Of a DNA stretch of 64,000 nucleotides, positions 1 to 64,000 are shown piece after piece. Source of the DNA: an uncultured Prevotellaceae bacterium. Lineage in GTDB: Bacteria; Bacteroidota; Bacteroidia; Bacteroidales; Bacteroidaceae. Positions within the stretch are counted from its first letter, which is position 1. Each line of letters begins with the position of its first letter. Location of the stretch: NCBI GenBank assembly GCA_946410305.1, contig CAMJZV010000003.1:114887-178886 (forward strand), in the 5' to 3' direction. The notes below the pieces were generated by a model. It made no database searches and was not told the DNA's origin. It was given only the letters and a program-made list of their open reading frames with translations. The translations under genes and the position numbers were made by a program.

Positions 1-1
1 C

Positions 2-1270
2 GAACACTGGCACAAACTGTTTAACTTCGAGGGTAGTGGCACTCAGACACTTGGTACTCTCTGGGGCGACTTCTATAGCGGCATCAAGCGTTGCAATGAT
101 GCCATCAAGTATGCAGACTGGAATAGTGGTAAGCTGAGCGCTGACTTCATCGGTAAGATGGAAATGCAGGCCCGTCTGCTGCGTGTCTACTACTACAATA
201 TCTTGTGGCACTACTACGGTAACGTACCTTTCTATTTGGAGAACCTCACGCTGCCTTATACAGCTCAGCAGATGTCTGCTGACGACATCTATAACCAGCT
301 GCTGCCCGAATTGGAAGATATCATCAACTCTAATGTGCTTCCCATGCGTTGGCCTGCTGCTGAGGCAGGACGTGTGTCGCAGGCGATGGCTTACATGCTT
401 TATGCCGAGATGGTGATGTATCAGAACGACAGTGCACGTTATCCGACAGCCCTCAGCTATATGAAGAAGATCATTGCTGACAGCAACTATGCGCTGAACC
501 CCAGTTTTGCAGACCTTTGGGCTGAGAGTGGTGAGTGGTGTGCTGAGAGCATCTTCGAGATTAACTATAACGACGATCAGGCTCAGCGTGACTGGGGTGC
601 TGCTGCACTCAATGCCGGTGGTACTGTATTCCCCACACTCTGCTCTCCCAACGGTTGGGGCGGCGGTGAAGGCTGGGACGGCGGAAATGATGGCTGGGGA
701 TTCCTGCCTGTCAGAGTCGAGACCTACAACATGTATGCCGAAGGCGACCTCCGTCGTGACGTGACCATCTGGGACCTCCGTTCCTATAGCTATACCGAGC
801 GCTATCAGGATACCCACCTCTGGCACGGCAAGTATCGTCCACAGTCAGCCAACAACAAGGACTGTCCGACATCAAAGAACTTAAACTACAACAATAACAA
901 GCGCATCTACCGCTATGCTGAGACCCTGCTGAACGCTGCTGAACTGCTGTTGCAGACTGGTGGCAGTGCTTCTGAGGCTGCAGACTATGTGAACAAGGTA
1001 CGTGCCCGTGCTGGTCTTGCTGCACTCAATGGTGTGACCATCGACGATATCTTCACAGAGCGTCATCTGGAGTTCTGCGGTGAAGGTAAGCGCTACTTCG
1101 ACCTCGTACGTGCTGAAGGTATCCCTGGTGCTACACAGAAGGCCTCTACGGTTCTCGTACCTGATACCTATGGCTATCGCACCAACTCTTGGACACCTAG
1201 CAAGAAGCACATTCCTCTGTCACAGGACGAACTTGATGCAGACCCAACATTGGTTCAGAACAACTACTAA
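2..1270 (+). CDS. SusD/RagB-family outer-membrane glycan-binding lipoprotein (5' partial)
   Basis: The frame is open to the left edge, so the gene starts outside the window; the track's ATG at 158 is internal. About 422 residues are visible. SusD proteins are surface lipoproteins that pair with a SusC TonB-dependent transporter and capture oligosaccharide. Visible SusD features are the helical TPR-like segment with RLLRVYYYNILWHYYGNVP, the RYAETLLNAAELLL helix, and the C-terminal VNKVRARAGL, ERHLEFCGEGKRYFDLVR and IPLSQDELDADPTL motifs typical of the family. It is followed after 29 bp by a surface lipoprotein, then GH16 and GH3 enzymes, so the substrate is probably a beta-glucan (laminarin or mixed-linkage). 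The cognate susC should lie just upstream. Family assignment is firm; the substrate is inferred from neighbours. Confidence 0.95.
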   Translation, partial: EHWHKLFNFEGSGTQTLGTLWGDFYSGIKRCNDAIKYADWNSGKLSADFIGKMEMQARLLRVYYYNILWHYYGNVPFYLENLTLPYTAQQMSADDIYNQLLPELEDIINSNVLPMRWPAAEAGRVSQAMAYMLYAEMVMYQNDSARYPTALSYMKKIIADSNYALNPSFADLWAESGEWCAESIFEINYNDDQAQRDWGAAALNAGGTVFPTLCSPNGWGGGEGWDGGNDGWGFLPVRVETYNMYAEGDLRRDVTIWDLRSYSYTERYQDTHLWHGKYRPQSANNKDCPTSKNLNYNNNKRIYRYAETLLNAAELLLQTGGSASEAADYVNKVRARAGLAALNGVTIDDIFTERHLEFCGEGKRYFDLVRAEGIPGATQKASTVLVPDTYGYRTNSWTPSKKHIPLSQDELDADPTLVQNNY

Positions 1271-1299
1271 TACGACCACGAATTACGCTAATTTAACGA

Positions 1300-3732
1300 A
1301 TGAAGAATATGAACAAGATATATCAATTATTACGCGCAGGTTTCATGTGCTGTGGCATTGCCGCAGCCATGACGGCCTGTTCTCCCGACAGCTTCGATGG
1401 TGCTGACCCCAACGGCAGACCAACAATTGACGGTGTGGACTTCCAAATCAACGTTGACCAGGAGACCAACCAGATGGTGGCTTCGTACACGGCAAAAGCT
1501 GGTACATATCCTGTATGGATTCTTGATGGTACGACCTATTCTATGCTCCCCGAGGTGGGCTACAAGAACTCAGAGGCCGGCACACATACTGTTGAGCTGA
1601 AACTGGGCAACCGCAACGGCTTCAGCCAGGGTGGCGTGAAGAAAACCTATACCTTCAATGAGACGAAGATTGACTACTCGAAAGATTTCCGCCTGATAAC
1701 AGGAAAGGAGTGGCGCATAGCTAATAAGGAAATAGGTCACATGGCTTGCGGCGAAGCAGGTACAGATGCTTCTGGCTGGTGGGCTGCTCAGCCCGACGAC
1801 AAGAAGGCCTTCGGTGTCTATGACGACCGCATCACCTTCACTGCTGAAAACCTTAAAGGTGGCAACTATTCCTACAGTGCTGGTGCTGATGGCATGACCT
1901 ATGTCAACAAAGGAACCAAATGGGGTGGCGGTGCTTCTGAGGATGTCGACGTCGCACTGGGTGACCAGACAGCTACGTGGAGCTTCGAAGAACTGGATTG
2001 GACTGACAAGGAGGGTAATACCAGCAAGCAGCGCTATATCCGTTTGTCTGCCAACACGCTGTTCCCCTATATCTCTAGCAATGCTCAGTATGCTGACCCC
2101 CTGTTCCGTGTAGAACAGCTGACTTCAAGCAAGTTAGTGCTTGTCTACGATGAGCCCGACCGCTCTATTGCCTGGCGCTTTATACTGACCAGCAAGGAGG
2201 GTGAAAAAGAATGGGAAGGCTTCGACCCCAACAGCCAGTTCAATATGTGGAAGGGTGTCACACCGACGATGGAGTTCTGGTATGCTCCAGGTTGGTCACA
2301 GATTGCCGATCCAGGCTTTGTGGATGGTGGCAACGACTATACCATCACACTGTCCGAGGCTACTACCGACCAGTGGCAGGCTCAGGTGAAGTTCCATACT
2401 GACCTCACTACCAGTGCTGCCAACAACTACGACTTCTCTGCTGTCTTCAACAGCGACAAGGACCTGAACGGAGCTACTGTGAAGCTGGTGCTCGATGGCG
2501 ACGATGGCGTGTTCTATTTCACTGACCGTATCGACCTGAAGGCTGGTCAGGACTATATCTTCTGGAAGAGCGACATGCCTGGTATCGATATGAATAAGGT
2601 GATGCTGGTACTCGACTTCGGTGGTTGTCAGGCTAATACTACCGTCAATGTCTCGGGTATCGTACTGAAGAACCATGCTGACGATGATGGTACCGTACCT
2701 CCAACAGAAGGTGGCGACGATCCCGATCCTGACAAACCCACCATGGACTGGAACTACGAGAGCAGCGCTAACCTCTGGAAGGCTGTCGATGACGGCACGC
2801 TGTTTGATGCCTTTGGATACTGGTTTGCTGACAACGGCTGGGGTGAACTGCCCAATCAGCCTGTGGCTACCCATAAAGGCGATGCCTATGAGATTACCCT
2901 TCCTGAGGGCATAGGTGGTAGCCAGTGGCAGGGGCAGTTCCACATTGACACCAAACTGACAGCCAGTGCCGCTAAAAAGTATAATTTCTATCTGGTAATG
3001 GAGACGGACAAGGATTGTCCTGCAGTGACGATGAAATTTACCGATGGTGGTGACGATAACTACTTCTTTGTAGAGCAGCATGATATCACTGCTGATGAAC
3101 CATTCATCCTGAAAAAGGAAGGTGTTGTGCTGAAGGAAGGCAAGGATGCCAGCGTGCTGCGTCTGTTCTTTGACTTTGGTGGTTCACCTGCTGGTACCAA
3201 TGTCAAGATTAGCAAGATATACTTCGAAGAGGCTGTGTCAATGGACTATGACGATGCCGACAACCTCTGGAAGGCTGTCGATGACGGCACGCTGTTTGAT
3301 GCCTTTGGATACTGGTTTGCTGACAACAGCTGGAGTGAACTGCCCACTCAGCCTGTGGCTACCCATAAAGGAGACGCCTATGAGATTACCCTTCCTGAGG
3401 GTATAGGCGGCAGCCAGTGGCAGGGTCAGTTCCACATCGACACCAAACTTACGGCAAGTGGTAGCAAGACCTACAATTTCCAGTTGGTGATGGAGACAGA
3501 CAAGGATTGTCCTGCTGTGACGATGAAGTTTACCGATGGTGGTGACGACAACTACTTCTTCGTTGAGCAGCATAACATCACTGCTGATGAGCCATTCACC
3601 CTGAAGAAAATGAATGTGTCCTTGAAGGAGGGTAAGGATGCCAGCGTGCTCCGTCTGTTCTTCGACTTTGGCGGCTCTCCTGCAGGTACTAATGTGAAGA
3701 TTAGCAAGATAGTCTTTAAAGAAGCCAACTAA
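1300..3732 (+). CDS. Surface glycan-binding lipoprotein with PKD-like and three CBM-like modules
   Basis: An 810-residue lipoprotein with lipobox ending at Cys27 (AAAMTAC). It occupies the SusE/F (SGBP-B) position directly after SusD. Residues about 40-125 look like a PKD/SusE-type beta-sandwich (YPVWILDG), about 130-300 form a second unassigned domain, and about 312-458, 491-640 and 655-804 are three related modules that each begin with a WK motif (NMWKGV or NLWKAVDDG) and contain an EITLPEGIGGSQWQGQFHID-type core. This is the pattern of a carbohydrate-binding beta-sandwich, possibly CBM4-like. The last two modules are nearly identical at DNA level. It probably holds glucan on the cell surface for the SusCD complex and the GH16 enzyme. 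An alternative in-frame ATG lies at 1309. The binding role is inferred from position and fold pattern. Confidence 0.85.
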   Translation: MKNMNKIYQLLRAGFMCCGIAAAMTACSPDSFDGADPNGRPTIDGVDFQINVDQETNQMVASYTAKAGTYPVWILDGTTYSMLPEVGYKNSEAGTHTVELKLGNRNGFSQGGVKKTYTFNETKIDYSKDFRLITGKEWRIANKEIGHMACGEAGTDASGWWAAQPDDKKAFGVYDDRITFTAENLKGGNYSYSAGADGMTYVNKGTKWGGGASEDVDVALGDQTATWSFEELDWTDKEGNTSKQRYIRLSANTLFPYISSNAQYADPLFRVEQLTSSKLVLVYDEPDRSIAWRFILTSKEGEKEWEGFDPNSQFNMWKGVTPTMEFWYAPGWSQIADPGFVDGGNDYTITLSEATTDQWQAQVKFHTDLTTSAANNYDFSAVFNSDKDLNGATVKLVLDGDDGVFYFTDRIDLKAGQDYIFWKSDMPGIDMNKVMLVLDFGGCQANTTVNVSGIVLKNHADDDGTVPPTEGGDDPDPDKPTMDWNYESSANLWKAVDDGTLFDAFGYWFADNGWGELPNQPVATHKGDAYEITLPEGIGGSQWQGQFHIDTKLTASAAKKYNFYLVMETDKDCPAVTMKFTDGGDDNYFFVEQHDITADEPFILKKEGVVLKEGKDASVLRLFFDFGGSPAGTNVKISKIYFEEAVSMDYDDADNLWKAVDDGTLFDAFGYWFADNSWSELPTQPVATHKGDAYEITLPEGIGGSQWQGQFHIDTKLTASGSKTYNFQLVMETDKDCPAVTMKFTDGGDDNYFFVEQHNITADEPFTLKKMNVSLKEGKDASVLRLFFDFGGSPAGTNVKISKIVFKEAN
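2770..3711 (+). repeat. Tandem intragenic duplication, 492-bp period
   Basis: Two copies, 2770-3219 and 3262-3711, encode the last two modules of the surface lipoprotein. The first about 65 bases of each copy are identical (AACCTCTGGAAGGCTGTCG onward) and most later differences are scattered substitutions, so the duplication is recent or homogenised by gene conversion. Confidence 0.93.
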
Positions 3733-3760
3733 AAGTTAATGAGTTAAAAGGTAAAAAACA

Positions 3761-4870
3761 ATGAAAAAGATGTTTATATATTCCATGCTGATGACTTGTA
3801 GCTTGATGTTTGCAAGCTGCAACAACGACAAATACAGTTACTATGATGGTGGGGCGGCTCCTGATGCCGCCATCACCATCTCGCAAGAGGCATTCGCTGT
3901 GCCAGAAGATGGTGGCACTGTTACCGTCAATGTCACCACAACAGCCAAAGAGTGGGGTGCCTATGCTACGGATAACTTCATCAAGGTAGACTACGAGAAT
4001 ACCAACAGCTCCAGTGGTACCGTCACCATTACGGTGGAAGACAATCCTACTTCTTATGAGCGTACTGGTGCTGTCGTCATCATGTCTGGCAACAGCCGTA
4101 AGAGCATCGCTGTCTCTCAAGAAGCATCGATCGACTCTAATGCTCCCGAAGGATATAAGCTCGTCTGGCACGATGAGTTTAACAGCGGTTCTGAGTTGAA
4201 TGCCTCCGACTGGACCCATGAGGTGCAGAACAGCGGTTGGGTGAACCACGAGTTGCAGAACTACGTCAACCACAAGACTCCCGAGGGGGCGCTGGTGACG
4301 GAGGTACGCAACGGTAAGCTGCGCATCACTGCCTTGAAGGAGAACGGCAAGGTCTATTCAGGTCGTGTCTATGCCAAGGTCCGTGAGGGTTGGACGTATG
4401 GCTATATTGAGGCCAGCATCAAACTGCCAAAGGGTAAGGGCACATGGCCTGCCTTCTGGATGATGCCTGTCAACTTCCGCTCATGGCCTGCCGATGGTGA
4501 GATAGATATCATGGAAGAGGTGGGCTATCACCCCAACTATGTGTCGTCGAGCCTGCATGCCAATGCCCACGTACATACCACTGGTACACAGGTGACCCAC
4601 GAGATGCTGTGCGAGGGTGCAGAGGATGATTTCCATACCTATGCCATCCTGTGGACTGCCGACAACATTACCACCTATGTGGATGGTCAGGTACAGCTCT
4701 CTTACGACAATACGGGCAAGGGCCGTGACGACTGGCCTTATGACAATCCTTTCTACGTCATCTTCAACCTCGCATGGGGTGGCGACTGGGGTGGTTCCCA
4801 GGGTGTTGACGAGTCGGCACTTCCCACCACGATGGAGGTAGACTATGTACGTGTGTTCCAGAAGAATTAA
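3761..4870 (+). CDS. GH16 endo-beta-glucanase lipoprotein with BACON-like domain
   Basis: A 369-residue lipoprotein with lipobox MFASC (Cys20). Residues about 35-125 resemble a BACON/Ig-like spacer (ITISQEAFAVPEDGGTVTVNV and VSQEA), followed by a GH16 jelly roll from YKLVWHDEFN to the C-terminus. The catalytic signature EIDIMEE is intact: Glu247 as nucleophile, Asp249, and Glu252 as acid/base. WPAFWMMP and the terminal MEVDYVRVFQ are also typical of GH16 laminarinase/lichenase. It would cut beta-1,3- or mixed-linkage beta-glucan at the cell surface and feed oligosaccharides to SusCD. The downstream GH3 gene, 24 bp away, would finish hydrolysis in the periplasm. Exact linkage specificity cannot be read from the sequence. 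Confidence 0.94.
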   Translation: MKKMFIYSMLMTCSLMFASCNNDKYSYYDGGAAPDAAITISQEAFAVPEDGGTVTVNVTTTAKEWGAYATDNFIKVDYENTNSSSGTVTITVEDNPTSYERTGAVVIMSGNSRKSIAVSQEASIDSNAPEGYKLVWHDEFNSGSELNASDWTHEVQNSGWVNHELQNYVNHKTPEGALVTEVRNGKLRITALKENGKVYSGRVYAKVREGWTYGYIEASIKLPKGKGTWPAFWMMPVNFRSWPADGEIDIMEEVGYHPNYVSSSLHANAHVHTTGTQVTHEMLCEGAEDDFHTYAILWTADNITTYVDGQVQLSYDNTGKGRDDWPYDNPFYVIFNLAWGGDWGGSQGVDESALPTTMEVDYVRVFQKN

Positions 4871-4894
4871 AGAATAAATAATACATTGTTTTTG

Positions 4895-7126
4895 ATGCTG
4901 AAAGTTCAAAGTATAATCATAACACTGATGGTCACTGCCACCGCTCAGGCCCAGCAACTGCCTAAGTATCTCGATGAGGCGGTACCTGTGGAGCAGCGTA
5001 TCGACGATGCACTCAGCAGGATGACACTCGACGAGAAGATTGCCGTGATTCATGCGCAGTCGAAGTTCTCGAGTCCTGGTGTGAATCGTCTCGGTTTCCC
5101 TGACCTGTGGACTGACGACGGTCCTCATGGTGTGCGCCCTGACGTGCTCTGGGACGAGTGGGTACAGGCTGGTCAGACCAACGACTCGTGTGTGGCATTC
5201 CCTGCGCTGACCTGTCTGGCGGCTACATGGAATCCCGCTATGGCTTCGCTCTATGGCACGTCACTGGGCGAAGAGGCGCTCTATCGCAACAAGAGTGTCA
5301 TTCTGGGCCCTGGTGTGAACATCAACCGCACACCACTGGGAGGTCGTAACTTCGAGTATATGGGTGAAGACCCATATCTCGCCTCGCAGATGGTGGTGCC
5401 CTATGTTCAGGGACTGCAGTCGAAAGGTGTGGCATCGTGTGTGAAGCACTATGCGCTGAATAATGATGAGGAATATCGCCATCAGGTGAATGTCATCATC
5501 AGCGACCGTGCGCTTCATGAAATCTATCTGCCTGCCTTCCGTGCTGCCGTACAGCAGGGTGGGGCATGGGCCATCATGGGTGCCTACAACCTCTATAAAG
5601 ACCAACACAACTGCCATAACGATATCCTCCTGAATAAGATTCTGAAGCGCGACTGGGGCTTCGATGGTGTGGTAATCAGTGACTGGGGTGGCTGCCATAA
5701 CACAGAAGAGGCTGTCACCAATGGTCTTGACCTGGAGTTCGGCACATGGACGGACGGTCTGACGATGGGACGCACCAATGCCTACGACAGCTACCACATG
5801 GCTGTGGCCTACAAGCAACTCATCCAGGAAGGAAAGTTCACCACAAAGGAACTCGACGAGAAGGTACGTCGTGTGCTACGCTTGTTCTATCGTACCACGA
5901 TGAACCGCCATAAGCCCTATGGTTTCCTTTGCTCTGAGGCTCATTATGATGCAGCCAGAAAGATTGCACAAGAAGGTATTGTGCTGCTGAAGAATGAGAA
6001 GAACCTGTTGCCACTGGACAAGTCAAAGCAGCAACGCATCCTTGTCGTTGGTGAGAATGCCATCAAGATGATGACTGTGGGCGGTGGCTCATCGTCGCTG
6101 AAGGTGCAGCACGAAATTCTGCCCCTCGATGGTCTGACATCAGCCCTCAGCCGTCACACCTCTACCATCGTCTACGCTCGTGGCTATGTGGGTGACACCA
6201 TTCAGAGCTTCGACGGCGTAACTGTTGGTCGTAGCCTCCGTGAGACTCGTCCACAGGCTGAGTTGACTGCTGAGGCTGTGGAGAAGGCCAAACAGGCAGA
6301 TGTTGTCATCTTCTTCGGAGGTCTGAACAAGAGCGACTTCCAAGACTGCGAAGGTCACGATCGTAAGCAGTATGAGCTGCCTTATGGTCAGAACGAACTC
6401 ATCGAGGCACTCTTGGCTGTCAATCCCCGTCTGGTGTATGTCAACATCAGTGGTAATGCTGTTGCGATGCCGTTTGCCAACAAGGTGCCTGCTATCCTGC
6501 AGGCGTGGTTCCTCGGCTCTGAGGCAGGTAATGCTATTGCCGATATACTCTTTGGCGATGCCAATCCTTCTGGTAAGTTGCCTTACACCTGGTATCAGCG
6601 TCTTGACGACTGTGGCGCACATGCCTTGAAGGCTTTTCCTGGCACTTGGCGTGATGACTACAAGATTATCGACGAGGAATACAAGGAAGGCATCTATGTA
6701 GGCTATCGCTGGGCTGACAAACAGAAGATTCGTCCCCTGTTCGCCTTTGGTCATGGACTGAGCTATACTACCTTTAAGTTGGGTAAACCTGTTGCTGACA
6801 AGAAACAGCTGACGGCTGACGAAAAGCTTTCCTTTACCGTCAGCGTTACCAATACGGGGCGTCGTGCTGGTGCAGAGACCGTCCAGCTTTATATCAGCGA
6901 CAAGAAAGCCTCAGTAGACCGTCCTCTCAAAGAACTCAAAGCCTTCCAGAAGGTGTTCCTTCTGCCTGGCGAGAGCCGTAACGTCACACTGACCATCGGA
7001 CGTGATGCGCTGAGTTTCTATGACGAGGTGAAAGGTCAGTGGACTGCTGAGCCTGGACAGTTTGAGGCACTCATCGGTACTGCTTCTGATTGTCTCATGG
7101 GTAAATGCTCCTTTGAATTGAAATAA
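4895..7126 (+). CDS. GH3 beta-glucosidase
   Basis: About 743 residues. The track starts at a TTG (4886); the ATG at 4895 gives a better signal peptide (MLKVQSIIITLMVTATAQAQ) and is preferred. GH3 N-terminal barrel with LTCLAATWNPAMA, GPGVNINRTPLGGRNFEYMGEDP, KHYALNN and the nucleophile Asp263 in VVISDWGG. The alpha/beta sandwich domain follows, with probable acid/base Glu486 in FQDCEGHDR, and a C-terminal fibronectin III-like domain (about 640-743). It releases glucose from the non-reducing end of beta-gluco-oligosaccharides, probably in the periplasm. Last gene of the PUL operon, followed by a terminator. Confidence 0.95.
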   Translation: MLKVQSIIITLMVTATAQAQQLPKYLDEAVPVEQRIDDALSRMTLDEKIAVIHAQSKFSSPGVNRLGFPDLWTDDGPHGVRPDVLWDEWVQAGQTNDSCVAFPALTCLAATWNPAMASLYGTSLGEEALYRNKSVILGPGVNINRTPLGGRNFEYMGEDPYLASQMVVPYVQGLQSKGVASCVKHYALNNDEEYRHQVNVIISDRALHEIYLPAFRAAVQQGGAWAIMGAYNLYKDQHNCHNDILLNKILKRDWGFDGVVISDWGGCHNTEEAVTNGLDLEFGTWTDGLTMGRTNAYDSYHMAVAYKQLIQEGKFTTKELDEKVRRVLRLFYRTTMNRHKPYGFLCSEAHYDAARKIAQEGIVLLKNEKNLLPLDKSKQQRILVVGENAIKMMTVGGGSSSLKVQHEILPLDGLTSALSRHTSTIVYARGYVGDTIQSFDGVTVGRSLRETRPQAELTAEAVEKAKQADVVIFFGGLNKSDFQDCEGHDRKQYELPYGQNELIEALLAVNPRLVYVNISGNAVAMPFANKVPAILQAWFLGSEAGNAIADILFGDANPSGKLPYTWYQRLDDCGAHALKAFPGTWRDDYKIIDEEYKEGIYVGYRWADKQKIRPLFAFGHGLSYTTFKLGKPVADKKQLTADEKLSFTVSVTNTGRRAGAETVQLYISDKKASVDRPLKELKAFQKVFLLPGESRNVTLTIGRDALSFYDEVKGQWTAEPGQFEALIGTASDCLMGKCSFELK

Positions 7127-7183
7127 TAGTTAGGTTAGTTAGATATAAGTAAGATTCATTATTAAGTAATTCCATGAAAAAAT

Positions 7184-7217
7184 GTCTGGGAAATAGTGAT
7201 ATTTTCCAGACTTTTTT
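7184..7217 (+). terminator. Rho-independent terminator of the beta-glucan locus
   Basis: GTCTGGGAAATA pairs imperfectly with TATTTTCCAGAC around a short loop, followed by six T. It lies 57 bp after the GH3 stop and directly abuts the -7 box of the next gene. Confidence 0.8.
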
Positions 7218-7218
7218 G

Positions 7219-7226
7219 TATCTTTG
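7219..7226 (+). promoter_or_regulatory. -7 box TATCTTTG for the DUF6377 regulator
   Basis: Matches the Bacteroidota TAnnTTTG consensus, 20 bp before the chosen ATG. No clear -33 TTG was found. Confidence 0.65.
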
Positions 7227-7246
7227 CAAGCAGAAACCAAGCTAGG

Positions 7247-8908
7247 ATGAAGAAACTACTGATAATATTCTCTTGTTGCTTTTCTCTTATCACTCCTTCT
7301 GTCTTTGGACAAAAGGATCTGGCGGCATATTGCCTGCAGATAGATGAGGCCATCGCCCACTCGCAGGACTATATTGCTGCCCATGAGCAGAAGATTGGCG
7401 AAGCTCGTCGTGCGTTGACATTGGAGACTACACCCAAAGGGAGATACACTCAGAACTATCGTCTCTATGAACTCTATAAGCCCTTTGTCAGCGATTCTGC
7501 TATGTACTTCCTGCGTCAGTGCATCTCGCTGGCTGATGGTATTGGCGACCAGTCGTCTGCCGTCCGTTGCCGTTCGCTGTTGGCTATTCGCTGCTCGAAT
7601 ATCGGTATGTATGACGAAGCCCTCAATATCCTTGACTCCATAAAAGTCCAAAATATAGACACCCTTTCCCTTGGCACCTATTACGAGGCCTACAACAATG
7701 TCTATAGCGAGTTGGCCTATTATACCCACCTCGACAACATGCAGCAGTTCTATCATTCCAAGTCTGAGTACTATCAACAACTGATGCTTGCTACCTTACC
7801 GCCCACTAGCGAGTCGTGCTTTCTGCGTCGTGAACAGCGTGCACAGGCTGAAGGTAAGCTCGATGAGGCTATGCGCATCAACGACGAGTGGATGAAGACT
7901 GTTGAGACTGGTTCTCACCCTTATGCTCTCGTGGCGCTCTACCGTTATATTGAGTATAAGCTACGTGGCGACAGTACGCAGATGATTCACTGGCTGGTAG
8001 AGTCTGTCTTGGCTGATATCCGTAATGCCGCGATGGATCAGGGTTCTATGTGGGAACTGGCCAATGAGCTGATGCTGCATGGCGACATTGACAAGGCGTC
8101 AAGCTATATTAGTTTCACCAGTGACTGTGCCAACCGTTATGGCTCCCGTCAGCGCAATTGGCAGATAGCCCCCCTGCTGGCTACCATTGCCAAGAACTAT
8201 AAGGCTCAGAGTGAGCGCAATACCGCCCAGCTATGGGTGGCCCTCGTTATCATTAGTGTCCTCCTACTATGTATTCTTGGTTTCCTTCTGTTCCTGCATC
8301 GTCGAAACAAACAGCTGGCTACTGCCCGTAATGCCCTAAAAGAGTCCAACGATGAGCTGGCTTCTGTCAATGCACAACTGTCTTCTGTCAATGCAGAACT
8401 GTCGTCTGTCAACGCGCAGCTGTCGACCGTGAACTCCCAACTCTCCGAGAGCAACCGCGTTAAGGAAGAGTATATCGGACGATTCATGAGTCTCTGCTCG
8501 CAGTATATCGACAAGCTTGACAACTACCGCAAGATGGTGAATAAGAAAATGAAGAACAAGGAACTCGAAGAACTCTTCCTCCTCTCCAAATCTACGGAGC
8601 TCAAGGAGAAAGAGTTGGAAGAACTCTTCCTTAACTTCGACAGTGTCTTCCTGCACCTCTTTCCCAACTTTGTCAACGACTTCAACGACTTGTTGCAGCC
8701 TGAGGTACGTGTACAACCCAAGGAGGATAATCGTCTCACAACTGAAATCCGCATCTTCGCCCTTATCCGTCTGGGCATTGAAGACTCCTCGAAGATTGCT
8801 GAGTTCCTGCATTATTCCGTCAATACAATCTATAACTACCGTGCTCGCATCAAGAATGGCGCTATCGGAAATCGTGAGCAGTTTGAACACCAGATAAAGA
8901 CGCTGTAA
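7247..8908 (+). CDS. Membrane-anchored TPR / DUF6377 HTH regulator
   Basis: About 553 residues from ATG 7247, chosen because it lies downstream of a -7 box and gives a signal peptide (MKKLLIIFSCCFSLITPSVFG); the track's start at 7196 lies in the terminator. The periplasmic N-terminal half is helical and TPR-like. One membrane segment follows at about 325-350 (VALVIISVLLLCILGFLLFL), then a coiled coil at about 360-415 with five heptad repeats, and a C-terminal DUF6377 region with a LuxR-like helix-turn-helix (FALIRLGIEDSSKIAEFLHYSVNTIYNYRARIKN). The layout implies a one-component membrane sensor that binds DNA from its cytoplasmic end. Its position right after the PUL suggests it may regulate that locus, but this is inference; many DUF6377 genes are unlinked. 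Confidence 0.85.
   Translation: MKKLLIIFSCCFSLITPSVFGQKDLAAYCLQIDEAIAHSQDYIAAHEQKIGEARRALTLETTPKGRYTQNYRLYELYKPFVSDSAMYFLRQCISLADGIGDQSSAVRCRSLLAIRCSNIGMYDEALNILDSIKVQNIDTLSLGTYYEAYNNVYSELAYYTHLDNMQQFYHSKSEYYQQLMLATLPPTSESCFLRREQRAQAEGKLDEAMRINDEWMKTVETGSHPYALVALYRYIEYKLRGDSTQMIHWLVESVLADIRNAAMDQGSMWELANELMLHGDIDKASSYISFTSDCANRYGSRQRNWQIAPLLATIAKNYKAQSERNTAQLWVALVIISVLLLCILGFLLFLHRRNKQLATARNALKESNDELASVNAQLSSVNAELSSVNAQLSTVNSQLSESNRVKEEYIGRFMSLCSQYIDKLDNYRKMVNKKMKNKELEELFLLSKSTELKEKELEELFLNFDSVFLHLFPNFVNDFNDLLQPEVRVQPKEDNRLTTEIRIFALIRLGIEDSSKIAEFLHYSVNTIYNYRARIKNGAIGNREQFEHQIKTL
8354..8455 (+). repeat. 21-bp tandem repeats coding a heptad coiled coil
   Basis: Five diverged 21-bp units encode a seven-residue motif of the form (E/Q)LSSVNA (residues about 370-403). 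This is a coiled-coil linker next to the membrane and likely varies in copy number between strains. Confidence 0.85.
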
Positions 8909-9056
8909 GATAGATAGTCATAATTCTTCTCTTCGCTGAATATTTTGGGCTGTTCGCTGAAAGAAACGGGGAGGGCATTAAACGATTCATACCTTTTGTT
9001 CGTCATAATAGCAGAAAACAACGAACAATATGTGTAACTAATTAAATAACAAAAGT

Positions 9057-9569
9057 ATGAAAAAGATCGTGTTAATGATGGTAGCCCTCCTGTCAATGAC
9101 AGCAGTGCAGGCCCAAGAGAGTGACAACAACAAGAACCAGCAGCAGTTCCGTGGTCCACGACAGATGACGCCCGAGCAGATGACTGAGCGCATGACTAAC
9201 GACCTGAAGTTGAACGACGAGCAGAAAACCAAGGTGCTGGCACTGAACAAGGAGTATGAGAAGGTGATTGCAGGTCCTGGCATGCGTGGCCCACGTCCAC
9301 AGCGTCCTGACGGAGAGTCTGGTGCAACAGCTCAGAACGGACAGCAGCGTCCAGAGCGTCCTCAGCTGACCGACGAGCAGCGTGAAGAGATGAAGCAGCG
9401 CATGGAGAAGCGTCAGGAGTATGAGAAAAAACTGAAAGAGATATTGACTGAAGACCAGTACAAGAAGTATCAGGAGTCTCGCCCTGGACGTCGTGGATTC
9501 GGTCGCGGTCCTGGCCGCGGTGGTCGTCCTGGTGGCTTCGGCCAGGGTGGTCCTCGCCCACAGGACTAA
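9057..9569 (+). CDS. Secreted DUF4890-type protein with Gly/Arg/Pro-rich tail
   Basis: A 170-residue protein with signal peptide MKKIVLMMVALLSMTAVQAQ. The helical core carries two related segments (MTPEQMTERMTNDLKLNDEQKTKVLALNKEYE and LTDEQREEMKQRMEKRQEYEKKLKEILTEDQYKKY) resembling the Spy/CpxP-like LTxxQ helices, which is how DUF4890 proteins are usually described. The last about 25 residues are Gly/Arg/Pro-rich (RGFGRGPGRGGRPGGFGQGG), a composition shared with the tail of the outer-membrane receptor one gene away. Probably a periplasmic chaperone-like or envelope-stress protein; the function is not proven. A hairpin terminator follows. Confidence 0.8.
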   Translation: MKKIVLMMVALLSMTAVQAQESDNNKNQQQFRGPRQMTPEQMTERMTNDLKLNDEQKTKVLALNKEYEKVIAGPGMRGPRPQRPDGESGATAQNGQQRPERPQLTDEQREEMKQRMEKRQEYEKKLKEILTEDQYKKYQESRPGRRGFGRGPGRGGRPGGFGQGGPRPQD

Positions 9570-9585
9570 GCTAAATACCAATTAA

Positions 9586-9615
9586 ATAGGGTCTGTCCTC
9601 ACGGATAGACCCTAT
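9586..9615. terminator. Bidirectional hairpin terminator between DUF4890 gene and aroB
   Basis: ATAGGGTCTGTCC and GGATAGACCCTAT form a 13-bp stem with one mismatch and a 4-nt loop in the convergent intergenic gap. Confidence 0.75.
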
Positions 9616-9656
9616 ACACTTGGTTAATTAGCAAATTTTAATAGGTAGTAGTTTTC

Positions 9657-10712
9657 CTAAAACTCTCTATAGAAGTCGAGCGCCTCCTTAATCTCCTCTT
9701 CAGTGGCCGTCTGGTTAATGCGCAGATCGCCGATGTCGGCCAATAAGGTGAAGTTGATGGCACTACCTTCGTTTTTCTTGTCGTGATGCATGAGCTCCAG
9801 CAGATGGGGGTAGTCATCACAGGTGATGGCCATCTTGCCGTAGTGTTCTTTGATATACTGTACCGTTTGGCGCATTTTGTCGGTGGGGAAGCCTGTCTTC
9901 ATACACGACAGGTAGAGCTCGACTACCAGTCCATAAGCTACGGCGTAGCCATGAAGGATGGGTTTGCGCTCCAGCGCCAGTGACTCGAAAGCGTGGCCTG
10001 CAGTATGTCCTAAGTTGAGGGCTTTACGCAGTCCTTTCTCTGTGGGGTCCTCAGTGACGATGCGCTGCTTGACAGCGACGCTACGGGCAATCATAGAGGT
10101 GAGAGGTGAGAGGCTAGAGGTGAGAGGTGAATACAGAATATGCTCCGTCCACATCTTCTCATCGCTGATGAGTGCGTGCTTCAGCATCTCGGCATAACCA
10201 GAGAGGATGTTCTCTTGATCGAGGGTCTTCAGGAACTCGGTGTCCAGAATAACACAGTCGGCATTGTTGAAGACGCCAATCTCATTCTTCAGACCTCCGA
10301 AGTTGATGCCGGTCTTGCCGCCAACAGAGGCGTCGACCATGGACAGCAGGGTGGTGGGGATGTTAATATAATGTATACCACGCTTGAAAGTAGAAGCAGC
10401 AAAACCTCCCAAATCGGTCACCATGCCGCCCCCCAGATTAATCATCAGCGAGTGACGTGTAGCACCTTTCTGCTGAAGTTCGCTCCATACATGGCTCAGT
10501 GAGTCGAGCGTCTTATGCTGATCAGTAGCACCAATGGTAATAATGGAGTGGTGAGAGGTGAGTGGTGAGAGGTGAGAGGATAGAACCGGTAGACAGCATT
10601 CTTCTGTCGTTTCGTCGACCAAAACGAAGAGGCGGTCATAGCTACACTCAGCCAAAACTTGGCTCAGCGACTGCTCAAAATGCTGTGATATTACTACTTT
10701 TTGCTGGTCCAT
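9657..10712 (-). CDS. aroB: 3-dehydroquinate synthase
   Basis: 351 residues; converts DAHP to 3-dehydroquinate in the shikimate pathway in the cytoplasm. The NAD-binding GGGMVTDLGGFAASTFKRG, the IPTTLLSMVDASVGGKTGIN block, the metal ligands around GYAEMLKHALI and LNLGHTAGHAFE, and the later HGYAVAYG are all present. Two Ser/Leu/Pro/His-rich inserts (about residues 44-56 and 194-205, LSSHLSPLTSHHS and SPLTSSLSPLTS) interrupt the family alignment and are encoded by the GAGAGGTGA repeats listed separately. It sits alone on the minus strand between two plus-strand envelope genes. Confidence 0.95.
   Translation of the reverse strand: MDQQKVVISQHFEQSLSQVLAECSYDRLFVLVDETTEECCLPVLSSHLSPLTSHHSIITIGATDQHKTLDSLSHVWSELQQKGATRHSLMINLGGGMVTDLGGFAASTFKRGIHYINIPTTLLSMVDASVGGKTGINFGGLKNEIGVFNNADCVILDTEFLKTLDQENILSGYAEMLKHALISDEKMWTEHILYSPLTSSLSPLTSMIARSVAVKQRIVTEDPTEKGLRKALNLGHTAGHAFESLALERKPILHGYAVAYGLVVELYLSCMKTGFPTDKMRQTVQYIKEHYGKMAITCDDYPHLLELMHHDKKNEGSAINFTLLADIGDLRINQTATEEEIKEALDFYREF
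10096..10130. repeat. GAGAGGTGA mini-repeat inside aroB (copy 1)
   Basis: Tandem GAGAGGTGA-type units kept in frame and encoding SPLTSSLSPLTS-type residues. The same word family occurs again in aroB and in the symporter gene. Confidence 0.8.
10546..10580. repeat. GAGAGGTGA mini-repeat inside aroB (copy 2)
   Basis: A second in-frame run of GAGTGGTGA/GAGAGGTGA units, encoding LSSHLSPLTSHHS near the N-terminal third of AroB. Confidence 0.8.
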
Positions 10713-10728
10713 AACGGTTTACAGGTTG

Positions 10729-10736
10729 CAAAATTA
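10729..10736 (-). promoter_or_regulatory. -7 box TAATTTTG for aroB
   Basis: Reverse-strand match to TAnnTTTG, 17 bp before the aroB ATG. Confidence 0.55.
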
Positions 10737-10864
10737 CAACAAATATGGCAAAGTCGTATACAAAATGAGGTATAATTGTATTTTTTACGTCATTTTTTTT
10801 GATATTATTAAACTTTTCTACTTTTTGTGCGTCATAGAAAGCAAAACATCAATCAATAATAACA

Positions 10865-13858
10865 ATGAGAAAGCAACTATTCATTCTACTGTTCTTATTA
10901 AGTAATGTGGTAGTGATGGCCCAACGCCATGTGAGTGGTGTGGTAGTCGAGAGCGACACCCAGGAGCCTGTAGCACAGACCACCGTCAAACTGCTTCGCA
11001 GCGATTCTACACTCGTTACGGGCGGACTGACGTCATTAGAAGGTAAGTTCCGTGTGTCGGCACCTAAGGCAGGCACTTATATCCTGCAGGTGACATGTGT
11101 AGGATTTAAGCCTTATACCAAGCGAGTTAGCGTATCTGATGAGAAGGATGTCTCCCTGGGTACGTTAGAACTGAAGCCTGACGCTATCATGCTGAAGGGT
11201 ACTACCGTTACGGGTAATGCCGCGAAGGTGATCGTCAAGGCCGACACCTTTATATATAATGCTTCTGCTTACCGCACACCAGAAGGCTCTGTTGTCGAGG
11301 AACTGGTGAAGCGTCTGCCTGGTGCTCAGGTTGACGATGATGGTAAGATTACCATCAATGGTAAGGAGGTCAAGAAGATTAAGGTTGATGGTAAGGAGTT
11401 TATGACGGGTGATACGAAGACCGCCATGAAGAATTTGCCGACTTCTATCATTGAACGCGTAAGAGCCTACGATCAGAAGAGTGACCTGGCTCGTGTCAGT
11501 GGTATTGACGATGGTGAGGAAGAGACTGTGCTTGATTTCGGTATCAAGACAGGTATGAATAAAGGTATTATGGTCAATGCCGACCTGGCAGCAGGTACCA
11601 AGGACCGTTACTCAAGTCGTATCTTTGGTGGCTTGATGAAGGATGACTTTAAGGCATTCCTCATGACCAGTGCAAACAACGTCAACGATATGGGCTTTGG
11701 CGGTGGCGGTGGCCGTTTCGGTGGTGGCCGTCAGGGTCTGACAGCTACTAAGATGACGGGTCTGAACTTGAACTATGAGAAGACTGACCTGATTACCGTG
11801 GATGGAAGCATCCGTTGGAACCATAGCGACGGCGACGCTGTCAGCAAGACGGCTTCCGAGAGTTTTATGAGCTCTTCGGTTAGCTCATTCAGCAACCGAC
11901 TCAGCAACAATCTGTCGCGTTCGAACAGCTGGAATGGTCAGTTCCGTATCGAGTGGACTCCTGACTCCATGACCAACATCATGTTCCGTCCGCAGTTTAA
12001 CTACAACTCAAGCGATGGACTGACTGATGGCTCCAGTGCTACCTTCAGCAAGGATCCCTATACCATCAAGGGTATTACAGACCCGTTGAGCCAGTTGACT
12101 CAGCTCGTCAATGAGAAAGACGAGGAGGGCAACAGCATCGTTAAGAACAGCAATATTAGCAATAGTCTGAGCTACAGCGATAACAAGAGCGTAGGTGGCT
12201 GGGGACAGTATAACCGTAAGCTTAACAATTATGGACGCAACATCACTCTGCGTCTGGGTGCGAACTACAGCGAGGGTATGAGCAAGTCGTTCTCTAACGA
12301 CCAGGTAAAATATTATACCGCTATCAATGGTGTCCTGACTCCTGACGTAGAGAACAACCGCTATGCTGTGACACCTACTAAGAACTGGGACTACAGCATC
12401 CGTCTGACCTACAGCGAGCCAATCATGCGTCGTACCTATCTGCAGTTCTCTTACCAGTACCAGTATAAGTACAGCAAGAGCGACCGTGGTACCTATGATT
12501 TGGGTGGTAATGGCTGGGACTTCATGAATGTCGTTCCTGTCTACCGTGGCTGGGACCGCTATCTGTCACTGATGGGCGATACACCGCTTGATCCCTATAA
12601 GTCTGAGTCGTTGAGTCAATTCTCTGAATACAAAAACTACATACATACAGCCGAGGTCATGCTGCGCGTGGTGCGTGATGCGTACAACCTCAATCTCGGC
12701 ATGCAGGTGGTACCGCAGAAGTCACGTCTCGACTATCGCTACCAGAATATCAACACGCAGACAGAGCGTACTGTGACCAACTGGTCGCCGACAGCTGACT
12801 TCCGTTGGAAGATTTCGAATGTGAGTCAGATGCGTGTCAACTACCGTGCCAATACCAGTCAGCCGTCGATGACCGATCTGTTGGAAATCAGAGACGACTC
12901 CAATCCGCTGAACATCCGCGAGGGTAATCCTGGTTTGAAGCCTTCGTTCACACAGAACATGCGTTTCCAGTACAATAACTACTGGCAGAATCACCAGCGT
13001 AGCTTGATGGTGAATGCAAACTTCTCAACCACTGCCAACAGCATCTCCAACAAGGTAACTTATGATCAGAAGACGGGTGTTAACACCACACGTCCTGAGA
13101 ATATCAACGGTAACTGGAATGCCTTTGCCATGGTAATGTTCAATACATCTATCGACTCTGCAGGTTACTTCAACGTCAACACGTTCACTACCTTGCGCTA
13201 TGCTCACAATGTAGGTTATGTTAGCCTGAGTCAGCAGGATTCACAAGAGTCTGTGACACGCTCTACAACCTATGGTGAGCGTCTGTCTGCCAGCTATCGT
13301 AACAGTTGGTTCGAGCTGGAGCTCAACGGTTCTGTGGACTATATGCATGCCCGCAGTCAGCTGCAGAGCAACAACGACCTCGACACCTGGACCTTCTCTT
13401 ATGGTGGTAGCGTGATGGTTACTGCTCCATGGGGTACACAGCTGTCAACCAACATGAACATGAACAGCCGTCGTGGTTACAACGATGCTTCGATGAATAC
13501 TAACGAGCTCATCTGGAATGCCCAGGTTTCACAGTCGTTCCTGCGTGGCAACGCGCTGACACTGTCACTGCAGTTCTACGATATCTTGAAAGAACAGTCA
13601 ACGTTCAGCCGTGCAATCTCTGCTATGCAGCGTACTGATACAGAGTATAACGCTATTACCAGCTATGCTATGTTGCACGTCATCTATCGTCTGAACTTGT
13701 TCGGAGGCTTTGGTAACAACCGTCGTGGTCAGGGTGGTCCTGGCTTCGGTGGCCCTGGTGGCGGTCGTGGTGGCCGTGGCGGTGGCTTCGGTGGTCCTGG
13801 TGGCGGTTTCGGAGGCGGACGTCCTGGTGGTGGCTTCGGTGGCCCAGGCCGTTTCTAA
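10865..13858 (+). CDS. TonB-dependent-receptor-like outer-membrane beta-barrel with Gly-rich tail
   Basis: 997 residues. Signal peptide (MRKQLFILLFLLSNVVVMAQ), then a carboxypeptidase-regulatory-like beta-sandwich (about 24-105, VSGVVVESDTQEPVAQTTVKLL), a plug-like region with VVEELVKRLPGAQVDDDGKITINGKEVKKIKVDGKEF, and a long beta-barrel. This matches the Bacteroidota outer-membrane beta-barrel family (OMP_b-brl_3 type) rather than SusC, and no SusD partner is adjacent. Two Gly-rich stretches are present: an internal FGGGGGRFGGGRQG (about 278-291) and a 51-residue tail ending in PGRF. The final Phe is notable because BAM substrates commonly end in an aromatic residue. The transported ligand is unknown. 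Confidence 0.88.
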   Translation: MRKQLFILLFLLSNVVVMAQRHVSGVVVESDTQEPVAQTTVKLLRSDSTLVTGGLTSLEGKFRVSAPKAGTYILQVTCVGFKPYTKRVSVSDEKDVSLGTLELKPDAIMLKGTTVTGNAAKVIVKADTFIYNASAYRTPEGSVVEELVKRLPGAQVDDDGKITINGKEVKKIKVDGKEFMTGDTKTAMKNLPTSIIERVRAYDQKSDLARVSGIDDGEEETVLDFGIKTGMNKGIMVNADLAAGTKDRYSSRIFGGLMKDDFKAFLMTSANNVNDMGFGGGGGRFGGGRQGLTATKMTGLNLNYEKTDLITVDGSIRWNHSDGDAVSKTASESFMSSSVSSFSNRLSNNLSRSNSWNGQFRIEWTPDSMTNIMFRPQFNYNSSDGLTDGSSATFSKDPYTIKGITDPLSQLTQLVNEKDEEGNSIVKNSNISNSLSYSDNKSVGGWGQYNRKLNNYGRNITLRLGANYSEGMSKSFSNDQVKYYTAINGVLTPDVENNRYAVTPTKNWDYSIRLTYSEPIMRRTYLQFSYQYQYKYSKSDRGTYDLGGNGWDFMNVVPVYRGWDRYLSLMGDTPLDPYKSESLSQFSEYKNYIHTAEVMLRVVRDAYNLNLGMQVVPQKSRLDYRYQNINTQTERTVTNWSPTADFRWKISNVSQMRVNYRANTSQPSMTDLLEIRDDSNPLNIREGNPGLKPSFTQNMRFQYNNYWQNHQRSLMVNANFSTTANSISNKVTYDQKTGVNTTRPENINGNWNAFAMVMFNTSIDSAGYFNVNTFTTLRYAHNVGYVSLSQQDSQESVTRSTTYGERLSASYRNSWFELELNGSVDYMHARSQLQSNNDLDTWTFSYGGSVMVTAPWGTQLSTNMNMNSRRGYNDASMNTNELIWNAQVSQSFLRGNALTLSLQFYDILKEQSTFSRAISAMQRTDTEYNAITSYAMLHVIYRLNLFGGFGNNRRGQGGPGFGGPGGGRGGRGGGFGGPGGGFGGGRPGGGFGGPGRF

Positions 13859-13884
13859 TAAGAAAGATTAATAATAAGGTAATA

Positions 13885-13935
13885 AAAAAGGCTGCACCAA
13901 GCTCATTAAGAGCGGAAGTGCAGCTTTTATTTTAT
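13885..13935 (+). terminator. Hairpin terminator after the Gly-rich receptor
   Basis: GCTGCAC (13891) pairs with GTGCAGC (13918) followed by TTTTATTTTAT. The arms resemble those of the REP hairpins near 21.9 and 23.0 kb, but the loop is unrelated. Confidence 0.7.
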
Positions 13936-13937
13936 CG

Positions 13938-14018
13938 GAAACGAATAACCGTAATAGTTCATAATATATTCATAATAATATGATAGTTTTATTACGATTA
14001 ATTATGGTAATTCGTTTC
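13938..14018. repeat. Inverted repeat in the AT-rich gap before trpB stop
   Basis: GAAACGAATAACC (13938-13950) and GGTAATTCGTTTC (14006-14018) form a 13-bp inverted repeat with one mismatch around an AT-rich core. It could act as a terminator for the convergent trpB gene. Confidence 0.55.
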
Positions 14019-14025
14019 TATAATA

Positions 14026-15390
14026 TTATTGTTGCTTGTCCAACTCTGCCAGGTTGGCTGCAATCATCTCGTCGGTAACGGTGTAGTTCTGCAGGTCACC
14101 CTTGATGAATGAGTCGTAGCTTGGCATATCAATCAGTCCGTGACCAGAGAGGTTGAAGAGAATGACCTTCTCTTCGCCAGTCTCTTTGCACTTCTTGGCC
14201 TCGCGGATGGTGGCAGCGATGGCGTGGCAGCTCTCAGGAGCGGGGATAATGCCCTCAGTCTGTGCAAAGAGCATACCAGCCTCGAAGGTCTCGAGCTGAG
14301 GAATGTCAACGCCATGCATCAGACCGTCCTTGATGAGCTGTGAGATAATCATGCCAGCACCGTGGTAGCGCAGGCCACCAGCGTGGATATTACTTGGCTT
14401 GAAGTTGTGTCCCAGTGTGTACATGGGCAGCAATGGTGTGTAGCCAGCCTCGTCACCGAAATCGTAGCGGAACTGACCGCGAGTCAGCTTAGGACAGCTG
14501 TCGGGTTCGGCAGCGATGAACTCCGTGTTCTTGCCGTCAAGAAGGTTGTGACGCATGAAGGGGAAAGCGATACCACCGAAGTTAGAACCACCACCGAAGC
14601 AGCCAATCACGATGTCAGGATATTCGCCAGCCATCTGCATCTGCTTCTCAGCCTCCAAGCCGATGATGGTCTGGTGCAGACCTACGTGGTTAAGCACTGA
14701 GCCCAGCGTATATTTACAATTAGGTGTGGTCGTTGCCAGCTCTACAGCCTCAGAGATAGCGGTACCCAGCGAACCACTGTGCGTAGGATCCTTGGTCAGG
14801 ATATCCTTGCCAGCGCGAGTAGACATCGAAGGTGAACCCTCTACGACAGCACCGAAGGTACGCATAATGCTTGAGCGGTAAGGCTTCTGTTGCATGGTAA
14901 TCTTCACCTGATAAACAGCACAGTCCAGTCCGTAGATCTTGGCGGCATAGCTCAGGGCAGCACCCCACTGGCCGGCACCCGTCTCGGTGGTGACATTGGT
15001 GGTTCCTTCCTGCTTGGCATAGTAGCACTGGGGCAAGGCGGAGTTGATCTTATGAGAACCCAGCGGGTTGGTCGACTCGTTCTTGAAATAGATGTGGGCA
15101 GGTGTTCCCAGTGCCTCTTCCAGTGCGTAGGCACGTACCAGCGGCGTAGAACGGTAATACTTGTACTTCTCAAGCACGTCCTCGGGGATGTCTATCCAAC
15201 GGTGCTCGGTGTCCAGTTCCTGCACACAGCACTCACGGGGGAAGATGTGTGCCAAGTCATCAACGCCAAGGGGCTGCTTGGTGGCAGGATGGATAGGCGG
15301 CATGGGCTTGTTGGGCATGTCGGCCTGGATGTTGTACCACTGTGTTGGAATCTCACTCTCCTGAAGGATGAATTTTTTCTGTTTTGTCAT
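14026..15390 (-). CDS. TrpB2-type tryptophan synthase beta-like PLP enzyme
   Basis: 454 residues. The PLP lysine lies in NPLGSHKINSAL, the substrate-binding loop is TETGAGQWG, and the phosphate-binding glycine loop is CFGGGSNFGG. Length and the N-terminal extension (ESEIPTQWYNIQADMP) fit the TrpB2 subfamily, which often acts without TrpA, making tryptophan from indole and serine. No trpA or other trp gene is adjacent, which agrees with the stand-alone type. Cytoplasmic. A -7 box lies 34 bp upstream of the ATG. Physiological role (indole salvage) is inferred from the subfamily. Confidence 0.92.
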   Translation of the reverse strand: MTKQKKFILQESEIPTQWYNIQADMPNKPMPPIHPATKQPLGVDDLAHIFPRECCVQELDTEHRWIDIPEDVLEKYKYYRSTPLVRAYALEEALGTPAHIYFKNESTNPLGSHKINSALPQCYYAKQEGTTNVTTETGAGQWGAALSYAAKIYGLDCAVYQVKITMQQKPYRSSIMRTFGAVVEGSPSMSTRAGKDILTKDPTHSGSLGTAISEAVELATTTPNCKYTLGSVLNHVGLHQTIIGLEAEKQMQMAGEYPDIVIGCFGGGSNFGGIAFPFMRHNLLDGKNTEFIAAEPDSCPKLTRGQFRYDFGDEAGYTPLLPMYTLGHNFKPSNIHAGGLRYHGAGMIISQLIKDGLMHGVDIPQLETFEAGMLFAQTEGIIPAPESCHAIAATIREAKKCKETGEEKVILFNLSGHGLIDMPSYDSFIKGDLQNYTVTDEMIAANLAELDKQQ

Positions 15391-15424
15391 TGTTTTTTGT
15401 TAGTTGGTTAGTGATTACCGCCTG

Positions 15425-15432
15425 CAAAGGTA
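15425..15432 (-). promoter_or_regulatory. -7 box TACCTTTG for the TrpB2 gene
   Basis: Reverse-strand TAnnTTTG match 34 bp before the ATG. Confidence 0.6.
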
Positions 15433-15496
15433 AGCAATTAATTGTAATTTTACAATTTACTATCTATAATTTATTGTTCGATTGTGTTATTTTTTG

Positions 15497-15504
15497 TAAT
15501 TTTG
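15497..15504 (+). promoter_or_regulatory. -7 box TAATTTTG for the symporter
   Basis: Only 9 bp separate this box from the ATG at 15514, so the 5' leader would be a few bases at most. Confidence 0.6.
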
Positions 15505-15513
15505 CACGCAATT

Positions 15514-16923
15514 ATGACAACTATACTGATAGTATTGCTGTATTTCGCCCTGTTGTTTGCCATCAGCAGATGGACAGGACGACGGGCGACGAACCAGACA
15601 TTCTATCGTGCTGACCGCCAGTCACCATGGTATATGGTAGCTATCGGCATGGTGGGTGCCTCTATCTCTGGTATCACCTTTGTTTCAGTGCCAGGCATGG
15701 TGAATAGTATCGGTATGACGTACCTTCAGACGTGTATGGGTTTCATCGTGGGCTATGTGGTCATAGCTTTTATGTTGTTGCCCCTATATTATCGCCTGAA
15801 TCTGACAACTATCTACAGTTATCTGGGACAACGCATAGGAAAACGGGCTTACAAGACGGGCGCGTCGTTCTTCTTGTTGTCGAAGATGACGGGAGCGGCT
15901 GTACGTTTCTATGTTGTCTGCTGGATACTGATGGAGTGTAGTGGTCTGGAAATCAATTTCTTCGTTGTGGTGACAGCAATGACGGCGCTCATCTGGCTCT
16001 ATACCAGACAGGGGGGCATCAAGACTCTGGTATGGACCGATGTACTACAGACCATCTGTCTCTTTGGCACTCTTCTCCTTATTATATATAAGGTGATGGG
16101 TGATTTGGGAATGACAATGGGTGATGCTGTGGTGACTATCAAGAATAGTGAGCTGTCACGCGTCTTTGTGCTCGACGATTGGTTCTCCAAGCAGTATTTC
16201 TGGAAACAATTCCTCAGTGGCGCTTTCATTGCTATAGTGATGACTGGTCTTGACCAGGATATGATGCAGAAGAACCTTACATGCCGTTCGTTGCGTGATG
16301 CTCAGAAGGATATGTGCACCTATGGTGTTGCTTTCTTGCCTGCTAACCTGCTGTTCTTGTCGTTGGGCATACTGCTCACGCTGTGGTATCAGCAGCAGGG
16401 ATTGGCATTGCCTGCTAAAGGTGACGAACTCCTACCAGTATATGTCAATCAAATCTCTCACCTCTCACCACTCACCATTCACCTCTTTGTTCTTGGTATG
16501 TCTGCGGCAGCCTTCTCCAGTGCAGACTCTGCGCTAACAGCGCTGACTACCAGCTATTGTGTGGATATCTGTGAAAGACCCGACGACGAACAGTTGCGTC
16601 GCAGAGTTCATCTTGGAATGGCAGCAGTCTTTGTGGTGTTTATCCTGTTGTTTAGGGTGCTTAACTCCACCAGCGTCATAGATGCTATTTATATCTTATG
16701 CTCCTATACCTATGGCCCGCTGTTGGGACTCTTTGCCTTTGGCATGCTGACTAATCGTCCTACCAACGACCGTTTGGTGCCATACATCTGTGTGGCATCA
16801 CCCATCATTTGTTATCTGCTGGATATGATTGTTGGACAGCTGACAGGCTATCGTTTCGGTTACGAGCTGCTCATGCTTAACGGCGTCCTCACCTTCCTTG
16901 GTCTCTGGCTTTTCAAACGTTAG
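15514..16923 (+). CDS. Sodium:solute symporter (SSF family)
   Basis: About 469 residues from ATG 15514; the track's 15484 start would lie upstream of the -7 box. Around 12-13 hydrophobic segments, with SSF hallmarks GASISGITFVSVPG near the N-terminus, RLNLTTIYSYLGQRIG, and the AAAFSSADSALTALTTS motif in the later half. It would import an unidentified solute with sodium across the inner membrane. An in-frame CTCTCACC mini-repeat encodes ISHLSPLTIHLF (about residues 317-328). Its stop overlaps the stop region of the convergent AraC gene by 4 bp. The substrate cannot be predicted from the sequence. Confidence 0.92.
   Translation: MTTILIVLLYFALLFAISRWTGRRATNQTFYRADRQSPWYMVAIGMVGASISGITFVSVPGMVNSIGMTYLQTCMGFIVGYVVIAFMLLPLYYRLNLTTIYSYLGQRIGKRAYKTGASFFLLSKMTGAAVRFYVVCWILMECSGLEINFFVVVTAMTALIWLYTRQGGIKTLVWTDVLQTICLFGTLLLIIYKVMGDLGMTMGDAVVTIKNSELSRVFVLDDWFSKQYFWKQFLSGAFIAIVMTGLDQDMMQKNLTCRSLRDAQKDMCTYGVAFLPANLLFLSLGILLTLWYQQQGLALPAKGDELLPVYVNQISHLSPLTIHLFVLGMSAAAFSSADSALTALTTSYCVDICERPDDEQLRRRVHLGMAAVFVVFILLFRVLNSTSVIDAIYILCSYTYGPLLGLFAFGMLTNRPTNDRLVPYICVASPIICYLLDMIVGQLTGYRFGYELLMLNGVLTFLGLWLFKR
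16455..16487. repeat. CTCTCACC mini-repeat inside the symporter gene
   Basis: CTCTCACCTCTCACCACTC and continuing units, in frame. It is the reverse complement of the GAGAGGTGA repeats in aroB 6 kb away. Confidence 0.75.
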
Positions 16924-17927
16924 CTTTCGCCTCGGAGTTTTATAAAGTACTCCTTCGGTTGTATTCCTGTAACACGCTTGAAAGAGGTCGCAAAGTATTT
17001 GGGGTCTTTGAATCCTACTTGATAGGCAATGTCGCTGACGCGCAGGTCAGGATTCTCCTTGGCCAGTTTACAGGCGGTCTTGATGCGGATATCACGGGCA
17101 AAATTGCTGATATTCTTACCTGTCAGTTCGCGAATCTTATTATATAAGGTGCTAACGCTGCATCCCATATCAGAGGCAAAAGTCTGGCGGTCGTAGTCTG
17201 TCTCGCTGATATGGTCGTTGATGCACTTGATGGCACGTCGCAGAAATTCCTGATCGGCAGAGTGGGGGGCTTGCATAATTTCCCGCAGACTGCTGTTTCC
17301 TTCTTCGTAACCAGTGGGCAACTCTATGGTAGGTATGCGTAGCTCAATGTCGCTGGGAATATGGAAGGCTGAAGAGGTCTCACTCTCCAATTGTTCCGTC
17401 TCATAGGCATCTTTTTTGATGGGCAACTCTATAACAGTCGTGTTTCCTTGTCGTTCTAAGTATTCATTTCTGATGGTGCCACGATGGTAAGCGACCATAT
17501 GGTAGATGATTAGCAAGCCTGTCTTGTTCATCTTTGGCCCATTATCGCTTATGCGGATGGTGATGCTGTCGTATTCTTGATTGGTGTAGGCGGCAATATT
17601 GACTTTTCCATTCTGATCCAGACGCTTTGCAGTATCTGACAATAGCAGAATCAATATCCTGTCTAACAGTTCTGTATCTATCCATCCCATCATACTCTCT
17701 GGATCAACCTTCATCTTGAACTCAATGCCTCTGTGTTCAAATAGTGTTTTGGCATTTTCACTGCTTTCTTTCAGAAAATGCATGATGTCATTGTTACTGA
17801 CGCGCAACCCAATGTGCTCAGGTAAGGGGAAATGGTAGTCCTGAGAAGGCTGGTGTAGCTTCTGATAGATGATAATTGTGACTAATAAAACAATTATTCC
17901 GATGAATATGATATGACTGCTAATCAT
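16920..17927 (-). CDS. Membrane AraC regulator with decayed histidine-kinase ATPase domain
   Basis: 335 residues. One N-terminal membrane segment (IIFIGIIVLLVTIIIYQ), then a region about 65-190 that looks like a shrunken HATPase_c domain: FKMKVDPESMMGWIDTELLDRILILLLSDTAKRL corresponds to the N-box region (usual Asn replaced by Asp), ITIRISDNGPKMNKTG to the G1 box, and the ATP lid/G2 segment is missing. A C-terminal AraC DNA-binding domain follows (about 230-333: DRQTFASDMGCSVSTLYNKIRELTGKNISNF and DPKYFATSFKRVTGIQPKEY). No sensor, HisKA or receiver domain remains. This resembles an internally deleted hybrid two-component regulator. Convergent with the symporter, which it may control. Confidence 0.82.
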   Translation of the reverse strand: MISSHIIFIGIIVLLVTIIIYQKLHQPSQDYHFPLPEHIGLRVSNNDIMHFLKESSENAKTLFEHRGIEFKMKVDPESMMGWIDTELLDRILILLLSDTAKRLDQNGKVNIAAYTNQEYDSITIRISDNGPKMNKTGLLIIYHMVAYHRGTIRNEYLERQGNTTVIELPIKKDAYETEQLESETSSAFHIPSDIELRIPTIELPTGYEEGNSSLREIMQAPHSADQEFLRRAIKCINDHISETDYDRQTFASDMGCSVSTLYNKIRELTGKNISNFARDIRIKTACKLAKENPDLRVSDIAYQVGFKDPKYFATSFKRVTGIQPKEYFIKLRGES

Positions 17928-17949
17928 TTAATATTATTGAAAACGTAAA

Positions 17950-17957
17950 CAAAAGTA
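17950..17957 (-). promoter_or_regulatory. -7 box TACTTTTG for the AraC/HATPase gene
   Basis: Reverse-strand TAnnTTTG match 22 bp before the ATG. Confidence 0.5.
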
Positions 17958-18115
17958 TATTTTTTCTTTCATTTTACCTACTTTTTGTGGTTAAAAAGAT
18001 GTTAAAAGGGTGTGTTTTAGTTAAAAAAACGATATTTGAGGTTGAAAAATCGTAGAATTAACGATAATTGAACCATATTTAATGTTATCTGAACCTATAT
18101 ATAAAAAATATTAAT

Positions 18116-18123
18116 TAATTTTG
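18116..18123 (+). promoter_or_regulatory. -7 box TAATTTTG upstream of a candidate sRNA
   Basis: The predicted start, about 7 nt downstream, coincides with the first base of a stable hairpin. No convincing -33 box is seen. Confidence 0.5.
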
Positions 18124-18129
18124 CAATGT

Positions 18130-18275
18130 CGATAAAAGATTGGCGAATCACTATCGATTATAGAGTGTTTCATACTCTAATTCATAACAAGAGATTTTTA
18201 ATGGTTAAGGTTTATGGTTGATTAATTTAGTTTTTACAAGGAAAAGCCTCGCTGTGAAGCGGGGCTTTTCTGATT
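18130..18275 (+). ncRNA. Candidate small RNA with three stem-loops
   Basis: The 395-bp gap between the AraC gene and trxB holds no ORF of note but has a promoter-like box, three predicted hairpins and a strong terminator. Hairpin 1 is CGATA (18130) with TATCG (18152), enclosing an inner GATT-GGCG-AATC stem. Hairpin 2 is TAGAGT/ACTCTA (18161-18179). Hairpin 3 is the terminator, AAAAGCCTCGC with GCGGGGCTTTT. The inferred length is about 145 nt. It contains only a six-codon reading frame (MVKVYG), so a coding role looks unlikely. No known RNA family was recognised. Confidence 0.5.
18242..18275 (+). terminator. Strong hairpin terminator
   Basis: An 11-bp stem (AAAAGCCTCGC / GCGGGGCTTTT, one G-T pair) with a 6-nt loop and a T-rich tail. 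Ends the candidate sRNA and may also serve trxB in reverse. Confidence 0.85.
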
Positions 18276-18283
18276 TTTTATAT

Positions 18284-18315
18284 CTCCCCAAAGTTAGGGG
18301 AGGTAGGTGGGGTCT
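18284..18315. repeat. CTCCCC...GGGGAGG palindromic element
   Basis: CTCCCC AAAGTTA GGGGAG hairpin plus a GTAGGTGGGGTCT tail, 8 bp downstream of the trxB stop. It resembles a dispersed palindromic repeat type; a related C-rich/G-rich palindrome lies inside nspC at 57.4 kb. Confidence 0.65.
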
Positions 18316-18323
18316 GAATGATT

Positions 18324-19256
18324 TTAATGCTCCAGTAGGAAGCGTTCTGCTTCGATGGCTGCCTGACAACCTGTACCTGCTGCGCTGATAGCCTGACGAT
18401 AAACAGGATCGGCACAGTCGCCAGCAACAAAGACTCCTGGCAACTTGGTGCGTGGTGTTCCGTCAATCTTCTTTAGGTAGCCAACCTCGTCAGTTTCCAG
18501 CCATTCCTTGAAGATATCTGTATTGGGCTTGTGACCGATAGCTAGGAAGAATCCATCAATCTGGATATCTACCAGCTGCTCGTCTGCTTCGCCCTTGCGC
18601 TTTACAAGGTGAGCGCCTTCTACGCCGTTTTCGCCAAAGAGACCGAGAGTGTTGTGTTCAAACAGTATTTCAATGTTCTCAGCAGCCATGACGCGGTCTT
18701 GCATGACTTTAGAGGCACGCAGGAACGGTTTGCGGACAATCAGATATACTTTCTTGGCCAGTCCACTCAGGTAGAGTGCATCTTCGCAGGCAGTATCGCC
18801 ACCGCCAACAACGGCTACGGTCTTTTTGCGGTAGAAGAAACCGTCGCAGGTAGCACAGGCAGAGACGCCTTGTCCGTTATATTTGCGCTCGTCGTCCAGT
18901 CCGAGATATTTTGCAGAGGCTCCCGTAGCAATAATGACGGTCTCAGCTTCTATCTCATTATTGTTCTCGTCCCAGAGGCGATAGGGGCGACTGGAAAAGT
19001 CGACTTTCGTGATGCTACCATCGCGTATGTCGGCACCAAAACGCTCGGCCTGCTCACGGATGTCCATCATCATCTGGTTGCCGTCAACGCCCTGAGGGTA
19101 GCCGGGGAAGTTCTCTACCTCGGTGGTTTGTGTCAGCTGACCACCAGGCTGCATACCACTATATTCTACAGGGTGCAGGTTGGCGCGGCTGGCATAAATA
19201 GCGGCAGTGTATCCAGCAGGACCGCTGCCAATTATCAAACATTTTACGTGTTCCAT
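18324..19256 (-). CDS. trxB: Thioredoxin-disulfide reductase
   Basis: 310 residues. FAD-binding GSGPAGYTAAIYASRA at the N-terminus, redox-active CATC in GVSACATCDGFFYR, NADPH-binding GGGDTACEDALYLS, and the C-terminal FVAGDCADPVYRQAISAAGTGCQAAIEAE. It reduces thioredoxin with NADPH in the cytoplasm. It starts 4 bp after the stop of the upstream glutathione-peroxidase-like gene, so the two form a peroxide/thiol-defence operon in which TrxB may, via thioredoxin, recycle the peroxidase. Confidence 0.96.
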   Translation of the reverse strand: MEHVKCLIIGSGPAGYTAAIYASRANLHPVEYSGMQPGGQLTQTTEVENFPGYPQGVDGNQMMMDIREQAERFGADIRDGSITKVDFSSRPYRLWDENNNEIEAETVIIATGASAKYLGLDDERKYNGQGVSACATCDGFFYRKKTVAVVGGGDTACEDALYLSGLAKKVYLIVRKPFLRASKVMQDRVMAAENIEILFEHNTLGLFGENGVEGAHLVKRKGEADEQLVDIQIDGFFLAIGHKPNTDIFKEWLETDEVGYLKKIDGTPRTKLPGVFVAGDCADPVYRQAISAAGTGCQAAIEAERFLLEH

Positions 19257-19260
19257 CGAT

Positions 19261-19812
19261 TTATTTCAGCAGTTCTTCGATTTGCTTGGCGATGTTCTCG
19301 ATTTTCTCAGTGGGCTCGAAGCGGGCAACGACCTGTCCCTTCTTGTTGATCAGGAACTTGGTGAAGTTCCACTTGATGTCGGCCTTTTCCTTATAGTTGG
19401 GGTCGGCTTTGGTAAGCATATCGTCTAGGATGTGAGCAATGGGGTGCTCCATGTCCCAACCTGCAAAGCCTTTCTGCTCTTTCAGGAATTGGAAGAGAGG
19501 CTCGGCATCTTCGCCATTAACCTTTACCTTCTTGAAACGGGGGAATTCAGTGCCGAAGTTCAGTTTGCAGAACTCGTGGATGCTCTCGTCAGTGCCGGGA
19601 GCCTGCTGGCCGAACTGGTTGCAAGGGAAGTCGAGAATCTCGAAACCCTCAGCGTGATACTTCTTGTACAGGGCTTCCAGTTCGTCGTACTGAGGAGTGA
19701 AACCGCACTTGGTGGCGGTGTTGACGATGAGCAGTACCTCGTTGGCATACTCTTTCAGTGAGACATCCTTACCTTTTCTGTCTTTGACAGTGTAGTCGTA
19801 AACTGTTTTCAT
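19261..19812 (-). CDS. Glutathione-peroxidase-family thiol peroxidase
   Basis: 183 residues. GPx signatures NTATKCGFTPQYDELEALY (peroxidatic Cys replaces Sec), LDFPCNQFGQQAPG, and KWNFTKFLINKKGQVV are all present. The second Cys in FPCNQF marks a thioredoxin-dependent type. It reduces hydrogen peroxide or organic hydroperoxides in the cytoplasm. First gene of an operon with trxB, and the likely electron path is NADPH-TrxB-thioredoxin-this enzyme. A -7 box lies 58 bp upstream of the ATG. Confidence 0.94.
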   Translation of the reverse strand: MKTVYDYTVKDRKGKDVSLKEYANEVLLIVNTATKCGFTPQYDELEALYKKYHAEGFEILDFPCNQFGQQAPGTDESIHEFCKLNFGTEFPRFKKVKVNGEDAEPLFQFLKEQKGFAGWDMEHPIAHILDDMLTKADPNYKEKADIKWNFTKFLINKKGQVVARFEPTEKIENIAKQIEELLK

Positions 19813-19869
19813 TGTGTTGTTTTTGTTGTATTGTTTTTGTCAAAAATTAAGTCGCATCATTGCTTGCAG

Positions 19870-19877
19870 CAAAGATA
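19870..19877 (-). promoter_or_regulatory. -7 box TATCTTTG for the gpx-trxB operon
   Basis: Reverse-strand TAnnTTTG match 58 bp before the peroxidase ATG. Confidence 0.6.
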
Positions 19878-19914
19878 CGACTTTTCCTTGGGAAAACCAA
19901 AGGTTTTACATTTT

Positions 19915-20901
19915 TTATTTATACCACGTCCATTCTGACTCCATCTTTGCCTGGCTGACGTTCTCTACTTCAGTCTCGATATCGTCAGGAAGATTGCAGA
20001 AGAAGTCAATGCCTGTCTTGCTCTGTAGTGCCTGTATGGTGACGGCATAGCTCTTCAGGTCTGTTGAATATGAATTTTGATCTTGAGCTATCCAGAAACC
20101 TGTTGCCTTAAAAGATGTACCTTTTTTGCCCAGTACGGCCATAAAGAAGTATTTGGGTACAGGAACGTGGTTATTATTGATTCTCGTTGCTTGATGACTT
20201 TTTTGGCAAACATACTCAATAATATGTTCAGCTTTATCAATGGTTCCTCCTTTGCATACAAACATGGTGTCAAAAAGGGCTGTCCATGTGCGTAGCTGAT
20301 TTTCCATATTCTCCCATATGCCCTGATTAAATAGTTTGCCAACTTGTGGCTGCATATTTGTGATATAGAATGTTTGGTAGTTTGCTTCTTCTGCTCGCTG
20401 TCGGTCTGCGGAAGGGCAAATGTGCCCGTGATCATAGCCAGAATATTTGTAGGGATCTATGGTAAGTTGGTACTGTGAGGGAATATCTAAATCGTTGGGA
20501 TATTGGCACTCTGGCGACAGAGAACCGTCGTTGTCTGCACTGTACCGTGATACATTGTTACTAGGCGTTTTGCTTGCTATAATATCTGCGTACATTTGGT
20601 AGCAACTCCAACGTTGGGCATTGATGTTTGTGTCCCATTCTACGCTGTAGTTAACACCGCTTTTGTTTAATTTGTCGTTCAGTATACCGCTATGAACGAT
20701 GACAACACTGTTGCCGCCTTTCAGTGCAGGAAATTCAAGGTTGTATTTGGCAATTTCAGGACCTGCTGCCTGACGATCGTCAGGTTGTACGGGAGTTTCT
20801 GTTCCTTTCTTGCCACCAATCTGATAGTCGTTCTCATCGTCTCCGCAAGCTACGAAGGCCATGAGTGCTAATGCTGATAAGAATAAATGAAGTTTTTTCA
20901 T
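19915..20901 (-). CDS. Secreted DNA/RNA non-specific endonuclease lipoprotein
   Basis: 328 residues from ATG 20901 (the track's 20970 start adds 23 residues before the signal peptide). Lipobox AFVAC places the lipid on Cys19. The catalytic block is YDHGHICPSADR at about 156-167: the usual DRGH motif reads DHGH here, with His160 as the expected general base. The metal-binding region TNMQPQVGKLFNQGIWENMENQLR carries the family Asn and Glu. These enzymes (NUC1/Serratia-nuclease fold) cut DNA and RNA without sequence preference. As a lipoprotein it acts in the periplasm or at the cell surface, probably on extracellular nucleic acids. The Arg-to-His change in DRGH is worth checking. Confidence 0.9.
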   Translation of the reverse strand: MKKLHLFLSALALMAFVACGDDENDYQIGGKKGTETPVQPDDRQAAGPEIAKYNLEFPALKGGNSVVIVHSGILNDKLNKSGVNYSVEWDTNINAQRWSCYQMYADIIASKTPSNNVSRYSADNDGSLSPECQYPNDLDIPSQYQLTIDPYKYSGYDHGHICPSADRQRAEEANYQTFYITNMQPQVGKLFNQGIWENMENQLRTWTALFDTMFVCKGGTIDKAEHIIEYVCQKSHQATRINNNHVPVPKYFFMAVLGKKGTSFKATGFWIAQDQNSYSTDLKSYAVTIQALQSKTGIDFFCNLPDDIETEVENVSQAKMESEWTWYK

Positions 20902-21017
20902 AGTGTAGGATTTTTTAGTCGTTATAGTTTGTTGTTGTAGGTGTTGTTTTTGAAAGGTAAAGGTGCCCACAAGGCATATGCAACTACCCTGTACGCACCT
21001 TCAATGTCTTGTTCAGC

Positions 21018-21039
21018 GTGAAATATCTTATTGTTTCAC
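21018..21039 (-). terminator. Possible hairpin after rpmE2
   Basis: GTGAAA and TTTCAC arms around a 10-nt AT-rich loop, 13 bp after the rpmE2 stop. No long T tract, so only a weak candidate. Confidence 0.4.
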
Positions 21040-21052
21040 AACCTAGCCTCTC

Positions 21053-21307
21053 TTACTTCTTGGCAGCCTTACCGTAGCGGCTCATGAACTTATCAACACG
21101 ACCAGCGGTGTCGACGAGCTTGCTCTTACCAGTGTAGAAGGGGTGAGAAGTGCTCGAAATTTCAATCTTTACCACGGGGTAAGTTTCGCCTTCGAACTCT
21201 ACAGTGTCGTTAGTCTTAGCGGTAGAGCGCGAGAGGAACATATCGCCGTTGGACATGTCCTTAAACACGACGGGGCGATAGTTTTCTGGATGAATACCTT
21301 TTTTCAT
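21053..21307 (-). CDS. rpmE2: 50S ribosomal protein L31 type B
   Basis: 84 residues, starting [21 protein letters not shown] and containing [25 protein letters not shown], typical of bacterial L31. It lacks the CxxC zinc-binding cysteines, so it is the type B (zinc-independent) form. Located on the large ribosomal subunit. Monocistronic here. Confidence 0.97.
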
Positions 21308-21659
21308 TTTACTTGTTAATTATTACTTGTTATTTGATATAAGTGCATATTGCGGGTGCAAAGGTACGAAGAAAAAATGAACTGACCAAATGTTTCCAGA
21401 AATTTATTTCGTTTTGTTTTTACAATATAGGTACGTTGCGCGGGTGTACCTGTCTTTCTAATAGCTGTATCGGCTGCTGAGATAGCTGTTCTCGCTACTG
21501 AGACAGCTGTATACGCGAAAAAGTCGTACGACTTTTCCAAAAGTGGTACGACCTTTTGCTGGGAATAGCTATCTCGTATTCAGGAACAGCTAATACAGAC
21601 GTGGGATGGGCTGTTTCGTGCGCGCGTGCGCATACACGCCCCGCGCGGGAACGTTTCTA

Positions 21660-21857
21660 AAAATCGCTTTCACTTTCACAATGCCCTATATACAGGGCAT
21701 CTGAGCTACTTTCCCCAATTTTGACGTTTCACAAACGTTTCACACTTTTCTGTGAAAGCGATGTGAAACGTTGAGGCAACTCTCCGCACGTATGAGCAGC
21801 TGAGAATAGCTTATTTATGGGACTTTTTCGTAGCTGCGTGAAAGTGAAAGCGATTTT
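21660..21857. repeat. 198-bp element with 20-bp perfect terminal inverted repeats
   Basis: AAAATCGCTTTCACTTTCAC (21660-21679) is matched exactly in reverse complement at 21838-21857. Inside are the palindrome ATGCCCTATATACAGGGCAT (21681-21700), two direct ACGTTTCACA words and an inverted TGTGAAACGTT. The size and ends resemble a miniature inverted-repeat element or a large structured RNA/DNA cruciform. It lies 13 bp from the left REP of the transposase unit. Confidence 0.7.
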
Positions 21858-21870
21858 TTGAAAAGTAAAA

Positions 21871-21901
21871 ACGGCTGCACGCCAGGGTGGGGTGCAACCG
21901 T
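21871..21901. repeat. REP hairpin, left of the RAYT gene
   Basis: ACGGCTGCAC and GTGCAACCGT arms around GCCAGGGTGGG. Same orientation and same 31-bp length as the right copy, differing at two positions. Confidence 0.85.
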
Positions 21902-21926
21902 ATATAATAGAATAAGGTGTAAGGTT

Positions 21927-22967
21927 CTATATCTGCGTGATTGTCTCTACCAGTCTGTTAAGCATCAGGCATTGTTCTCGTGAGATGGTGCGTCGTTGCA
22001 TGTGGTACTCCCATGGACTCACCTGTAGCAGACGACCATCAGAGCAGGCATCGAAAGACTCTCCAGCGGGCTTGTACAATGGAGGGAACCCGTTTCCACG
22101 AACCAATATGATGCGATAGCCCCAATTCATCGCTTCGCGCATGACCTCCTTTTCGCGGGTTGCGATAGCGGCGCTCACCAGCACGCCACCTCGCTCTCCA
22201 CATGCCAGCCATTTTTGCTTGTAGTCCTCGTAATCCTTGTCAGTATATGCGCTATGTACGATGACGGCTACCATATCTGGGATGTCAAGAAGAAAGCTAT
22301 TGCCCACAAGTTGGCAGTGCCACTCCGCAATGTCTCTGTAGTGCATCGTGGTGAAGTAGTCGGGGTGTAGCCGCTTGATGGCCAGGCGACGAGGGTTGTC
22401 GTCTAGATAGTGGAGCCAGTTGTCGAGCTGGCCGTCTTCCAGTAGTATCTGGTCATTGTAGCCACTTTCAAAGAGCACGGGGCGGTTCTTTTCCGCAGGA
22501 GAAACTGCGGGAGTGGTGGTTTCTTCCTCCACTACTCCTGCCGTTTCTCCAGCAGGTATTGCAGATAGTCGCCACCATGCTCTGGAGCATCCTACCTTGA
22601 ATCCTCTTACAACATCGCCAAGATGCTTGCTGGCGGGTAAGTCCTCTTTGACTCTCACAATCATATGGATGTGATCGGGCATGATGCAGACTTTCCAGAC
22701 CTCTACCATTTTGTAGAAGTATGAAATTTTCTGTGTCTCTTCGCTGTAGATGACTTTCCCGAGTTCTGTCAGCTCCACGCACGCACTCTGATTATTAGTG
22801 GGCATAATCAATTTTCCCAGCAGAGGCTGGCGCCCGTCGACCACCAAAGTCAGTAAGTAAGTGCCTTTGTGCTGATAGTCGTGCCACGGTTTACGGCGTT
22901 TCATGTTATGTCGTGTTCCTTCGACTTTAATTCCCGCCTCAATGGCTTCTTCTCTTGTTTTGGACAT
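21927..22967 (-). CDS. REP-associated tyrosine transposase (RAYT) with DprA/SLOG-like C-terminal domain
   Basis: 346 residues. The N-terminal half is a Y1 HUH transposase: TYLLTLVVDGRQPLLG, then the HUH motif in CIMPDHIHMIVRV (His99, His101), with candidate nucleophile Tyr170 in FESGYNDQIL and the NWLHYLDDNPRRLAI helix seen in RAYTs. Residues about 138-160 are encoded by an in-frame palindrome. Residues about 225-320 (MVAVIVHSAY, GGVLVSAAIATREKEVMREAMNWGYRIILVRGNG, FDACSDGRLLQVSPW) look like a Rossmann-type DprA/SLOG domain, which is not part of a plain RAYT. Two direct REP hairpins flank the gene, the usual RAYT setting. RAYTs nick and move REP sequences in single-stranded form. Transposase call is firm; the C-terminal assignment is from motif reading only. 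Confidence 0.87.
   Translation of the reverse strand: MSKTREEAIEAGIKVEGTRHNMKRRKPWHDYQHKGTYLLTLVVDGRQPLLGKLIMPTNNQSACVELTELGKVIYSEETQKISYFYKMVEVWKVCIMPDHIHMIVRVKEDLPASKHLGDVVRGFKVGCSRAWWRLSAIPAGETAGVVEEETTTPAVSPAEKNRPVLFESGYNDQILLEDGQLDNWLHYLDDNPRRLAIKRLHPDYFTTMHYRDIAEWHCQLVGNSFLLDIPDMVAVIVHSAYTDKDYEDYKQKWLACGERGGVLVSAAIATREKEVMREAMNWGYRIILVRGNGFPPLYKPAGESFDACSDGRLLQVSPWEYHMQRRTISREQCLMLNRLVETITQI
22495..22553. repeat. In-frame palindrome inside the RAYT gene
   Basis: A 25-bp arm (22495-22519) and its imperfect reverse complement (22529-22553, four mismatches) around a 9-nt loop. It encodes the low-complexity AETAGVVEEETTTPAVSPAE stretch between the HUH core and the tyrosine helix. Confidence 0.75.
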
Positions 22968-22981
22968 GGTGTTAAGTTAAA

Positions 22982-23012
22982 ACGGCTGCACGCCAGAGTG
23001 GGGTGCAGCCGT
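22982..23012. repeat. REP hairpin, right of the RAYT gene
   Basis: ACGGCTGCAC and GTGCAGCCGT perfect 10-bp arms around GCCAGAGTGGG. Direct repeat of the left copy. It also ends 21 bp before the stop of the next gene and may serve as its terminator. Confidence 0.87.
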
Positions 23013-23033
23013 TTGATATAGAAAACTTATGTC

Positions 23034-24800
23034 TTACTTAATGACAACCGTCTTGATTTCCCATGTTGGAGCAACGGCTGAAGTGCTGACATATTTGAAA
23101 GCAACCTTTACATTCTCTTTGCCTGCATAAGCTTTGAGGTCTACCGAGCTATCAACGAATGTCCAGCTCTTGCCGTCAGGTAGGCTTACAATTGTTGCTT
23201 CAGCCCAGTTAGCTCCATCGTATACCATTACTTTGATATGGTCTGTGATGGTTCCTTCTTTTACGTAGTTGCATGCATTATTGAAAGTCATCACAGGAGC
23301 TGTGGCGTTTTTCAGGCTAAATGCGGGAGAAACCAACCAGCTCTCAGCAGGATTGTTAGTGTTGTTGGCATAAGCTGAGGCCTTCATGTAACCCTTGGTG
23401 TCTGCCTTCCATACAAATGTCAGTCCGCCTAAGTCTTTGTCATTGATGGTAAAGTCGCCCTGACCATCAGCGAAAGAAACATTCAGAACGTCGCCACTTG
23501 GTGTATCACCGCCACCAGCAGGAACGAGGCTAACGAGATAGTTGCCTTGAGCAATTTCTGGTGTGGTGTTGCCGTCCTTGACATACTTGGTAAGTTTACC
23601 CAAAACAACAACCTTGTCGCCAACATTGATCTGACCAGCAGCGGTAAAGTCGGTATTGTTTAAGTTCTTGCCACGGAATACGGTGATATCGTTAGTGCCG
23701 TCAGTAATGACATAGTCAATATTCTTGTACTTAACAATATTCTCGTCTGTAGTCTTAATTTGCTTAATAGTACCTTCTACATAAGCCTCTTTGTCTGTTG
23801 TACCATTATCTGCCAAAGCGCTGATGTATTCTAAAGCTTTTGCAACGGTAATAGGAGCATCCTTGGTGCCGATAGTCTCGCCACCGCTGCCGCTACCACC
23901 AGCCTTAACAAGGCTAACGAGGTAGTTGCCCTTAGCAATCTCTGGAGTAACCTTGCTGTCTTTCACATATTTGTAGAGCTTACCAAATACAATGACTTCA
24001 TCGCCGGCAGCAAGTGCATCAATACCTGTGAACTTGGCTCCATTGAGACCATCACCAGAGTAAACGGTGATAGTGTTGGTCTCTGTTCCATCCTCAGAGA
24101 TGAGGTAGTTCAAGTTGCCATACTTCTCAAAGTTAGCCTGACTTGTTGTGACCTTTACAACCTTACCCTTTACGTATGCATTTAACTCACTCTCTTTACC
24201 ATCTTCGAGAGCATTGATCTTTTCTAATGCTTGGGCAATAGTAAGGGGAGCTTCTTTGGTACCAATTGTTTCACCAGTTGGCGTGTCACCACCGCCGCCA
24301 GCTTTCACGCCGTTCAGCTCAACGATGATGCTACCACTGTCGTACTCAGGAGTGGTGCCCTTGAAATTCTTGATGTTACCCTTGATGATAACAGCGTCGC
24401 CAACCTTGATGATTGTTGCACCTGCCTCGTTGAATTTCTGTCCACCAAGACCTACACCACGGTAAACTTCGTACTTACCGCTCTTGCCTTCTGCATCGTC
24501 ACTGATCCAATAGGTAGAATTACCATAGGTGCCTTCTGTATCTATTTCGTCAATCTGGCAGATGTAACCCTTTGTATAGACGTCGTTCTTGACTTCACCA
24601 TCGGCCATTGCTTTGGTGACTTCAGTGACTTTAGCTACGTTGTAGGGGTCTGCCTCTGTACCAGAACCTGTAGGCTCAACAACGACAGTCTCTTTTGCGT
24701 TGGGGTTGATGGGCTGTCCGAATGGCTCGGGCACGTCCTCACAACTGGTGAATGTGAAAGCCGTTACGGCCATCGCAATCAGATAATAAATCTTTTTCAT
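23034..24800 (-). CDS. Surface lipoprotein with three OB-fold-like repeats and a choice-of-anchor-J-like domain
   Basis: 588 residues, lipobox FTSC at Cys20 (AFTFTSCEDVPEP). Three repeats of about 125 residues each start with a (G)TxxxPxTVAKA-type line and share YVKGxVxxI, YGNxxYxI, (V/F)RGxxLNxxxF and GDxVVxxGKLxKY blocks: about residues 46-165, 185-300 and 315-430. This is the pattern of the Bacteroidota OB-fold-like domains (DUF6359/DUF5689 type). The C-terminal about 150 residues (FADGQGDFTINDK, SWLVSPAFSLKNATAPVMTFNNAC) match a choice-of-anchor J/jelly-roll domain. It is the last gene of an operon with a DUF5689 lipoprotein and a TonB-dependent receptor. Nucleic-acid or nucleotide binding is plausible but unproven. 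Confidence 0.85.
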   Translation of the reverse strand: MKKIYYLIAMAVTAFTFTSCEDVPEPFGQPINPNAKETVVVEPTGSGTEADPYNVAKVTEVTKAMADGEVKNDVYTKGYICQIDEIDTEGTYGNSTYWISDDAEGKSGKYEVYRGVGLGGQKFNEAGATIIKVGDAVIIKGNIKNFKGTTPEYDSGSIIVELNGVKAGGGGDTPTGETIGTKEAPLTIAQALEKINALEDGKESELNAYVKGKVVKVTTSQANFEKYGNLNYLISEDGTETNTITVYSGDGLNGAKFTGIDALAAGDEVIVFGKLYKYVKDSKVTPEIAKGNYLVSLVKAGGSGSGGETIGTKDAPITVAKALEYISALADNGTTDKEAYVEGTIKQIKTTDENIVKYKNIDYVITDGTNDITVFRGKNLNNTDFTAAGQINVGDKVVVLGKLTKYVKDGNTTPEIAQGNYLVSLVPAGGGDTPSGDVLNVSFADGQGDFTINDKDLGGLTFVWKADTKGYMKASAYANNTNNPAESWLVSPAFSLKNATAPVMTFNNACNYVKEGTITDHIKVMVYDGANWAEATIVSLPDGKSWTFVDSSVDLKAYAGKENVKVAFKYVSTSAVAPTWEIKTVVIK

Positions 24801-24844
24801 ATTGTTGTTCTTTTTTGTTATTCGTAATAAGTATTAGAAATAGA

Positions 24845-26623
24845 TTACTGAGCGTAGGTGATAACGATGCTCTTCATACGCAGTTGGACACCACCTTTTG
24901 CTTCACTATGTTCATTAACAACTGTCAAAGTGTTTCCACTGAGACTCGCTGTTAACGTTTCATTGCCTACGCAAGGAGTGTCACCATTAGCGGTACATGT
25001 GACAACAATCTTAGCAATGGGCTTTGTTCCTGTCAGCGTAAGGACATTCTTTGCGTACATGCGAGCCTCGTCAAAATCGCCAGTCTTCCAATATTTCGGT
25101 GTTGTAGTACCATCTCCTTTTGTCAACGCGACTGTAACACCGTTTGTTGTTCCTGAGGGTTCTTCCTGCTGATGTGCCCATCCCAATGCCGTAAAGTCGA
25201 CAGTAGCTGTTGCGGATGATGCTGTAGCAGAAGGATTGGTTAGAGTCAGTGTTAATCCGTCAATGCTACGTGTAAAGACTCCACTTGTATCGCCACTTCC
25301 ACTATTGTCACCGTTTCCATTGTCACCGTTTCCATTGTCACCGCTTCCATTGTCACCACCACCATTTACGCTGGCGCCCTTAGTGTCTTTTCCGTTGACA
25401 GATACGATGATGGACTTACCTTGTCCCTCAGTTTCGGGCTTAGAACCGTTGTAGTTCACAACTTTACCACAGATGACAACTTCGTCGCCTTTGCTAACCT
25501 TGAAACCGCTGGGCAATTTCTTGCCGTCAGAACCTGCCATCTGGTATGCTGTGAAACGTACGCCTCCATCTTTGCTGTCTGCTATCTCAAACGTGATGTT
25601 TCCATACTGCTCACTTGCTTCTGCATCGGCAACAACGTAACCCTTGATATAATACTTCTGAGAAGAAGTAGTGGTTCCAACCTCCTGGCACTTTGCAATA
25701 GCTGCTGCAACGTTGAAAGGCTTAGCTGCGGTACCATCACCGTCTGGTTCAGTAGGTGTCCAGGTAGATTCATAGTCCAATCCATCGTATGGCTGGATGT
25801 CATCGAGAGTACGTGGCATGATCTGAATGTCGTTGGCAAAGCGTGACAGAATACCAGTGATGTTAATCTTCTCAGTAGGCATTACCATCGTTGCAAACTT
25901 AGCATAGGTGCTGGTGCGAACATACACTGTTGTGCTCTGATTAGCAACCTCGCGGTTTGCACAGCCACCACTCAGCTTGACGCTACCATCGCTGGGTGCA
26001 AAGACCTTTTCGCCATCGGCATCCTTCATGGTAACGCCTACCAGAGTTACTACCTTACCAAAGTCGCGATCAAGGTCGAGCATACCCATGTCGTTTGTCT
26101 TGATAGGTTTAACAGACAGACCCTTCACTGCTGGAATCAGCTTGAAATGCTCTTGCCATGTATAGCGATCCATGCGGCCAACCTGCTGGGTGGTCTCGTC
26201 TTTCTGATACAAGATTCCGACCTGTGGCTGTTGTCCGTATCCACCAATGTATAGACCATTGAGTTCAATCAGCATGCATTGACCCACTGGAGCCTCGCTG
26301 AAGATACCTGATTTGTTGATGCTGAGGCTGATACCGCCAGTCTTATCTGCTACATAGAGCGTCTTATAGATGTTGCTACCTTCATCGTTACCAGTGACGA
26401 TAACCTTAATTTGAGTTGGCTTCGTTACTTGCTTCAGACTTCCGCTGCTGATAACGTCTTTAAAATCAGCCTTAAGGTCTGCAAGTGTAACAACATTGCT
26501 CTCCTGGAGATACTGGTTGCCGTAACTGTTAAGTCCTTCTGTCACCGATGGGTCGTCCCATGTGTGGCACGATACGGTGAGAATGGCTGTCAGTGCTAAT
26601 AGGAAAATATTTCTTGTCTTCAT
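24845..26623 (-). CDS. DUF5689-type lipoprotein with OB-fold-like domain
   Basis: 592 residues, lipobox LTVSC at Cys19. The N-terminal DUF5689 region (about 45-280) includes VTLADLKADF, IKVIVTGNDEGSNIYKTLYVADKTGGISLSI and RDFGKVVTLVGVTM. An OB-fold-like repeat follows (about 300-410, KPFNVAAAIAKCQEVG to GDEVVICGKVVNYNG), then a Gly/Asn/Asp linker of tandem GNGDN units, and a C-terminal beta-rich domain. It sits between the TonB-dependent receptor (14 bp upstream) and the second OB-like lipoprotein (44 bp downstream), in the place where SusD-like surface partners would be found. The family's function is unknown; surface capture of a ligand for the receptor is the likely role. Confidence 0.85.
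   Translation of the reverse strand: MKTRNIFLLALTAILTVSCHTWDDPSVTEGLNSYGNQYLQESNVVTLADLKADFKDVISSGSLKQVTKPTQIKVIVTGNDEGSNIYKTLYVADKTGGISLSINKSGIFSEAPVGQCMLIELNGLYIGGYGQQPQVGILYQKDETTQQVGRMDRYTWQEHFKLIPAVKGLSVKPIKTNDMGMLDLDRDFGKVVTLVGVTMKDADGEKVFAPSDGSVKLSGGCANREVANQSTTVYVRTSTYAKFATMVMPTEKINITGILSRFANDIQIMPRTLDDIQPYDGLDYESTWTPTEPDGDGTAAKPFNVAAAIAKCQEVGTTTSSQKYYIKGYVVADAEASEQYGNITFEIADSKDGGVRFTAYQMAGSDGKKLPSGFKVSKGDEVVICGKVVNYNGSKPETEGQGKSIIVSVNGKDTKGASVNGGGDNGSGDNGNGDNGNGDNSGSGDTSGVFTRSIDGLTLTLTNPSATASSATATVDFTALGWAHQQEEPSGTTNGVTVALTKGDGTTTPKYWKTGDFDEARMYAKNVLTLTGTKPIAKIVVTCTANGDTPCVGNETLTASLSGNTLTVVNEHSEAKGGVQLRMKSIVITYAQ
25304..25363. repeat. 15-bp tandem repeats in the DUF5689 gene linker
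   Basis: ATTGTCACCGTTTCC-type units in about four copies encode the GDNGN linker; copy number is likely variable. Confidence 0.8.
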
Positions 26624-26637
26624 AATGCTTCAGTGTT

Positions 26638-29271
26638 TTAGAATCTGTAACCAATGTTCAGCATACCGTTGATACCCCAAGCATAGTACTTCTTCGGGTT
26701 CATATCGAAGCGATACAGGCGACTGGTGTTAACACCGCCGTCATCAGAATTGATAGAGTAGTTGCTACGGCTCTGCTCGTAACCGCCGGTACACAGCTTC
26801 GTGTTGTTCAGCACGTTAGTGAGTGAGAGGTTGATAGACAACTGACCCGACTTCATGCGGATAGAGCGACCGATGCTCAGATCGAGCATGAAACCACCCT
26901 TGCCCTTAGTCTGGTCGAGGGCGCTCTGGATAACGTTACCGTTATCGTCGATAGTGCGCTCTTCAGCAATACCGCGTGCGATGGCAGCGTTATTGCGGTT
27001 AACGATAGTGCTCTCGTAGCGATAAACAGGCGAGTAGGAGAGATAGATGCGGTCGTAGTAGTTGCCGCTCAGGTCGATAAACCAGCCACCACCATTGTAG
27101 CTCAGTGTCAAACCGTAAACTGACAGTGGTGTTCCGCTCTCGCGCATGTTCTTATTTAATACGGTCTCTTCAGCATAGAAGCTCTCCACACCGTCCTGAC
27201 CCTTAATGGGCTTTGCAGAGCTCATGTAGCGAACACGGGCGTTGTTGGTGTTCTTAGCTTCGCTAATAGCTGCCAGACCGCGGATGCTCCAGTTAGAGTT
27301 GAGAGATGCCTTGATACCAACCTCAACACCATAGTACTCTTTCTTGATACCGGTCATTGACACGTAAGAGAATGAGTTGATGTCGTCATCGAAGAAGTTC
27401 TGCCACTCAGTGACGTCGCTCAGCTTGCTGTAATAAGCGTTGATGTTGGCCTTGATCCAGTTGCTAGAGAACTGATAGCCAAATTCGCCGCTGAGAATCT
27501 TCTCGTTCTTCATGTTGGCACAGAACTCGTTGGTCATCTCAGGAGATACGAATACTGCGTTAGCATTTGGTGCCTTCAGCTCATAGCCTGCACCGATGCT
27601 GACAACACTACCTGCGCCGAGGTTGTAGGTGATTCCACCCTTTACACCACCGTCGAGGAAACGGGCAGTCTTACTCTTGCCGAAAGAACTGAGTCCCATA
27701 CTCTCTGCGATACCATTGAGCATCTTGCCATTACGCTGGATGCTGGTACCAGTTACACGACCAGCCAGGAAGGTAGCCAGAGAATTCTTCTGATATTTCA
27801 ATGCTGCCCATACCTGAGCCTTATTAACCAGCAGGTTGTAGTCATAGTTCATCTTGTCACCCTCTTTCACTACTGCGTTGGGGTTGTTCAGGTCGTACTG
27901 GATACGTGGATCGTCGGGACTGTATGTTCCCAAGGCGTAGGTGTTGACATCGTGGAAGATGTTGGCACCCAGCAGGTCTTCCATAGTCTTGTAGTGAGCA
28001 CCTTGGTTAGTACCCAGGCTGAAGCCGATGTTCAGGTTTGTCGTCTTGCTCAACTCAGCCTTCAGTGTTGATGCCAGTGTCAGGTTCAGCGTGTTGATGT
28101 TCTTAGCCTGAACATAGTATTTGGCGTCACTGTTGGTGGCATTGCCCTGACGGTTAGAGTAGTACATGCCGTCCCAGTTAATCTGGCGTGCATCCTCACC
28201 ACTCATCCAATAGGTGCGTGCGCGATAGTAGTCAAAATAACCAGCCTCAGTGTTGGCAGCGTCGTTATACCATACGTCAAAATAGCTTGATGGCATAAGT
28301 TTCCAATAGTCTGGAGCAGGGTTCTCACCACCATTGTATCCCAGACTGGTACCTTTATACATAGAGTAACGGCCGGTCAGTGCGGTCTGCACCTTTACCT
28401 GGTCGTTAATCTTCCAGTCCCAGTTGATGAGTACAGTGGGTGAGAAGTCCTTTACGACGCGCGAGTTGCGTACTTCTCCGTTCTGGTAACCCCAATAGGG
28501 ATTGTAGTAGTTGCTGTTGGCCATCCAGTAAGCCTCGTCGGTAGCAGCACCCTGTGAGGCACGCTCTGTGGGGCTACCCCATGTGATGATGGCTACAGAA
28601 TGCTGGTCATTGAACTTCTTTTCAGCACCGAAGAAGTAAGACAGCGAGTTGTAGAAGGTTCCCTTTGCGTAACCTCTCTGTGCCCAACGGTAGGTAAGAC
28701 CAGCAGACAAAGCCCATCCGTCGGGACGCAGACCTGTGTTGTAGGTGTACATGCCGCGAACGGTGTAGCTGCGGTTAGCTCCTGCGAGAGACACATACTG
28801 TCCGGTAGCCATACGGCTGGGACGGAAGTCGTAGTTGTTGGAGCCTGCCATGGATGGCATTGAGAAGTTGTTGAACTCGAAGGGCAGTGAAGTCTCGCGG
28901 CCACTGTTGGTCTGACGGTTCAGACCACCAATCAGCGCAAAGCGGAACTGTCCCGACTCCATGTCGTTCATGGGAGCACCGTTAATGTAAATCTCATTGT
29001 ACTTTTGGTTAAAAGCACGATAGCGGAAGCGGCCAGCACTGAACTGGAATCCTGCCGAATTGGCAAAGATGTTCTGGTTAGATGAGATGATGGACACGTT
29101 CTGTGACATGTCGTCGTCCTCACCCAACTGTGCTTCCGTGAAAGTGAAGGCTTGCTCGTTCAGGACAGCCTGCTCTTCCTTCTCCGCAACCTCAGAGGTT
29201 TGGGGTTCCTGAGCAAAGGCAGTCGTAGCAACGAATAGAGCCAACACGGCTAAATGAAGCTTTTTTTGCAT
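26638..29271 (-). CDS. TonB-dependent receptor without CarboxypepD domain
   Basis: 877 residues with signal peptide (MQKKLHLAVLALFVATTAFAQ). A short acidic N-terminal region precedes a plug-like segment (ISSNQNIFANSAGFQFSAGRFRYRAFNQKYNEIYINGAPMNDMESGQF) and a long beta-barrel ending in a terminal Phe (LNIGYRF), as expected for BAM-assembled proteins. It lacks the usual SusC carboxypeptidase-like domain, and there is no SusD; instead two OB-fold-like lipoproteins follow. The operon is divergent from a secreted EEP nuclease and uridine kinase. The context suggests import of a nucleic-acid-derived ligand, but this is inference. Its -7 box lies about 55 bp upstream. Confidence 0.9.
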   Translation of the reverse strand: MQKKLHLAVLALFVATTAFAQEPQTSEVAEKEEQAVLNEQAFTFTEAQLGEDDDMSQNVSIISSNQNIFANSAGFQFSAGRFRYRAFNQKYNEIYINGAPMNDMESGQFRFALIGGLNRQTNSGRETSLPFEFNNFSMPSMAGSNNYDFRPSRMATGQYVSLAGANRSYTVRGMYTYNTGLRPDGWALSAGLTYRWAQRGYAKGTFYNSLSYFFGAEKKFNDQHSVAIITWGSPTERASQGAATDEAYWMANSNYYNPYWGYQNGEVRNSRVVKDFSPTVLINWDWKINDQVKVQTALTGRYSMYKGTSLGYNGGENPAPDYWKLMPSSYFDVWYNDAANTEAGYFDYYRARTYWMSGEDARQINWDGMYYSNRQGNATNSDAKYYVQAKNINTLNLTLASTLKAELSKTTNLNIGFSLGTNQGAHYKTMEDLLGANIFHDVNTYALGTYSPDDPRIQYDLNNPNAVVKEGDKMNYDYNLLVNKAQVWAALKYQKNSLATFLAGRVTGTSIQRNGKMLNGIAESMGLSSFGKSKTARFLDGGVKGGITYNLGAGSVVSIGAGYELKAPNANAVFVSPEMTNEFCANMKNEKILSGEFGYQFSSNWIKANINAYYSKLSDVTEWQNFFDDDINSFSYVSMTGIKKEYYGVEVGIKASLNSNWSIRGLAAISEAKNTNNARVRYMSSAKPIKGQDGVESFYAEETVLNKNMRESGTPLSVYGLTLSYNGGGWFIDLSGNYYDRIYLSYSPVYRYESTIVNRNNAAIARGIAEERTIDDNGNVIQSALDQTKGKGGFMLDLSIGRSIRMKSGQLSINLSLTNVLNNTKLCTGGYEQSRSNYSINSDDGGVNTSRLYRFDMNPKKYYAWGINGMLNIGYRF

Positions 29272-29325
29272 AAGATTGTTTTGTTTTAATTGTGTTTTTG
29301 TTGTTTCGGTTCAAAGATTCTGCTG

Positions 29326-29333
29326 CAAAGATA
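29326..29333 (-). promoter_or_regulatory. -7 box TATCTTTG for the TonB receptor operon
   Basis: Reverse-strand TAnnTTTG match 55 bp before the receptor ATG, in the divergent gap. Confidence 0.65.
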
Positions 29334-29407
29334 ATGAATAAAATGCAAAAAAAGTATCTTTTCGTGTTTTTTTTTGAAAAAAATTAGAATATCTCAAAAA
29401 TAATGCG

Positions 29408-29415
29408 TATCTTCG
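29408..29415 (+). promoter_or_regulatory. -7-like box TATCTTCG for the EEP nuclease operon
   Basis: One mismatch to TAnnTTTG, 21-27 bp upstream of the start codons. The same variant precedes trmN6. Confidence 0.5.
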
Positions 29416-29436
29416 CAGCAATAAATCTAAATGATT

Positions 29437-30486
29437 ATGAAAAAACTACTATCCTTAATGGCCGTTTTGTTCCTGATTGGAACACTGAATGCCCTGGCAC
29501 AAGAGAAGAAATACTCTGTTTATGCCATTGGCTTCTACAACCTTGAAAACCTTTTTGATACCCTTCACGACGAAGGTCACAATGACTATGAGTACTTGCC
29601 TGACGGCAGGAATAAGTGGACGGGTATGAAGTATCGTAACAAGCTGAAAAATATGGCACGTGTGCTTGCTGAGATGGGTACCGACGAGTTGCCTACCATC
29701 GGTTGCGCTGCTATTGGTGTCTCTGAGGTAGAGAACGACGGCTGTCTGGCCGATCTCTGCGAGCAGGAACCTCTGAAGAAGCGCAATTTCCAGCATCTGC
29801 TGATAGAAGGTCCTGACCATCGTGGTGTTGACTGTGGCTTGCTGTATAACCCAGCATTGTTCTCCGTTCGCAACGTGAAGCTCGTACCTTATGTATATGA
29901 TAAGCCTGAGGATGCCCGTCGTGCCACCCGTGGATTTTTCGTGGTTAGCGGTACCTTGGCTGACGAGCACGTCACTATTATCGTCAACCACCTGCCTTCA
30001 CGTGGTGCTACCAGCTACTATCGTGAATTGGGCGGCAAGCAGATTCGTGTCGTGAAGGACTCTCTGCTGAAGGACGATCCCAACGTAAAACTCTTTATCA
30101 TGGGTGATATGAATGATGACCCTGCCGATCCCTCTATGTCGAAAGCACTGGGAGCCCAGCGCGAAATCAACGATGTGAAGCCTGGTGGTTTGTATAATCC
30201 CTTCTGGAACATTCACGCCAGTGGTACTGGTACGCTGATGTATGACGGCAAGTGGAACCTCTTCGACCAGATTATCTTGTCGCACTCACTGCTGAACCAG
30301 AAAGGTAAGAAGGACTTCTCTACGCTGAAGTTATGGAAGGCCCAGATTTTCCGTCGTAACTACCTGTTCCAGCAGGAGGGCCGTTATAAGGGCAACACCC
30401 TGCGTACCCATGCTGGTGGTGTATGGCTTAACGGCTATAGCGACCACCTTCCCACACTGGTTTATATCGCAAAAGAACAGAAATAA
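29437..30486 (+). CDS. Secreted endonuclease/exonuclease/phosphatase (EEP) family protein
   Basis: About 349 residues from the second ATG (29437); the ATG at 29431 would add only Met-Ile. Signal peptide MKKLLSLMAVLFLIGTLNALAQ. EEP-fold motifs are present in order: GFYNLENLFDT, the Mg-binding Glu in GVSEVEND, HRGVDCGLLYNP, VNHLPSRG, the catalytic GDMNDDPAD, and the terminal SDHLP with its His. It probably cleaves phosphodiester bonds in the periplasm or outside the cell. The uridine kinase gene starts on the very next base, and the divergent operon encodes the TonB receptor with OB-like lipoproteins. A lipid or sugar phosphodiesterase role is the main alternative in this superfamily. Confidence 0.88.
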   Translation: MKKLLSLMAVLFLIGTLNALAQEKKYSVYAIGFYNLENLFDTLHDEGHNDYEYLPDGRNKWTGMKYRNKLKNMARVLAEMGTDELPTIGCAAIGVSEVENDGCLADLCEQEPLKKRNFQHLLIEGPDHRGVDCGLLYNPALFSVRNVKLVPYVYDKPEDARRATRGFFVVSGTLADEHVTIIVNHLPSRGATSYYRELGGKQIRVVKDSLLKDDPNVKLFIMGDMNDDPADPSMSKALGAQREINDVKPGGLYNPFWNIHASGTGTLMYDGKWNLFDQIILSHSLLNQKGKKDFSTLKLWKAQIFRRNYLFQQEGRYKGNTLRTHAGGVWLNGYSDHLPTLVYIAKEQK

Positions 30487-31101
30487 ATGTACATTATCGG
30501 AATTGCAGGCGGTACAGGTTCAGGTAAGACCACCGTCGTCAAGAGAATTGCCAGTGTGCTGCCACCTCATTGTGCAGCCATAGTGCCTTTGGATTCGTAT
30601 TATAATGATACGACAGGAATGACTGATGAGGAGCGTAAGGCTATTAACTTCGACCATCCTGACGCCTTCGACTGGAAGTTGCTTACGGAGCATATCAAGA
30701 TGCTGAAGAATGGTCAGGCCATCGAGCAACCCACCTATTCATACATCATCTCTAACCGCCTGCCTGAGACGATACATGTCGAACCTAAGCCCGTTATCAT
30801 TCTGGAGGGTATCATGACGCTGCACTATAAGAAGCTACGCGACATGATGGACCTGAAGATATTCGTGGATACCGACTCTGACGTACGCCTCATCCGTAAC
30901 ATCCGCCGCGATGTGGTGGAGCGTGGACGTACTGTCGACATGGTGCTTGACCGCTATGAGAAAGTCCTCAAACCCATGCACGAACAGTTTATCGAACCCA
31001 CCAAGAAGTTTGCGGACCTCATCATTCCATGGGGAGGCGACAACAAGACGGGTATTCATATCCTTAAAACCTATATCGAGGGCATTGTTACCAATGTATA
31101 A
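30487..31101 (+). CDS. udk: Uridine kinase
   Basis: 204 residues. P-loop GIAGGTGSGKTTVVKRI, the LDSYYND substrate loop, INFDHPDAFDWKLL, and the EGIMTLHYKKLRDMMDLKIFVDTDSDVRLIRNIRRDVVERGR lid region are typical of Udk. It phosphorylates uridine and cytidine to UMP and CMP with ATP or GTP (pyrimidine salvage, cytoplasm). It follows the EEP nuclease stop with zero gap and overlaps the next gene by 8 bp, so the three are translationally linked. Coupling a secreted nuclease to pyrimidine salvage supports a scavenging role. Confidence 0.94.
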   Translation: MYIIGIAGGTGSGKTTVVKRIASVLPPHCAAIVPLDSYYNDTTGMTDEERKAINFDHPDAFDWKLLTEHIKMLKNGQAIEQPTYSYIISNRLPETIHVEPKPVIILEGIMTLHYKKLRDMMDLKIFVDTDSDVRLIRNIRRDVVERGRTVDMVLDRYEKVLKPMHEQFIEPTKKFADLIIPWGGDNKTGIHILKTYIEGIVTNV

Positions 31102-31756
31102 CGGAGAAAAGAAAGTAGAAGAGAGTGGCGCAACCACTCTCTTCTTAGTACGTCACGGTGAGACCATCGACAATGCTCGCCAAATTATGCAGGGTCAGAC
31201 ACAGGGCTGTCTCAATGAACGGGGTAGGGAGCAGGCTCAGCAGGTGGCTCAGCGTTTAGCTGATGAACCCATTGATGCTATTATTGCCAGCGACCTGCAA
31301 CGCGCTATCCAGACCGCAGAAATCATTGCCGAACCTCACGGTTTATCCGTGAAGACTACACCGTTGCTCCGCGAGCGTGACTGGGGTAGTTTTACAGGAC
31401 GTTTCATTCCAGACCTGAAAGGCGAGGTGTGGCCTAACGATATAGAGAGTGAACCAGCCTTATTGCAGCGTGCCGCTGACTTCCTGCAATACATGACGGC
31501 CACCTATCCCGGTAAGCGAGTGGTGGCCGTAGGGCATGGAATTATGAATAAAGCCATCTTGGCTGTCTATGCAGGATGTACAATGCGCGAGGTACAGCGT
31601 ATGATGAATGCTGAGGTGCGCATCTTAACGGTGTCTGCCGAACGAACCGCCACTTCTGCTACCGCCGCTATGGCTGCTACTGCTGCGGTTGCCTCCGCCA
31701 AAACCTCCTCGAGAAGCACTGCTGCTGGAGCTACCGCTACGGCTACTGCCGAATGA
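31094..31756 (+). CDS. Histidine phosphatase (phosphoglycerate-mutase-like) with read-through tail
   Basis: About 220 residues from ATG 31094, which overlaps the udk stop by 8 bp; the track start at 30911 is in a shadow frame of udk. Core motifs are FLVRHGETIDNA (catalytic His), ASDLQRAIQTAEII, ERDWGSFTG and VVAVGHGIMNKAIL (second His). The core ends near residue 180 (EVRILTVS). The remaining about 40 residues are Ala/Thr/Ser-rich (TATSATAAMAATAAVASAK) and are read from the antisense of the convergent Ser/Gly-rich gene, so the original stop was probably lost. Substrate unknown (phosphosugar, nucleotide or alpha-ribazole phosphate are possible). Confidence 0.88.
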   Translation: MYNGEKKVEESGATTLFLVRHGETIDNARQIMQGQTQGCLNERGREQAQQVAQRLADEPIDAIIASDLQRAIQTAEIIAEPHGLSVKTTPLLRERDWGSFTGRFIPDLKGEVWPNDIESEPALLQRAADFLQYMTATYPGKRVVAVGHGIMNKAILAVYAGCTMREVQRMMNAEVRILTVSAERTATSATAAMAATAAVASAKTSSRSTAAGATATATAE

Positions 31757-32587
31757 ACCACTACTACGACTGTTTCCGAATGTGCCACTGCTACGACTGC
31801 CTCCGAACGAACCGCTACTATGACTTCCACCGAATGAACTGTTACTATGGCTTCCAGTTCCAAATGAGCCATTGCTATGGTTCACTGTGGTTCGTGTAGA
31901 ACTGGTACGTGGTCCACCAGAGTTGTCTGGGCGGTGGCGATTCGTGCCATGATCTCTGACAGTGCCGTGGTCTCTACCTGTGTTTCCATGATGTTCTAAT
32001 GTACCCCCATGGTGCTCAGGTCTTCCACCATGATGTCCTATTGAGCCTCCGTGATGGTGACGGAAGTCACCGCGATTCCAACGGTCCAGCATGCCGTAGT
32101 GTGTGCGTCTGGCAGGACGGAAGTGGTGGCGGTGGTTATAGTAGTAGCCGTGGGTGCCATGCAGGTGCCAGGCGTGTGCACCACGATAGGTGGCATAGAA
32201 TGCAGGGCGCCCAAAATAGAAGTAGTCACGGTGCGGATAGCGGGCGTAGATGCCAAAGTGCCAGTAGCCTGCGCTCCAGTATAGTGGACGGTAGAAGTAG
32301 CTGGCAGCGATATATGCCTGCCATTGGGCGTCGAGCAGTATGTAGCTTAGGTCGCGGTTGCGGCGCTCCCAATAGTCGCCATAGACATCATCGTAACTCG
32401 TCACACCCATCAGGTAGTCGAGGTTGATCTCATAGGCGGCTTCATACTGTTCATCAGTAAGATTCAGCTCATAAGCCATCTTATCGGTCAGGAACAGTGC
32501 CTCATTGCGAGCCTGTTCGTAACTCATTGCCTTGCCCGATGCTGCTATCGTCAGCATTGCTAAAAGGGCTATCATCATCTTCTTCAT
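31625..32587 (-). CDS. Secreted His-rich protein with Ser/Gly repeat tail
   Basis: 320 residues, signal peptide MKKMMIALLAMLTIAASGKA. The N-terminal third (about 20-110) is a helical/aromatic domain (NEALFLTDKMAYELNLTDEQYEAAYEINLDYL). It is followed by a Tyr/His-rich middle (GTHGYYYNHRHHFRPARR), a run of HHGG and EHHG units (about 175-215) and a Ser/Gly/Phe repeat tail (SFGGSRSSG units) to the end. The His clusters could bind transition metals; the tail is likely disordered. No family was recognised. Its last 132 bp overlap the convergent phosphatase gene. Confidence 0.78.
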   Translation of the reverse strand: MKKMMIALLAMLTIAASGKAMSYEQARNEALFLTDKMAYELNLTDEQYEAAYEINLDYLMGVTSYDDVYGDYWERRNRDLSYILLDAQWQAYIAASYFYRPLYWSAGYWHFGIYARYPHRDYFYFGRPAFYATYRGAHAWHLHGTHGYYYNHRHHFRPARRTHYGMLDRWNRGDFRHHHGGSIGHHGGRPEHHGGTLEHHGNTGRDHGTVRDHGTNRHRPDNSGGPRTSSTRTTVNHSNGSFGTGSHSNSSFGGSHSSGSFGGSRSSGTFGNSRSSGSFGSSRSGSSSSSASRGGFGGGNRSSSSHSGGSRSGGSFGRHR

Positions 32588-32614
32588 AGTTGCAAGTATT
32601 TATTGTTCACGCTG

Positions 32615-32622
32615 CAAAATTA
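32615..32622 (-). promoter_or_regulatory. -7 box TAATTTTG for the His-rich protein
   Basis: Reverse-strand TAnnTTTG match 27 bp before the ATG. Confidence 0.55.
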
Positions 32623-32744
32623 GGAAGAAAATGATGATAGTACAAAGGATTATCCCTAAACCCTTGGGGGGATTTCCCTAAATGGTGTTTTGTTATCTTT
32701 TGTGTTTTCTTGACGATTCATTTGGTGGTTTGCGAATAAATGCG

Positions 32745-32752
32745 TATCTTCG
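32745..32752 (+). promoter_or_regulatory. -7-like box TATCTTCG abutting trmN6
   Basis: Only 4 bp separate the box from the ATG at 32757, which predicts a leaderless transcript if the box is used. Confidence 0.45.
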
Positions 32753-32756
32753 CTGC

Positions 32757-33416
32757 ATGTTTCAATTCAAGCAGTTTACGGTAGAGCAGGAATTGTGCGC
32801 TATGAAGGTGGGTACCGATGGCGTACTGTTGGGAGCGTGGGCCAAGGGTGGTCAGCGTATTCTGGATGCTGGTACGGGTACGGGTGTCATTGCGATGATG
32901 CTGGCACAGCGCTATCCTGGGGCGCGGGTGACGGCAATAGATATTGATGAAGGTGCTGTCAGACAGGCACAGCAGAATGTGACGAAGTCACCTTTTGCTG
33001 CGCAGGTAACGGTGCTACAGGAAACGCTACAGGAACATCAGGGCGAATATGATGCTATTGTCAGCAATCCACCGTTTTTTATCGACTCCTTGGCAGCCCC
33101 TGACGAGCAGCGGAACATGGCCCGCCATACTGCTACGCTGACCTATGCAGAACTGATGCAGGCAGCTTACAGGCTGTTGAGCGACGAGGGCGAGCTGAGT
33201 GTGGTGGTGCCGTTCGACTACCGTCAACGCATGGAGGATGAGGCTATATTTGTAGGTTTCTTTCCCAGCAGGGTATGTGCTGTGAAGACTACAGAGAGGA
33301 AACCTGCCAAGCGCTATCTGCTGGCATTCAGGAAACATCCTTGCCCTTGTGAAAAAGAACAACTGACGATAGGCTCGGAAGACTATCAGGCGCTGACCAG
33401 CGCCTTTTACCTCTGA
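32757..33416 (+). CDS. trmN6: tRNA1(Val) (adenine-N6)-methyltransferase
   Basis: About 219 residues from ATG 32757 (MFQFKQFTVEQELCAMKVGTDGVLLGAW), the start conserved in this family; the longer track ORF begins upstream of the promoter-like box. SAM-binding ILDAGTGTGVIAMMLAQRYP, acidic loop AIDIDEGAVRQA, and the adenine-N6 methyltransferase motif IVSNPPFF are present. It methylates A37 of tRNA-Val in the cytoplasm. Stands alone. Confidence 0.92.
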   Translation: MFQFKQFTVEQELCAMKVGTDGVLLGAWAKGGQRILDAGTGTGVIAMMLAQRYPGARVTAIDIDEGAVRQAQQNVTKSPFAAQVTVLQETLQEHQGEYDAIVSNPPFFIDSLAAPDEQRNMARHTATLTYAELMQAAYRLLSDEGELSVVVPFDYRQRMEDEAIFVGFFPSRVCAVKTTERKPAKRYLLAFRKHPCPCEKEQLTIGSEDYQALTSAFYL

Positions 33417-33418
33417 TG

Positions 33419-33454
33419 TCGAAGTTTCGATGCTTCGATGTTTCGAAGTTTCGA
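33419..33454. repeat. TTCGA-rich mini-repeat
   Basis: TCGAAGTTTCGATGCTTCGA followed by TGTTTCGAAGTTTCGA, self-complementary words in the convergent gap between trmN6 and the lysozyme gene. May act as a terminator or be a dispersed repeat. Confidence 0.6.
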
Positions 33455-33458
33455 GGAA

Positions 33459-34868
33459 CTATTTATGAAAACCAGTCTTGACAAATTCGTCAAATTGGTT
33501 CTGGTAGCCGTTGAAAACATTGATGTCCACATCGCCTGAGATACCGTCGACGCGGCCGTCAGGGCAGAGTTGCCAATAGACAAGGCGGACGTCGGGCTTG
33601 TACTGCCCGTAGCGTGCTATCCACACATTATATTTCTTCTTGATGTCTGGCGCATTGACCATGTGCTTGTTGATGAACATCTGATTGATATAGAGGATGG
33701 GGCGCATGCCTGTGCGCTTCTCTACATATTCCATGAAGAAGCGAATGCGCTTCATGAGTACGTCGGCACCACCAATCTTACGAATCTGCGCGTCGGTGGG
33801 CTCTACGTCGAGCACTGGGGGGAAGTCGCCTTTGCGGAACAGTGTGTGGTTGACGAAGTATTTGGCCTGCAATTCCGCTGATGACTTGAGCGAGAAGAAA
33901 TGATAGGCACCTACGTGGATGCCTGCTTTCTTGGCTTTCATGTAGTCGCTCATGAAGTAGCGGTTACGGATGGTGGTACCTTCGGTGGACTTAATATAAA
34001 TAAAGGATACAGGGAACGTGCGACCTTGTGCGTCGTGACGCTTGCCCAGCGAGGTAATGCGTAGCTTGTTGAAGTCTATGCCAAAGCGCTTGCGCCCCTT
34101 CTCATGCTGATGGCGCGAGATGTCGATGCCATAGATGCGTTCTGTGGTGTATTTGAGTTTCTCGCCAAGGAACTTACCTTCCTTCCATTCGCCTACATGT
34201 AGCTGGTGATTGGGTGAGGAATCGAAGGCAAAACCGTGCAGGACGTCATCCTGCCAGAAACCTTCTTTGTGACAGCCGTCCCACTCATCCATTATTCCTT
34301 GTCCACTGGCTTGTAGGAGTGTGTCCATCTGTCCAATGTAACGTCCCTGTTTGTCAGTGCGCATAGCATAAACCACTGTGTCACACCTCCATACTGCCGA
34401 AACAATGCGCCCTTTCCAGTCGCGGGTAATGCCTTTGCCGTTGAGGCCGCCCATCAAGAAGTGACCAGCTTTCCAGTAACCGCCACTTATCTTAACAGCA
34501 ATCATAGAACGATCCTTGGCGGCGATGGTGTCTCTAGTGACACAAGCTTTTCTGTGAGTATTGGTCTTGTTGGTGAGCTTCGCTTTCTGTGCCAGTTGCG
34601 TATTATACTGCGCTACATACTGGTAGCCCTCGTCAGAGACGTTATGCACTTTCAGGTAGTAGCGCATCTCGTCCATCTCTGCCTCTATGTTGGCACGTTG
34701 CAGAGAGTCAGGCGTCGTGTCCTTGGTGTATCGTATCTCTATCTTGTCAGGAATGCGCGGAGGTATTGTGCGATACTTGGGATTGAAGGGGTTAAAAGGA
34801 TTGAGTATTACCACGAGTGCCAGGACCAGCAGGTCGGCAACGGTTGCTATGGAACGCAGCTTCTTCAT
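33459..34868 (-). CDS. MORN-repeat GH25 lysozyme-like protein
   Basis: About 469 residues from ATG 34868 (MKKLRSIATV...), 7 bp after the nudC stop. An N-terminal membrane anchor (ATVADLLVLALVVIL) is followed by a Pro-rich stretch, then MORN-like repeats at about 125-240 (GRYIGQMDTLLQASGQGIM, KEGFWQDDVLHGFAF, HVGEWKEGKFLGEKL). A C-terminal GH25 muramidase domain begins at YGIDISRHQ, with the catalytic acids in VLDVEPTD and an N-terminal Asp in GIDIS. GH25 enzymes cut the glycan chain of peptidoglycan. Being membrane-anchored, it probably remodels the organism's own wall. The MORN-GH25 fusion is unusual. Confidence 0.9.
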   Translation of the reverse strand: MKKLRSIATVADLLVLALVVILNPFNPFNPKYRTIPPRIPDKIEIRYTKDTTPDSLQRANIEAEMDEMRYYLKVHNVSDEGYQYVAQYNTQLAQKAKLTNKTNTHRKACVTRDTIAAKDRSMIAVKISGGYWKAGHFLMGGLNGKGITRDWKGRIVSAVWRCDTVVYAMRTDKQGRYIGQMDTLLQASGQGIMDEWDGCHKEGFWQDDVLHGFAFDSSPNHQLHVGEWKEGKFLGEKLKYTTERIYGIDISRHQHEKGRKRFGIDFNKLRITSLGKRHDAQGRTFPVSFIYIKSTEGTTIRNRYFMSDYMKAKKAGIHVGAYHFFSLKSSAELQAKYFVNHTLFRKGDFPPVLDVEPTDAQIRKIGGADVLMKRIRFFMEYVEKRTGMRPILYINQMFINKHMVNAPDIKKKYNVWIARYGQYKPDVRLVYWQLCPDGRVDGISGDVDINVFNGYQNQFDEFVKTGFHK

Positions 34869-34875
34869 GTTCTCT

Positions 34876-35622
34876 TTATTCCTTATTATCCTCCAGCCAA
34901 CTGTCAAGGAGTTGGCGCGCTATGGACAGCTTCTCTGGGATGTGTGGCAGATGGTTGCGATCAAACCAAGCGCCTTTTGACAATTCTGAACGCTGCAGGT
35001 GGATCTTGCCACTGTCGTAGTCAGCCGTGAAGCCAACCATCAAACCACAAGGGTAGGGCCAAGGCTGTGAGCCGAAATAGCGCAGGTTGGTAATGTGCAG
35101 TCCCGTTTCCTCCATGACCTCACGATAGACCGCCTCCTCCAGCGTCTCGCCAGTTTCTACGAAACCTGCCACGAGGCCATAGTGGTCGTCGCGGAAGTTG
35201 TTGGCATGAACCAACAGTACCTCGTCGCCTTTGCGAACCAAGACGATGACTGCAGGGGCCAGTAGGGGCCATATCTCTTTGCCACACTGGTCACACTTCT
35301 TAGAGATAGCAGTGTCGAAGTGCATCGTTCCGCCACAGACACCACAGAACTTGGTACTCTGGTCCCAGTAAAGCAGTTCGCGGCACTTTCCTGCCAGTCT
35401 GTAGTCTGCCTCCGACAGCTTATAGTAACTCTGACGCAGACCACACATCTCGTAGAGGCCGGAGTCTGTAATGGGTTGGTCGATGCGGTATGCCTTAGCA
35501 CCATCGATATCCATGACGGTAGTCCAAGACTTCAATTCAGTAGGTGCCTCTTCGGGTATCTGATAAGTGTCACCCGTCTTCAGCAAGACGAGGTCGCTCT
35601 GGCAAAAAACAAAATATTTCAC
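34876..35622 (-). CDS. nudC: NAD(+) diphosphatase / NADH pyrophosphatase
   Basis: 248 residues. Zinc ribbon FCGVCGG...KCDQCGK at about 93-113, Nudix box GFVETGETLEEAVYREVMEETGL, and the NudC signature SQPWPYP after it. It hydrolyses NAD(H) and in some bacteria removes NAD caps from RNA, yielding NMN and AMP. Cytoplasmic. Followed 7 bp later by the lysozyme gene and preceded at 24 bp by a 5'-nucleotidase, so it may share a transcript with both. Confidence 0.93.
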   Translation of the reverse strand: MKYFVFCQSDLVLLKTGDTYQIPEEAPTELKSWTTVMDIDGAKAYRIDQPITDSGLYEMCGLRQSYYKLSEADYRLAGKCRELLYWDQSTKFCGVCGGTMHFDTAISKKCDQCGKEIWPLLAPAVIVLVRKGDEVLLVHANNFRDDHYGLVAGFVETGETLEEAVYREVMEETGLHITNLRYFGSQPWPYPCGLMVGFTADYDSGKIHLQRSELSKGAWFDRNHLPHIPEKLSIARQLLDSWLEDNKE

Positions 35623-35646
35623 GATTAAATGTCTAGTATTTAATGT

Positions 35647-37353
35647 TTACTCTCCAAAGATCTGCTTCCTGTCACGTTCAATAGCGGGGCGTGCCCATGC
35701 ATCGGGGATGAAACGCCAGTTGTTGAAGGATTTACCCTCTATATGTCCTTCACGCTCAATCTTCTGTGTCAGATAGTAGCGTTGGTCACGCTCACTCATA
35801 TAAATGATACGGCTGTTGATGGAGTCATGGGGAATGCCTGCACCAAGTGTGAGCAGTTCGCCACCACCATTGCCGCGATAGCTGTTCATAGCTACCTTAT
35901 ACCATGCTTTTTCATTGAAGGGACGTCCGTCGGAGAACTGAAGGATGTGTACCTTCTGACCCTCTGGCTTGGTGACATCTACCACATAGTCGATGCCTGC
36001 TGCTGAGTCGAAGTTGAAGGTGTAGTTCTTGAAGCCTTCGCGCTGGTTGTCTCCAGGTGCCTTGGGAGCAAGAAGCATGATGTGGTCGTCAGCGCTCTGC
36101 ATGGTATTCGTCCATAGGTCGTAACTCATCTCCAGGTGTTTGCGTACTTCCTCACCTGTCATGCGGAGTACGTAGATTTTGTTTTCGAAACGGTAGAGTT
36201 TGAACATGTCGCTCATATATACAGGTCCTGCATTGACATTTGTGTTAAAAGCCAAAGGCGCATTGAAAGAAATATCAGCGTGTGTATATTCTAACTGTAA
36301 TAGATGAATTAAATCAGTGAAGGCTGCGGGACCGAAGAAGGAGTCGCGAGAGCGCATAGGGCTGACAAAGGTACCCAACTGGCGTTCTACATACTGGTGG
36401 ACGGCATCTATCTGTGGCTGAAAATGAGCCATGTATTGCTGGTCGATAGCTTCGCCAGTAATATCAACTATCTCACCCTTTTTGCTGATGACCTTGCCGT
36501 TGCGAATCTGAATGGTAGCTTGTGCCACTTTGACGGCATTACATGACGGATCCAGGCAGAGCACACCGTTGATGGTGGCGTTGCGCTCCGTATGGTCGTG
36601 ACCAAAGAATATAACGTCGAAGCCTTCTACCGTCTCTGCCATCTTTCTGGAGACATCTTCCTCATAGCTGGGAGTAACAATGCCTCCATCCCAACCGCTA
36701 TGAAAGAGTCCTATGATGACGTCGGCTTTCTCCTGTTCTTTAAGTACCTTGATCCAGTGGCGTGCGCTCTTAATCATGTCCTCAAAATACAGACCTGTCC
36801 ACAGACTCTCATGGAGCCAGCTGGGAATAGCTGGTGTCAGCATGCCAAGAATGGCGACACGGACACCCTCACGCTCAATGATAGTATAGGGCTTGACATA
36901 CGGTTTGCCTGTCTTTGTGTCGATGATGTTGGCACCAAGTACGGGACACTTGATTTCGCTGACCCATTTGTCGTAGACGGCATGTCCTGTCTCTACGTCG
37001 TGGTTGCCGAAGTTCTGGGCATCGTACTGTAGGTAGTTGACGACCTCTGCTGCAATGTTGGGTGCATCAGTCTTTACATAGTTGGTGTAGTAGCAGGTGG
37101 GTTGTCCCTGCAGAATGTCGCCGTTGTCCAGCAAGATGATGCGGTCGCCATAGCTCTTACGCTGACGCTTGAGATAGGAACTGACGCGTGCCATCGTTCC
37201 CTGCATAGGACGGCGTTCGGTAAAGTTGTAGGGAAAGAAAGCACCGTGGACGTCTGATGTTTCTATCAGTCGTAGGGTGACGGTTTTAGCTTGTTTGGCC
37301 ATGGCTGTCAGGCTTATACACATTAGTGCAAGGATCGTTATTGTCTTTTTCAT
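35647..37353 (-). CDS. Secreted 5'-nucleotidase / 2',3'-cyclic phosphodiesterase-like metallophosphatase
   Basis: 568 residues with signal peptide (MKKTITILALMCISLTAMA). The N-terminal calcineurin-like domain carries all metal-site motifs: ETSDVHGAF, LLDNGDILQG, NFGNHDVETG, GLFHSGWD and FFGHDHTERN. The C-terminal 5'-nucleotidase domain (from about 330) ends with a substrate-binding YKVAMNSYRGNGGGELL. It removes phosphate from nucleotides in the periplasm, like UshA/CpdB. It could complete nucleic-acid breakdown started by the two secreted nucleases in this window, with uridine kinase acting on the product after uptake. First gene of a probable operon with nudC. Confidence 0.93.
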   Translation of the reverse strand: MKKTITILALMCISLTAMAKQAKTVTLRLIETSDVHGAFFPYNFTERRPMQGTMARVSSYLKRQRKSYGDRIILLDNGDILQGQPTCYYTNYVKTDAPNIAAEVVNYLQYDAQNFGNHDVETGHAVYDKWVSEIKCPVLGANIIDTKTGKPYVKPYTIIEREGVRVAILGMLTPAIPSWLHESLWTGLYFEDMIKSARHWIKVLKEQEKADVIIGLFHSGWDGGIVTPSYEEDVSRKMAETVEGFDVIFFGHDHTERNATINGVLCLDPSCNAVKVAQATIQIRNGKVISKKGEIVDITGEAIDQQYMAHFQPQIDAVHQYVERQLGTFVSPMRSRDSFFGPAAFTDLIHLLQLEYTHADISFNAPLAFNTNVNAGPVYMSDMFKLYRFENKIYVLRMTGEEVRKHLEMSYDLWTNTMQSADDHIMLLAPKAPGDNQREGFKNYTFNFDSAAGIDYVVDVTKPEGQKVHILQFSDGRPFNEKAWYKVAMNSYRGNGGGELLTLGAGIPHDSINSRIIYMSERDQRYYLTQKIEREGHIEGKSFNNWRFIPDAWARPAIERDRKQIFGE

Positions 37354-37387
37354 CAGTATAAAAATAATAGGTTTAAATTGTTTTTTG

Positions 37388-37395
37388 CAAAGGTA
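37388..37395 (-). promoter_or_regulatory. -7 box TACCTTTG for the 5'-nucleotidase
   Basis: Reverse-strand TAnnTTTG match 35 bp before the ATG. Confidence 0.6.
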
Positions 37396-37467
37396 GAGAT
37401 TATTTTTTAATTCACCAAGTTCTTAGGCACGCTTTTTGCTGGTTAAAGGTTAAAAGAAAATAAAAAT

Positions 37468-37474
37468 AGGAGGT
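37468..37474 (+). promoter_or_regulatory. Strong Shine-Dalgarno AGGAGGT before the J-domain gene
   Basis: Near-perfect complement to the 16S tail, 6 bp before ATG 37481. Such sites are rare in this phylum and in this window, and it fixes the start. Confidence 0.7.
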
Positions 37475-37480
37475 AGTATT

Positions 37481-38152
37481 ATGGCATTTATTGATTACTA
37501 CAAGATTTTAGGGGTTGACAAGAGCATACCCCAAAAGGATGTGAAGCGTGCTTATCTGAAGCGTGCCAAGCAGTTTCACCCAGATTTGCATCCTGACGAC
37601 CCTAAGGCTAAGGCCAAGTTCCAGGCGCTGACGGAAGCTTACGACGTGATAGGCGACCCCGAGAAGCGTGCCAAATACGATAAGTATGGTGAGCAGTGGA
37701 AGCAGGCAGAGGCTTATGAGAAGGCAGGTGCAGGTTTTGGTGGCTATGGCGGTGCACAAGGCAATCCCTTTGAGGGCTTCGATTTCTCGTCGTTTGGCTC
37801 GGGTGGTACTGGTGGCTTCTCGTCATTTTTCCAGGATTTGTTTGGTGGCGGCATGCGAGGTGGCCAGGGCTTTGGTGCCCATACTACGTATAAGGAGGAA
37901 CCAAAGAATACGCAAGCTACTGTCACTATCGATATGTATACCGCCTTGTTGGGTGGCAATATCATGGTGACGACGGGTACGGGCGAACGACTGAAACTGA
38001 AGGTGAAACCTGAGACGCAGCCTGGCACCAAAGTGCGTCTGCGTGGCAAGGGCAGGGGAGGTACGGACCTTATCCTGACGTATCAGGTGAAGTTGCCGAC
38101 AGGGCTGACAGAACGACAGAAACAGCTGCTGCAACAGATGCAGCAAGGTTGA
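37481..38152 (+). CDS. J-domain co-chaperone (short DnaJ/CbpA-like)
   Basis: 223 residues. J domain at 1-70 with HPD motif (QFHPDLHPDD), then a Gly/Phe-rich region (about 85-135) and a single C-terminal substrate-binding beta domain (TQATVTIDMYTALLGGNIMVTTG to LPTGLTERQKQLLQQM). It lacks the zinc finger and is shorter than CbpA (about 300 residues), keeping only one of the two beta domains. It should stimulate DnaK ATPase in the cytoplasm. Unusually strong ribosome binding site; ends at a bidirectional terminator. Confidence 0.9.
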   Translation: MAFIDYYKILGVDKSIPQKDVKRAYLKRAKQFHPDLHPDDPKAKAKFQALTEAYDVIGDPEKRAKYDKYGEQWKQAEAYEKAGAGFGGYGGAQGNPFEGFDFSSFGSGGTGGFSSFFQDLFGGGMRGGQGFGAHTTYKEEPKNTQATVTIDMYTALLGGNIMVTTGTGERLKLKVKPETQPGTKVRLRGKGRGGTDLILTYQVKLPTGLTERQKQLLQQMQQG

Positions 38153-38162
38153 CAGAGATGCA

Positions 38163-38189
38163 AAATGCAGGGTGCTTAACCCTGCATTT
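38163..38189. terminator. Bidirectional terminator overlapping the end of kdsB
   Basis: Perfect 11-bp stem AAATGCAGGGT/ACCCTGCATTT with loop GCTTA. The kdsB stop codon (38176-38178) lies in the loop and one stem arm encodes its last residues. Confidence 0.88.
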
Positions 38190-38925
38190 GTGTTTTAAGG
38201 AACTCTTCTGCACGTTGCAGATCTTCCGGTGTGTCGATACCCACCGTTTCTACATTAGTGATGCCTACACGGATGCGGTAGCCGTTCTCCAACCAACGTA
38301 GCTGTTCCAGGCTCTCTGCTTTCTCCAGTGATGACTGTGGCAGTTGTGTGACTTCGTGAAGTACTTGGCGGTGATAAGCATAAATTCCCAAGTGCTTCAA
38401 ATAGGGGAAATGTTCCAGCCAAGTAGTAGGTTCTTCACCACGAACATAAGGTATCACGCTGCGACTGAAGTACAAGGCAAAACCACGACGGTCGCATACG
38501 ATTTTGGGGGAGTTGGGGTTATGTACGGCTTTAATGTTGTCAAAAGGTTTTCCTAATGTACCTATCTGAGTCTCAGAATCTTCGAATAAATTCTTTAAAG
38601 TTTCTATTTGAGATTTTTGGATGAATGGTTCGTCACCTTGGATGTTGATGATAACATCGGCGTCGGTGCCTATTTTGGTGGCAGCTTCCTCTAGACGGTC
38701 AGTTCCACTCTTGTGGTCGGTGCGCGTCATGACAGCACGGCCGCCAAATGCCTCGACAGCCTGATAGATACGCTCGTCGTCAGTGGCGACATACGCCTCT
38801 TCGAGTACTGCTGATGCCTGTTCGTAAACTCGCTGGATAACAGTCTTGCCGCCCAGCATGGCCAATGGTTTGCCAGGAAAGCGTGTTGATGCATATCTGG
38901 CAGGTATGATAGCAATGAATTTCAT
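38176..38925 (-). CDS. kdsB: 3-deoxy-manno-octulosonate cytidylyltransferase
   Basis: 249 residues. IIPARYASTRFPGKPLAMLGGKTVI with the CTP-binding RFPGKP motif, VATDDERI, MTRTDHKSGTDRLEE, INIQGDEPFI and HLGIYAYHRQVL are all present. It activates KDO with CTP to CMP-KDO for the inner core of lipopolysaccharide, in the cytoplasm. A -7 box lies 21 bp upstream. Its last codons double as a terminator stem. Confidence 0.96.
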   Translation of the reverse strand: MKFIAIIPARYASTRFPGKPLAMLGGKTVIQRVYEQASAVLEEAYVATDDERIYQAVEAFGGRAVMTRTDHKSGTDRLEEAATKIGTDADVIINIQGDEPFIQKSQIETLKNLFEDSETQIGTLGKPFDNIKAVHNPNSPKIVCDRRGFALYFSRSVIPYVRGEEPTTWLEHFPYLKHLGIYAYHRQVLHEVTQLPQSSLEKAESLEQLRWLENGYRIRVGITNVETVGIDTPEDLQRAEEFLKTQMQG

Positions 38926-38945
38926 AATTTATTGTTTTTTGTTTG

Positions 38946-38953
38946 CAAAGATA
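38946..38953 (-). promoter_or_regulatory. -7 box TATCTTTG for kdsB
   Basis: Reverse-strand TAnnTTTG match 20 bp before the kdsB ATG. Confidence 0.6.
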
Positions 38954-38996
38954 GTGAATATTTTTTAAAACGCTTTGTAGTATCGCTTTTTTTTCA

Positions 38997-39004
38997 TACC
39001 TTTG
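38997..39004 (+). promoter_or_regulatory. -7 box TACCTTTG for the MORN protein
   Basis: Divergent from kdsB. It lies 10 bp before ATG 39015 and 22 bp before ATG 39027, which favours the later start. Confidence 0.6.
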
Positions 39005-39026
39005 TCAAGTTTAAATGCCTATTCTT

Positions 39027-40142
39027 ATGAACAAACGAAATATATTACTTACATTCTATTCCTTGCTGGCACTCTCTGTGTCGGCGCAAAAGATTACCCT
39101 TGGCTCCTGTAAAATGAAAGACGGTGGAGAGTATAAGGGGCAGATGATGGCAGGAAAGCCACATGGCAAAGGGACTACGACTTGGAAAGATGGTGACCGC
39201 TTTGAAGGCGAGTATGTTAAGGGTAAACGCCAGGGCTATGGCGTCTATACCTTTCATGACGGAGAAAAGTATGAAGGCCAGTGGCTGCAGGACCACCAGC
39301 ATGGTAAGGGAACTTTCTATTTTAACAACAACAACAAGTATGATGGCCTGTGGTATCGCGACGAACAGGAAGGACATGGCGTAATGTACTACTATAATGG
39401 CGATATCTATGACGGACAGTGGAAGCTGAGCAAGCGTCATGGTAAGGGTCGTTATACCTATAAAGGCGGTGCTTACTACAATGGAGAGTGGCTTGATGAC
39501 CAGAAGAACGGCCGTGGCGTCTTCAACTGGGGCGATGGATCTTCGTATGACGGGCAGTGGAAAGACAATCGTCAGAATGGAAAGGGCACTTTCCGCTATG
39601 CCAATGGTGATGTCTATATTGGCTCATTCTCCAATGACCTACAGAATGGTAAGGGCATCTATAAGTTCCAGAATGGTGACTTCTACGATGGCGACTATGT
39701 CAATGGTGAACGCACCGGTCAGGGCATCTTTCGCTATGCCAATGGTGACCGTTATACGGGCCAGTTTTATAAGGGTGATAAACATGGTCAGGGTACGCTG
39801 GTATGGAAGAATGGCAATACCTATCAGGGTGAGTGGAAGGCCGACAAACCCAATGGTCGTGGCAAGTTGTCTATGAAGAACGGTGACTCTTTTGAGGGAC
39901 AGTTCCGCAATGGTGCCATTCATGGTGAGGGTATTGCCCGCTATGCTGATGGCTCTAAGTTCCGTGGCCATTTCAAGGACGGCAAGCGTCATGGTCCAGC
40001 CATTGAAGAGAATAAGGAGGGACTGCGCTTTGAGGGTACTTATGTTGAGGACCGTCGCGACGGCCGCTTTGTAGAGAAAGACCGTAATGGTAACATTACT
40101 GCTCAAGGCACGTATATTAGAGGAAAGAGACAGGAAAATTAA
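39027..40142 (+). CDS. Secreted MORN-repeat protein
   Basis: About 371 residues from ATG 39027 (MNKRNILLTFYSLLALSVSAQ signal peptide); the ATG at 39015 is too close to the -7 box. The rest is about 13-14 MORN repeats of 23 residues (pattern YxGxWxxGxxxGxGxxxxxxGDx, for example YDGQWKDNRQNGKGTFRYANGD), followed by a short Arg/Asp-rich end. MORN repeats form an elongated beta-hairpin stack used for protein or lipid contacts. Location is periplasm or outer membrane. Function unknown; a second MORN protein in this window is fused to a GH25 lysozyme. Confidence 0.9.
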   Translation: MNKRNILLTFYSLLALSVSAQKITLGSCKMKDGGEYKGQMMAGKPHGKGTTTWKDGDRFEGEYVKGKRQGYGVYTFHDGEKYEGQWLQDHQHGKGTFYFNNNNKYDGLWYRDEQEGHGVMYYYNGDIYDGQWKLSKRHGKGRYTYKGGAYYNGEWLDDQKNGRGVFNWGDGSSYDGQWKDNRQNGKGTFRYANGDVYIGSFSNDLQNGKGIYKFQNGDFYDGDYVNGERTGQGIFRYANGDRYTGQFYKGDKHGQGTLVWKNGNTYQGEWKADKPNGRGKLSMKNGDSFEGQFRNGAIHGEGIARYADGSKFRGHFKDGKRHGPAIEENKEGLRFEGTYVEDRRDGRFVEKDRNGNITAQGTYIRGKRQEN

Positions 40143-40174
40143 TATTGAACTTTGAAACATAAAACATAAGCACT

Positions 40175-40621
40175 ATGATCATCGACACATTAGAAAATTT
40201 GGAAAAGTATGTGGCAATTAATCCACTGTTTCCGAAAGTTGTGGAGTTTTTGAAAGCCAACGACCTGAGTACTATGGCTGATGGCAAGTATGAAATTGAA
40301 GGCAAAGACCTCTTTGTCAATGTAACTACCACCAAGGGAAAATCTCCTGATGAGGCTGTCATCGAGACGCACAACAAGATGATTGATATTCAGATCCCCC
40401 TTACTGCTGCAGAGACGTATGGTTATACCCAGCGTAACGCTCTTCCTGAAGTTCCCTATAATGCAGAGAAGGACATTACCAAGATTCCAGATTTGGCAGC
40501 AGACAGCTATGTCACCTGTCAGCCGGGTATGATGGTCATCTTCTTTCCGCAGGATGGTCATGCACCCTGCATTGCTGGCGTTCCCGAATTCAAGAAAGCA
40601 ATTTTCAAGATAAAAGCATAA
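40175..40621 (+). CDS. YhcH/YjgK/YiaL family protein
   Basis: 148 residues (MIIDTLENLEKYVAINPLFPKVVEFL, GKYEIEGKDLFVNV, ETHNKMIDIQIPL, FFPQDGHAPCIA). The conserved His and Glu residues of this cupin-like (DUF386/EbgC-type) fold are present. Members have been linked to sugar mutarotation or sialic-acid metabolism, but the biochemical role here is uncertain. It precedes glgB by 4 bp, so the two are cotranscribed. Confidence 0.9.
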   Translation: MIIDTLENLEKYVAINPLFPKVVEFLKANDLSTMADGKYEIEGKDLFVNVTTTKGKSPDEAVIETHNKMIDIQIPLTAAETYGYTQRNALPEVPYNAEKDITKIPDLAADSYVTCQPGMMVIFFPQDGHAPCIAGVPEFKKAIFKIKA

Positions 40622-40625
40622 TACT

Positions 40626-42701
40626 ATGGCAACAACTAAAAAGACTACTATGAAGAAGGCTACTACAAAGAAAGCCAAGAAGGTGGAAGAACCTAAACAC
40701 ATTGGGTTGGTACGTGACGACTCCTGGCTGGAGCCCTTTGAACAGGCTATCCGCGGTCGTCATGACCATGCACTATGGAAGATTGCCCAGCTGACACGTA
40801 ATGGTAAGAAGACGCTGAGCGACTTTGCCAGCGGACATCTCTATTTTGGTCTGCACAAATTGGCAAAGGGGTGGGTGTTCCGTGAGTGGGCACCGAACGC
40901 TACAGAGATTTATCTGATTGGTGACTTCAACAACTGGCAAGAGTCAGACAAATATAAGTGTAAGCGCATTGAGGGGACAGGCAACTGGGAACTGAGACTC
41001 TCGGAGAAAGCCATCAAGCACGGTGACCTCTATAAGATGAAGGTCAAGTGGAATGGTGGAGAGGGTGAGCGCATCCCCGCTTGGTGCCGCCGCGTTGTAC
41101 AGGATGAACAGACCAAGATATTCTCCGCACAGGTGTGGAATCCTGAGAAACCCTATGTATGGAAGAAAAAGACCTTCAAACCCGACAAGTCGCCGCTGCT
41201 CATCTACGAGTGCCATGTGGGTATGAGTCAGGATGCCGAGAAGGTAGGCACCTATAAGGAGTTTACGGAGAATGTGCTGCCACGTGTAAAAAAGGACGGC
41301 TACAATGCTATTCAGGTGATGGCTATCCAGGAGCATCCTTATTATGGCAGCTTTGGCTACCATGTGTCTTCGTTCTTTGCTCCTTCAAGCCGTTTTGGTA
41401 CTCCCGAAGAACTGAAGGAGATGATTGACACCGCCCATAAGATGGGTATAGCCGTCATCATGGATATTGTACACTCACATGCTGTGAAGAACGAGGTAGA
41501 GGGCTTGGGCAATCTGGCTGGCGACCCTAACCAGTTCTTCTATCCTGGCGACCGCCACGAGCATCCGGCATGGGATTCGCTGTGCTTCGACTACGGCAAA
41601 GACGACGTTCTGCACTTCCTGCTGAGCAACTGTAAGTATTGGCTGGAGGAGTTCCACTTCGATGGTTTCCGCTTCGATGGCGTAACGTCTATGCTATATT
41701 ACAGTCACGGACTGGGAGAAGCCTTTGGCGGCTATGGTGACTATTTCAATGGCCATGAGGATGACAATGCTATCTGCTATCTCACGCTGGCAAACTGTCT
41801 GATTCACGAGGTCAACAAGAATGCCATCACTATTGCTGAGGAGGTCAGCGGTATGCCAGGTCTGGCGGCTAAATTCGAGGACGGCGGCTATGGCTTTGAC
41901 TATCGTATGGCGATGAATATCCCTGACTACTGGATTAAGACCATTAAGGAGGTGCGTGATGAGGACATCAATGTATGCTCTATCTTCTGGGAGGTCAAGA
42001 ACCGTCGTCCTGATGAGAAGACCATTTCCTATTGCGAGAGTCACGACCAGGCGCTGGTGGGCGATAAGACCATCATCTTCCGTCTCATCGATGCCGATAT
42101 GTACTGGCACTTTGCCAAGAAAGACGTCAACGATATTGCCCAGCGTGGTATTGCCCTGCACAAGATGATTCGTCTGGTAACAGCCGGCGCTATCAATGGT
42201 GGCTACCTGAACTTCATGGGTAATGAGTTCGGACACCCAGAGTGGATAGATTTCCCACGTGAGGGGAACGGCTGGTCATACAAGTATGCCCGTCGTCAGT
42301 GGAACCTCGTCGACAACAAGGATCTCTGCTATCACTGGCTGGGTGACTTCGACCAGAAGATGCTGGAGGTCATCAAGTCACAGAAGAATTTCCAGGATAC
42401 GCCTGTTACAGAGATTTGGCATAACGATGGCGATCAGGTGCTGTGCTACATGCGCGGTGACCTCGTATTCGTCTTCAACTTCTCACCGACGCGCAGCTAT
42501 ACGGACTACGGATTCCTCGTTCCTACGGGCTCTTACGAGGTAGTGCTCAATACCGATGCAAAGGAGTTTGGCGGCAATGGTTTCGCAGACGACACGGTGA
42601 CGCACCTGACCAACTATGACCCCATGTATGTAGAGGATCGCAAGGAGTGGCTCAAGCTCTATATCCCTGCCCGCTCGGCTGTCGTATTAAGGAAAGTGTG
42701 A
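40626..42701 (+). CDS. glgB: 1,4-alpha-glucan branching enzyme (eukaryote-like GH13)
   Basis: 691 residues. A Lys/Thr-rich basic leader (MATTKKTTMKKATTKKAKK) precedes a CBM48 domain (FREWAPNATEIYLIGDFNNWQ) and a GH13 barrel. Barrel motifs are DIVHSHAVKN, GFRFDGVTSMLYY (nucleophile Asp), IAEEVSGMPG (acid/base Glu) and SHDQALVGDKT. The GLGEAFGGYGDYF loop and overall length match the eukaryote-type branching enzymes found in Bacteroidota. It makes alpha-1,6 branches in glycogen in the cytoplasm. The basic leader is probably disordered and is not a signal peptide. Confidence 0.95.
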   Translation: MATTKKTTMKKATTKKAKKVEEPKHIGLVRDDSWLEPFEQAIRGRHDHALWKIAQLTRNGKKTLSDFASGHLYFGLHKLAKGWVFREWAPNATEIYLIGDFNNWQESDKYKCKRIEGTGNWELRLSEKAIKHGDLYKMKVKWNGGEGERIPAWCRRVVQDEQTKIFSAQVWNPEKPYVWKKKTFKPDKSPLLIYECHVGMSQDAEKVGTYKEFTENVLPRVKKDGYNAIQVMAIQEHPYYGSFGYHVSSFFAPSSRFGTPEELKEMIDTAHKMGIAVIMDIVHSHAVKNEVEGLGNLAGDPNQFFYPGDRHEHPAWDSLCFDYGKDDVLHFLLSNCKYWLEEFHFDGFRFDGVTSMLYYSHGLGEAFGGYGDYFNGHEDDNAICYLTLANCLIHEVNKNAITIAEEVSGMPGLAAKFEDGGYGFDYRMAMNIPDYWIKTIKEVRDEDINVCSIFWEVKNRRPDEKTISYCESHDQALVGDKTIIFRLIDADMYWHFAKKDVNDIAQRGIALHKMIRLVTAGAINGGYLNFMGNEFGHPEWIDFPREGNGWSYKYARRQWNLVDNKDLCYHWLGDFDQKMLEVIKSQKNFQDTPVTEIWHNDGDQVLCYMRGDLVFVFNFSPTRSYTDYGFLVPTGSYEVVLNTDAKEFGGNGFADDTVTHLTNYDPMYVEDRKEWLKLYIPARSAVVLRKV

Positions 42702-42750
42702 AAATGACATTTTTTTAAGCAATTCTTTAACGTTTTACAATTAAATTGTT

Positions 42751-42758
42751 TAATTTTG
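42751..42758 (+). promoter_or_regulatory. -7 box TAATTTTG for dapA-AraC
   Basis: TAnnTTTG match 31 bp before the dapA ATG. Confidence 0.6.
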
Positions 42759-42789
42759 CAGCCGCAAAGACAAGAATTTAAGAATATTT

Positions 42790-43677
42790 ATGGCACATAA
42801 CATCTTCAAAGGATTAGGTATTGCGTTGATAACACCCTTTATGGAGGATGGATCGGTAGACTACAAGTCGCTGATCCGCCTTGTAGAGTACCAACTGAAT
42901 AACGGAGCGGACTTCTTCTGTATCCTGGCAACAACCGGTGAGACTCCTACATTGACAGCTGACGAAAAACAGAAGATCAAGGATCTCATCGTAGACTTGG
43001 TAGGTGGACGTGTACCCATCCTCATGGGATGTGGCGGCAACAATACCGCAGCTATTGTTAATGAGTTGCAAACGGGCGACTTCCGTGGAGTTGATGGCAT
43101 ACTCAGCGTATGTCCATATTATAACAAGCCTTCTCAGGAGGGACTCTATCAGCATTTCAAGACCATTGCGGCAGCTACCAAGTTGCCCGTGGTCTTGTAT
43201 AACGTTCCTGGTCGTACAGGTGTCAACATGACTGCTGCCACCTCAGTACGCTTGGCTCACGACTGTCCGAATATCGTTGCCATCAAGGAGGCTTCCGGCA
43301 ATCTGGAACAGGTTGACGAGATTATCAAGAACGGACCACGTGGCTTTGAGGTGCTTTCTGGTGACGACGCTCTGACGTTTCCTATGGTTAGCTGTGGCGC
43401 CGTTGGTGCTATCAGCGTCATAGGCAATGCCCTGCCTCGTGAGTTCTCGAAGATGATTCGCCTGCAGATGCGTGGCGAATACGATGGGGCCCGTAAGATT
43501 CACCATCGTTTCCAGGATCTCTTCTCGTTGCTCTTTGTCGATGGCAATCCTGCTGGTGTAAAGGCTATGCTCCACGAGATGGGTTACATTGAGAATATCC
43601 TGCGTCTGCCTTTGGTGCCGACACGTATCAGCACCTTGCAGCGCATGAGTGAAATTATGAAGGAACTGAAGATTTAG
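42790..43677 (+). CDS. dapA: 4-hydroxy-tetrahydrodipicolinate synthase
   Basis: 295 residues. GIALITPFMEDGSVDYKSL, TTGETPTLTADEK, the Tyr-containing CPYYNKPSQEGLYQHF, YNVPGRTGVNM and the Schiff-base Lys in NIVAIKEASGN are all present. GRTG (carboxylate binding) favours DapA over sialate lyase. It condenses pyruvate and aspartate semialdehyde for lysine and diaminopimelate synthesis. Followed 7 bp later by an AraC regulator. Confidence 0.95.
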   Translation: MAHNIFKGLGIALITPFMEDGSVDYKSLIRLVEYQLNNGADFFCILATTGETPTLTADEKQKIKDLIVDLVGGRVPILMGCGGNNTAAIVNELQTGDFRGVDGILSVCPYYNKPSQEGLYQHFKTIAAATKLPVVLYNVPGRTGVNMTAATSVRLAHDCPNIVAIKEASGNLEQVDEIIKNGPRGFEVLSGDDALTFPMVSCGAVGAISVIGNALPREFSKMIRLQMRGEYDGARKIHHRFQDLFSLLFVDGNPAGVKAMLHEMGYIENILRLPLVPTRISTLQRMSEIMKELKI

Positions 43678-43684
43678 TGTAGAG

Positions 43685-44569
43685 TTGGAAGAACCACGTG
43701 TACTACATGAGATTACCCCGTTGATGGGCAAGGACTCCCTCTATATTGCTGAACGCAGAAAGAAGGAGTTTACCTATCCCATCCACAACCACGAGGTGTT
43801 TGAACTGAACTTCGTGGAGCATGCACCTGGCGTGCGTCGTGTGGTAGGTGACTCTAACGAAGTCATCGGCGAATACGATCTGGCCATTATTACTGGTTCT
43901 GATTTGGAGCACGTGTGGGAACAGAATACCTGTACCAGTGAGAATATCCGAGAGATAACCGTTCACTTCTATTTCGACCTTGGTGAAGATGGCTTCCTGG
44001 CGCACAATCCTTTCTTCTCATTGCGTAAGATGTTGCTAGAAGCCCGCAAGGGAATGGCCTTCTCGCTCGACGACATCATGCGTGTCTATAACATGCTTGA
44101 TACACTGAGCAGTGTCAAGGAGGGATTCTATGCTGTCACGCAGTTCCTGACCATCCTCTATGAACTCTCCAAGAGTACCGAGATGCGTACGCTGGCTTCG
44201 TCGAGTTATGCCAAGGTGGCCGTTGAGAGTGACTCGCGTCGTGTGCTGAAGGTTAAGAACTATATTGCCCAGAACTATACGGAGGAGATTCGCCTGAATA
44301 CGCTGGCTGATATTGCAGGCATGAGTCCATCGGCCTTCAGCCGTTTCTTCAAGTCGCATACAGGGCGTACCCTCAGCGAGTATATCATCGAGCAGCGTCT
44401 GGGCTATGCCAGTCGCATGCTGGTAGATACGTCGAACAGTGTTGCGGAGATCTGCTACGCCTGTGGCTTTAACAATCTAAGCAATTTTAACCGCATTTTC
44501 AAGAAGAAGAAAAACTGCTCACCTACGGAGTTCCGTGAGAACTATCATAAAACAAAAATCATCGTTTAA
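43685..44569 (+). CDS. AraC-family transcriptional regulator (TTG start)
   Basis: 294 residues. N-terminal cupin-like sensor region (about 5-90: LHEITPL, YPIHNHEVFELNFVEHAPGVRRVVGDS, DLAIITGSDLEHVWEQN) and a C-terminal AraC domain with two HTH motifs (LNTLADIAGMSPSAFSRFFKSHTGRTLSEY and VAEICYACGFNNLSNFNRIFKKKKNCSPTEFRE). The only in-frame codon that keeps the characteristic LHEITPL start is TTG at 43685; the first ATG (43724) would remove it. Cotranscribed with dapA. The effector, probably a sugar, and the targets are unknown. Confidence 0.88.
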   Translation: MEEPRVLHEITPLMGKDSLYIAERRKKEFTYPIHNHEVFELNFVEHAPGVRRVVGDSNEVIGEYDLAIITGSDLEHVWEQNTCTSENIREITVHFYFDLGEDGFLAHNPFFSLRKMLLEARKGMAFSLDDIMRVYNMLDTLSSVKEGFYAVTQFLTILYELSKSTEMRTLASSSYAKVAVESDSRRVLKVKNYIAQNYTEEIRLNTLADIAGMSPSAFSRFFKSHTGRTLSEYIIEQRLGYASRMLVDTSNSVAEICYACGFNNLSNFNRIFKKKKNCSPTEFRENYHKTKIIV

Positions 44570-44605
44570 GCAAACATAAATAAAACTACAACCCTAAAGA
44601 AAAAT

Positions 44606-46696
44606 ATGACGAGAAGAGCACTTTTGTTGGTATGCTGTTGGCTGGTAGGCTTGGTAGCTGTCCATGCCAATCTGGCTGACTCGCTGCGCCAGCGCTTGCC
44701 GTCGCTGCATGGTCAGGCTCGTCTGCAAGCCTATCATACGCTTTATCGTCTCAGTCTTAATAATGGTAACCAGCAGTATATGCTACGCTGTCTGAACGAC
44801 TATATCAACGAGTTGGACCGTCAGCATGAAAAGGATACCTTAGCGCTGGCACTCGTTTCGCGTGTCACCTTCTTCTATAATTATGACTTGACAGACTCTG
44901 TCTACAAGTATGCGCCGCTGACGATGGAAACACTGAAAGGTCTGCAAGCGTGGGACAAATATTATGAGGTATGGATGCACCTTTGCAATACCTATGTGTT
45001 CAGTAGCAAGTACAACATGGCGTTGCGCGAGGTGCAGACCATGTTCGACGACGCCAAGGAGCGTGATAATAAGTATGGTATGGGCATTGCCTACTACATG
45101 ATGGGTAATGTCTATTCAAACATGCATAATCGTCAGGAGAGTGTGTCATCCTACCGCAAGGGTATCGACCTGCTGCTTACGGTAGAAAATAAACCGTCAA
45201 CCATTGCCGACTTGTATTCTTATCTGGGCGACGAGTTGGACGAGATGAAGGAATACGAGAAACTCCAGAAGTTGACAGTAGAGTGGAAGGCGTTCTTGGA
45301 TGCCTACTATGCTGAGAAAGAAGGTAAAGGTGCCCCCCTTCAGCAATATGTGCGCAACGTGATGGAGTCGTACTATTATCTGGCTTGTGCACAGGCTGCC
45401 CTCGGACTCGGTCAGCTGGACAAGGCTGACAAGATGCTCAACGAGGTACACCACCGAATCCCTTCTGAGGAAGACTATGTGGGTCAGGCGTGGCTCTATT
45501 ATAAAGCCAAGCTCCATCTGTTGCGCAAGGACTACCAGACAGCACTGGAACTGAACAGTCGCCGTTACGAGTTGACGGATAATTCGGATATGGCTATGCT
45601 GGTACCTGTGCTCACCCAGCGTGGCGAGATATTGGAAGCGCTAGGTCGTTACCAAGATGCCTCGTCAGTCTTCAAGAACCTGATACAGGTAAAAGACTCC
45701 GTTAGCGGTGTGGAGACGCGTAACCAGTTGAACGAAATGAATACGCTGTTCCAGGTCGACGAGTTGAAGATGGCGCAGGCGAAGGCTCAGTTCCGTAATA
45801 CCTTAATTATAATAGGTATAGTCGTAGTGGCACTGGTCATCTTCCTGATATTCCGCATGATTGCAGCAAGGCGCCTGAAAAAGGCCCACGAGGAACTGCT
45901 TGTCGCTTACGATCAGTTGGAGGAGACCACCACTGCCAAGGAGCGCATCGAGAGTGACCTGCGTATTGCCCGCAATATTCAGATGGGCATGGTACCCCAT
46001 ACCTTCCCTGAGCGTGATGATGTAGATCTCTACGCCTCTATGACTCCTGCCAAGGAGGTGGGTGGCGACCTCTATGGCTATCTGCTCGTTCCTGCCAAGG
46101 AGGAAGGACAGAGTGATAAGCTCTACTTTGCCTTGGGTGATGTCAGCGGTAAGGGTGTTCCTGCATCCTTGTTCATGGCACAGGCTACCCGCTTGTTCCT
46201 CACGCTGGCCAAACAGGAGATGTTGCCTGCCGATATTTGTACCCATTTGAACGATGCCCTCTCTGGCGAAGACAACGAGACGTGCATGTTCGTCACCATG
46301 TTTGTGGGTCTTGTCGACCTGCAGACGGGTCATCTGAACTTCTGTAATGCCGGTCATAACCCACCAGTACTCCTGCGCGATGGTCAGACAGAGTTCATTG
46401 AGATGATACCTAATGCTCCCATTGGCCTCTTCCCTGGTATGGAATACGAGGGTGAGGAGATTGAGGACATCACTAACAGTCCGCTGTTTGTCTATACCGA
46501 TGGTCTCAACGAGGCCGAGAACCGACAGCAGGAGCAGTTCACTGACGAGCGACTGTTGGAAATTCTGCAGACCACGCCTTTTGAGTCGTCACAACAGACT
46601 ATCGAGATGCTGCGTGAGCAGGTTGAGGCTCATCGTGACGGTGCTGAGCCGAACGACGACCTCACCATGCTGTGCGTAAAGGTGTTGAGAAGTTAG
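44606..46696 (+). CDS. TPR-containing membrane SpoIIE/RsbU-type PP2C phosphatase
   Basis: 696 residues. Signal peptide or anchor (ALLLVCCWLVGLVAVHA), periplasmic TPR-like helices (about 25-390), one membrane segment (TLIIIGIVVVALVIFLIFRMIAA), a coiled-coil linker, and a PP2C/SpoIIE domain (about 445-695). Metal-binding motifs are MTPAKEVGGDLYGY, ALGDVSGKGVPASLFMA, NAGHNPPVLL, VYTDGLNEAEN and NDDLTMLCVKV. It should dephosphorylate the downstream STAS protein in response to a periplasmic cue, the activating step of a partner switch. Confidence 0.93.
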   Translation: MTRRALLLVCCWLVGLVAVHANLADSLRQRLPSLHGQARLQAYHTLYRLSLNNGNQQYMLRCLNDYINELDRQHEKDTLALALVSRVTFFYNYDLTDSVYKYAPLTMETLKGLQAWDKYYEVWMHLCNTYVFSSKYNMALREVQTMFDDAKERDNKYGMGIAYYMMGNVYSNMHNRQESVSSYRKGIDLLLTVENKPSTIADLYSYLGDELDEMKEYEKLQKLTVEWKAFLDAYYAEKEGKGAPLQQYVRNVMESYYYLACAQAALGLGQLDKADKMLNEVHHRIPSEEDYVGQAWLYYKAKLHLLRKDYQTALELNSRRYELTDNSDMAMLVPVLTQRGEILEALGRYQDASSVFKNLIQVKDSVSGVETRNQLNEMNTLFQVDELKMAQAKAQFRNTLIIIGIVVVALVIFLIFRMIAARRLKKAHEELLVAYDQLEETTTAKERIESDLRIARNIQMGMVPHTFPERDDVDLYASMTPAKEVGGDLYGYLLVPAKEEGQSDKLYFALGDVSGKGVPASLFMAQATRLFLTLAKQEMLPADICTHLNDALSGEDNETCMFVTMFVGLVDLQTGHLNFCNAGHNPPVLLRDGQTEFIEMIPNAPIGLFPGMEYEGEEIEDITNSPLFVYTDGLNEAENRQQEQFTDERLLEILQTTPFESSQQTIEMLREQVEAHRDGAEPNDDLTMLCVKVLRS

Positions 46697-46730
46697 AAGA
46701 AGATAGAAGCAATAACTAAATAGATAGCTT

Positions 46731-47138
46731 ATGAGAAAGGAACTAAAGCTGAAAAATCAGGTAGGAGAACTGGAGCGCGTCAACCAGTTCGTCGAGGAAA
46801 TCGGCGAAGAGCTGGGACTTGACATGGAGCTACGGATGAACCTCAATCTGGTGATGGAGGAGATGGTGTCCAACGTCATCTTCTATGCGTATCCCAAGGA
46901 GAAATCGGCAGACATCGAACTGCTTGCCGAGAGTGATGGGAAAGAGCTGACCTTCGTCCTCAGCGACCAAGGCAAGGAGTTCGACCCTACGCTGAAGGAC
47001 GATGCTGATCCTAACGTAAATCCCATTGACCGTGAGATAGGCGGTATGGGTATCTACATTGTAAAGAATATCATGAATAAGGTTTCCTACCAGCGCTTGG
47101 AGGGTAAGAACCTGCTGACCATGAAGAAGAGTATTTGA
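46731..47138 (+). CDS. RsbW-like serine kinase / anti-sigma factor homolog
   Basis: 135 residues with a GHKL ATPase fold: N-box NLVMEEMVSNVIFYAY, G1 LSDQGKEFDP, G2 GGMGIYIVKNIM. It would phosphorylate the STAS partner and bind a third protein, in analogy to RsbW or SpoIIAB. It lies 34 bp after the SpoIIE phosphatase and 27 bp before the STAS gene. No sigma factor gene is nearby, so the final target is unknown. Confidence 0.92.
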   Translation: MRKELKLKNQVGELERVNQFVEEIGEELGLDMELRMNLNLVMEEMVSNVIFYAYPKEKSADIELLAESDGKELTFVLSDQGKEFDPTLKDDADPNVNPIDREIGGMGIYIVKNIMNKVSYQRLEGKNLLTMKKSI

Positions 47139-47165
47139 ACATTGTAATTTAAAAACTATACAATT

Positions 47166-47477
47166 ATGACACAGATTATCAAAGAAGGTGGTAAGACCAT
47201 CATTAAGACAGGTGAGCGTATTGACACTATGAATGCTCCTCAGTTCGAACAAGACATCCAGCCCGCACTCGTTGACGGTGGCGTAGATTTGGAGATGGAT
47301 TGCTCAGACTTGAACTACATGGCATCTTCTGGTCTCCGTATCATTCAGAAGACCATGCGTGCCGTGATGCAGCAGAAGGGTCAGTTCAAGATGACCAATG
47401 TGAATCCTGAGATTTACAAGGTGCTGGCTATGACTGGCTTCACCAAGTTTATGAAGGTTGAAAAGAAGGCTGAATAA
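47166..47477 (+). CDS. STAS-domain anti-sigma factor antagonist-like protein
   Basis: 103 residues spanning one STAS domain. The phosphorylatable serine lies in DLNYMASSGLRII, the classical SpoIIAA/RsbV site. It should switch partners according to the opposing activities of the upstream kinase and phosphatase. The next gene starts 10 bp downstream. Confidence 0.93.
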   Translation: MTQIIKEGGKTIIKTGERIDTMNAPQFEQDIQPALVDGGVDLEMDCSDLNYMASSGLRIIQKTMRAVMQQKGQFKMTNVNPEIYKVLAMTGFTKFMKVEKKAE

Positions 47478-47487
47478 CTCTTAGCTT

Positions 47488-48411
47488 ATGTTGTACGCAT
47501 TCTTGATAGTACTTGCCATAGCCTTAGGATTGGCTATCGCATTGTATTTCCAAATTAAGGCAGGCCATAAACAGGCTGACGAGCAGCGACAGTTGCTCAA
47601 TGATTATCAGCATCGTGTCGATGAACAGCAGAAGTTGCTTGACGACTACCGTGCGCTGGAGAAGAACTTCGACAATGTTGGCGAGGGCTATGAGCAGGCA
47701 TTGTTGGCTTTCGAGAAGATGGAAGAAGAGCAGGCCAAGAACAAGAAGGCCTACGACGCCATGGAGAAGCGCGCCTCTTCTTTGCAGGACCAGTGTGCCC
47801 GTTATGAGGAGTTCTCTGCCAAGTGCCGTGAGGTCTTCGGACCCGCTCTCAACGAGATCCTTTCCATCGCCAAGAGCACAGGCAATAACAAGTTGGCCTC
47901 TCTCGTTGGTAAGATTAGCGATATGGACGATGTCGATGGTCAGGTGGCTATTGGTCGCACCGACAATATCCTGGTGTCACAGGTTGCCGACGAGGCCATT
48001 GCTGCCTCTGGCGTCGACAAGATTACCTACCTTAAGTTCGACAAGCAGGTTGATCCCGTTGCTGCTGCCACCATGCTCTCCACCAATCTTAACAAGTCTG
48101 TCCGTGCACTGAGCCATCTGCTCGACAACGCACTGAAGTTCACCACTGAGGGTACTGTCACGCTGAAGGTTGCCGTCGATATGGACAAGATGCAGGCCAT
48201 CTATACCGTAGAGGATACAGGTGCAGGCATTGAGGAGGCAGAACGTGAACACGTTTTCGAGCCTTACGTCAAGCTCAACCAGTTCTTCGATGGACAGGGC
48301 ATCGGACTTACCGTAGCCCGCAGCATTGCCCGTCGTCTGGATGGTGATGTCGTTCTCGACGACGCCTACGAAGGCCCAGGTTCTCGCTTCGTCCTGACGT
48401 TGCCTATCTGA
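47488..48411 (+). CDS. Membrane-anchored GHKL ATPase lacking a recognisable phospho-His
   Basis: 307 residues. One N-terminal membrane segment (FLIVLAIALGLAIALYF), a long coiled coil (about 25-110), a helical DHp-like region without the usual His-Glu phospho-acceptor motif (VFGPALNEILSIAKS at that place), and a complete HATPase_c domain: N-box LSHLLDNALKFT, G1 VEDTGAGI, G2 GQGIGLTVARSIARR. It looks like a histidine kinase derivative that lost autophosphorylation, or a second anti-sigma-type kinase. It closes the partner-switching operon and is followed by a terminator. Confidence 0.87.
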   Translation: MLYAFLIVLAIALGLAIALYFQIKAGHKQADEQRQLLNDYQHRVDEQQKLLDDYRALEKNFDNVGEGYEQALLAFEKMEEEQAKNKKAYDAMEKRASSLQDQCARYEEFSAKCREVFGPALNEILSIAKSTGNNKLASLVGKISDMDDVDGQVAIGRTDNILVSQVADEAIAASGVDKITYLKFDKQVDPVAAATMLSTNLNKSVRALSHLLDNALKFTTEGTVTLKVAVDMDKMQAIYTVEDTGAGIEEAEREHVFEPYVKLNQFFDGQGIGLTVARSIARRLDGDVVLDDAYEGPGSRFVLTLPI

Positions 48412-48438
48412 TAGCCGTCGTGCTATACATTATTATAT

Positions 48439-48470
48439 AAGAATCATCCTGCGGGGTGATTCTTATTTTT
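48439..48470 (+). terminator. Terminator of the partner-switching operon
   Basis: AAGAATCATCC pairs with GGGTGATTCTT (one G-T pair), loop TGCG, followed by ATTTTTT. Confidence 0.88.
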
Positions 48471-48504
48471 TACATTTTTGAAAAGGTCCCCCCCTTCGTG
48501 TTAC

Positions 48505-48523
48505 CACTTAACATACTTGCGTA
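48505..48523 (+). repeat. 19-bp direct repeat, left copy
   Basis: CACTTAACATACTTGCGTA, repeated exactly at 49017-49035. The two copies bracket a 0.5-kb cassette with two small ORFs and a cruciform. Confidence 0.8.
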
Positions 48524-48618
48524 GAAAATTGGGTCGGAGATGTTTTTCTTTATGATGGTAAAAGGGCACAAAATGGTAAAAAATCATTTAAAATGATACG
48601 ACTTTCAGATTTATTTCT

Positions 48619-48626
48619 TATCTTTG
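48619..48626 (+). promoter_or_regulatory. -7 box TATCTTTG for the small-ORF pair
   Basis: TAnnTTTG match 21 bp before ATG 48648, inside the direct-repeat cassette. Confidence 0.6.
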
Positions 48627-48647
48627 CAGCGTCTAAACAGTAGAATT

Positions 48648-48797
48648 ATGTCATATACAAGAGAACCAATAGTAATTGATAACCCTTCAGAGAAGTTACT
48701 GAAGACTCTTAAGAAACTCAGAGAGCATAAGCTAACTGAGTTGGAGAAGCTTCGTAATATGAAGCCTGAGGAATTCTCTTGTAGGATTATCCTGTAA
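48648..48797 (+). CDS. Small protein, 49 residues, unknown
   Basis: Too short for the ORF track. It encodes a charged helical protein (MSYTREPIVIDNPSEKLLKT..., then KKLREHKLTELEKLRNMKPEEF) with a good -7 box and a coupled downstream ORF: the stop TAA shares its last A with the next ATG (TAATG). The size, charge and coupling recall an antitoxin or small regulator, but no family was recognised. Confidence 0.55.
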   Translation: MSYTREPIVIDNPSEKLLKTLKKLREHKLTELEKLRNMKPEEFSCRIIL

Positions 48798-48931
48798 TGA
48801 CATATTCCTTCACACCAATTATTATTAATGGAGAGGGATATAAGCAGTTCATGCACCTTATTGCACGCGACAAACATCAGTCTATAGTTGATTTGATTAA
48901 AGCTGATGTTTTGGAAGGTTGGGGTAAGTGA
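48797..48931 (+). CDS. Small protein, 44 residues, unknown, coupled to the upstream ORF
   Basis: Too short for the ORF track. Starts in the TAATG overlap with the 49-codon ORF. Sequence runs MTYSFTPIIINGEGYKQFMH, then LIARDKHQSIVDLIKADVLEGWGK. Followed by a large cruciform that may be its terminator. Together the two may form a small toxin-antitoxin-like or cassette-borne operon; this is speculation. Confidence 0.5.
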   Translation: MTYSFTPIIINGEGYKQFMHLIARDKHQSIVDLIKADVLEGWGK

Positions 48932-48950
48932 ATAGATCAAATCATTTAAC

Positions 48951-49008
48951 CTATTAACATGGCAGGCCTCAAGTCCTTTGCACATCGGCGTTTGAGCCAT
49001 GTTAATAG
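48951..49008. repeat. 13-bp perfect inverted repeat (cruciform) after the small ORFs
   Basis: CTATTAACATGGC (48951-48963) and GCCATGTTAATAG (48996-49008) with a 32-nt loop containing a smaller CTCAA/TTGAG pair. Could be a terminator or a recombination site; no T tract follows. Confidence 0.7.
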
Positions 49009-49016
49009 ATGGCGAA

Positions 49017-49035
49017 CACTTAACATACTTGCGTA
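49017..49035 (+). repeat. 19-bp direct repeat, right copy
   Basis: Exact copy of 48505-48523. Confidence 0.8.
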
Positions 49036-49141
49036 ATAAAATGAAAAATTCGCTTTAATGGCCTTGCTTGCCGGACCAACCGGGGCTATCCATCTTGTGA
49101 TCCCGATAGGCATCTTAAATGTTAATTATTCAAATAATTAC

Positions 49142-49181
49142 GTCAGAATGATGTCAGAATGAAATAAAATGTGTATATTTG
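49142..49181 (+). promoter_or_regulatory. Promoter/operator of the RelB-PIN pair
   Basis: Direct repeats GTCAGAATGA at 49142-49151 and 49153-49162 lie where the -33 region should be, followed by the -7 box TATATTTG (49174-49181). Antitoxin binding to the repeats would give the usual autoregulation. Confidence 0.55.
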
Positions 49182-49203
49182 CGGGCAGTAAAGCATTAGG
49201 ATT

Positions 49204-49506
49204 ATGGCACAAGTATCAATGTCCGTGAGACTGGACTCACAACTAAAGAAGCAGTTCAATGAACTGTGTAATGAGATAGGAATGAGCGTTAATACCGCCA
49301 TTAACGTGTTTGTGAATGCAGCAGTAAAGGCCCAAGGTATTCCGTTTGAAATCAAGGCGACTCCTAAGGAAGAACCGATGAGTGGCCTTGAGGCTTTTCG
49401 TGAAATGCGTAAAATGGCAGAAAGCGGTAAGTTCCCCGAAATGACTCTTGAAGAAATTAACGAGGAAATCCGTCAAGCACGCGAAGAAAGGAGTAAGCAG
49501 AAATGA
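49204..49506 (+). CDS. RelB/DinJ-family antitoxin
   Basis: 100 residues. The N-terminal ribbon-helix-helix reads MAQVSMSVRLDSQLKKQFNELCNEIGMSVNTAINVFVNAAV, and the following GIPFEIK is typical of RelB/DinJ. The C-terminal charged region (EMTLEEINEEIRQAREERSKQK) should wrap the toxin. The stop overlaps the toxin start by 4 bp (ATGA). It should neutralise the PIN toxin and repress the shared promoter. Confidence 0.92.
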   Translation: MAQVSMSVRLDSQLKKQFNELCNEIGMSVNTAINVFVNAAVKAQGIPFEIKATPKEEPMSGLEAFREMRKMAESGKFPEMTLEEINEEIRQAREERSKQK

Positions 49507-49907
49507 TTTATGCCGTTATAGACACGAATGTGTTTGTTGCAGCACTTTTGTCTCGCCATTCCAATTCTGCTACAGTATTAGTCGTGGACACGCTGTTGAA
49601 TCATGGTATCTGCCCCTTGTACAATCAGGAGATTATCAACGAATATCAAGATGTGCTACATCGAGATAAGTTCCATTTTCCTTCAGAATCAATCGATGCT
49701 ATTATCAGCACTGTGCAGAAATATGGCATTAGTACTGAGCGTGTTACAAGTTTTGAACACTTCCCTGACCCCAAAGATGTCGTATTCTACGAAGTAGCAC
49801 TCTCTAAGGATGATGCCTATCTGGTGACAGGCAACAAGAAGCACTTCCCACAGACTCCGATTGTGGTTACCCCTGCTGAGATGCTGGAGATTCTGCAGTC
49901 ATTATAA
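49503..49907 (+). CDS. PIN-domain toxin (putative RNase)
   Basis: 134 residues. PIN acidic residues are visible in VIDTNVFVAALL, NEYQDVL, and SKDDAYLVTGNKKHF; this matches the PIN family of putative toxins near COG1569/TIGR00305. It probably cuts a tRNA, rRNA or mRNA when freed from its antitoxin. Pairing with a RelB-type antitoxin instead of RelE is the notable feature. Confidence 0.9.
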   Translation: MIYAVIDTNVFVAALLSRHSNSATVLVVDTLLNHGICPLYNQEIINEYQDVLHRDKFHFPSESIDAIISTVQKYGISTERVTSFEHFPDPKDVVFYEVALSKDDAYLVTGNKKHFPQTPIVVTPAEMLEILQSL

Positions 49908-49921
49908 GTGATATTAAAAAT

Positions 49922-49941
49922 TGTGACAGGGACCTGTCACA
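49922..49941. repeat. Perfect palindrome TGTGACAGG-GA-CCTGTCACA
   Basis: Nine-bp arms, 14 bp after the PIN toxin stop and 58 bp before the next gene. Terminator, operator or dispersed palindrome; undecided. Confidence 0.55.
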
Positions 49942-49999
49942 CATAGAGGCAATAATAGAATCTGAATAGATTAATGTCAGTCCCTTGATTCACACTATT

Positions 50000-51211
50000 A
50001 TGGATACAAATACTTTACTACGCATTTACCAGACTTATTCTCTTGAGAAGATAAGTGCATTGAGTAAGCAGAGTCTCGCTGCTCAATATGCTCAAAATGA
50101 GCAACTGGTACAATTAAACAAAGAATTGGCAGCAAATAATGCTATTGCCAATAAAATTTTGCGAAATCAAATCCAAGAATTAGAGAGACAGGAAAGGGGA
50201 CGTTTCTATAAGAACTTGATTTTCAATTTAAAATTAGCTACAGACAGAATCGAGAATCAGACTATCAATAACTTTAGATTATTTCTTTCTTCCTTATTTC
50301 TAAAGCCTATAGAAGCCTATGCAAAAGAATCTATTACCAATCTTGAGGAGATAAAAGATAAAGAATATGCTCAACAGATTATAGATCGTGTAAAATCCAT
50401 ATCTTTGTCAAATCAGAATTATCAGGAAGAATACGACAAATCTGCATGGTCTTCATATGTAACAGTAAAAGAAAAATTTGAAGATAATCAAAATCTCATT
50501 ACAATAGGAACGATAAAAAAAGAGTTAGCAGGATTAGATGAGAAATCAGAAAAGAAGAAAAAAGAGGCGTTGGAACGATTAAAGTATGAACGTAACATGC
50601 CAAATAGTTGTTTCGGATGTTCTGCAGGATTTCTTGCTCTTTTACTCGTAGCTACTATAGGAATGTACTTCGACAAGGAGTACAATGCATCGGATGAAAT
50701 ACCATTGATAATTATTGTCGCTATTGTTACACTACTAACCGGAATATGGAAGATAAAGGCAAAACCAGAAGATGTAAAATTGAAAATTGAAGATAATGAA
50801 GTGAATCCAAGAAAGGAACAACTTCTACATGAGATAGAAGAATTAGAGGCAAAAAACAAAGAGGCAGAAAAACAATTCAATTCTATATCCTCTATTATAA
50901 CTGCAGAATGCAATGATTGGGAGACTCTGACAAATGAAATAATAGAATTACTACCCCACGACAATAAAGAAAAAGGTGAGTTTGACCCCAAACTAGAGGA
51001 GGCAGCACATATTGTTGTCAGTAAGCAAGATGGTTCTACAAGTCTTGTACAACGTAAGCTAGCTATAGGCTATAATCGGGCAGAGCGGATTATAAATCAA
51101 CTTGAGTTAGTAGGAGTTGTAAGTGAAGCCAACGGCTTAAAGTCGCGCAATGTGCTTATACCAGATATAGAGACTCTTGCTATTTTACTATCAAAGTGGG
51201 GAATGAAATAA
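50000..51211 (+). CDS. Membrane protein with C-terminal FtsK-gamma-like winged helix
   Basis: About 403 residues from ATG 50000 (track start is a TTG at 49985). N-terminal about 200 residues are charged coiled-coil helices (LSKQSLAAQYAQNEQLVQLNKELAANN). Two membrane segments follow at about 204-223 and 233-250, then a second coiled coil (about 270-300). The last about 60 residues (FDPKLEEAAHIVVSKQDGST, SLVQRKLAIGYNRAERIINQ) closely resemble the FtsK gamma domain that reads KOPS sequences. There is no P-loop or AAA motor. The gene is AT-rich compared with flanking housekeeping genes, which suggests transfer. It could tether specific DNA to the membrane; no family name was recognised. Confidence 0.78.
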   Translation: MDTNTLLRIYQTYSLEKISALSKQSLAAQYAQNEQLVQLNKELAANNAIANKILRNQIQELERQERGRFYKNLIFNLKLATDRIENQTINNFRLFLSSLFLKPIEAYAKESITNLEEIKDKEYAQQIIDRVKSISLSNQNYQEEYDKSAWSSYVTVKEKFEDNQNLITIGTIKKELAGLDEKSEKKKKEALERLKYERNMPNSCFGCSAGFLALLLVATIGMYFDKEYNASDEIPLIIIVAIVTLLTGIWKIKAKPEDVKLKIEDNEVNPRKEQLLHEIEELEAKNKEAEKQFNSISSIITAECNDWETLTNEIIELLPHDNKEKGEFDPKLEEAAHIVVSKQDGSTSLVQRKLAIGYNRAERIINQLELVGVVSEANGLKSRNVLIPDIETLAILLSKWGMK

Positions 51212-51248
51212 TCTGCAAATAATTCATAATGTTTTAAACCGTCAAATT

Positions 51249-52031
51249 ATGGATATCAAATATAAAATCAAACTCGTAGAAGTATTGCGACTAAGACCCG
51301 CAGATTTGGATGCGTTAGATTCTGTTATTCTTTCAGATTCATGCCTTGAAGCAATAATGAAGGATGACAGGACGATACTTGACAAAGAGCTTGGTGCCAT
51401 AGCTGGCAATGAAAAAGTTGATGAAAAAACGAGATTGGTTGCGGCAAGCTTAAAGTCCCTCTTGCTTTGGAATACGGCATCAGACGAGCTTGATAATGAA
51501 TATGAGACCATGATGCTTGATGATTCTGAACTTGACGAGCTCCCTGTGGAAGAAACTTGGGAGTCTAAATTGTACAAGGAGAATCAGGCTAATGCGAAAG
51601 AACGTGAAATGGCATTCAAGGAAGGTAAGAAACTGCTTGGTGAATTAAGTGTTGAGGAATTGACCAAACGGTATTGTGAGTATACTATGCAGAAATATCC
51701 TCAACTAAAGGATGGTTTCGACAACGGACTCTATCGGATGGGGATGGCTGACTTCCATGAATATTTGGGGTTGAGAAGGAAAGAATACCTATTACCGTCA
51801 GAACTGAATAATAAGGAATACATGGCTCGAAGGGGCGTTATGGATGGACTAAATAAGTTGATCGATGAGATTTATATTAGCGAGTTAGATTATTGGAAGC
51901 GGGAATACAAAACGTGGCTTGAGAATCGTCATGAGTCACGCATCTCTAAGAAATCGCTTAAAATGTTCTTTGAGGAGAAAGGAAAGCATCCTTCAGACAA
52001 AGTACTTGACAGAATGAAAATGGAATTATAA
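51249..52031 (+). CDS. Hypothetical acidic helical protein
   Basis: 260 residues, no signal peptide or membrane segment. Leu/Glu/Lys-rich and predicted helical, with an N-terminal block of LRPADLDALDSVILSDSCLEAI type and a basic C-terminus (RISKKSLKMFFEEKGKHPSDKVLDRMKMEL). Lies 37 bp after the FtsK-gamma protein and 8 bp before a membrane protein, so it is probably part of the same operon. No known domain recognised. Confidence 0.75.
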   Translation: MDIKYKIKLVEVLRLRPADLDALDSVILSDSCLEAIMKDDRTILDKELGAIAGNEKVDEKTRLVAASLKSLLLWNTASDELDNEYETMMLDDSELDELPVEETWESKLYKENQANAKEREMAFKEGKKLLGELSVEELTKRYCEYTMQKYPQLKDGFDNGLYRMGMADFHEYLGLRRKEYLLPSELNNKEYMARRGVMDGLNKLIDEIYISELDYWKREYKTWLENRHESRISKKSLKMFFEEKGKHPSDKVLDRMKMEL

Positions 52032-52039
52032 TTCAGAGT

Positions 52040-52777
52040 ATGAGATTAGGAGTCAGAGTAACAAGAGGCATTTGGGTTAGCATACCCTTTACCATCATGG
52101 GGTTCATGGCAGGAGGACTTGTTGTGGCTATATTAGCGTTCTTTTTCAGTTTTTTCCTATGGCCAGCTTTTGTTGTTGACTTCATGAAGGAAGAAAACGG
52201 AAAGCTTTTCCTTAAGATATGTGCTTGGGGGTATCTGTTGGTTGGATTGTATGGACTATTCTATGAACCTATCAAGCGAACTACTCCCAATTTGCCTGGT
52301 TTTGAGTATACAATTTGGTATTTCATATCCGTTCTTTCGCTAATAGTGTGTGTGGCCTATTTCGTAGTAGGATATGATATAATTGGCGAGAAACAGGAGA
52401 AAGCTAAGATAAATAACATTGTTGATACTTCATTCAATAATATCCAGATAATGCCGTTCGAAGAAATGTGGGCGAATTATGTTATGCCTCTTTCTGGACA
52501 AACCATATCAAATGGAACATTGACAAATAGAATTGTTAGTGTTGATGGACAGGGTATTACGCGCCAAACCTCAACAGGGAGGATTGGGAAAATTGCTATT
52601 AAAGATTTCAAATTCGCTTATAGTCAATTAGCACAACATGGATATGTTGAGAGAGAGTTTATCAATCAACATGCCAATCGCTGTTCTTCAGGAATTGTGC
52701 TGGTCTTGTCGCAGGTTCCTTTCATCGAAGTAAAAGATAAGCCCAGAAAGGCTTTGTATGTAAAAACGAATATCTGA
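52040..52777 (+). CDS. Hypothetical membrane protein
   Basis: 245 residues with about four membrane segments in the first 115 residues (WVSIPFTIMGFMAGGLVV, ILAFFFSFFLWPAFVV, FLKICAWGYLLVGLYGLFY, YTIWYFISVLSLIVCVAYFV) and a soluble C-terminal half (PFEEMWANYVMPLSGQTI to the end). No domain was recognised. It is 8 bp from the preceding gene and likely cotranscribed with it. Confidence 0.75.
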   Translation: MRLGVRVTRGIWVSIPFTIMGFMAGGLVVAILAFFFSFFLWPAFVVDFMKEENGKLFLKICAWGYLLVGLYGLFYEPIKRTTPNLPGFEYTIWYFISVLSLIVCVAYFVVGYDIIGEKQEKAKINNIVDTSFNNIQIMPFEEMWANYVMPLSGQTISNGTLTNRIVSVDGQGITRQTSTGRIGKIAIKDFKFAYSQLAQHGYVEREFINQHANRCSSGIVLVLSQVPFIEVKDKPRKALYVKTNI

Positions 52778-52911
52778 CATTCAATATTATGCAGAAAATT
52801 GCTCAAAAATTGAAGCACATTGGTGATTTATAATTGTTTTCTATGATGGTAGAAGCGCTTGTTGCTGAGATGAGCGTGATTTATTGTAAAAAGACCTAAA
52901 ACAATATGATT

Positions 52912-53403
52912 ATGAAAAAGATGAAGTTATGGAGCATGATGATGCTTATGTTAGTGACACTACCCTTGATGGTCGCATGCGGTGGGGATGATGATGAAGG
53001 AAGCGGAACCTCAGGTTATGATGGGGTTTTAACTATCACAATTGACGGAAATGAGCATCAGTACACAACCTCTGGGGAATTCGGCTTGGAAATTGTAAAA
53101 TACTTTAATAATTCGCATGACTTAACGTTTATTTTGTACTCAATGTCAGGATCAAACTTTAAAATAAGCTTTCCTAATACATGGAAACCAAGTGATTTTG
53201 TAGTGGGCTACAAAGATTTTGCCAAAGATGCCACAAAATTTCGTTTAGGATCGCAAATAGCGAAATACGAGAGTGGAACGGCCACCGTCATTAAAAATGA
53301 AGGTCAAAAAATGATTATCAAATTCGACAACTTTGCGTTCTCTTGGCTGAATGGGAAACGTACCATTTCATTCGATGGGTCAGCCGAAGTTCTCATAGAG
53401 TAA
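52912..53403 (+). CDS. Small lipoprotein, unknown
   Basis: About 163 residues from ATG 52912 (ATG 52906 adds two residues). Lipobox LMVAC, then an acidic linker GGDDDEGSG and a beta-rich domain (LTITIDGNEHQYTTSG, ISFPNTWKPSDFVVGYKDF). Typical small Bacteroidota surface or periplasmic lipoprotein. No assigned function. It is the last gene before a 1.1-kb gap. Confidence 0.8.
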   Translation: MKKMKLWSMMMLMLVTLPLMVACGGDDDEGSGTSGYDGVLTITIDGNEHQYTTSGEFGLEIVKYFNNSHDLTFILYSMSGSNFKISFPNTWKPSDFVVGYKDFAKDATKFRLGSQIAKYESGTATVIKNEGQKMIIKFDNFAFSWLNGKRTISFDGSAEVLIE

Positions 53404-53555
53404 TAGGGGACATATGAATTAAAGGGATAATACCTAATCTATTCTGCAAAAATGGGTTTACGTTAATCCCGTGAGTCCCGTACGCTACGAAAAGTTTGGT
53501 AAGTCATTGGATATTTATGCGGTTTTTGTTTTAAAGACCTGAAAATTTTATGATA

Positions 53556-53950
53556 AAGACTGACAGACTGACAAAAGCCCGATGTACAAAGGGCTTGCAG
53601 TCTTTTTAGAGACTGTCAAGACTGACAGAAGACTGACAGTATTTGGATCTGTATTAGCTATATAAACGATAAATTCTCTAGAGAATTTTTGTCTTATACA
53701 GCTGATAATCGTAAAATTCTCTAGAGAATTCTTGGAATTGTCTAGATAAAGTCCGAAGAATCATCTATTAGTTGTCTATTGGTGTATTGACTGAATACAT
53801 TGCAACGCCACATTTCGATCTTTAGTTGAATAAAGATACGAAAACCAAAGAATTTAAAGACAATGGCCTGTCAGTCTTGTCAGTCTCTAAAAGACTGTCA
53901 ACAGACTGCAAACGCCCTGTGCATCGGGCTTTTGTCAGTCTGACAGTCTT
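53556..53950. repeat. About 395-bp element with 70-80-bp imperfect inverted arms
   Basis: Left arm 53556-53628 and right arm 53868-53950 are reverse complements apart from a few substitutions, small indels and a 10-nt insertion in the right arm. Each arm carries its own AAGCCC/GGGCTT hairpin and several GACTGACAG words. The centre has two perfect palindromes, AAATTCTCTAGAGAATTT (53671) and AATTCTCTAGAGAATT (53715). It has no coding capacity. It may be a MITE-like insertion or a structured RNA. Confidence 0.75.
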
Positions 53951-54146
53951 AAACACGTTTTTTGCTACCTTTCGTTACAAATTATGGCAGAGGAACAAAT
54001 GAGATCTCTCAAATACTGTCAGTGCTGGCTACAGTTGTCTCGTACTCAGAAAAGCTCGAATTATTTTGGTATTTCTCTCAATTTTTCGGAAGAAAGTAGG
54101 GCCTCTGAGTGATCCAGCCGTTTTTCCGATTTACCATTTTCGCCAA

Positions 54147-54352
54147 AAGACCTAACATCCCTACCATAGATCTTCTGAAGCCCGCATAAATAAAGGGAAA
54201 GTGGAGTATGGACGGCTCGCCATCCCTACCATCAGACCTAACATGATCCCTAACGTGATCCCTAACGTCAGACTTGACATTAGACCTTGGGTCATAACCT
54301 AGAAGATGTTACCTTTCATGGTAGGGATCATGTTAGGGATGATGGTAGGTCT
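54147..54352. repeat. CCTAACAT / ATCCCTACCAT interspersed and inverted repeats
   Basis: Words CCTAACAT, ATCCCTACCAT and GATCCCTAACGT recur at 54151-54270, and a reverse-complement block ATGGTAGGGATCATGTTAGG lies at 54319-54338, so the segment can fold into a long hairpin. Confidence 0.65.
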
Positions 54353-54427
54353 GTAAAAGAAGGTACTTTTGTAATTAGCTGTATTCCCAGCTACTTTTCT
54401 TGTAGACACATAAATATAATGTTTATA

Positions 54428-54459
54428 TTTGGTTATGTCCATAATATTTTGTAATTTTG
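54428..54459 (+). promoter_or_regulatory. Promoter of thrS
   Basis: -33 TTTG (54428-54431), 20-bp spacer and -7 TAATTTTG (54452-54459), the best full match to the Bacteroidota consensus in the window. The leader is about 27 nt. Confidence 0.75.
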
Positions 54460-54492
54460 TGCCCGATTTAAACTTAAACATATATTGTAGAT

Positions 54493-56436
54493 ATGATCAA
54501 CATTACTTTTCCGGACGGTTCTGTTCGCTCGTATGAGCAGGGTGTTACCGGACTTCAGATTGCCGAGAGTATCTCACCAGCTCTGGCACGCAGCGTGATT
54601 GCCTGTGGTGTGAATGGGGAGACCGTGGAACTCAATCGTCCTATCAATGAGGATGCGACGATTGAACTTTACAAGTTTGATGACGAGCAGGGTAAGCATA
54701 CCTTCTGGCACACATCAGCCCACTTGCTGGCTGAGGCACTGCAGGAGTTGTATCCTGGTATCCAGTTTGGTTTCGGACCTGCCGTGGAGAATGGTTTCTT
54801 CTATGACGTGCTGCTGCCTAACGGCGAGATGATCAAGGAGAGCGACTTCCCCAAGATTGAAGAGAAGATGAAGGAGCTGGCTGGCAAGAAGGAGCCGGTG
54901 GTTCGCAAAGAGGTGGCCAAGGCCGATGCCCTGAAGGAGTTTGCTGCCGCTGGTCAGACCTATAAGTGCGAGCATATCGAGCAGGACTTGGAAGACGGTT
55001 CTATCACGACATATACGCAGGGTAACTTCACCGACCTCTGCCGTGGTCCGCACTTGATGGATACTGGCGAGATCAAGGCCGTGAAGCTGACCTCAGTGGC
55101 TGGTGCTTTCTGGCGTGGCGACGCTACTCGTGAGCAGATGCAGCGCCTGTATGGTATCTCGTTCCCCAAGAAGAAGATGCTCGACGAGTATCTCGTGATG
55201 CTGGAAGAGGCCAAGAAGCGCGACCACCGTAAGATTGGTAAGGAGATGGAGCTGTTCATGTTCAGCGATAAGGTCGGTAAGGGTCTGCCCATCTGGTTGC
55301 CAAAGGGTACCGAGCTGCGTCTGCGCTTGCAGGACCACCTGCGCAAGGTGCAGAAGCGTTTCGGTTATCAGGAGGTTATCACTCCGCACATCGGTTCGAA
55401 GAACCTCTATGTTACCTCTGGTCACTATGCTCACTATGGCAAGGACTCGTTCCAGCCCATCCATACTCCTGAGGAGGACGAAGAGTACATGCTGAAGCCC
55501 ATGAACTGTCCTCACCACTGCGAGATCTTCGCTTGGAAGCCCCGTTCATATCGTGACCTGCCTCTGCGTATTGCTGAGTTTGGTACCGTATATCGTTACG
55601 AGCAGAGTGGTGAGTTGCACGGACTGACCCGTGTACGCAGCTTCACGCAGGACGATGCCCACCTGTTCTGCCGTCCTGACCAGGTGAAGCAGGAGTTCCT
55701 GAACGTGATGGACATCATCAATATTGTCCTCAAGGCTTTCGGCTTCGAGTTCGAGGCACAGATTTCTCTCCGCGACCCCAACGACCACGAGAAGTACGTT
55801 GGTACTGACGAGGACTGGGCACTGGCTGAGAAGGCTATTCAGGAGGCTTGCGAGGAGAAGGGTCTGCACGCTAAGGTTGAATATGGCGAGGCTGCCTTCT
55901 ATGGTCCTAAGCTCGACTTCATGATCAAGGACGCCATCGGTCGTCGCTGGCAGTTGGGTACCATCCAGGTAGACTATAACCTGCCCAAGCGCTTCCAGCT
56001 GGAATATACCGACGAGGACAACACGAAGAAGACACCTGTTATGATTCACCGTGCACCCTTCGGCTCTTTGGAGCGTTTCTGCGCTGTACTCATCGAGCAC
56101 ACCAGCGGTCACTTCCCCTTGTGGTTGACTCCTGACCAGGTAGCTATTCTGCCGCTGTCAGAGAAGTACAACGACTACGCTAAGGAGGTTGCCAAGAAGT
56201 TCGATATGGGTGGCGTGCGTCCTACCATCGATCTGCGCAATGAGAAGCTGGGTCGTAAGATTCGTGACAACGAGTTGAAGCGTATTCCTTACATGGTTAT
56301 TGTTGGTGAGAAGGAACAGCAGGATGGCACCGTTGCCGTACGTCCTCAGGGTGGTGGCGAGCAGAAGGTGATGACCATCCAGGAGTTCATCGACCACATC
56401 AATGCTGAGGTCGCTGAGATGACCAAGGACTTTTAA
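54493..56436 (+). CDS. thrS: Threonyl-tRNA synthetase
   Basis: 647 residues. N-terminal TGS domain ([19 protein letters not shown]), SAD editing domain with the zinc-like [15 protein letters not shown] motif, class II catalytic core ([19 protein letters not shown]-type motif as [54 protein letters not shown], and motif 3 near [12 protein letters not shown]) and anticodon-binding domain ([33 protein letters not shown]). It charges tRNA-Thr. infC, often next to thrS in bacteria, is not present here. Confidence 0.98.
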
Positions 56437-56531
56437 TAATGCATAATGCATAATGCATAATGCTTAATGCATAATGCTTAATGCTTAATGCATAATGCTT
56501 AATGCTTAATGCATAATGCTTAATGCTTAAT
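56437..56531. repeat. GCATAATGCTTAAT tandem array between thrS and nspC
   Basis: About 95 bp made of TAATGCATAATGCTTAATGC-type units starting right after the thrS stop and ending about 12 bp before the nspC start. Probably variable in copy number and able to change spacing between the genes. Confidence 0.9.
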
Positions 56532-56543
56532 TCAGAATGATTG

Positions 56544-57692
56544 GTGAAGACTCCCGTCTATATCATTGAAGAAACGTTGCTGCGGCGCAACCTCGCTCTT
56601 ATCAGTGAGGTTGCCCGTCGCACCGATTCTCAGTGGATTCTTGCCTTCAAGGCCTTTGCCTTGTGGAAGACGTTCCCCATCTTCCGCGAGTATATCTCGT
56701 CGACTACTGCCAGCTCGCTTAGCGAGGCACGCTTGGCCTTGGAGGAGTTTGGCGCTAAGGCGCATACCTATTCGCCAGCATATAAGGATGATGAGTTCGA
56801 CGAGATTGTCCGTTGCTCCAGTCATCTGACGTTTAACTCGCTCTCGCAGTATGAACGTTTCCATGAAAGGGCAGGGGAGTGCTCGCTGGGTTTGCGTGTC
56901 AATCCTGAGTATTCAGAGGTAGAGACGCTGCTCTACAATCCATGTGCACCAGGCACTCGCTTTGGTGTTTCTGCCGACAAGTTGCCTGAGCAGTTGCCCA
57001 GCGACATCAAGGGCTTCCACTGTCATTGTCATTGTGAGAGTGGCAGCGACGTCTTTGAGCGTTCGCTACAGCATATTGAGGAGAAGTTTGCGAAGTGGTT
57101 CCCCCAGTTGGAGTGGATCAACTTCGGTGGTGGCCACTTGGTGACGCGCAAGGACTACGACATCGAGCGACTGGTGCGCCTCATGCAAGGTTTCCACGAG
57201 CGCTATCCTTGGCTGAAGGTCATCTTCGAACCAGGTAGTGCCTTTGCCTGGCAGACAGGTCCGCTGGTAGCCAGCGTGGTAGACATCGTAGAGGACAAGG
57301 GCATTCGCACCGCCATCCTTGATGTCAGTTTCACCTGCCACATGCCCGACTGTCTGGAAATGCCGTATTTCCCTGAAGTGCGTGGCGCCCAGCACGTGGA
57401 GCCAACAGCCCTCGCAACGCTCCCCCTCCCTTTGGAGGGGGCAGGGGGGAGGCTTTACCGCCTTGGTGGCAACAGTTGTCTCTCTGGCGACTGGATGGGT
57501 GACTGGCAGTTTGACCACGAGTTGAAAGTAGGGGAGCAGATTATCTTCGAAGATATGATTCACTACACGACCGTGAAGACCAATACATTTAACGGCATTA
57601 CGCATCCGTCCATCGCTATGGAGCATAGCGACGGCACGCTGGAAATGTTGCGCGAATATTCCTACGAAGACTATCGCGACAGAATGGACTGA
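56544..57692 (+). CDS. nspC: Carboxynorspermidine decarboxylase (GTG start)
   Basis: About 382 residues. PLP lysine in WILAFKAFALWK, then NFGGGHLVTRKDYD, FEPGSAFAW, the catalytic Cys/Asp region LDVSFTCHMPDCLEMPYFPEVRGA and the RLGGNSCLSGDWMGDW motif, all typical of NspC. It decarboxylates carboxynorspermidine or carboxyspermidine in polyamine synthesis. Starts are GTG 56544 or TTG 56541; the nearest ATG (56537) is out of frame. Residues about 292-306 (LATLPLPLEGAGGRL) come from an inserted palindrome between RGAQHVEP and YRLGGN. Confidence 0.93.
   Translation: MKTPVYIIEETLLRRNLALISEVARRTDSQWILAFKAFALWKTFPIFREYISSTTASSLSEARLALEEFGAKAHTYSPAYKDDEFDEIVRCSSHLTFNSLSQYERFHERAGECSLGLRVNPEYSEVETLLYNPCAPGTRFGVSADKLPEQLPSDIKGFHCHCHCESGSDVFERSLQHIEEKFAKWFPQLEWINFGGGHLVTRKDYDIERLVRLMQGFHERYPWLKVIFEPGSAFAWQTGPLVASVVDIVEDKGIRTAILDVSFTCHMPDCLEMPYFPEVRGAQHVEPTALATLPLPLEGAGGRLYRLGGNSCLSGDWMGDWQFDHELKVGEQIIFEDMIHYTTVKTNTFNGITHPSIAMEHSDGTLEMLREYSYEDYRDRMD
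57420..57452. repeat. In-frame CTCCCCCTCC...GGAGGGGG palindrome inside nspC
   Basis: CCCCCTCC pairs with GGAGGGGG around CTTT, followed by a CAGGGGGGAGG tail. It adds LPLPLEGAGG to the protein without breaking the frame. It resembles the element at 18284 in design. Confidence 0.8.
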
Positions 57693-57702
57693 GATAGCCA
57701 AA

Positions 57703-57739
57703 AGCCAACAGCTAACAGCTAACAGCCATCAGCCAACAG
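57703..57739. repeat. AGCCAACAGCTAACAG repeats at the trmD 3' end
   Basis: Units CCAACAGCTAACAG run from the nspC-trmD gap into trmD, where they encode the last residues (ADGC) and the stop. Confidence 0.75.
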
Positions 57740-58402
57740 GTCTGGACGCAGGCGGCGTGTACGCTCCATAGCCTGTTCTAGTTCCCAATTGCGAATCTTG
57801 GCCTCGTTGCCAGAGAGCAGAATCTCAGGAACTTTCCATCCTTTATAGTCAGCAGGACGGGTGTAGATCGGTGCTGCCAGCAAGTCGTCTTGGAAACAGT
57901 CGGAGAGAGCACTCTGCTCGTCGCCAATAACGCCAGGTACCACTCGCACGATGGCGTCGGCAATCATGGCGGCTACTAGTTCACCACCCGTCAACACGAA
58001 GTCACCAATAGATATCTCCTTGGTAATCAGGTGGTCGCGGACACGCTGGTCGATACCTTTATAGTGGCCAGCCAGAATAATCAGGTTGCCCTTCAGCGAC
58101 AGCTCGTTAGCCATGTGCTGGTCGAAGCGCTCACCATCAGGCGAGGTGAAGATGACCTCGTCGTAGTCGCGCTCAGCCTTCAATGCCGTGATACAACGGT
58201 CAATGGGCTCACACTGCATCACCATGCCGGCAGAACCACCATAGGGGTAGTCGTCAACACGGCGCCACTTGTCGAGTGTGTAGTCGCGCAGGTTGTGCAG
58301 ACGGATCTCTGCCAGTCCTTTCTTCTCGGCACGAGCCAGTATCGATTCGTGTACGAAGCCCTCCAGCATTTCGGGCAGTACGGTAATAATATCAATCCTC
58401 AT
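57719..58402 (-). CDS. trmD: tRNA (guanine-N1)-methyltransferase
   Basis: 227 residues. [37 protein letters not shown], the trefoil-knot SAM site [40 protein letters not shown] and the C-terminal [19 protein letters not shown] are all present. It methylates G37 in tRNAs to prevent frameshifting. Start overlaps the end of the patatin gene by 11 bp. The last about four residues are supplied by a repeat array. Confidence 0.97.
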
Positions 58403-59240
58403 AGTATTCCTTTATTTTATCTATATAGCGTTCGCCCACGGCGCGTCCCAGCTCATAGACGTGACGCATCTGCTGAGCGTCGTGTGAGAGGTGGCCAATG
58501 GGTATGTTCTCGTCAGGACGGATGACCAGACAGCGCCCCAGGCGTTCGGCTTCTGCCACATAGTCCAGCTGACAGTTGTACATCAGGTGGCGCTCATCCA
58601 GTGCCTTCAGGAAGTGTGGGTACTTGCGGAGTGCCAGACGCATCAGTGGCATCAGACCGAGGTGCTTCTTGCGATAGCCTAAAGGCTGTGTCAGGATGAC
58701 TACGTTGCGCTTGTAGCCCTGCTTCTCAAAATACTCCAAAGGAATGGAGTCGCTCACGCCGCCATCCAGTAACTTCCAGCCATCGACCTCTACAACCTTT
58801 GATGCCAGCGGCATCGAGGCAGAGGCGCGCAACCACTCCAGTTCGTCGTAGTCAACATGGTCCATCACGTGGTAGACGGGCAGTCCTGTCGCTACATCCG
58901 TGCAGACAACGGTAAACTCCAGCGGGTTCTTCTCGAAGGTCTCGATATCGAACTTGTCATACTCGAAGGGCACCACGTGATAGCCGAAGTTGGCGTTGTA
59001 GTAGTCACCACTGGTGAGCAACGACTTCCAGCCACTGTAGCGTGGATCTTTGGCAAAGCGCGTATTGTAGCGGATGGCTCGTCCCACCTGTCGCGACTTG
59101 TAGTTACAGCCGAATGCAGCCCCCGCCGATACGCCGATGAGTCCGTCAGGCTGGACGCCATGTTCCATCATGACATCTATCACGCCTGCCGTCCATAGGC
59201 CGCGCATGGCTCCACCTTCCAGTACCAGTCCTTTTTTCAT
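58392..59240 (-). CDS. Patatin-like phospholipase
   Basis: About 282 residues from ATG 59240 ([14 protein letters not shown]), 11-bp overlap with trmD. Oxyanion-hole [12 protein letters not shown], nucleophile Ser in GVSAGAAFG and catalytic Asp in [12 protein letters not shown] complete a patatin catalytic dyad; the region [22 protein letters not shown] is typical of the bacterial YjjU-like branch. It should hydrolyse acyl esters of lipids in the cytoplasm. A -7 box (TACCTTTG) sits only 4 bp upstream of the ATG, so the transcript may be leaderless. Confidence 0.92.
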
Positions 59241-59244
59241 GGTG

Positions 59245-59252
59245 CAAAGGTA
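59245..59252 (-). promoter_or_regulatory. -7 box TACCTTTG abutting the patatin-trmD operon
   Basis: Reverse-strand TAnnTTTG match 4 bp before the ATG at 59240. Confidence 0.55.
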
Positions 59253-59325
59253 CGAATAAGAGCGCATACTACAAAACAAAAAAGCATTTTTTAAAATTAT
59301 CTTTGGAGAAGCGAGATTTTTATGC

Positions 59326-59333
59326 TATCTTTG
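59326..59333 (+). promoter_or_regulatory. -7 box TATCTTTG for ndk
   Basis: TAnnTTTG match 41 bp before ATG 59375. A second TATCTTTG lies at 59298-59305. Confidence 0.6.
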
Positions 59334-59374
59334 CATTCGAAACATCTTTTATTAACCTAACAAACAATTATCTT

Positions 59375-59836
59375 ATGGAAACAACACTGGTATTACTAAA
59401 GCCCAGTTGTGTACAGCGCCAGCTGATTGGCGAAGTGTTGAATCGCTTTGAGCGTCGTGGCCTACGCATCTCAGGCATGAAGATGATGCAGTTGAGTGAT
59501 GAGATTCTGCGTGAACACTACGCACATCTTGTTGATAAACCTTTCTTCCCTTCTCTACAGGCTTCTATGCAGGCTTCTCCTGTGGTTGCTCTGGCTCTTA
59601 CTGGTGTTGAAGCTGTCAAGGTAGTTCGTCAGATGGCAGGCGTTACCAATGGTCGCGAGGCTGCTCCAGGCACTATCCGTGGTGACTACTCTATGAGCAA
59701 CCAGCAGAACATTGTCCATGCTTCTGACTCAGTGGAGAATGCAGCTATTGAGGTTCGTCGTTTCTTCCGTGATGAGGAGATTTTCGACTATACCAGCAAT
59801 GCCCAGGCCTATATCTACGGTAATGGGGAGTGCTAA
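59375..59836 (+). CDS. ndk: Nucleoside-diphosphate kinase
   Basis: 153 residues from ATG 59375 (METTLVLLKPSCVQRQLIGEV); the track start at 59303 lies upstream of the -7 box. Catalytic His in QQNIVHASDSVENAA, plus GVEAVKVVRQMAG and GTIRGDYSM. It transfers gamma-phosphate between NTPs and NDPs. The usual KPD at the start of the fold reads KPS here, and the C-terminal half is typical. Hairpin terminator follows. Confidence 0.96.
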   Translation: METTLVLLKPSCVQRQLIGEVLNRFERRGLRISGMKMMQLSDEILREHYAHLVDKPFFPSLQASMQASPVVALALTGVEAVKVVRQMAGVTNGREAAPGTIRGDYSMSNQQNIVHASDSVENAAIEVRRFFRDEEIFDYTSNAQAYIYGNGEC

Positions 59837-59863
59837 TTTAGAATTGAAGTTTATTAGAAAGAA

Positions 59864-59892
59864 AAAGAGCGGCGTTATTGACGTCGCTCTTT
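59864..59892. terminator. Bidirectional terminator between ndk and carB
   Basis: AAAGAGCGGCGT and ACGTCGCTCTTT form a 12-bp stem (one G-T pair) with a 5-nt loop in the convergent gap, T-rich on both sides. Confidence 0.8.
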
Positions 59893-59911
59893 CTCATTAT
59901 GCTCTTTTCTC

Positions 59912-62900
59912 TTAAGAGTTGTACTCCTGCCAGCTCTTGATCTTGATGTCGTCCTGACTCATGGCGGTGAATGCCTCGATGAAGGCTTTGGCCAGACGGA
60001 CATTGGTCATCAGAGGAATGTTGTGGTCGATAGCACCACGACGGATGCGGTAGCCGTTGGTCAGCTCACGCTTGGTGTGGTTCTTCGGAACATTGATGAT
60101 GAGGTCGAACTGGTGGTCGGCAATCATGTTCATTACGTTGTTCTCGCCTTCCTCGTCAGGCCAAGCAACTGCGGTAGCTGCTACGCCATTGTCGTTGAAG
60201 AACTTAGCGGTACCGCCAGTAGCGAAGACCTTGTAGCCCTTCTTAACCAGATTCTGTGCGGGCTCCAGCAGGCTGACCTTACCCTTGGCACCACCTGAAG
60301 AAATCAGGATGTTGGCACCTGGCTTCGGCATGCGGTAGCCCGTAGCGATGAGTGCGTTGAGCATGGCCTCGTTGAGGTCGTCGCCCAAGCAGCCTACCTC
60401 ACCGGTAGAGCTCATGTCTACACCCAGCACGGGGTCAGCATTCTGCAGACGGGCAAATGAGAACTGGCTGGCCTTGACGCCAATGCGATCGATGTCGAAC
60501 TCTGAGCTGTCTGGGCGAGAGTAGGGGGCATCAAGCATGATCTTCGTAGCGGTCTCGATGAAGTTGCGCTTCAGGATCTTAGATACGAAGGGGAATGAGC
60601 GAGAGGCACGCAGGTTACACTCGATAACCTTCACCTCACGGTTCTTAGCCAGGAACTGGATATTGAATGGTCCGCTGATGTTCAGCTCGGCTGCAATCTT
60701 GCGGGCAATCTTCTTAATCTGACGGATGGTAGAGAAGTAGATGTGCTGTGCGGGGAATACCATGGTAGCGTCACCAGAGTGTACACCGGCATACTCTACG
60801 TGCTCAGAGATAGCGTACTCAACGACCTCACCCTTGTCGGCTACGGCGTCGAACTCAATCTCCTTAGTCTCAGTCATGAACTTCGAGATAACTACAGGGA
60901 ACTCCTTAGACACCTCAGTTGCCATGTTGAGGAAGCGATGCAGCTCCTCATCATCGTAGCAGACATTCATGGCTGCACCAGAGAGCACGTAAGAAGGACG
61001 AACCAGTACGGGATATCCTACCTCGTCAACGAACTGCTTGACATCCTCGAAAGAGGTCAGCGCACGCCATGCGGGCTGGTCGATGCCCAGCTTGTCGAGC
61101 ATAGCAGAGAACTTGTCGCGGTTCTCGGCACGGTCAATGTCGACAGGGCTGGTACCCAGTACGGGAACACCCTGGCGGTGCAGCTTCATAGCGAGGTTGT
61201 TAGGAATCTGACCACCTACAGAGACGATGACACCACGAGGTGACTCCAGGTCAATGACATCCAGTACACGCTCCAGTGACAGCTCGTCGAAGTAGAGACG
61301 GTCACACATATCGTAGTCGGTAGATACGGTCTCTGGGTTGTAGTTGATCATGATGCTCTTGTAGCCCAGCTTGCGTGCTGTGTTGATGGCGTTCACTGAG
61401 CACCAGTCGAACTCTACAGAAGAACCAATGCGGTAGGCACCAGAACCGAGTACGATGACTGACTTCTCATTTTTATAATAGGAAATGTCGTGTGCGGGCT
61501 GATAGGGCTTGCTGTCGGGAGTAGCGAAAGCAGGCGTGTGCGTGTAGGTGAAGTACAGGTAGTTGGTCAGCTCGGGATGCTCGCTGGCAACGGTGGGGAT
61601 GCGCTTAACAGAAGGCATCACACCCATCTGCTTGCGGTACTCGCGAACCTTCAGGTTCTCCTTCTCCATATTGGTACCCTGTGTCTTCAGTACGAAGCGG
61701 GCAATCTGGAAGTCAGAGAAGCCACACTGCTTAACCTCGAGCAACAGCTCGGCGGGCAGCTCCTCCAGCTTATTGTACTTCTGTAACTCGTGCTTCAGGT
61801 CGACGATGTGCTTCAGACGCTCCAGGAACCAGACGTCAATCTTGGTCAGCTCCTCGATGCGCTCTACGCTGTAACCATCCTCCAAAGCCTGTGCGATAGC
61901 AAAGATGCGCAGGTCGGTAGGATTCTGCAGGGCGTCGTCCAGATTGTCGAACTTGGTATGGTCATTGCCTACGAAACCGTGCATGCCCTGACCAATCATG
62001 CGGAGACCCTTCTGAATCATCTCTTCGAAAGAGCGACCGATAGACATAATCTCACCAACAGACTTCATGCTGGAACCAATCTGACGGCTTACACCAGCAA
62101 ACTTGGTAAGGTCCCAACGAGGAATCTTACAAATCATGTAATCGAGTGAGGGAGCAACATATGCTGAAGAGGTGGTACCCATCTCACCAATCTGGTCGAG
62201 GGTATAGCCCAAAGCAATCTTGGCAGCAACGAAGGCGAGGGGATAACCGGTAGCCTTTGAAGCCAAAGCAGAAGAACGGCTCAGACGAGCATTGATCTCG
62301 ATGATACGGTAGTCGTTGGTCTCGGCATTGAAAGCGAACTGGATGTTACACTCACCAACAATACCCAGGTGGCGTACGCACTTGATGGTAATCTCCTGCA
62401 GCATCTTCACCTGCTCTTCCTTCAGCGAACAGGTAGGAGCTACAACGATAGACTCACCGGTGTGGATACCCAGTGGGTCGAAGTTCTCCATAGATGCAAC
62501 GGTGAAGCAGTGGTCGTTGGCATCACGGATGCACTCGAACTCAATCTCCTTCCAGCCCTTCAATGACTCTTCTACGAGAATCTGGGGAGCAAAGGTGAAA
62601 GCACTCTCTGCCAGTTCCTTGAAGGCCTTTTCATCAGGACAGATACCTGAACCAAGACCTCCCAGCGCATAGGCTGAGCGAATCATGATGGGGAATCCAA
62701 TCTCATGGGCAGCCTTCAGGGCATCTTCCATGTTCTCTACGGCGTGACTTACGGGAGTCTTCAACTGGATCTCGTCAAGCTTCTTTACAAAAAGGTCGCG
62801 ATCCTCAGTGTTCATAATTGCCTCAACACTTGTTCCAAGGACCTCGACCCCATATTCTTTAAGAATACCTTTCTGATACAGTTCCGTACCGCAGTTCAAA

Positions 62901-63178
62901 GCGGTCTGACCACCAAAGGCCAACAGAATGCCATCAGGCCGTTCCTTCTTGATAATCTCTGTAACAAAATGAGTGGTGACGGGTTGGAAATAAACCTTGT
63001 CGGCAATACCTTCAGAAGTCTGAATGGTAGCGATGTTGGGGTTTACTAACACGGAAGAGATTCCTTCCTCACGTAAAGCTTTCAGTGCTTGGGAGCCAGA
63101 ATAGTCAAACTCACCAGCTTGTCCGATTTTCAAAGCGCCAGAACCTAAGACCAGCACCTTCTTGAGTTTTTTTGTCAT
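59912..63178 (-). CDS. carB: Carbamoyl-phosphate synthase large subunit
   Basis: About 1088 residues from ATG 63178 (MTKKLKKVLVLGSGALKIGQAGEFDYSG); the track start adds 27 residues upstream of the -7 box. Two ATP-grasp halves (GKEIEFECIRD-type block as GWKEIEFECIRDAND, and TKEIEFDAVADKGE), oligomerisation domain, second GSGAYRIGSSVEFDWCSV lobe, and a C-terminal MGS-like allosteric domain (GKVSLLEPAQNLVKKGYKVFATGGTAKFFND). It makes carbamoyl phosphate for pyrimidine and arginine synthesis together with CarA, which is not in the window. Confidence 0.97.
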   Translation of the reverse strand: MTKKLKKVLVLGSGALKIGQAGEFDYSGSQALKALREEGISSVLVNPNIATIQTSEGIADKVYFQPVTTHFVTEIIKKERPDGILLAFGGQTALNCGTELYQKGILKEYGVEVLGTSVEAIMNTEDRDLFVKKLDEIQLKTPVSHAVENMEDALKAAHEIGFPIMIRSAYALGGLGSGICPDEKAFKELAESAFTFAPQILVEESLKGWKEIEFECIRDANDHCFTVASMENFDPLGIHTGESIVVAPTCSLKEEQVKMLQEITIKCVRHLGIVGECNIQFAFNAETNDYRIIEINARLSRSSALASKATGYPLAFVAAKIALGYTLDQIGEMGTTSSAYVAPSLDYMICKIPRWDLTKFAGVSRQIGSSMKSVGEIMSIGRSFEEMIQKGLRMIGQGMHGFVGNDHTKFDNLDDALQNPTDLRIFAIAQALEDGYSVERIEELTKIDVWFLERLKHIVDLKHELQKYNKLEELPAELLLEVKQCGFSDFQIARFVLKTQGTNMEKENLKVREYRKQMGVMPSVKRIPTVASEHPELTNYLYFTYTHTPAFATPDSKPYQPAHDISYYKNEKSVIVLGSGAYRIGSSVEFDWCSVNAINTARKLGYKSIMINYNPETVSTDYDMCDRLYFDELSLERVLDVIDLESPRGVIVSVGGQIPNNLAMKLHRQGVPVLGTSPVDIDRAENRDKFSAMLDKLGIDQPAWRALTSFEDVKQFVDEVGYPVLVRPSYVLSGAAMNVCYDDEELHRFLNMATEVSKEFPVVISKFMTETKEIEFDAVADKGEVVEYAISEHVEYAGVHSGDATMVFPAQHIYFSTIRQIKKIARKIAAELNISGPFNIQFLAKNREVKVIECNLRASRSFPFVSKILKRNFIETATKIMLDAPYSRPDSSEFDIDRIGVKASQFSFARLQNADPVLGVDMSSTGEVGCLGDDLNEAMLNALIATGYRMPKPGANILISSGGAKGKVSLLEPAQNLVKKGYKVFATGGTAKFFNDNGVAATAVAWPDEEGENNVMNMIADHQFDLIINVPKNHTKRELTNGYRIRRGAIDHNIPLMTNVRLAKAFIEAFTAMSQDDIKIKSWQEYNS

Positions 63179-63216
63179 ATCGTTTGCTGAGTTGTTGATG
63201 TCGTTATTCTGGGCTG

Positions 63217-63224
63217 CAAAGGTA
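63217..63224 (-). promoter_or_regulatory. -7 box TACCTTTG for carB
   Basis: Reverse-strand TAnnTTTG match 38 bp before ATG 63178. Confidence 0.6.
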
Positions 63225-63274
63225 CGAAGAAAATGAGAAATAGCAAAGGGATTTTTCATTTTTCTTATAAAAAA

Positions 63275-63304
63275 TGTAGGGAAGACACTTCTGCCTTCCC
63301 TACA
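63275..63304 (-). terminator. Terminator of rpsA
   Basis: Perfect 10-bp stem TGTAGGGAAG/CTTCCCTACA with a 10-nt loop, followed on the minus strand by a T-rich run. Separates rpsA from carB. Confidence 0.85.
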
Positions 63305-63324
63305 CCTTAATATATATGCGCGAA

Positions 63325-64000
63325 TTATTCGCCTTTCTCCATCTGAGCCTTCAGCTGAGCCAGAACGTCGATGTCGCCCAGTGTTGTGCTGGCAGCAACA
63401 TTCTCGATCTTTGGAGTGTCAGCCTTTGGAGCGCGAGCCTTCTTAGCGGCAGCCTTCTTCTCCTCACGCTGAGGATCCTCGAAGGTGCGGCTGTGAGAGA
63501 GGATGATGCGCTTGCTGTCCTTGTTGAACTCGATAACCTTGAAGGGCAGAACCTCACCAGCCTGAGCCTGTGAACCGTCCTCCTTCTGCAGGTGCTTAGG
63601 AGTAGCGAAGCCTTCTACATTCTCAGCGAGAGATACTACAGCGCCCTTCTCGAGCAGCTCAGTGATCTTACCCTCGTGGATAGAACCAACGGTGTACTTC
63701 TCCTCGAATACATCCCAAGGATTGTCCTCGAGCTGCTTGTGGCCGAGAGAAAGACGGCGGTTCTCCTTGTCGATGTCGAGAACGATAACGTCGATCTCAG
63801 CACCAACCTGAGTGAACTCTGAAGGATGCTTAACCTTCTTGGTCCAGCTGAGGTCGCTGATGTGGATCAGACCGTCAACACCTTCCTCAAGCTCTACGAA
63901 TACACCGAAGTTAGTGAAGTTGCGAACGCGAGCGGTGTGCTTGCTGCCAACAGGATACTTCACCTCGATAGCCTCCCAAGGATCTTCCTTCAGCTGCTTG
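63325..64000 (-). CDS. rpsA: 30S ribosomal protein S1 (N-terminal part outside the window)
   Basis: The frame is open to the right edge; the track ATG at 63963 is internal. About 224 residues of the C-terminal part are visible, with two S1 RNA-binding repeats: PVGSKHTARVRNFTNFGVFV...HISDLSW and YTVGSIHEGKITELLEKGAV...ILSHSR. The last about 50 residues are Ala/Lys/Glu-rich (REEKKAAAKKARAPKAD). S1 is an mRNA-binding protein of the small subunit; the variable tail is typical of Bacteroidota S1. Ends at a strong hairpin terminator. Confidence 0.96.
   Translation of the reverse strand, partial: KQLKEDPWEAIEVKYPVGSKHTARVRNFTNFGVFVELEEGVDGLIHISDLSWTKKVKHPSEFTQVGAEIDVIVLDIDKENRRLSLGHKQLEDNPWDVFEEKYTVGSIHEGKITELLEKGAVVSLAENVEGFATPKHLQKEDGSQAQAGEVLPFKVIEFNKDSKRIILSHSRTFEDPQREEKKAAAKKARAPKADTPKIENVAASTTLGDIDVLAQLKAQMEKGE

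Follow-up and report, generated by a model that had tools for sequence, protein, structure and literature searches.

REP-associated tyrosine transposases (RAYTs), REPs lying in frame inside RAYT genes, intragenic REPs and the Rickettsia palindromic elements are already known (PMC6006769, PMC3733652). In-frame REPs between the HUH motif and the tyrosine of the RAYT gene itself are, according to Quentin et al. (2018, PMC6006769), a feature confined to subclass 2.4. For DprA, the passage of PMC9769556 that cites Wang et al. gives two ssDNA motifs, motif 1 being G-[STA]-R and motif 2 being [FLY]xxR[ND].

The window analysed here is a stretch of 64,000 bp from an uncultured Prevotellaceae bacterium. 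On its minus strand, an ORF at bp 21,927-22,967 encodes a protein of 346 aa, which is a Y1/HUH REP transposase with a C-terminal domain homologous to DprA. No description of a RAYT-DprA fusion was found in the libraries and open papers searched (most subscription papers lay outside this search).

A RAYT with a DprA-like domain

The HUH motif of the protein, PDHIH (residues 97-101, bp 22,665-22,679, minus strand), was recognised in an earlier note on this DNA as PDHIHMIV, and this was borne out. From the candidate tyrosines mentioned there, the catalytic one could be assigned to Y187 in YLDDNPRR (bp 22,407-22,409, minus strand), which fits the YxxxNP motif of TnpAREP (PMC6006769). P97, D98, H99, H101 and Y187 were all invariant in 17 close relatives from Prevotella-type genomes. 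The profile matches stayed below the family cut-offs: NCBIfam REP_Tyr_transpos (NF047646) matched the 346-aa protein with an E-value of 2.7e-8 and 33.8 bits, the cut-off being 80 bits, and Pfam Y1_Tnp matched it with an E-value of 8e-4. Besides the HUH motif and the single tyrosine, the predicted fold places the protein among the RAYTs, as it resembles 4er8/IS200 in a Foldseek search with the AlphaFold model.

The C-terminal domain comprises residues 206-346 approximately (bp 21,930-22,352, minus strand) and ends after the motif-2 helix, as delimited by fold prediction, hhalign and HMM bridges. Of the five full-length models that AlphaFold produced from an input of 17 sequences, the best had a mean pLDDT of 70.5 and the other four 58-60. 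Most of residues 211-290 had a pLDDT of 70-89 in the best model, with weak loops at residues 292-309 and 322-326; the domain modelled alone reached a pLDDT of 45 and was left unused. In a Foldseek search of the PDB, the full-length model matched IS608/ISDra2/IS200 (E-values to 1.4e-5, probability 1.00) and the RAYT 4er8, and also ShosA 8zva (E-value 4.7e-4, probability 1.00) and the DprA structures 4ljk, 4ljr, 3uqz and 3maj (E-values 5e-4 to 2e-3, probability 1.00). Judging from the identity of these targets, we infer that the N-terminal half of the model corresponds to IS200/RAYT and the C-terminal half to ShosA/DprA. Alignment of the domain to DprA with hhalign gave P-values of 3e-4 and 1e-3; the score was 28.8, whereas 60 column shuffles gave no more than 20.1 and the reversed control 15.6.

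Two standalone DprA-like proteins of approximately 155 aa, L077 and L263, connect the fused domain with DprA. Of these, L077 matched the C-terminal domain (hhalign P-value 3.7e-13) and PADLOC PsyrA (4.5e-9), and L263 scored above the Pfam cut-off of PF02481 (DprA) and matched the HMM of the C-terminal domain at 3.9e-10. A direct sequence search of Pfam and PDB with the domain gave no significant match. Based on the Foldseek matches, the hhalign alignment and the two bridging proteins, the domain is very probably DprA-like, as the earlier note had proposed from the sequence.

The predicted fold is a DprA-type Rossmann fold, and the ssDNA motifs have changed. The position of motif 2 reads [CF]xx[LMI]N in the relatives, with the Asn in 41/41 and the Arg in 0/41. 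That of motif 1 reads VHS in the window protein and VHR, CSR or CHR in various relatives. Moreover, the domain ends before the later Rossmann strands, where the residues for RecA contact and dimerisation are found in DprA. Because motif 2 is degenerate, binding of ssDNA by the fused domain is uncertain. The absence of the motif-2 Arg and of the second half of the Rossmann fold leaves a role in competence or with RecA unsupported, so that the link to competence suggested earlier is weakened. Loss of this Arg would also suit a ligand-binding SLOG regulator that senses nucleotides instead of contacting DNA; DprA belongs to the SLOG superfamily, whose other members bind nucleotides. We regard such a regulator as unlikely, as the nearest structural matches were ShosA and DprA and not sensors of the LOG/TRPM type.

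Other contigs of the window's genome (contigs 10 and 12) encode two more homologues that are full-length and share the C-terminal domain. Both are divergent fused RAYT paralogues, and the gene on contig 12 (L003) is preceded by two related hairpins and contains a further one, which has a GGTTC(T/A)CC loop.

In a survey of 295 Bacteroidales genomes, the C-terminal domain was present in 14, nearly always within a frame of RAYT length, versus 142 with a RAYT core, plain RAYTs thus being far more frequent than fused ones. It is therefore not a normal part of RAYTs across the order, but it is within its own clade, so the RAYT-DprA fusion is an established family of that clade and not a one-off. Within the genus, 64 of the 120 genomes carried a fused RAYT; in the viral contigs searched, no relatives were found. 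In a tree of 57 RAYT cores, the 16-17 plain RAYTs, a best-scoring sample and not all plain RAYTs, formed one clade with a support of 1.0, which is consistent with a single fusion event. The locus of the window (OB-fold-like gene, fused RAYT, rpmE) is common to several species. One RAYT at the same rpmE locus (L023:4001-5038) has a HUH half distant from that of the window and a DprA-like half nearly identical to it, which suggests a domain exchange affecting the catalytic half.

Hairpins flanking and inside the RAYT gene

One hairpin was seen on each side of the RAYT gene, downstream at bp 21,869-21,901 and upstream at bp 22,980-23,014, the latter after the stop codon of the OB-fold-like gene. 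They are approximately 31-35 bp long and 86% alike over 50 bp. The earlier note had taken the hairpins on both sides for REPs. One hairpin per side is indeed present, but as REPs they were rejected, since they occur only at the RAYT locus and are not dispersed: the only two occurrences of the exact pattern in the 3.2-Mb draft genome were at this locus, and a looser pattern was found in related genomes only beside the RAYT gene of this locus or downstream of a paralogue of the OB-fold-like gene. Both hairpins follow stop codons and are flanked by A-tracts and T-tracts. Although they were not picked up by a simple scan for terminators, we read them as terminator-like from the sequence, given that in relatives similar hairpins stand behind the ends of genes at this locus.

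Between the RAYT gene and rpmE (bp 21,640-21,870) is an element of approximately 220 bp, bounded by inverted ends of 29 nt (GTGAAAGTGAAAGCGATTTTT). The genome contains some ten further sequences related to it in part or in full length (72-86% identity), and the element looks like a MITE.

The true REP-like element of the locus, overlooked in the earlier note, is an inverted pair of hairpins inside the RAYT gene (bp 22,490-22,558), in the linker between the HUH motif and the tyrosine. Copy b (bp 22,490-22,519, plus strand) has the foot GGGAGTGGTGG and copy a (bp 22,529-22,558, minus strand), inverted to b, has the foot GGAGTAGTGG. They scored 42.7 bits (E-value 4.7e-10) and 43.5 bits, respectively, with a covariance model for which both were among the source sequences. 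The DNA fold of the region had a z-score of -3.67. Other species have similar hairpins in this linker, whose stems vary whereas the foot, GGAGTRGTGG, is largely constant; some occupy an earlier loop as well. Instead of dispersed REPs flanking the gene, it is the internal hairpin that has dispersed relatives. As a simple 13-mer the foot was not enriched (33 occurrences versus 49 in the reversed control), so a structure-aware search was required.

Hairpin copies in unrelated genes

A search with the covariance model, built from 14 hairpins of the internal type, revealed further copies in eight genomes carrying a fused RAYT; the genome-wide counts come from pattern and model searches and from sampled stretches, and they depend on the candidate limit of the search (150 or 61 scored in each genome). 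Besides the two window copies, 82 sites were examined, 12 of them from the window's own genome; among these 82, L204 belongs to a RAYT gene, and L183 and L214 are weak. In the stretches L172-L183 and L203-L262, the hairpin is at the centre (1501-1530). All 82 sites were within an ORF of at least 150 aa; long ORFs can also be shadow ORFs, and L225, L231 and L261 are doubtful. Since bacterial genomes are mostly coding, this location alone is weak evidence. The codon phase is stronger evidence: with the three doubtful sites and duplicates removed, 71 of 77 sites shared one phase, and 64 of these 71 were in one orientation, encoding TTP(D/A)xSP(S/A)G. All three frames of that strand were free of stop codons in at least 76 of 79 sites. 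The sites are not independent, as some are common to orthologues. No description of this frame-locked hairpin family was found in the libraries and open papers (most subscription papers being outside the search).

The in-frame copies, mostly reading TTP(D/A)xSP(S/A)G, are in genes for TtcA-like, LigA, MurF-Alr and GltD proteins and glycoside hydrolases. Compared with its solved homologue, GltD carries a 13-residue insertion at the position of the hairpin. The hairpin also forms tandem arrays, with a spacing of about 33 bp, inside coding frames (L152, L153 and L206).

With a threshold of E up to 1e-3, hairpins were detected in 18 of the 64 genus genomes that have a fused RAYT and in 2 of the 56 that have none (p 2e-4, ignoring phylogeny). 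Genomes with a close window-type RAYT, defined by a domain score above 240 bits (a cut chosen after inspection of the data), contained hairpins in 6/6 cases versus 14/114 for the others (p 1e-5, again ignoring phylogeny). Both counts partly include hairpins inside the RAYT genes themselves. Genomes carrying other fused RAYTs did not contain this hairpin family in many cases (46/64). We infer that the window's fused RAYT mobilises the hairpins.

The two genomes that have hairpins and no detected fused RAYT would be expected if the hairpins were moved otherwise, by another RAYT, by recombination or by slippage, and the RAYT gene, with its tolerant linker, were one more target. The insertions in RAYT genes are indeed placed in tolerant linkers, and Rickettsia has intragenic palindromes for which no mover is known (PMC3733652). 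However, the hairpins co-occur with the fused RAYT, most strongly in the window's own subclade, and recur at one position of the linker in several species, which makes another mover improbable. Alternatively, the fused RAYT may be domesticated, with a host role in ssDNA processing and no movement of REPs, the intragenic hairpins being old relics inherited vertically. The locus is fixed beside rpmE in several species, and the hairpin sites in LigA, a GH95-like enzyme and a PrmA-like protein are common to orthologues across genomes, as this would predict. More recent activity is suggested by hairpins that are almost identical and by tandem 33-bp arrays, both seen in some genomes, as well as by MurF-Alr copies at different sites in two genomes, and we consider domestication rather doubtful.

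Our preferred reading, which we hold to be somewhat better than an even bet, is that of a single-copy RAYT, kept mostly by vertical descent, behind whose Y1/HUH catalytic domain a truncated DprA-type Rossmann domain was joined, apparently once. The catalytic domain would nick and rejoin ssDNA at hairpins with a GGAGTRGTGG foot and thereby spread them, and copies in genes would persist where they are translated as a small flexible TTPxxSPxG loop. The DprA-like domain would serve as an extra module contacting ssDNA or protein, holding the displaced strand or dimerising, and probably not as a RecA loader. A selection acting only on the reading frame leaves the scarcity of intergenic copies unaccounted for. 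It is conceivable, though we would not expect it, that the DprA-like RAYT moves REPs which insert or survive almost only in genes, in one frame, and so adds TTPxxSPxG loops to host proteins time and again, with the DprA-like domain biasing it towards the ssDNA of genes under transcription or repair.

Comparison with known systems

The fusion unites two ssDNA-handling families in one polypeptide, so how a RAYT finds its ssDNA substrate becomes testable by deletion of a single domain. As insertions that occur naturally and in frame in conserved enzymes (LigA, GltD, MurF-Alr, TtcA-like), the hairpins mark protein sites that tolerate a loop of approximately 10 aa.

The RAYT of the window shares with the RAYT/TnpAREP proteins (PMC6006769) the HUH and YxxxNP motifs, low copy number and REP-like hairpins that are associated with the gene and in frame inside it. 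It differs by the DprA-like domain, which is not described there, and by the absence of typical flanking REPs. As in subclass 2.4, in-frame REPs are found between HUH and Y. However, subclass 2.4 is characterised by NH[IFV]H, WQ and YIxNNP and has no C-terminal extension, whereas the window RAYT has PDHIH, LFE, YLDDNP and an extension of approximately 140 aa; the fused RAYTs carry DH[IL]H and LF(E/D) in place of NH[IFV]H and WQ.

The C-terminal domain resembles DprA/Smf (PF02481) in its predicted fold, the GN..LL entry and the motif-2 N. Unlike DprA/Smf it has no SAM or DML1 domain and no second Rossmann half, the motif-2 Arg is lost in 41/41 and motif 1 is degenerate in the window protein. 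Among the DprA-like parts of TA and defence systems (ShosA/PsyrA), 8zva was the best non-transposase structural match and PsyrA was matched by the standalone relative L077; the window domain differs in being fused to a transposase, and a PADLOC search with the window's fused RAYT itself gave no match.

With intragenic REPs and the Rickettsia palindromic elements (PMC3733652), the hairpins share palindromes lying in frame inside unrelated genes. In most REP families the copies are mainly intergenic, whereas nearly all copies examined here lie within ORFs and share a single codon phase, which makes this family a case of largely intragenic REPs.
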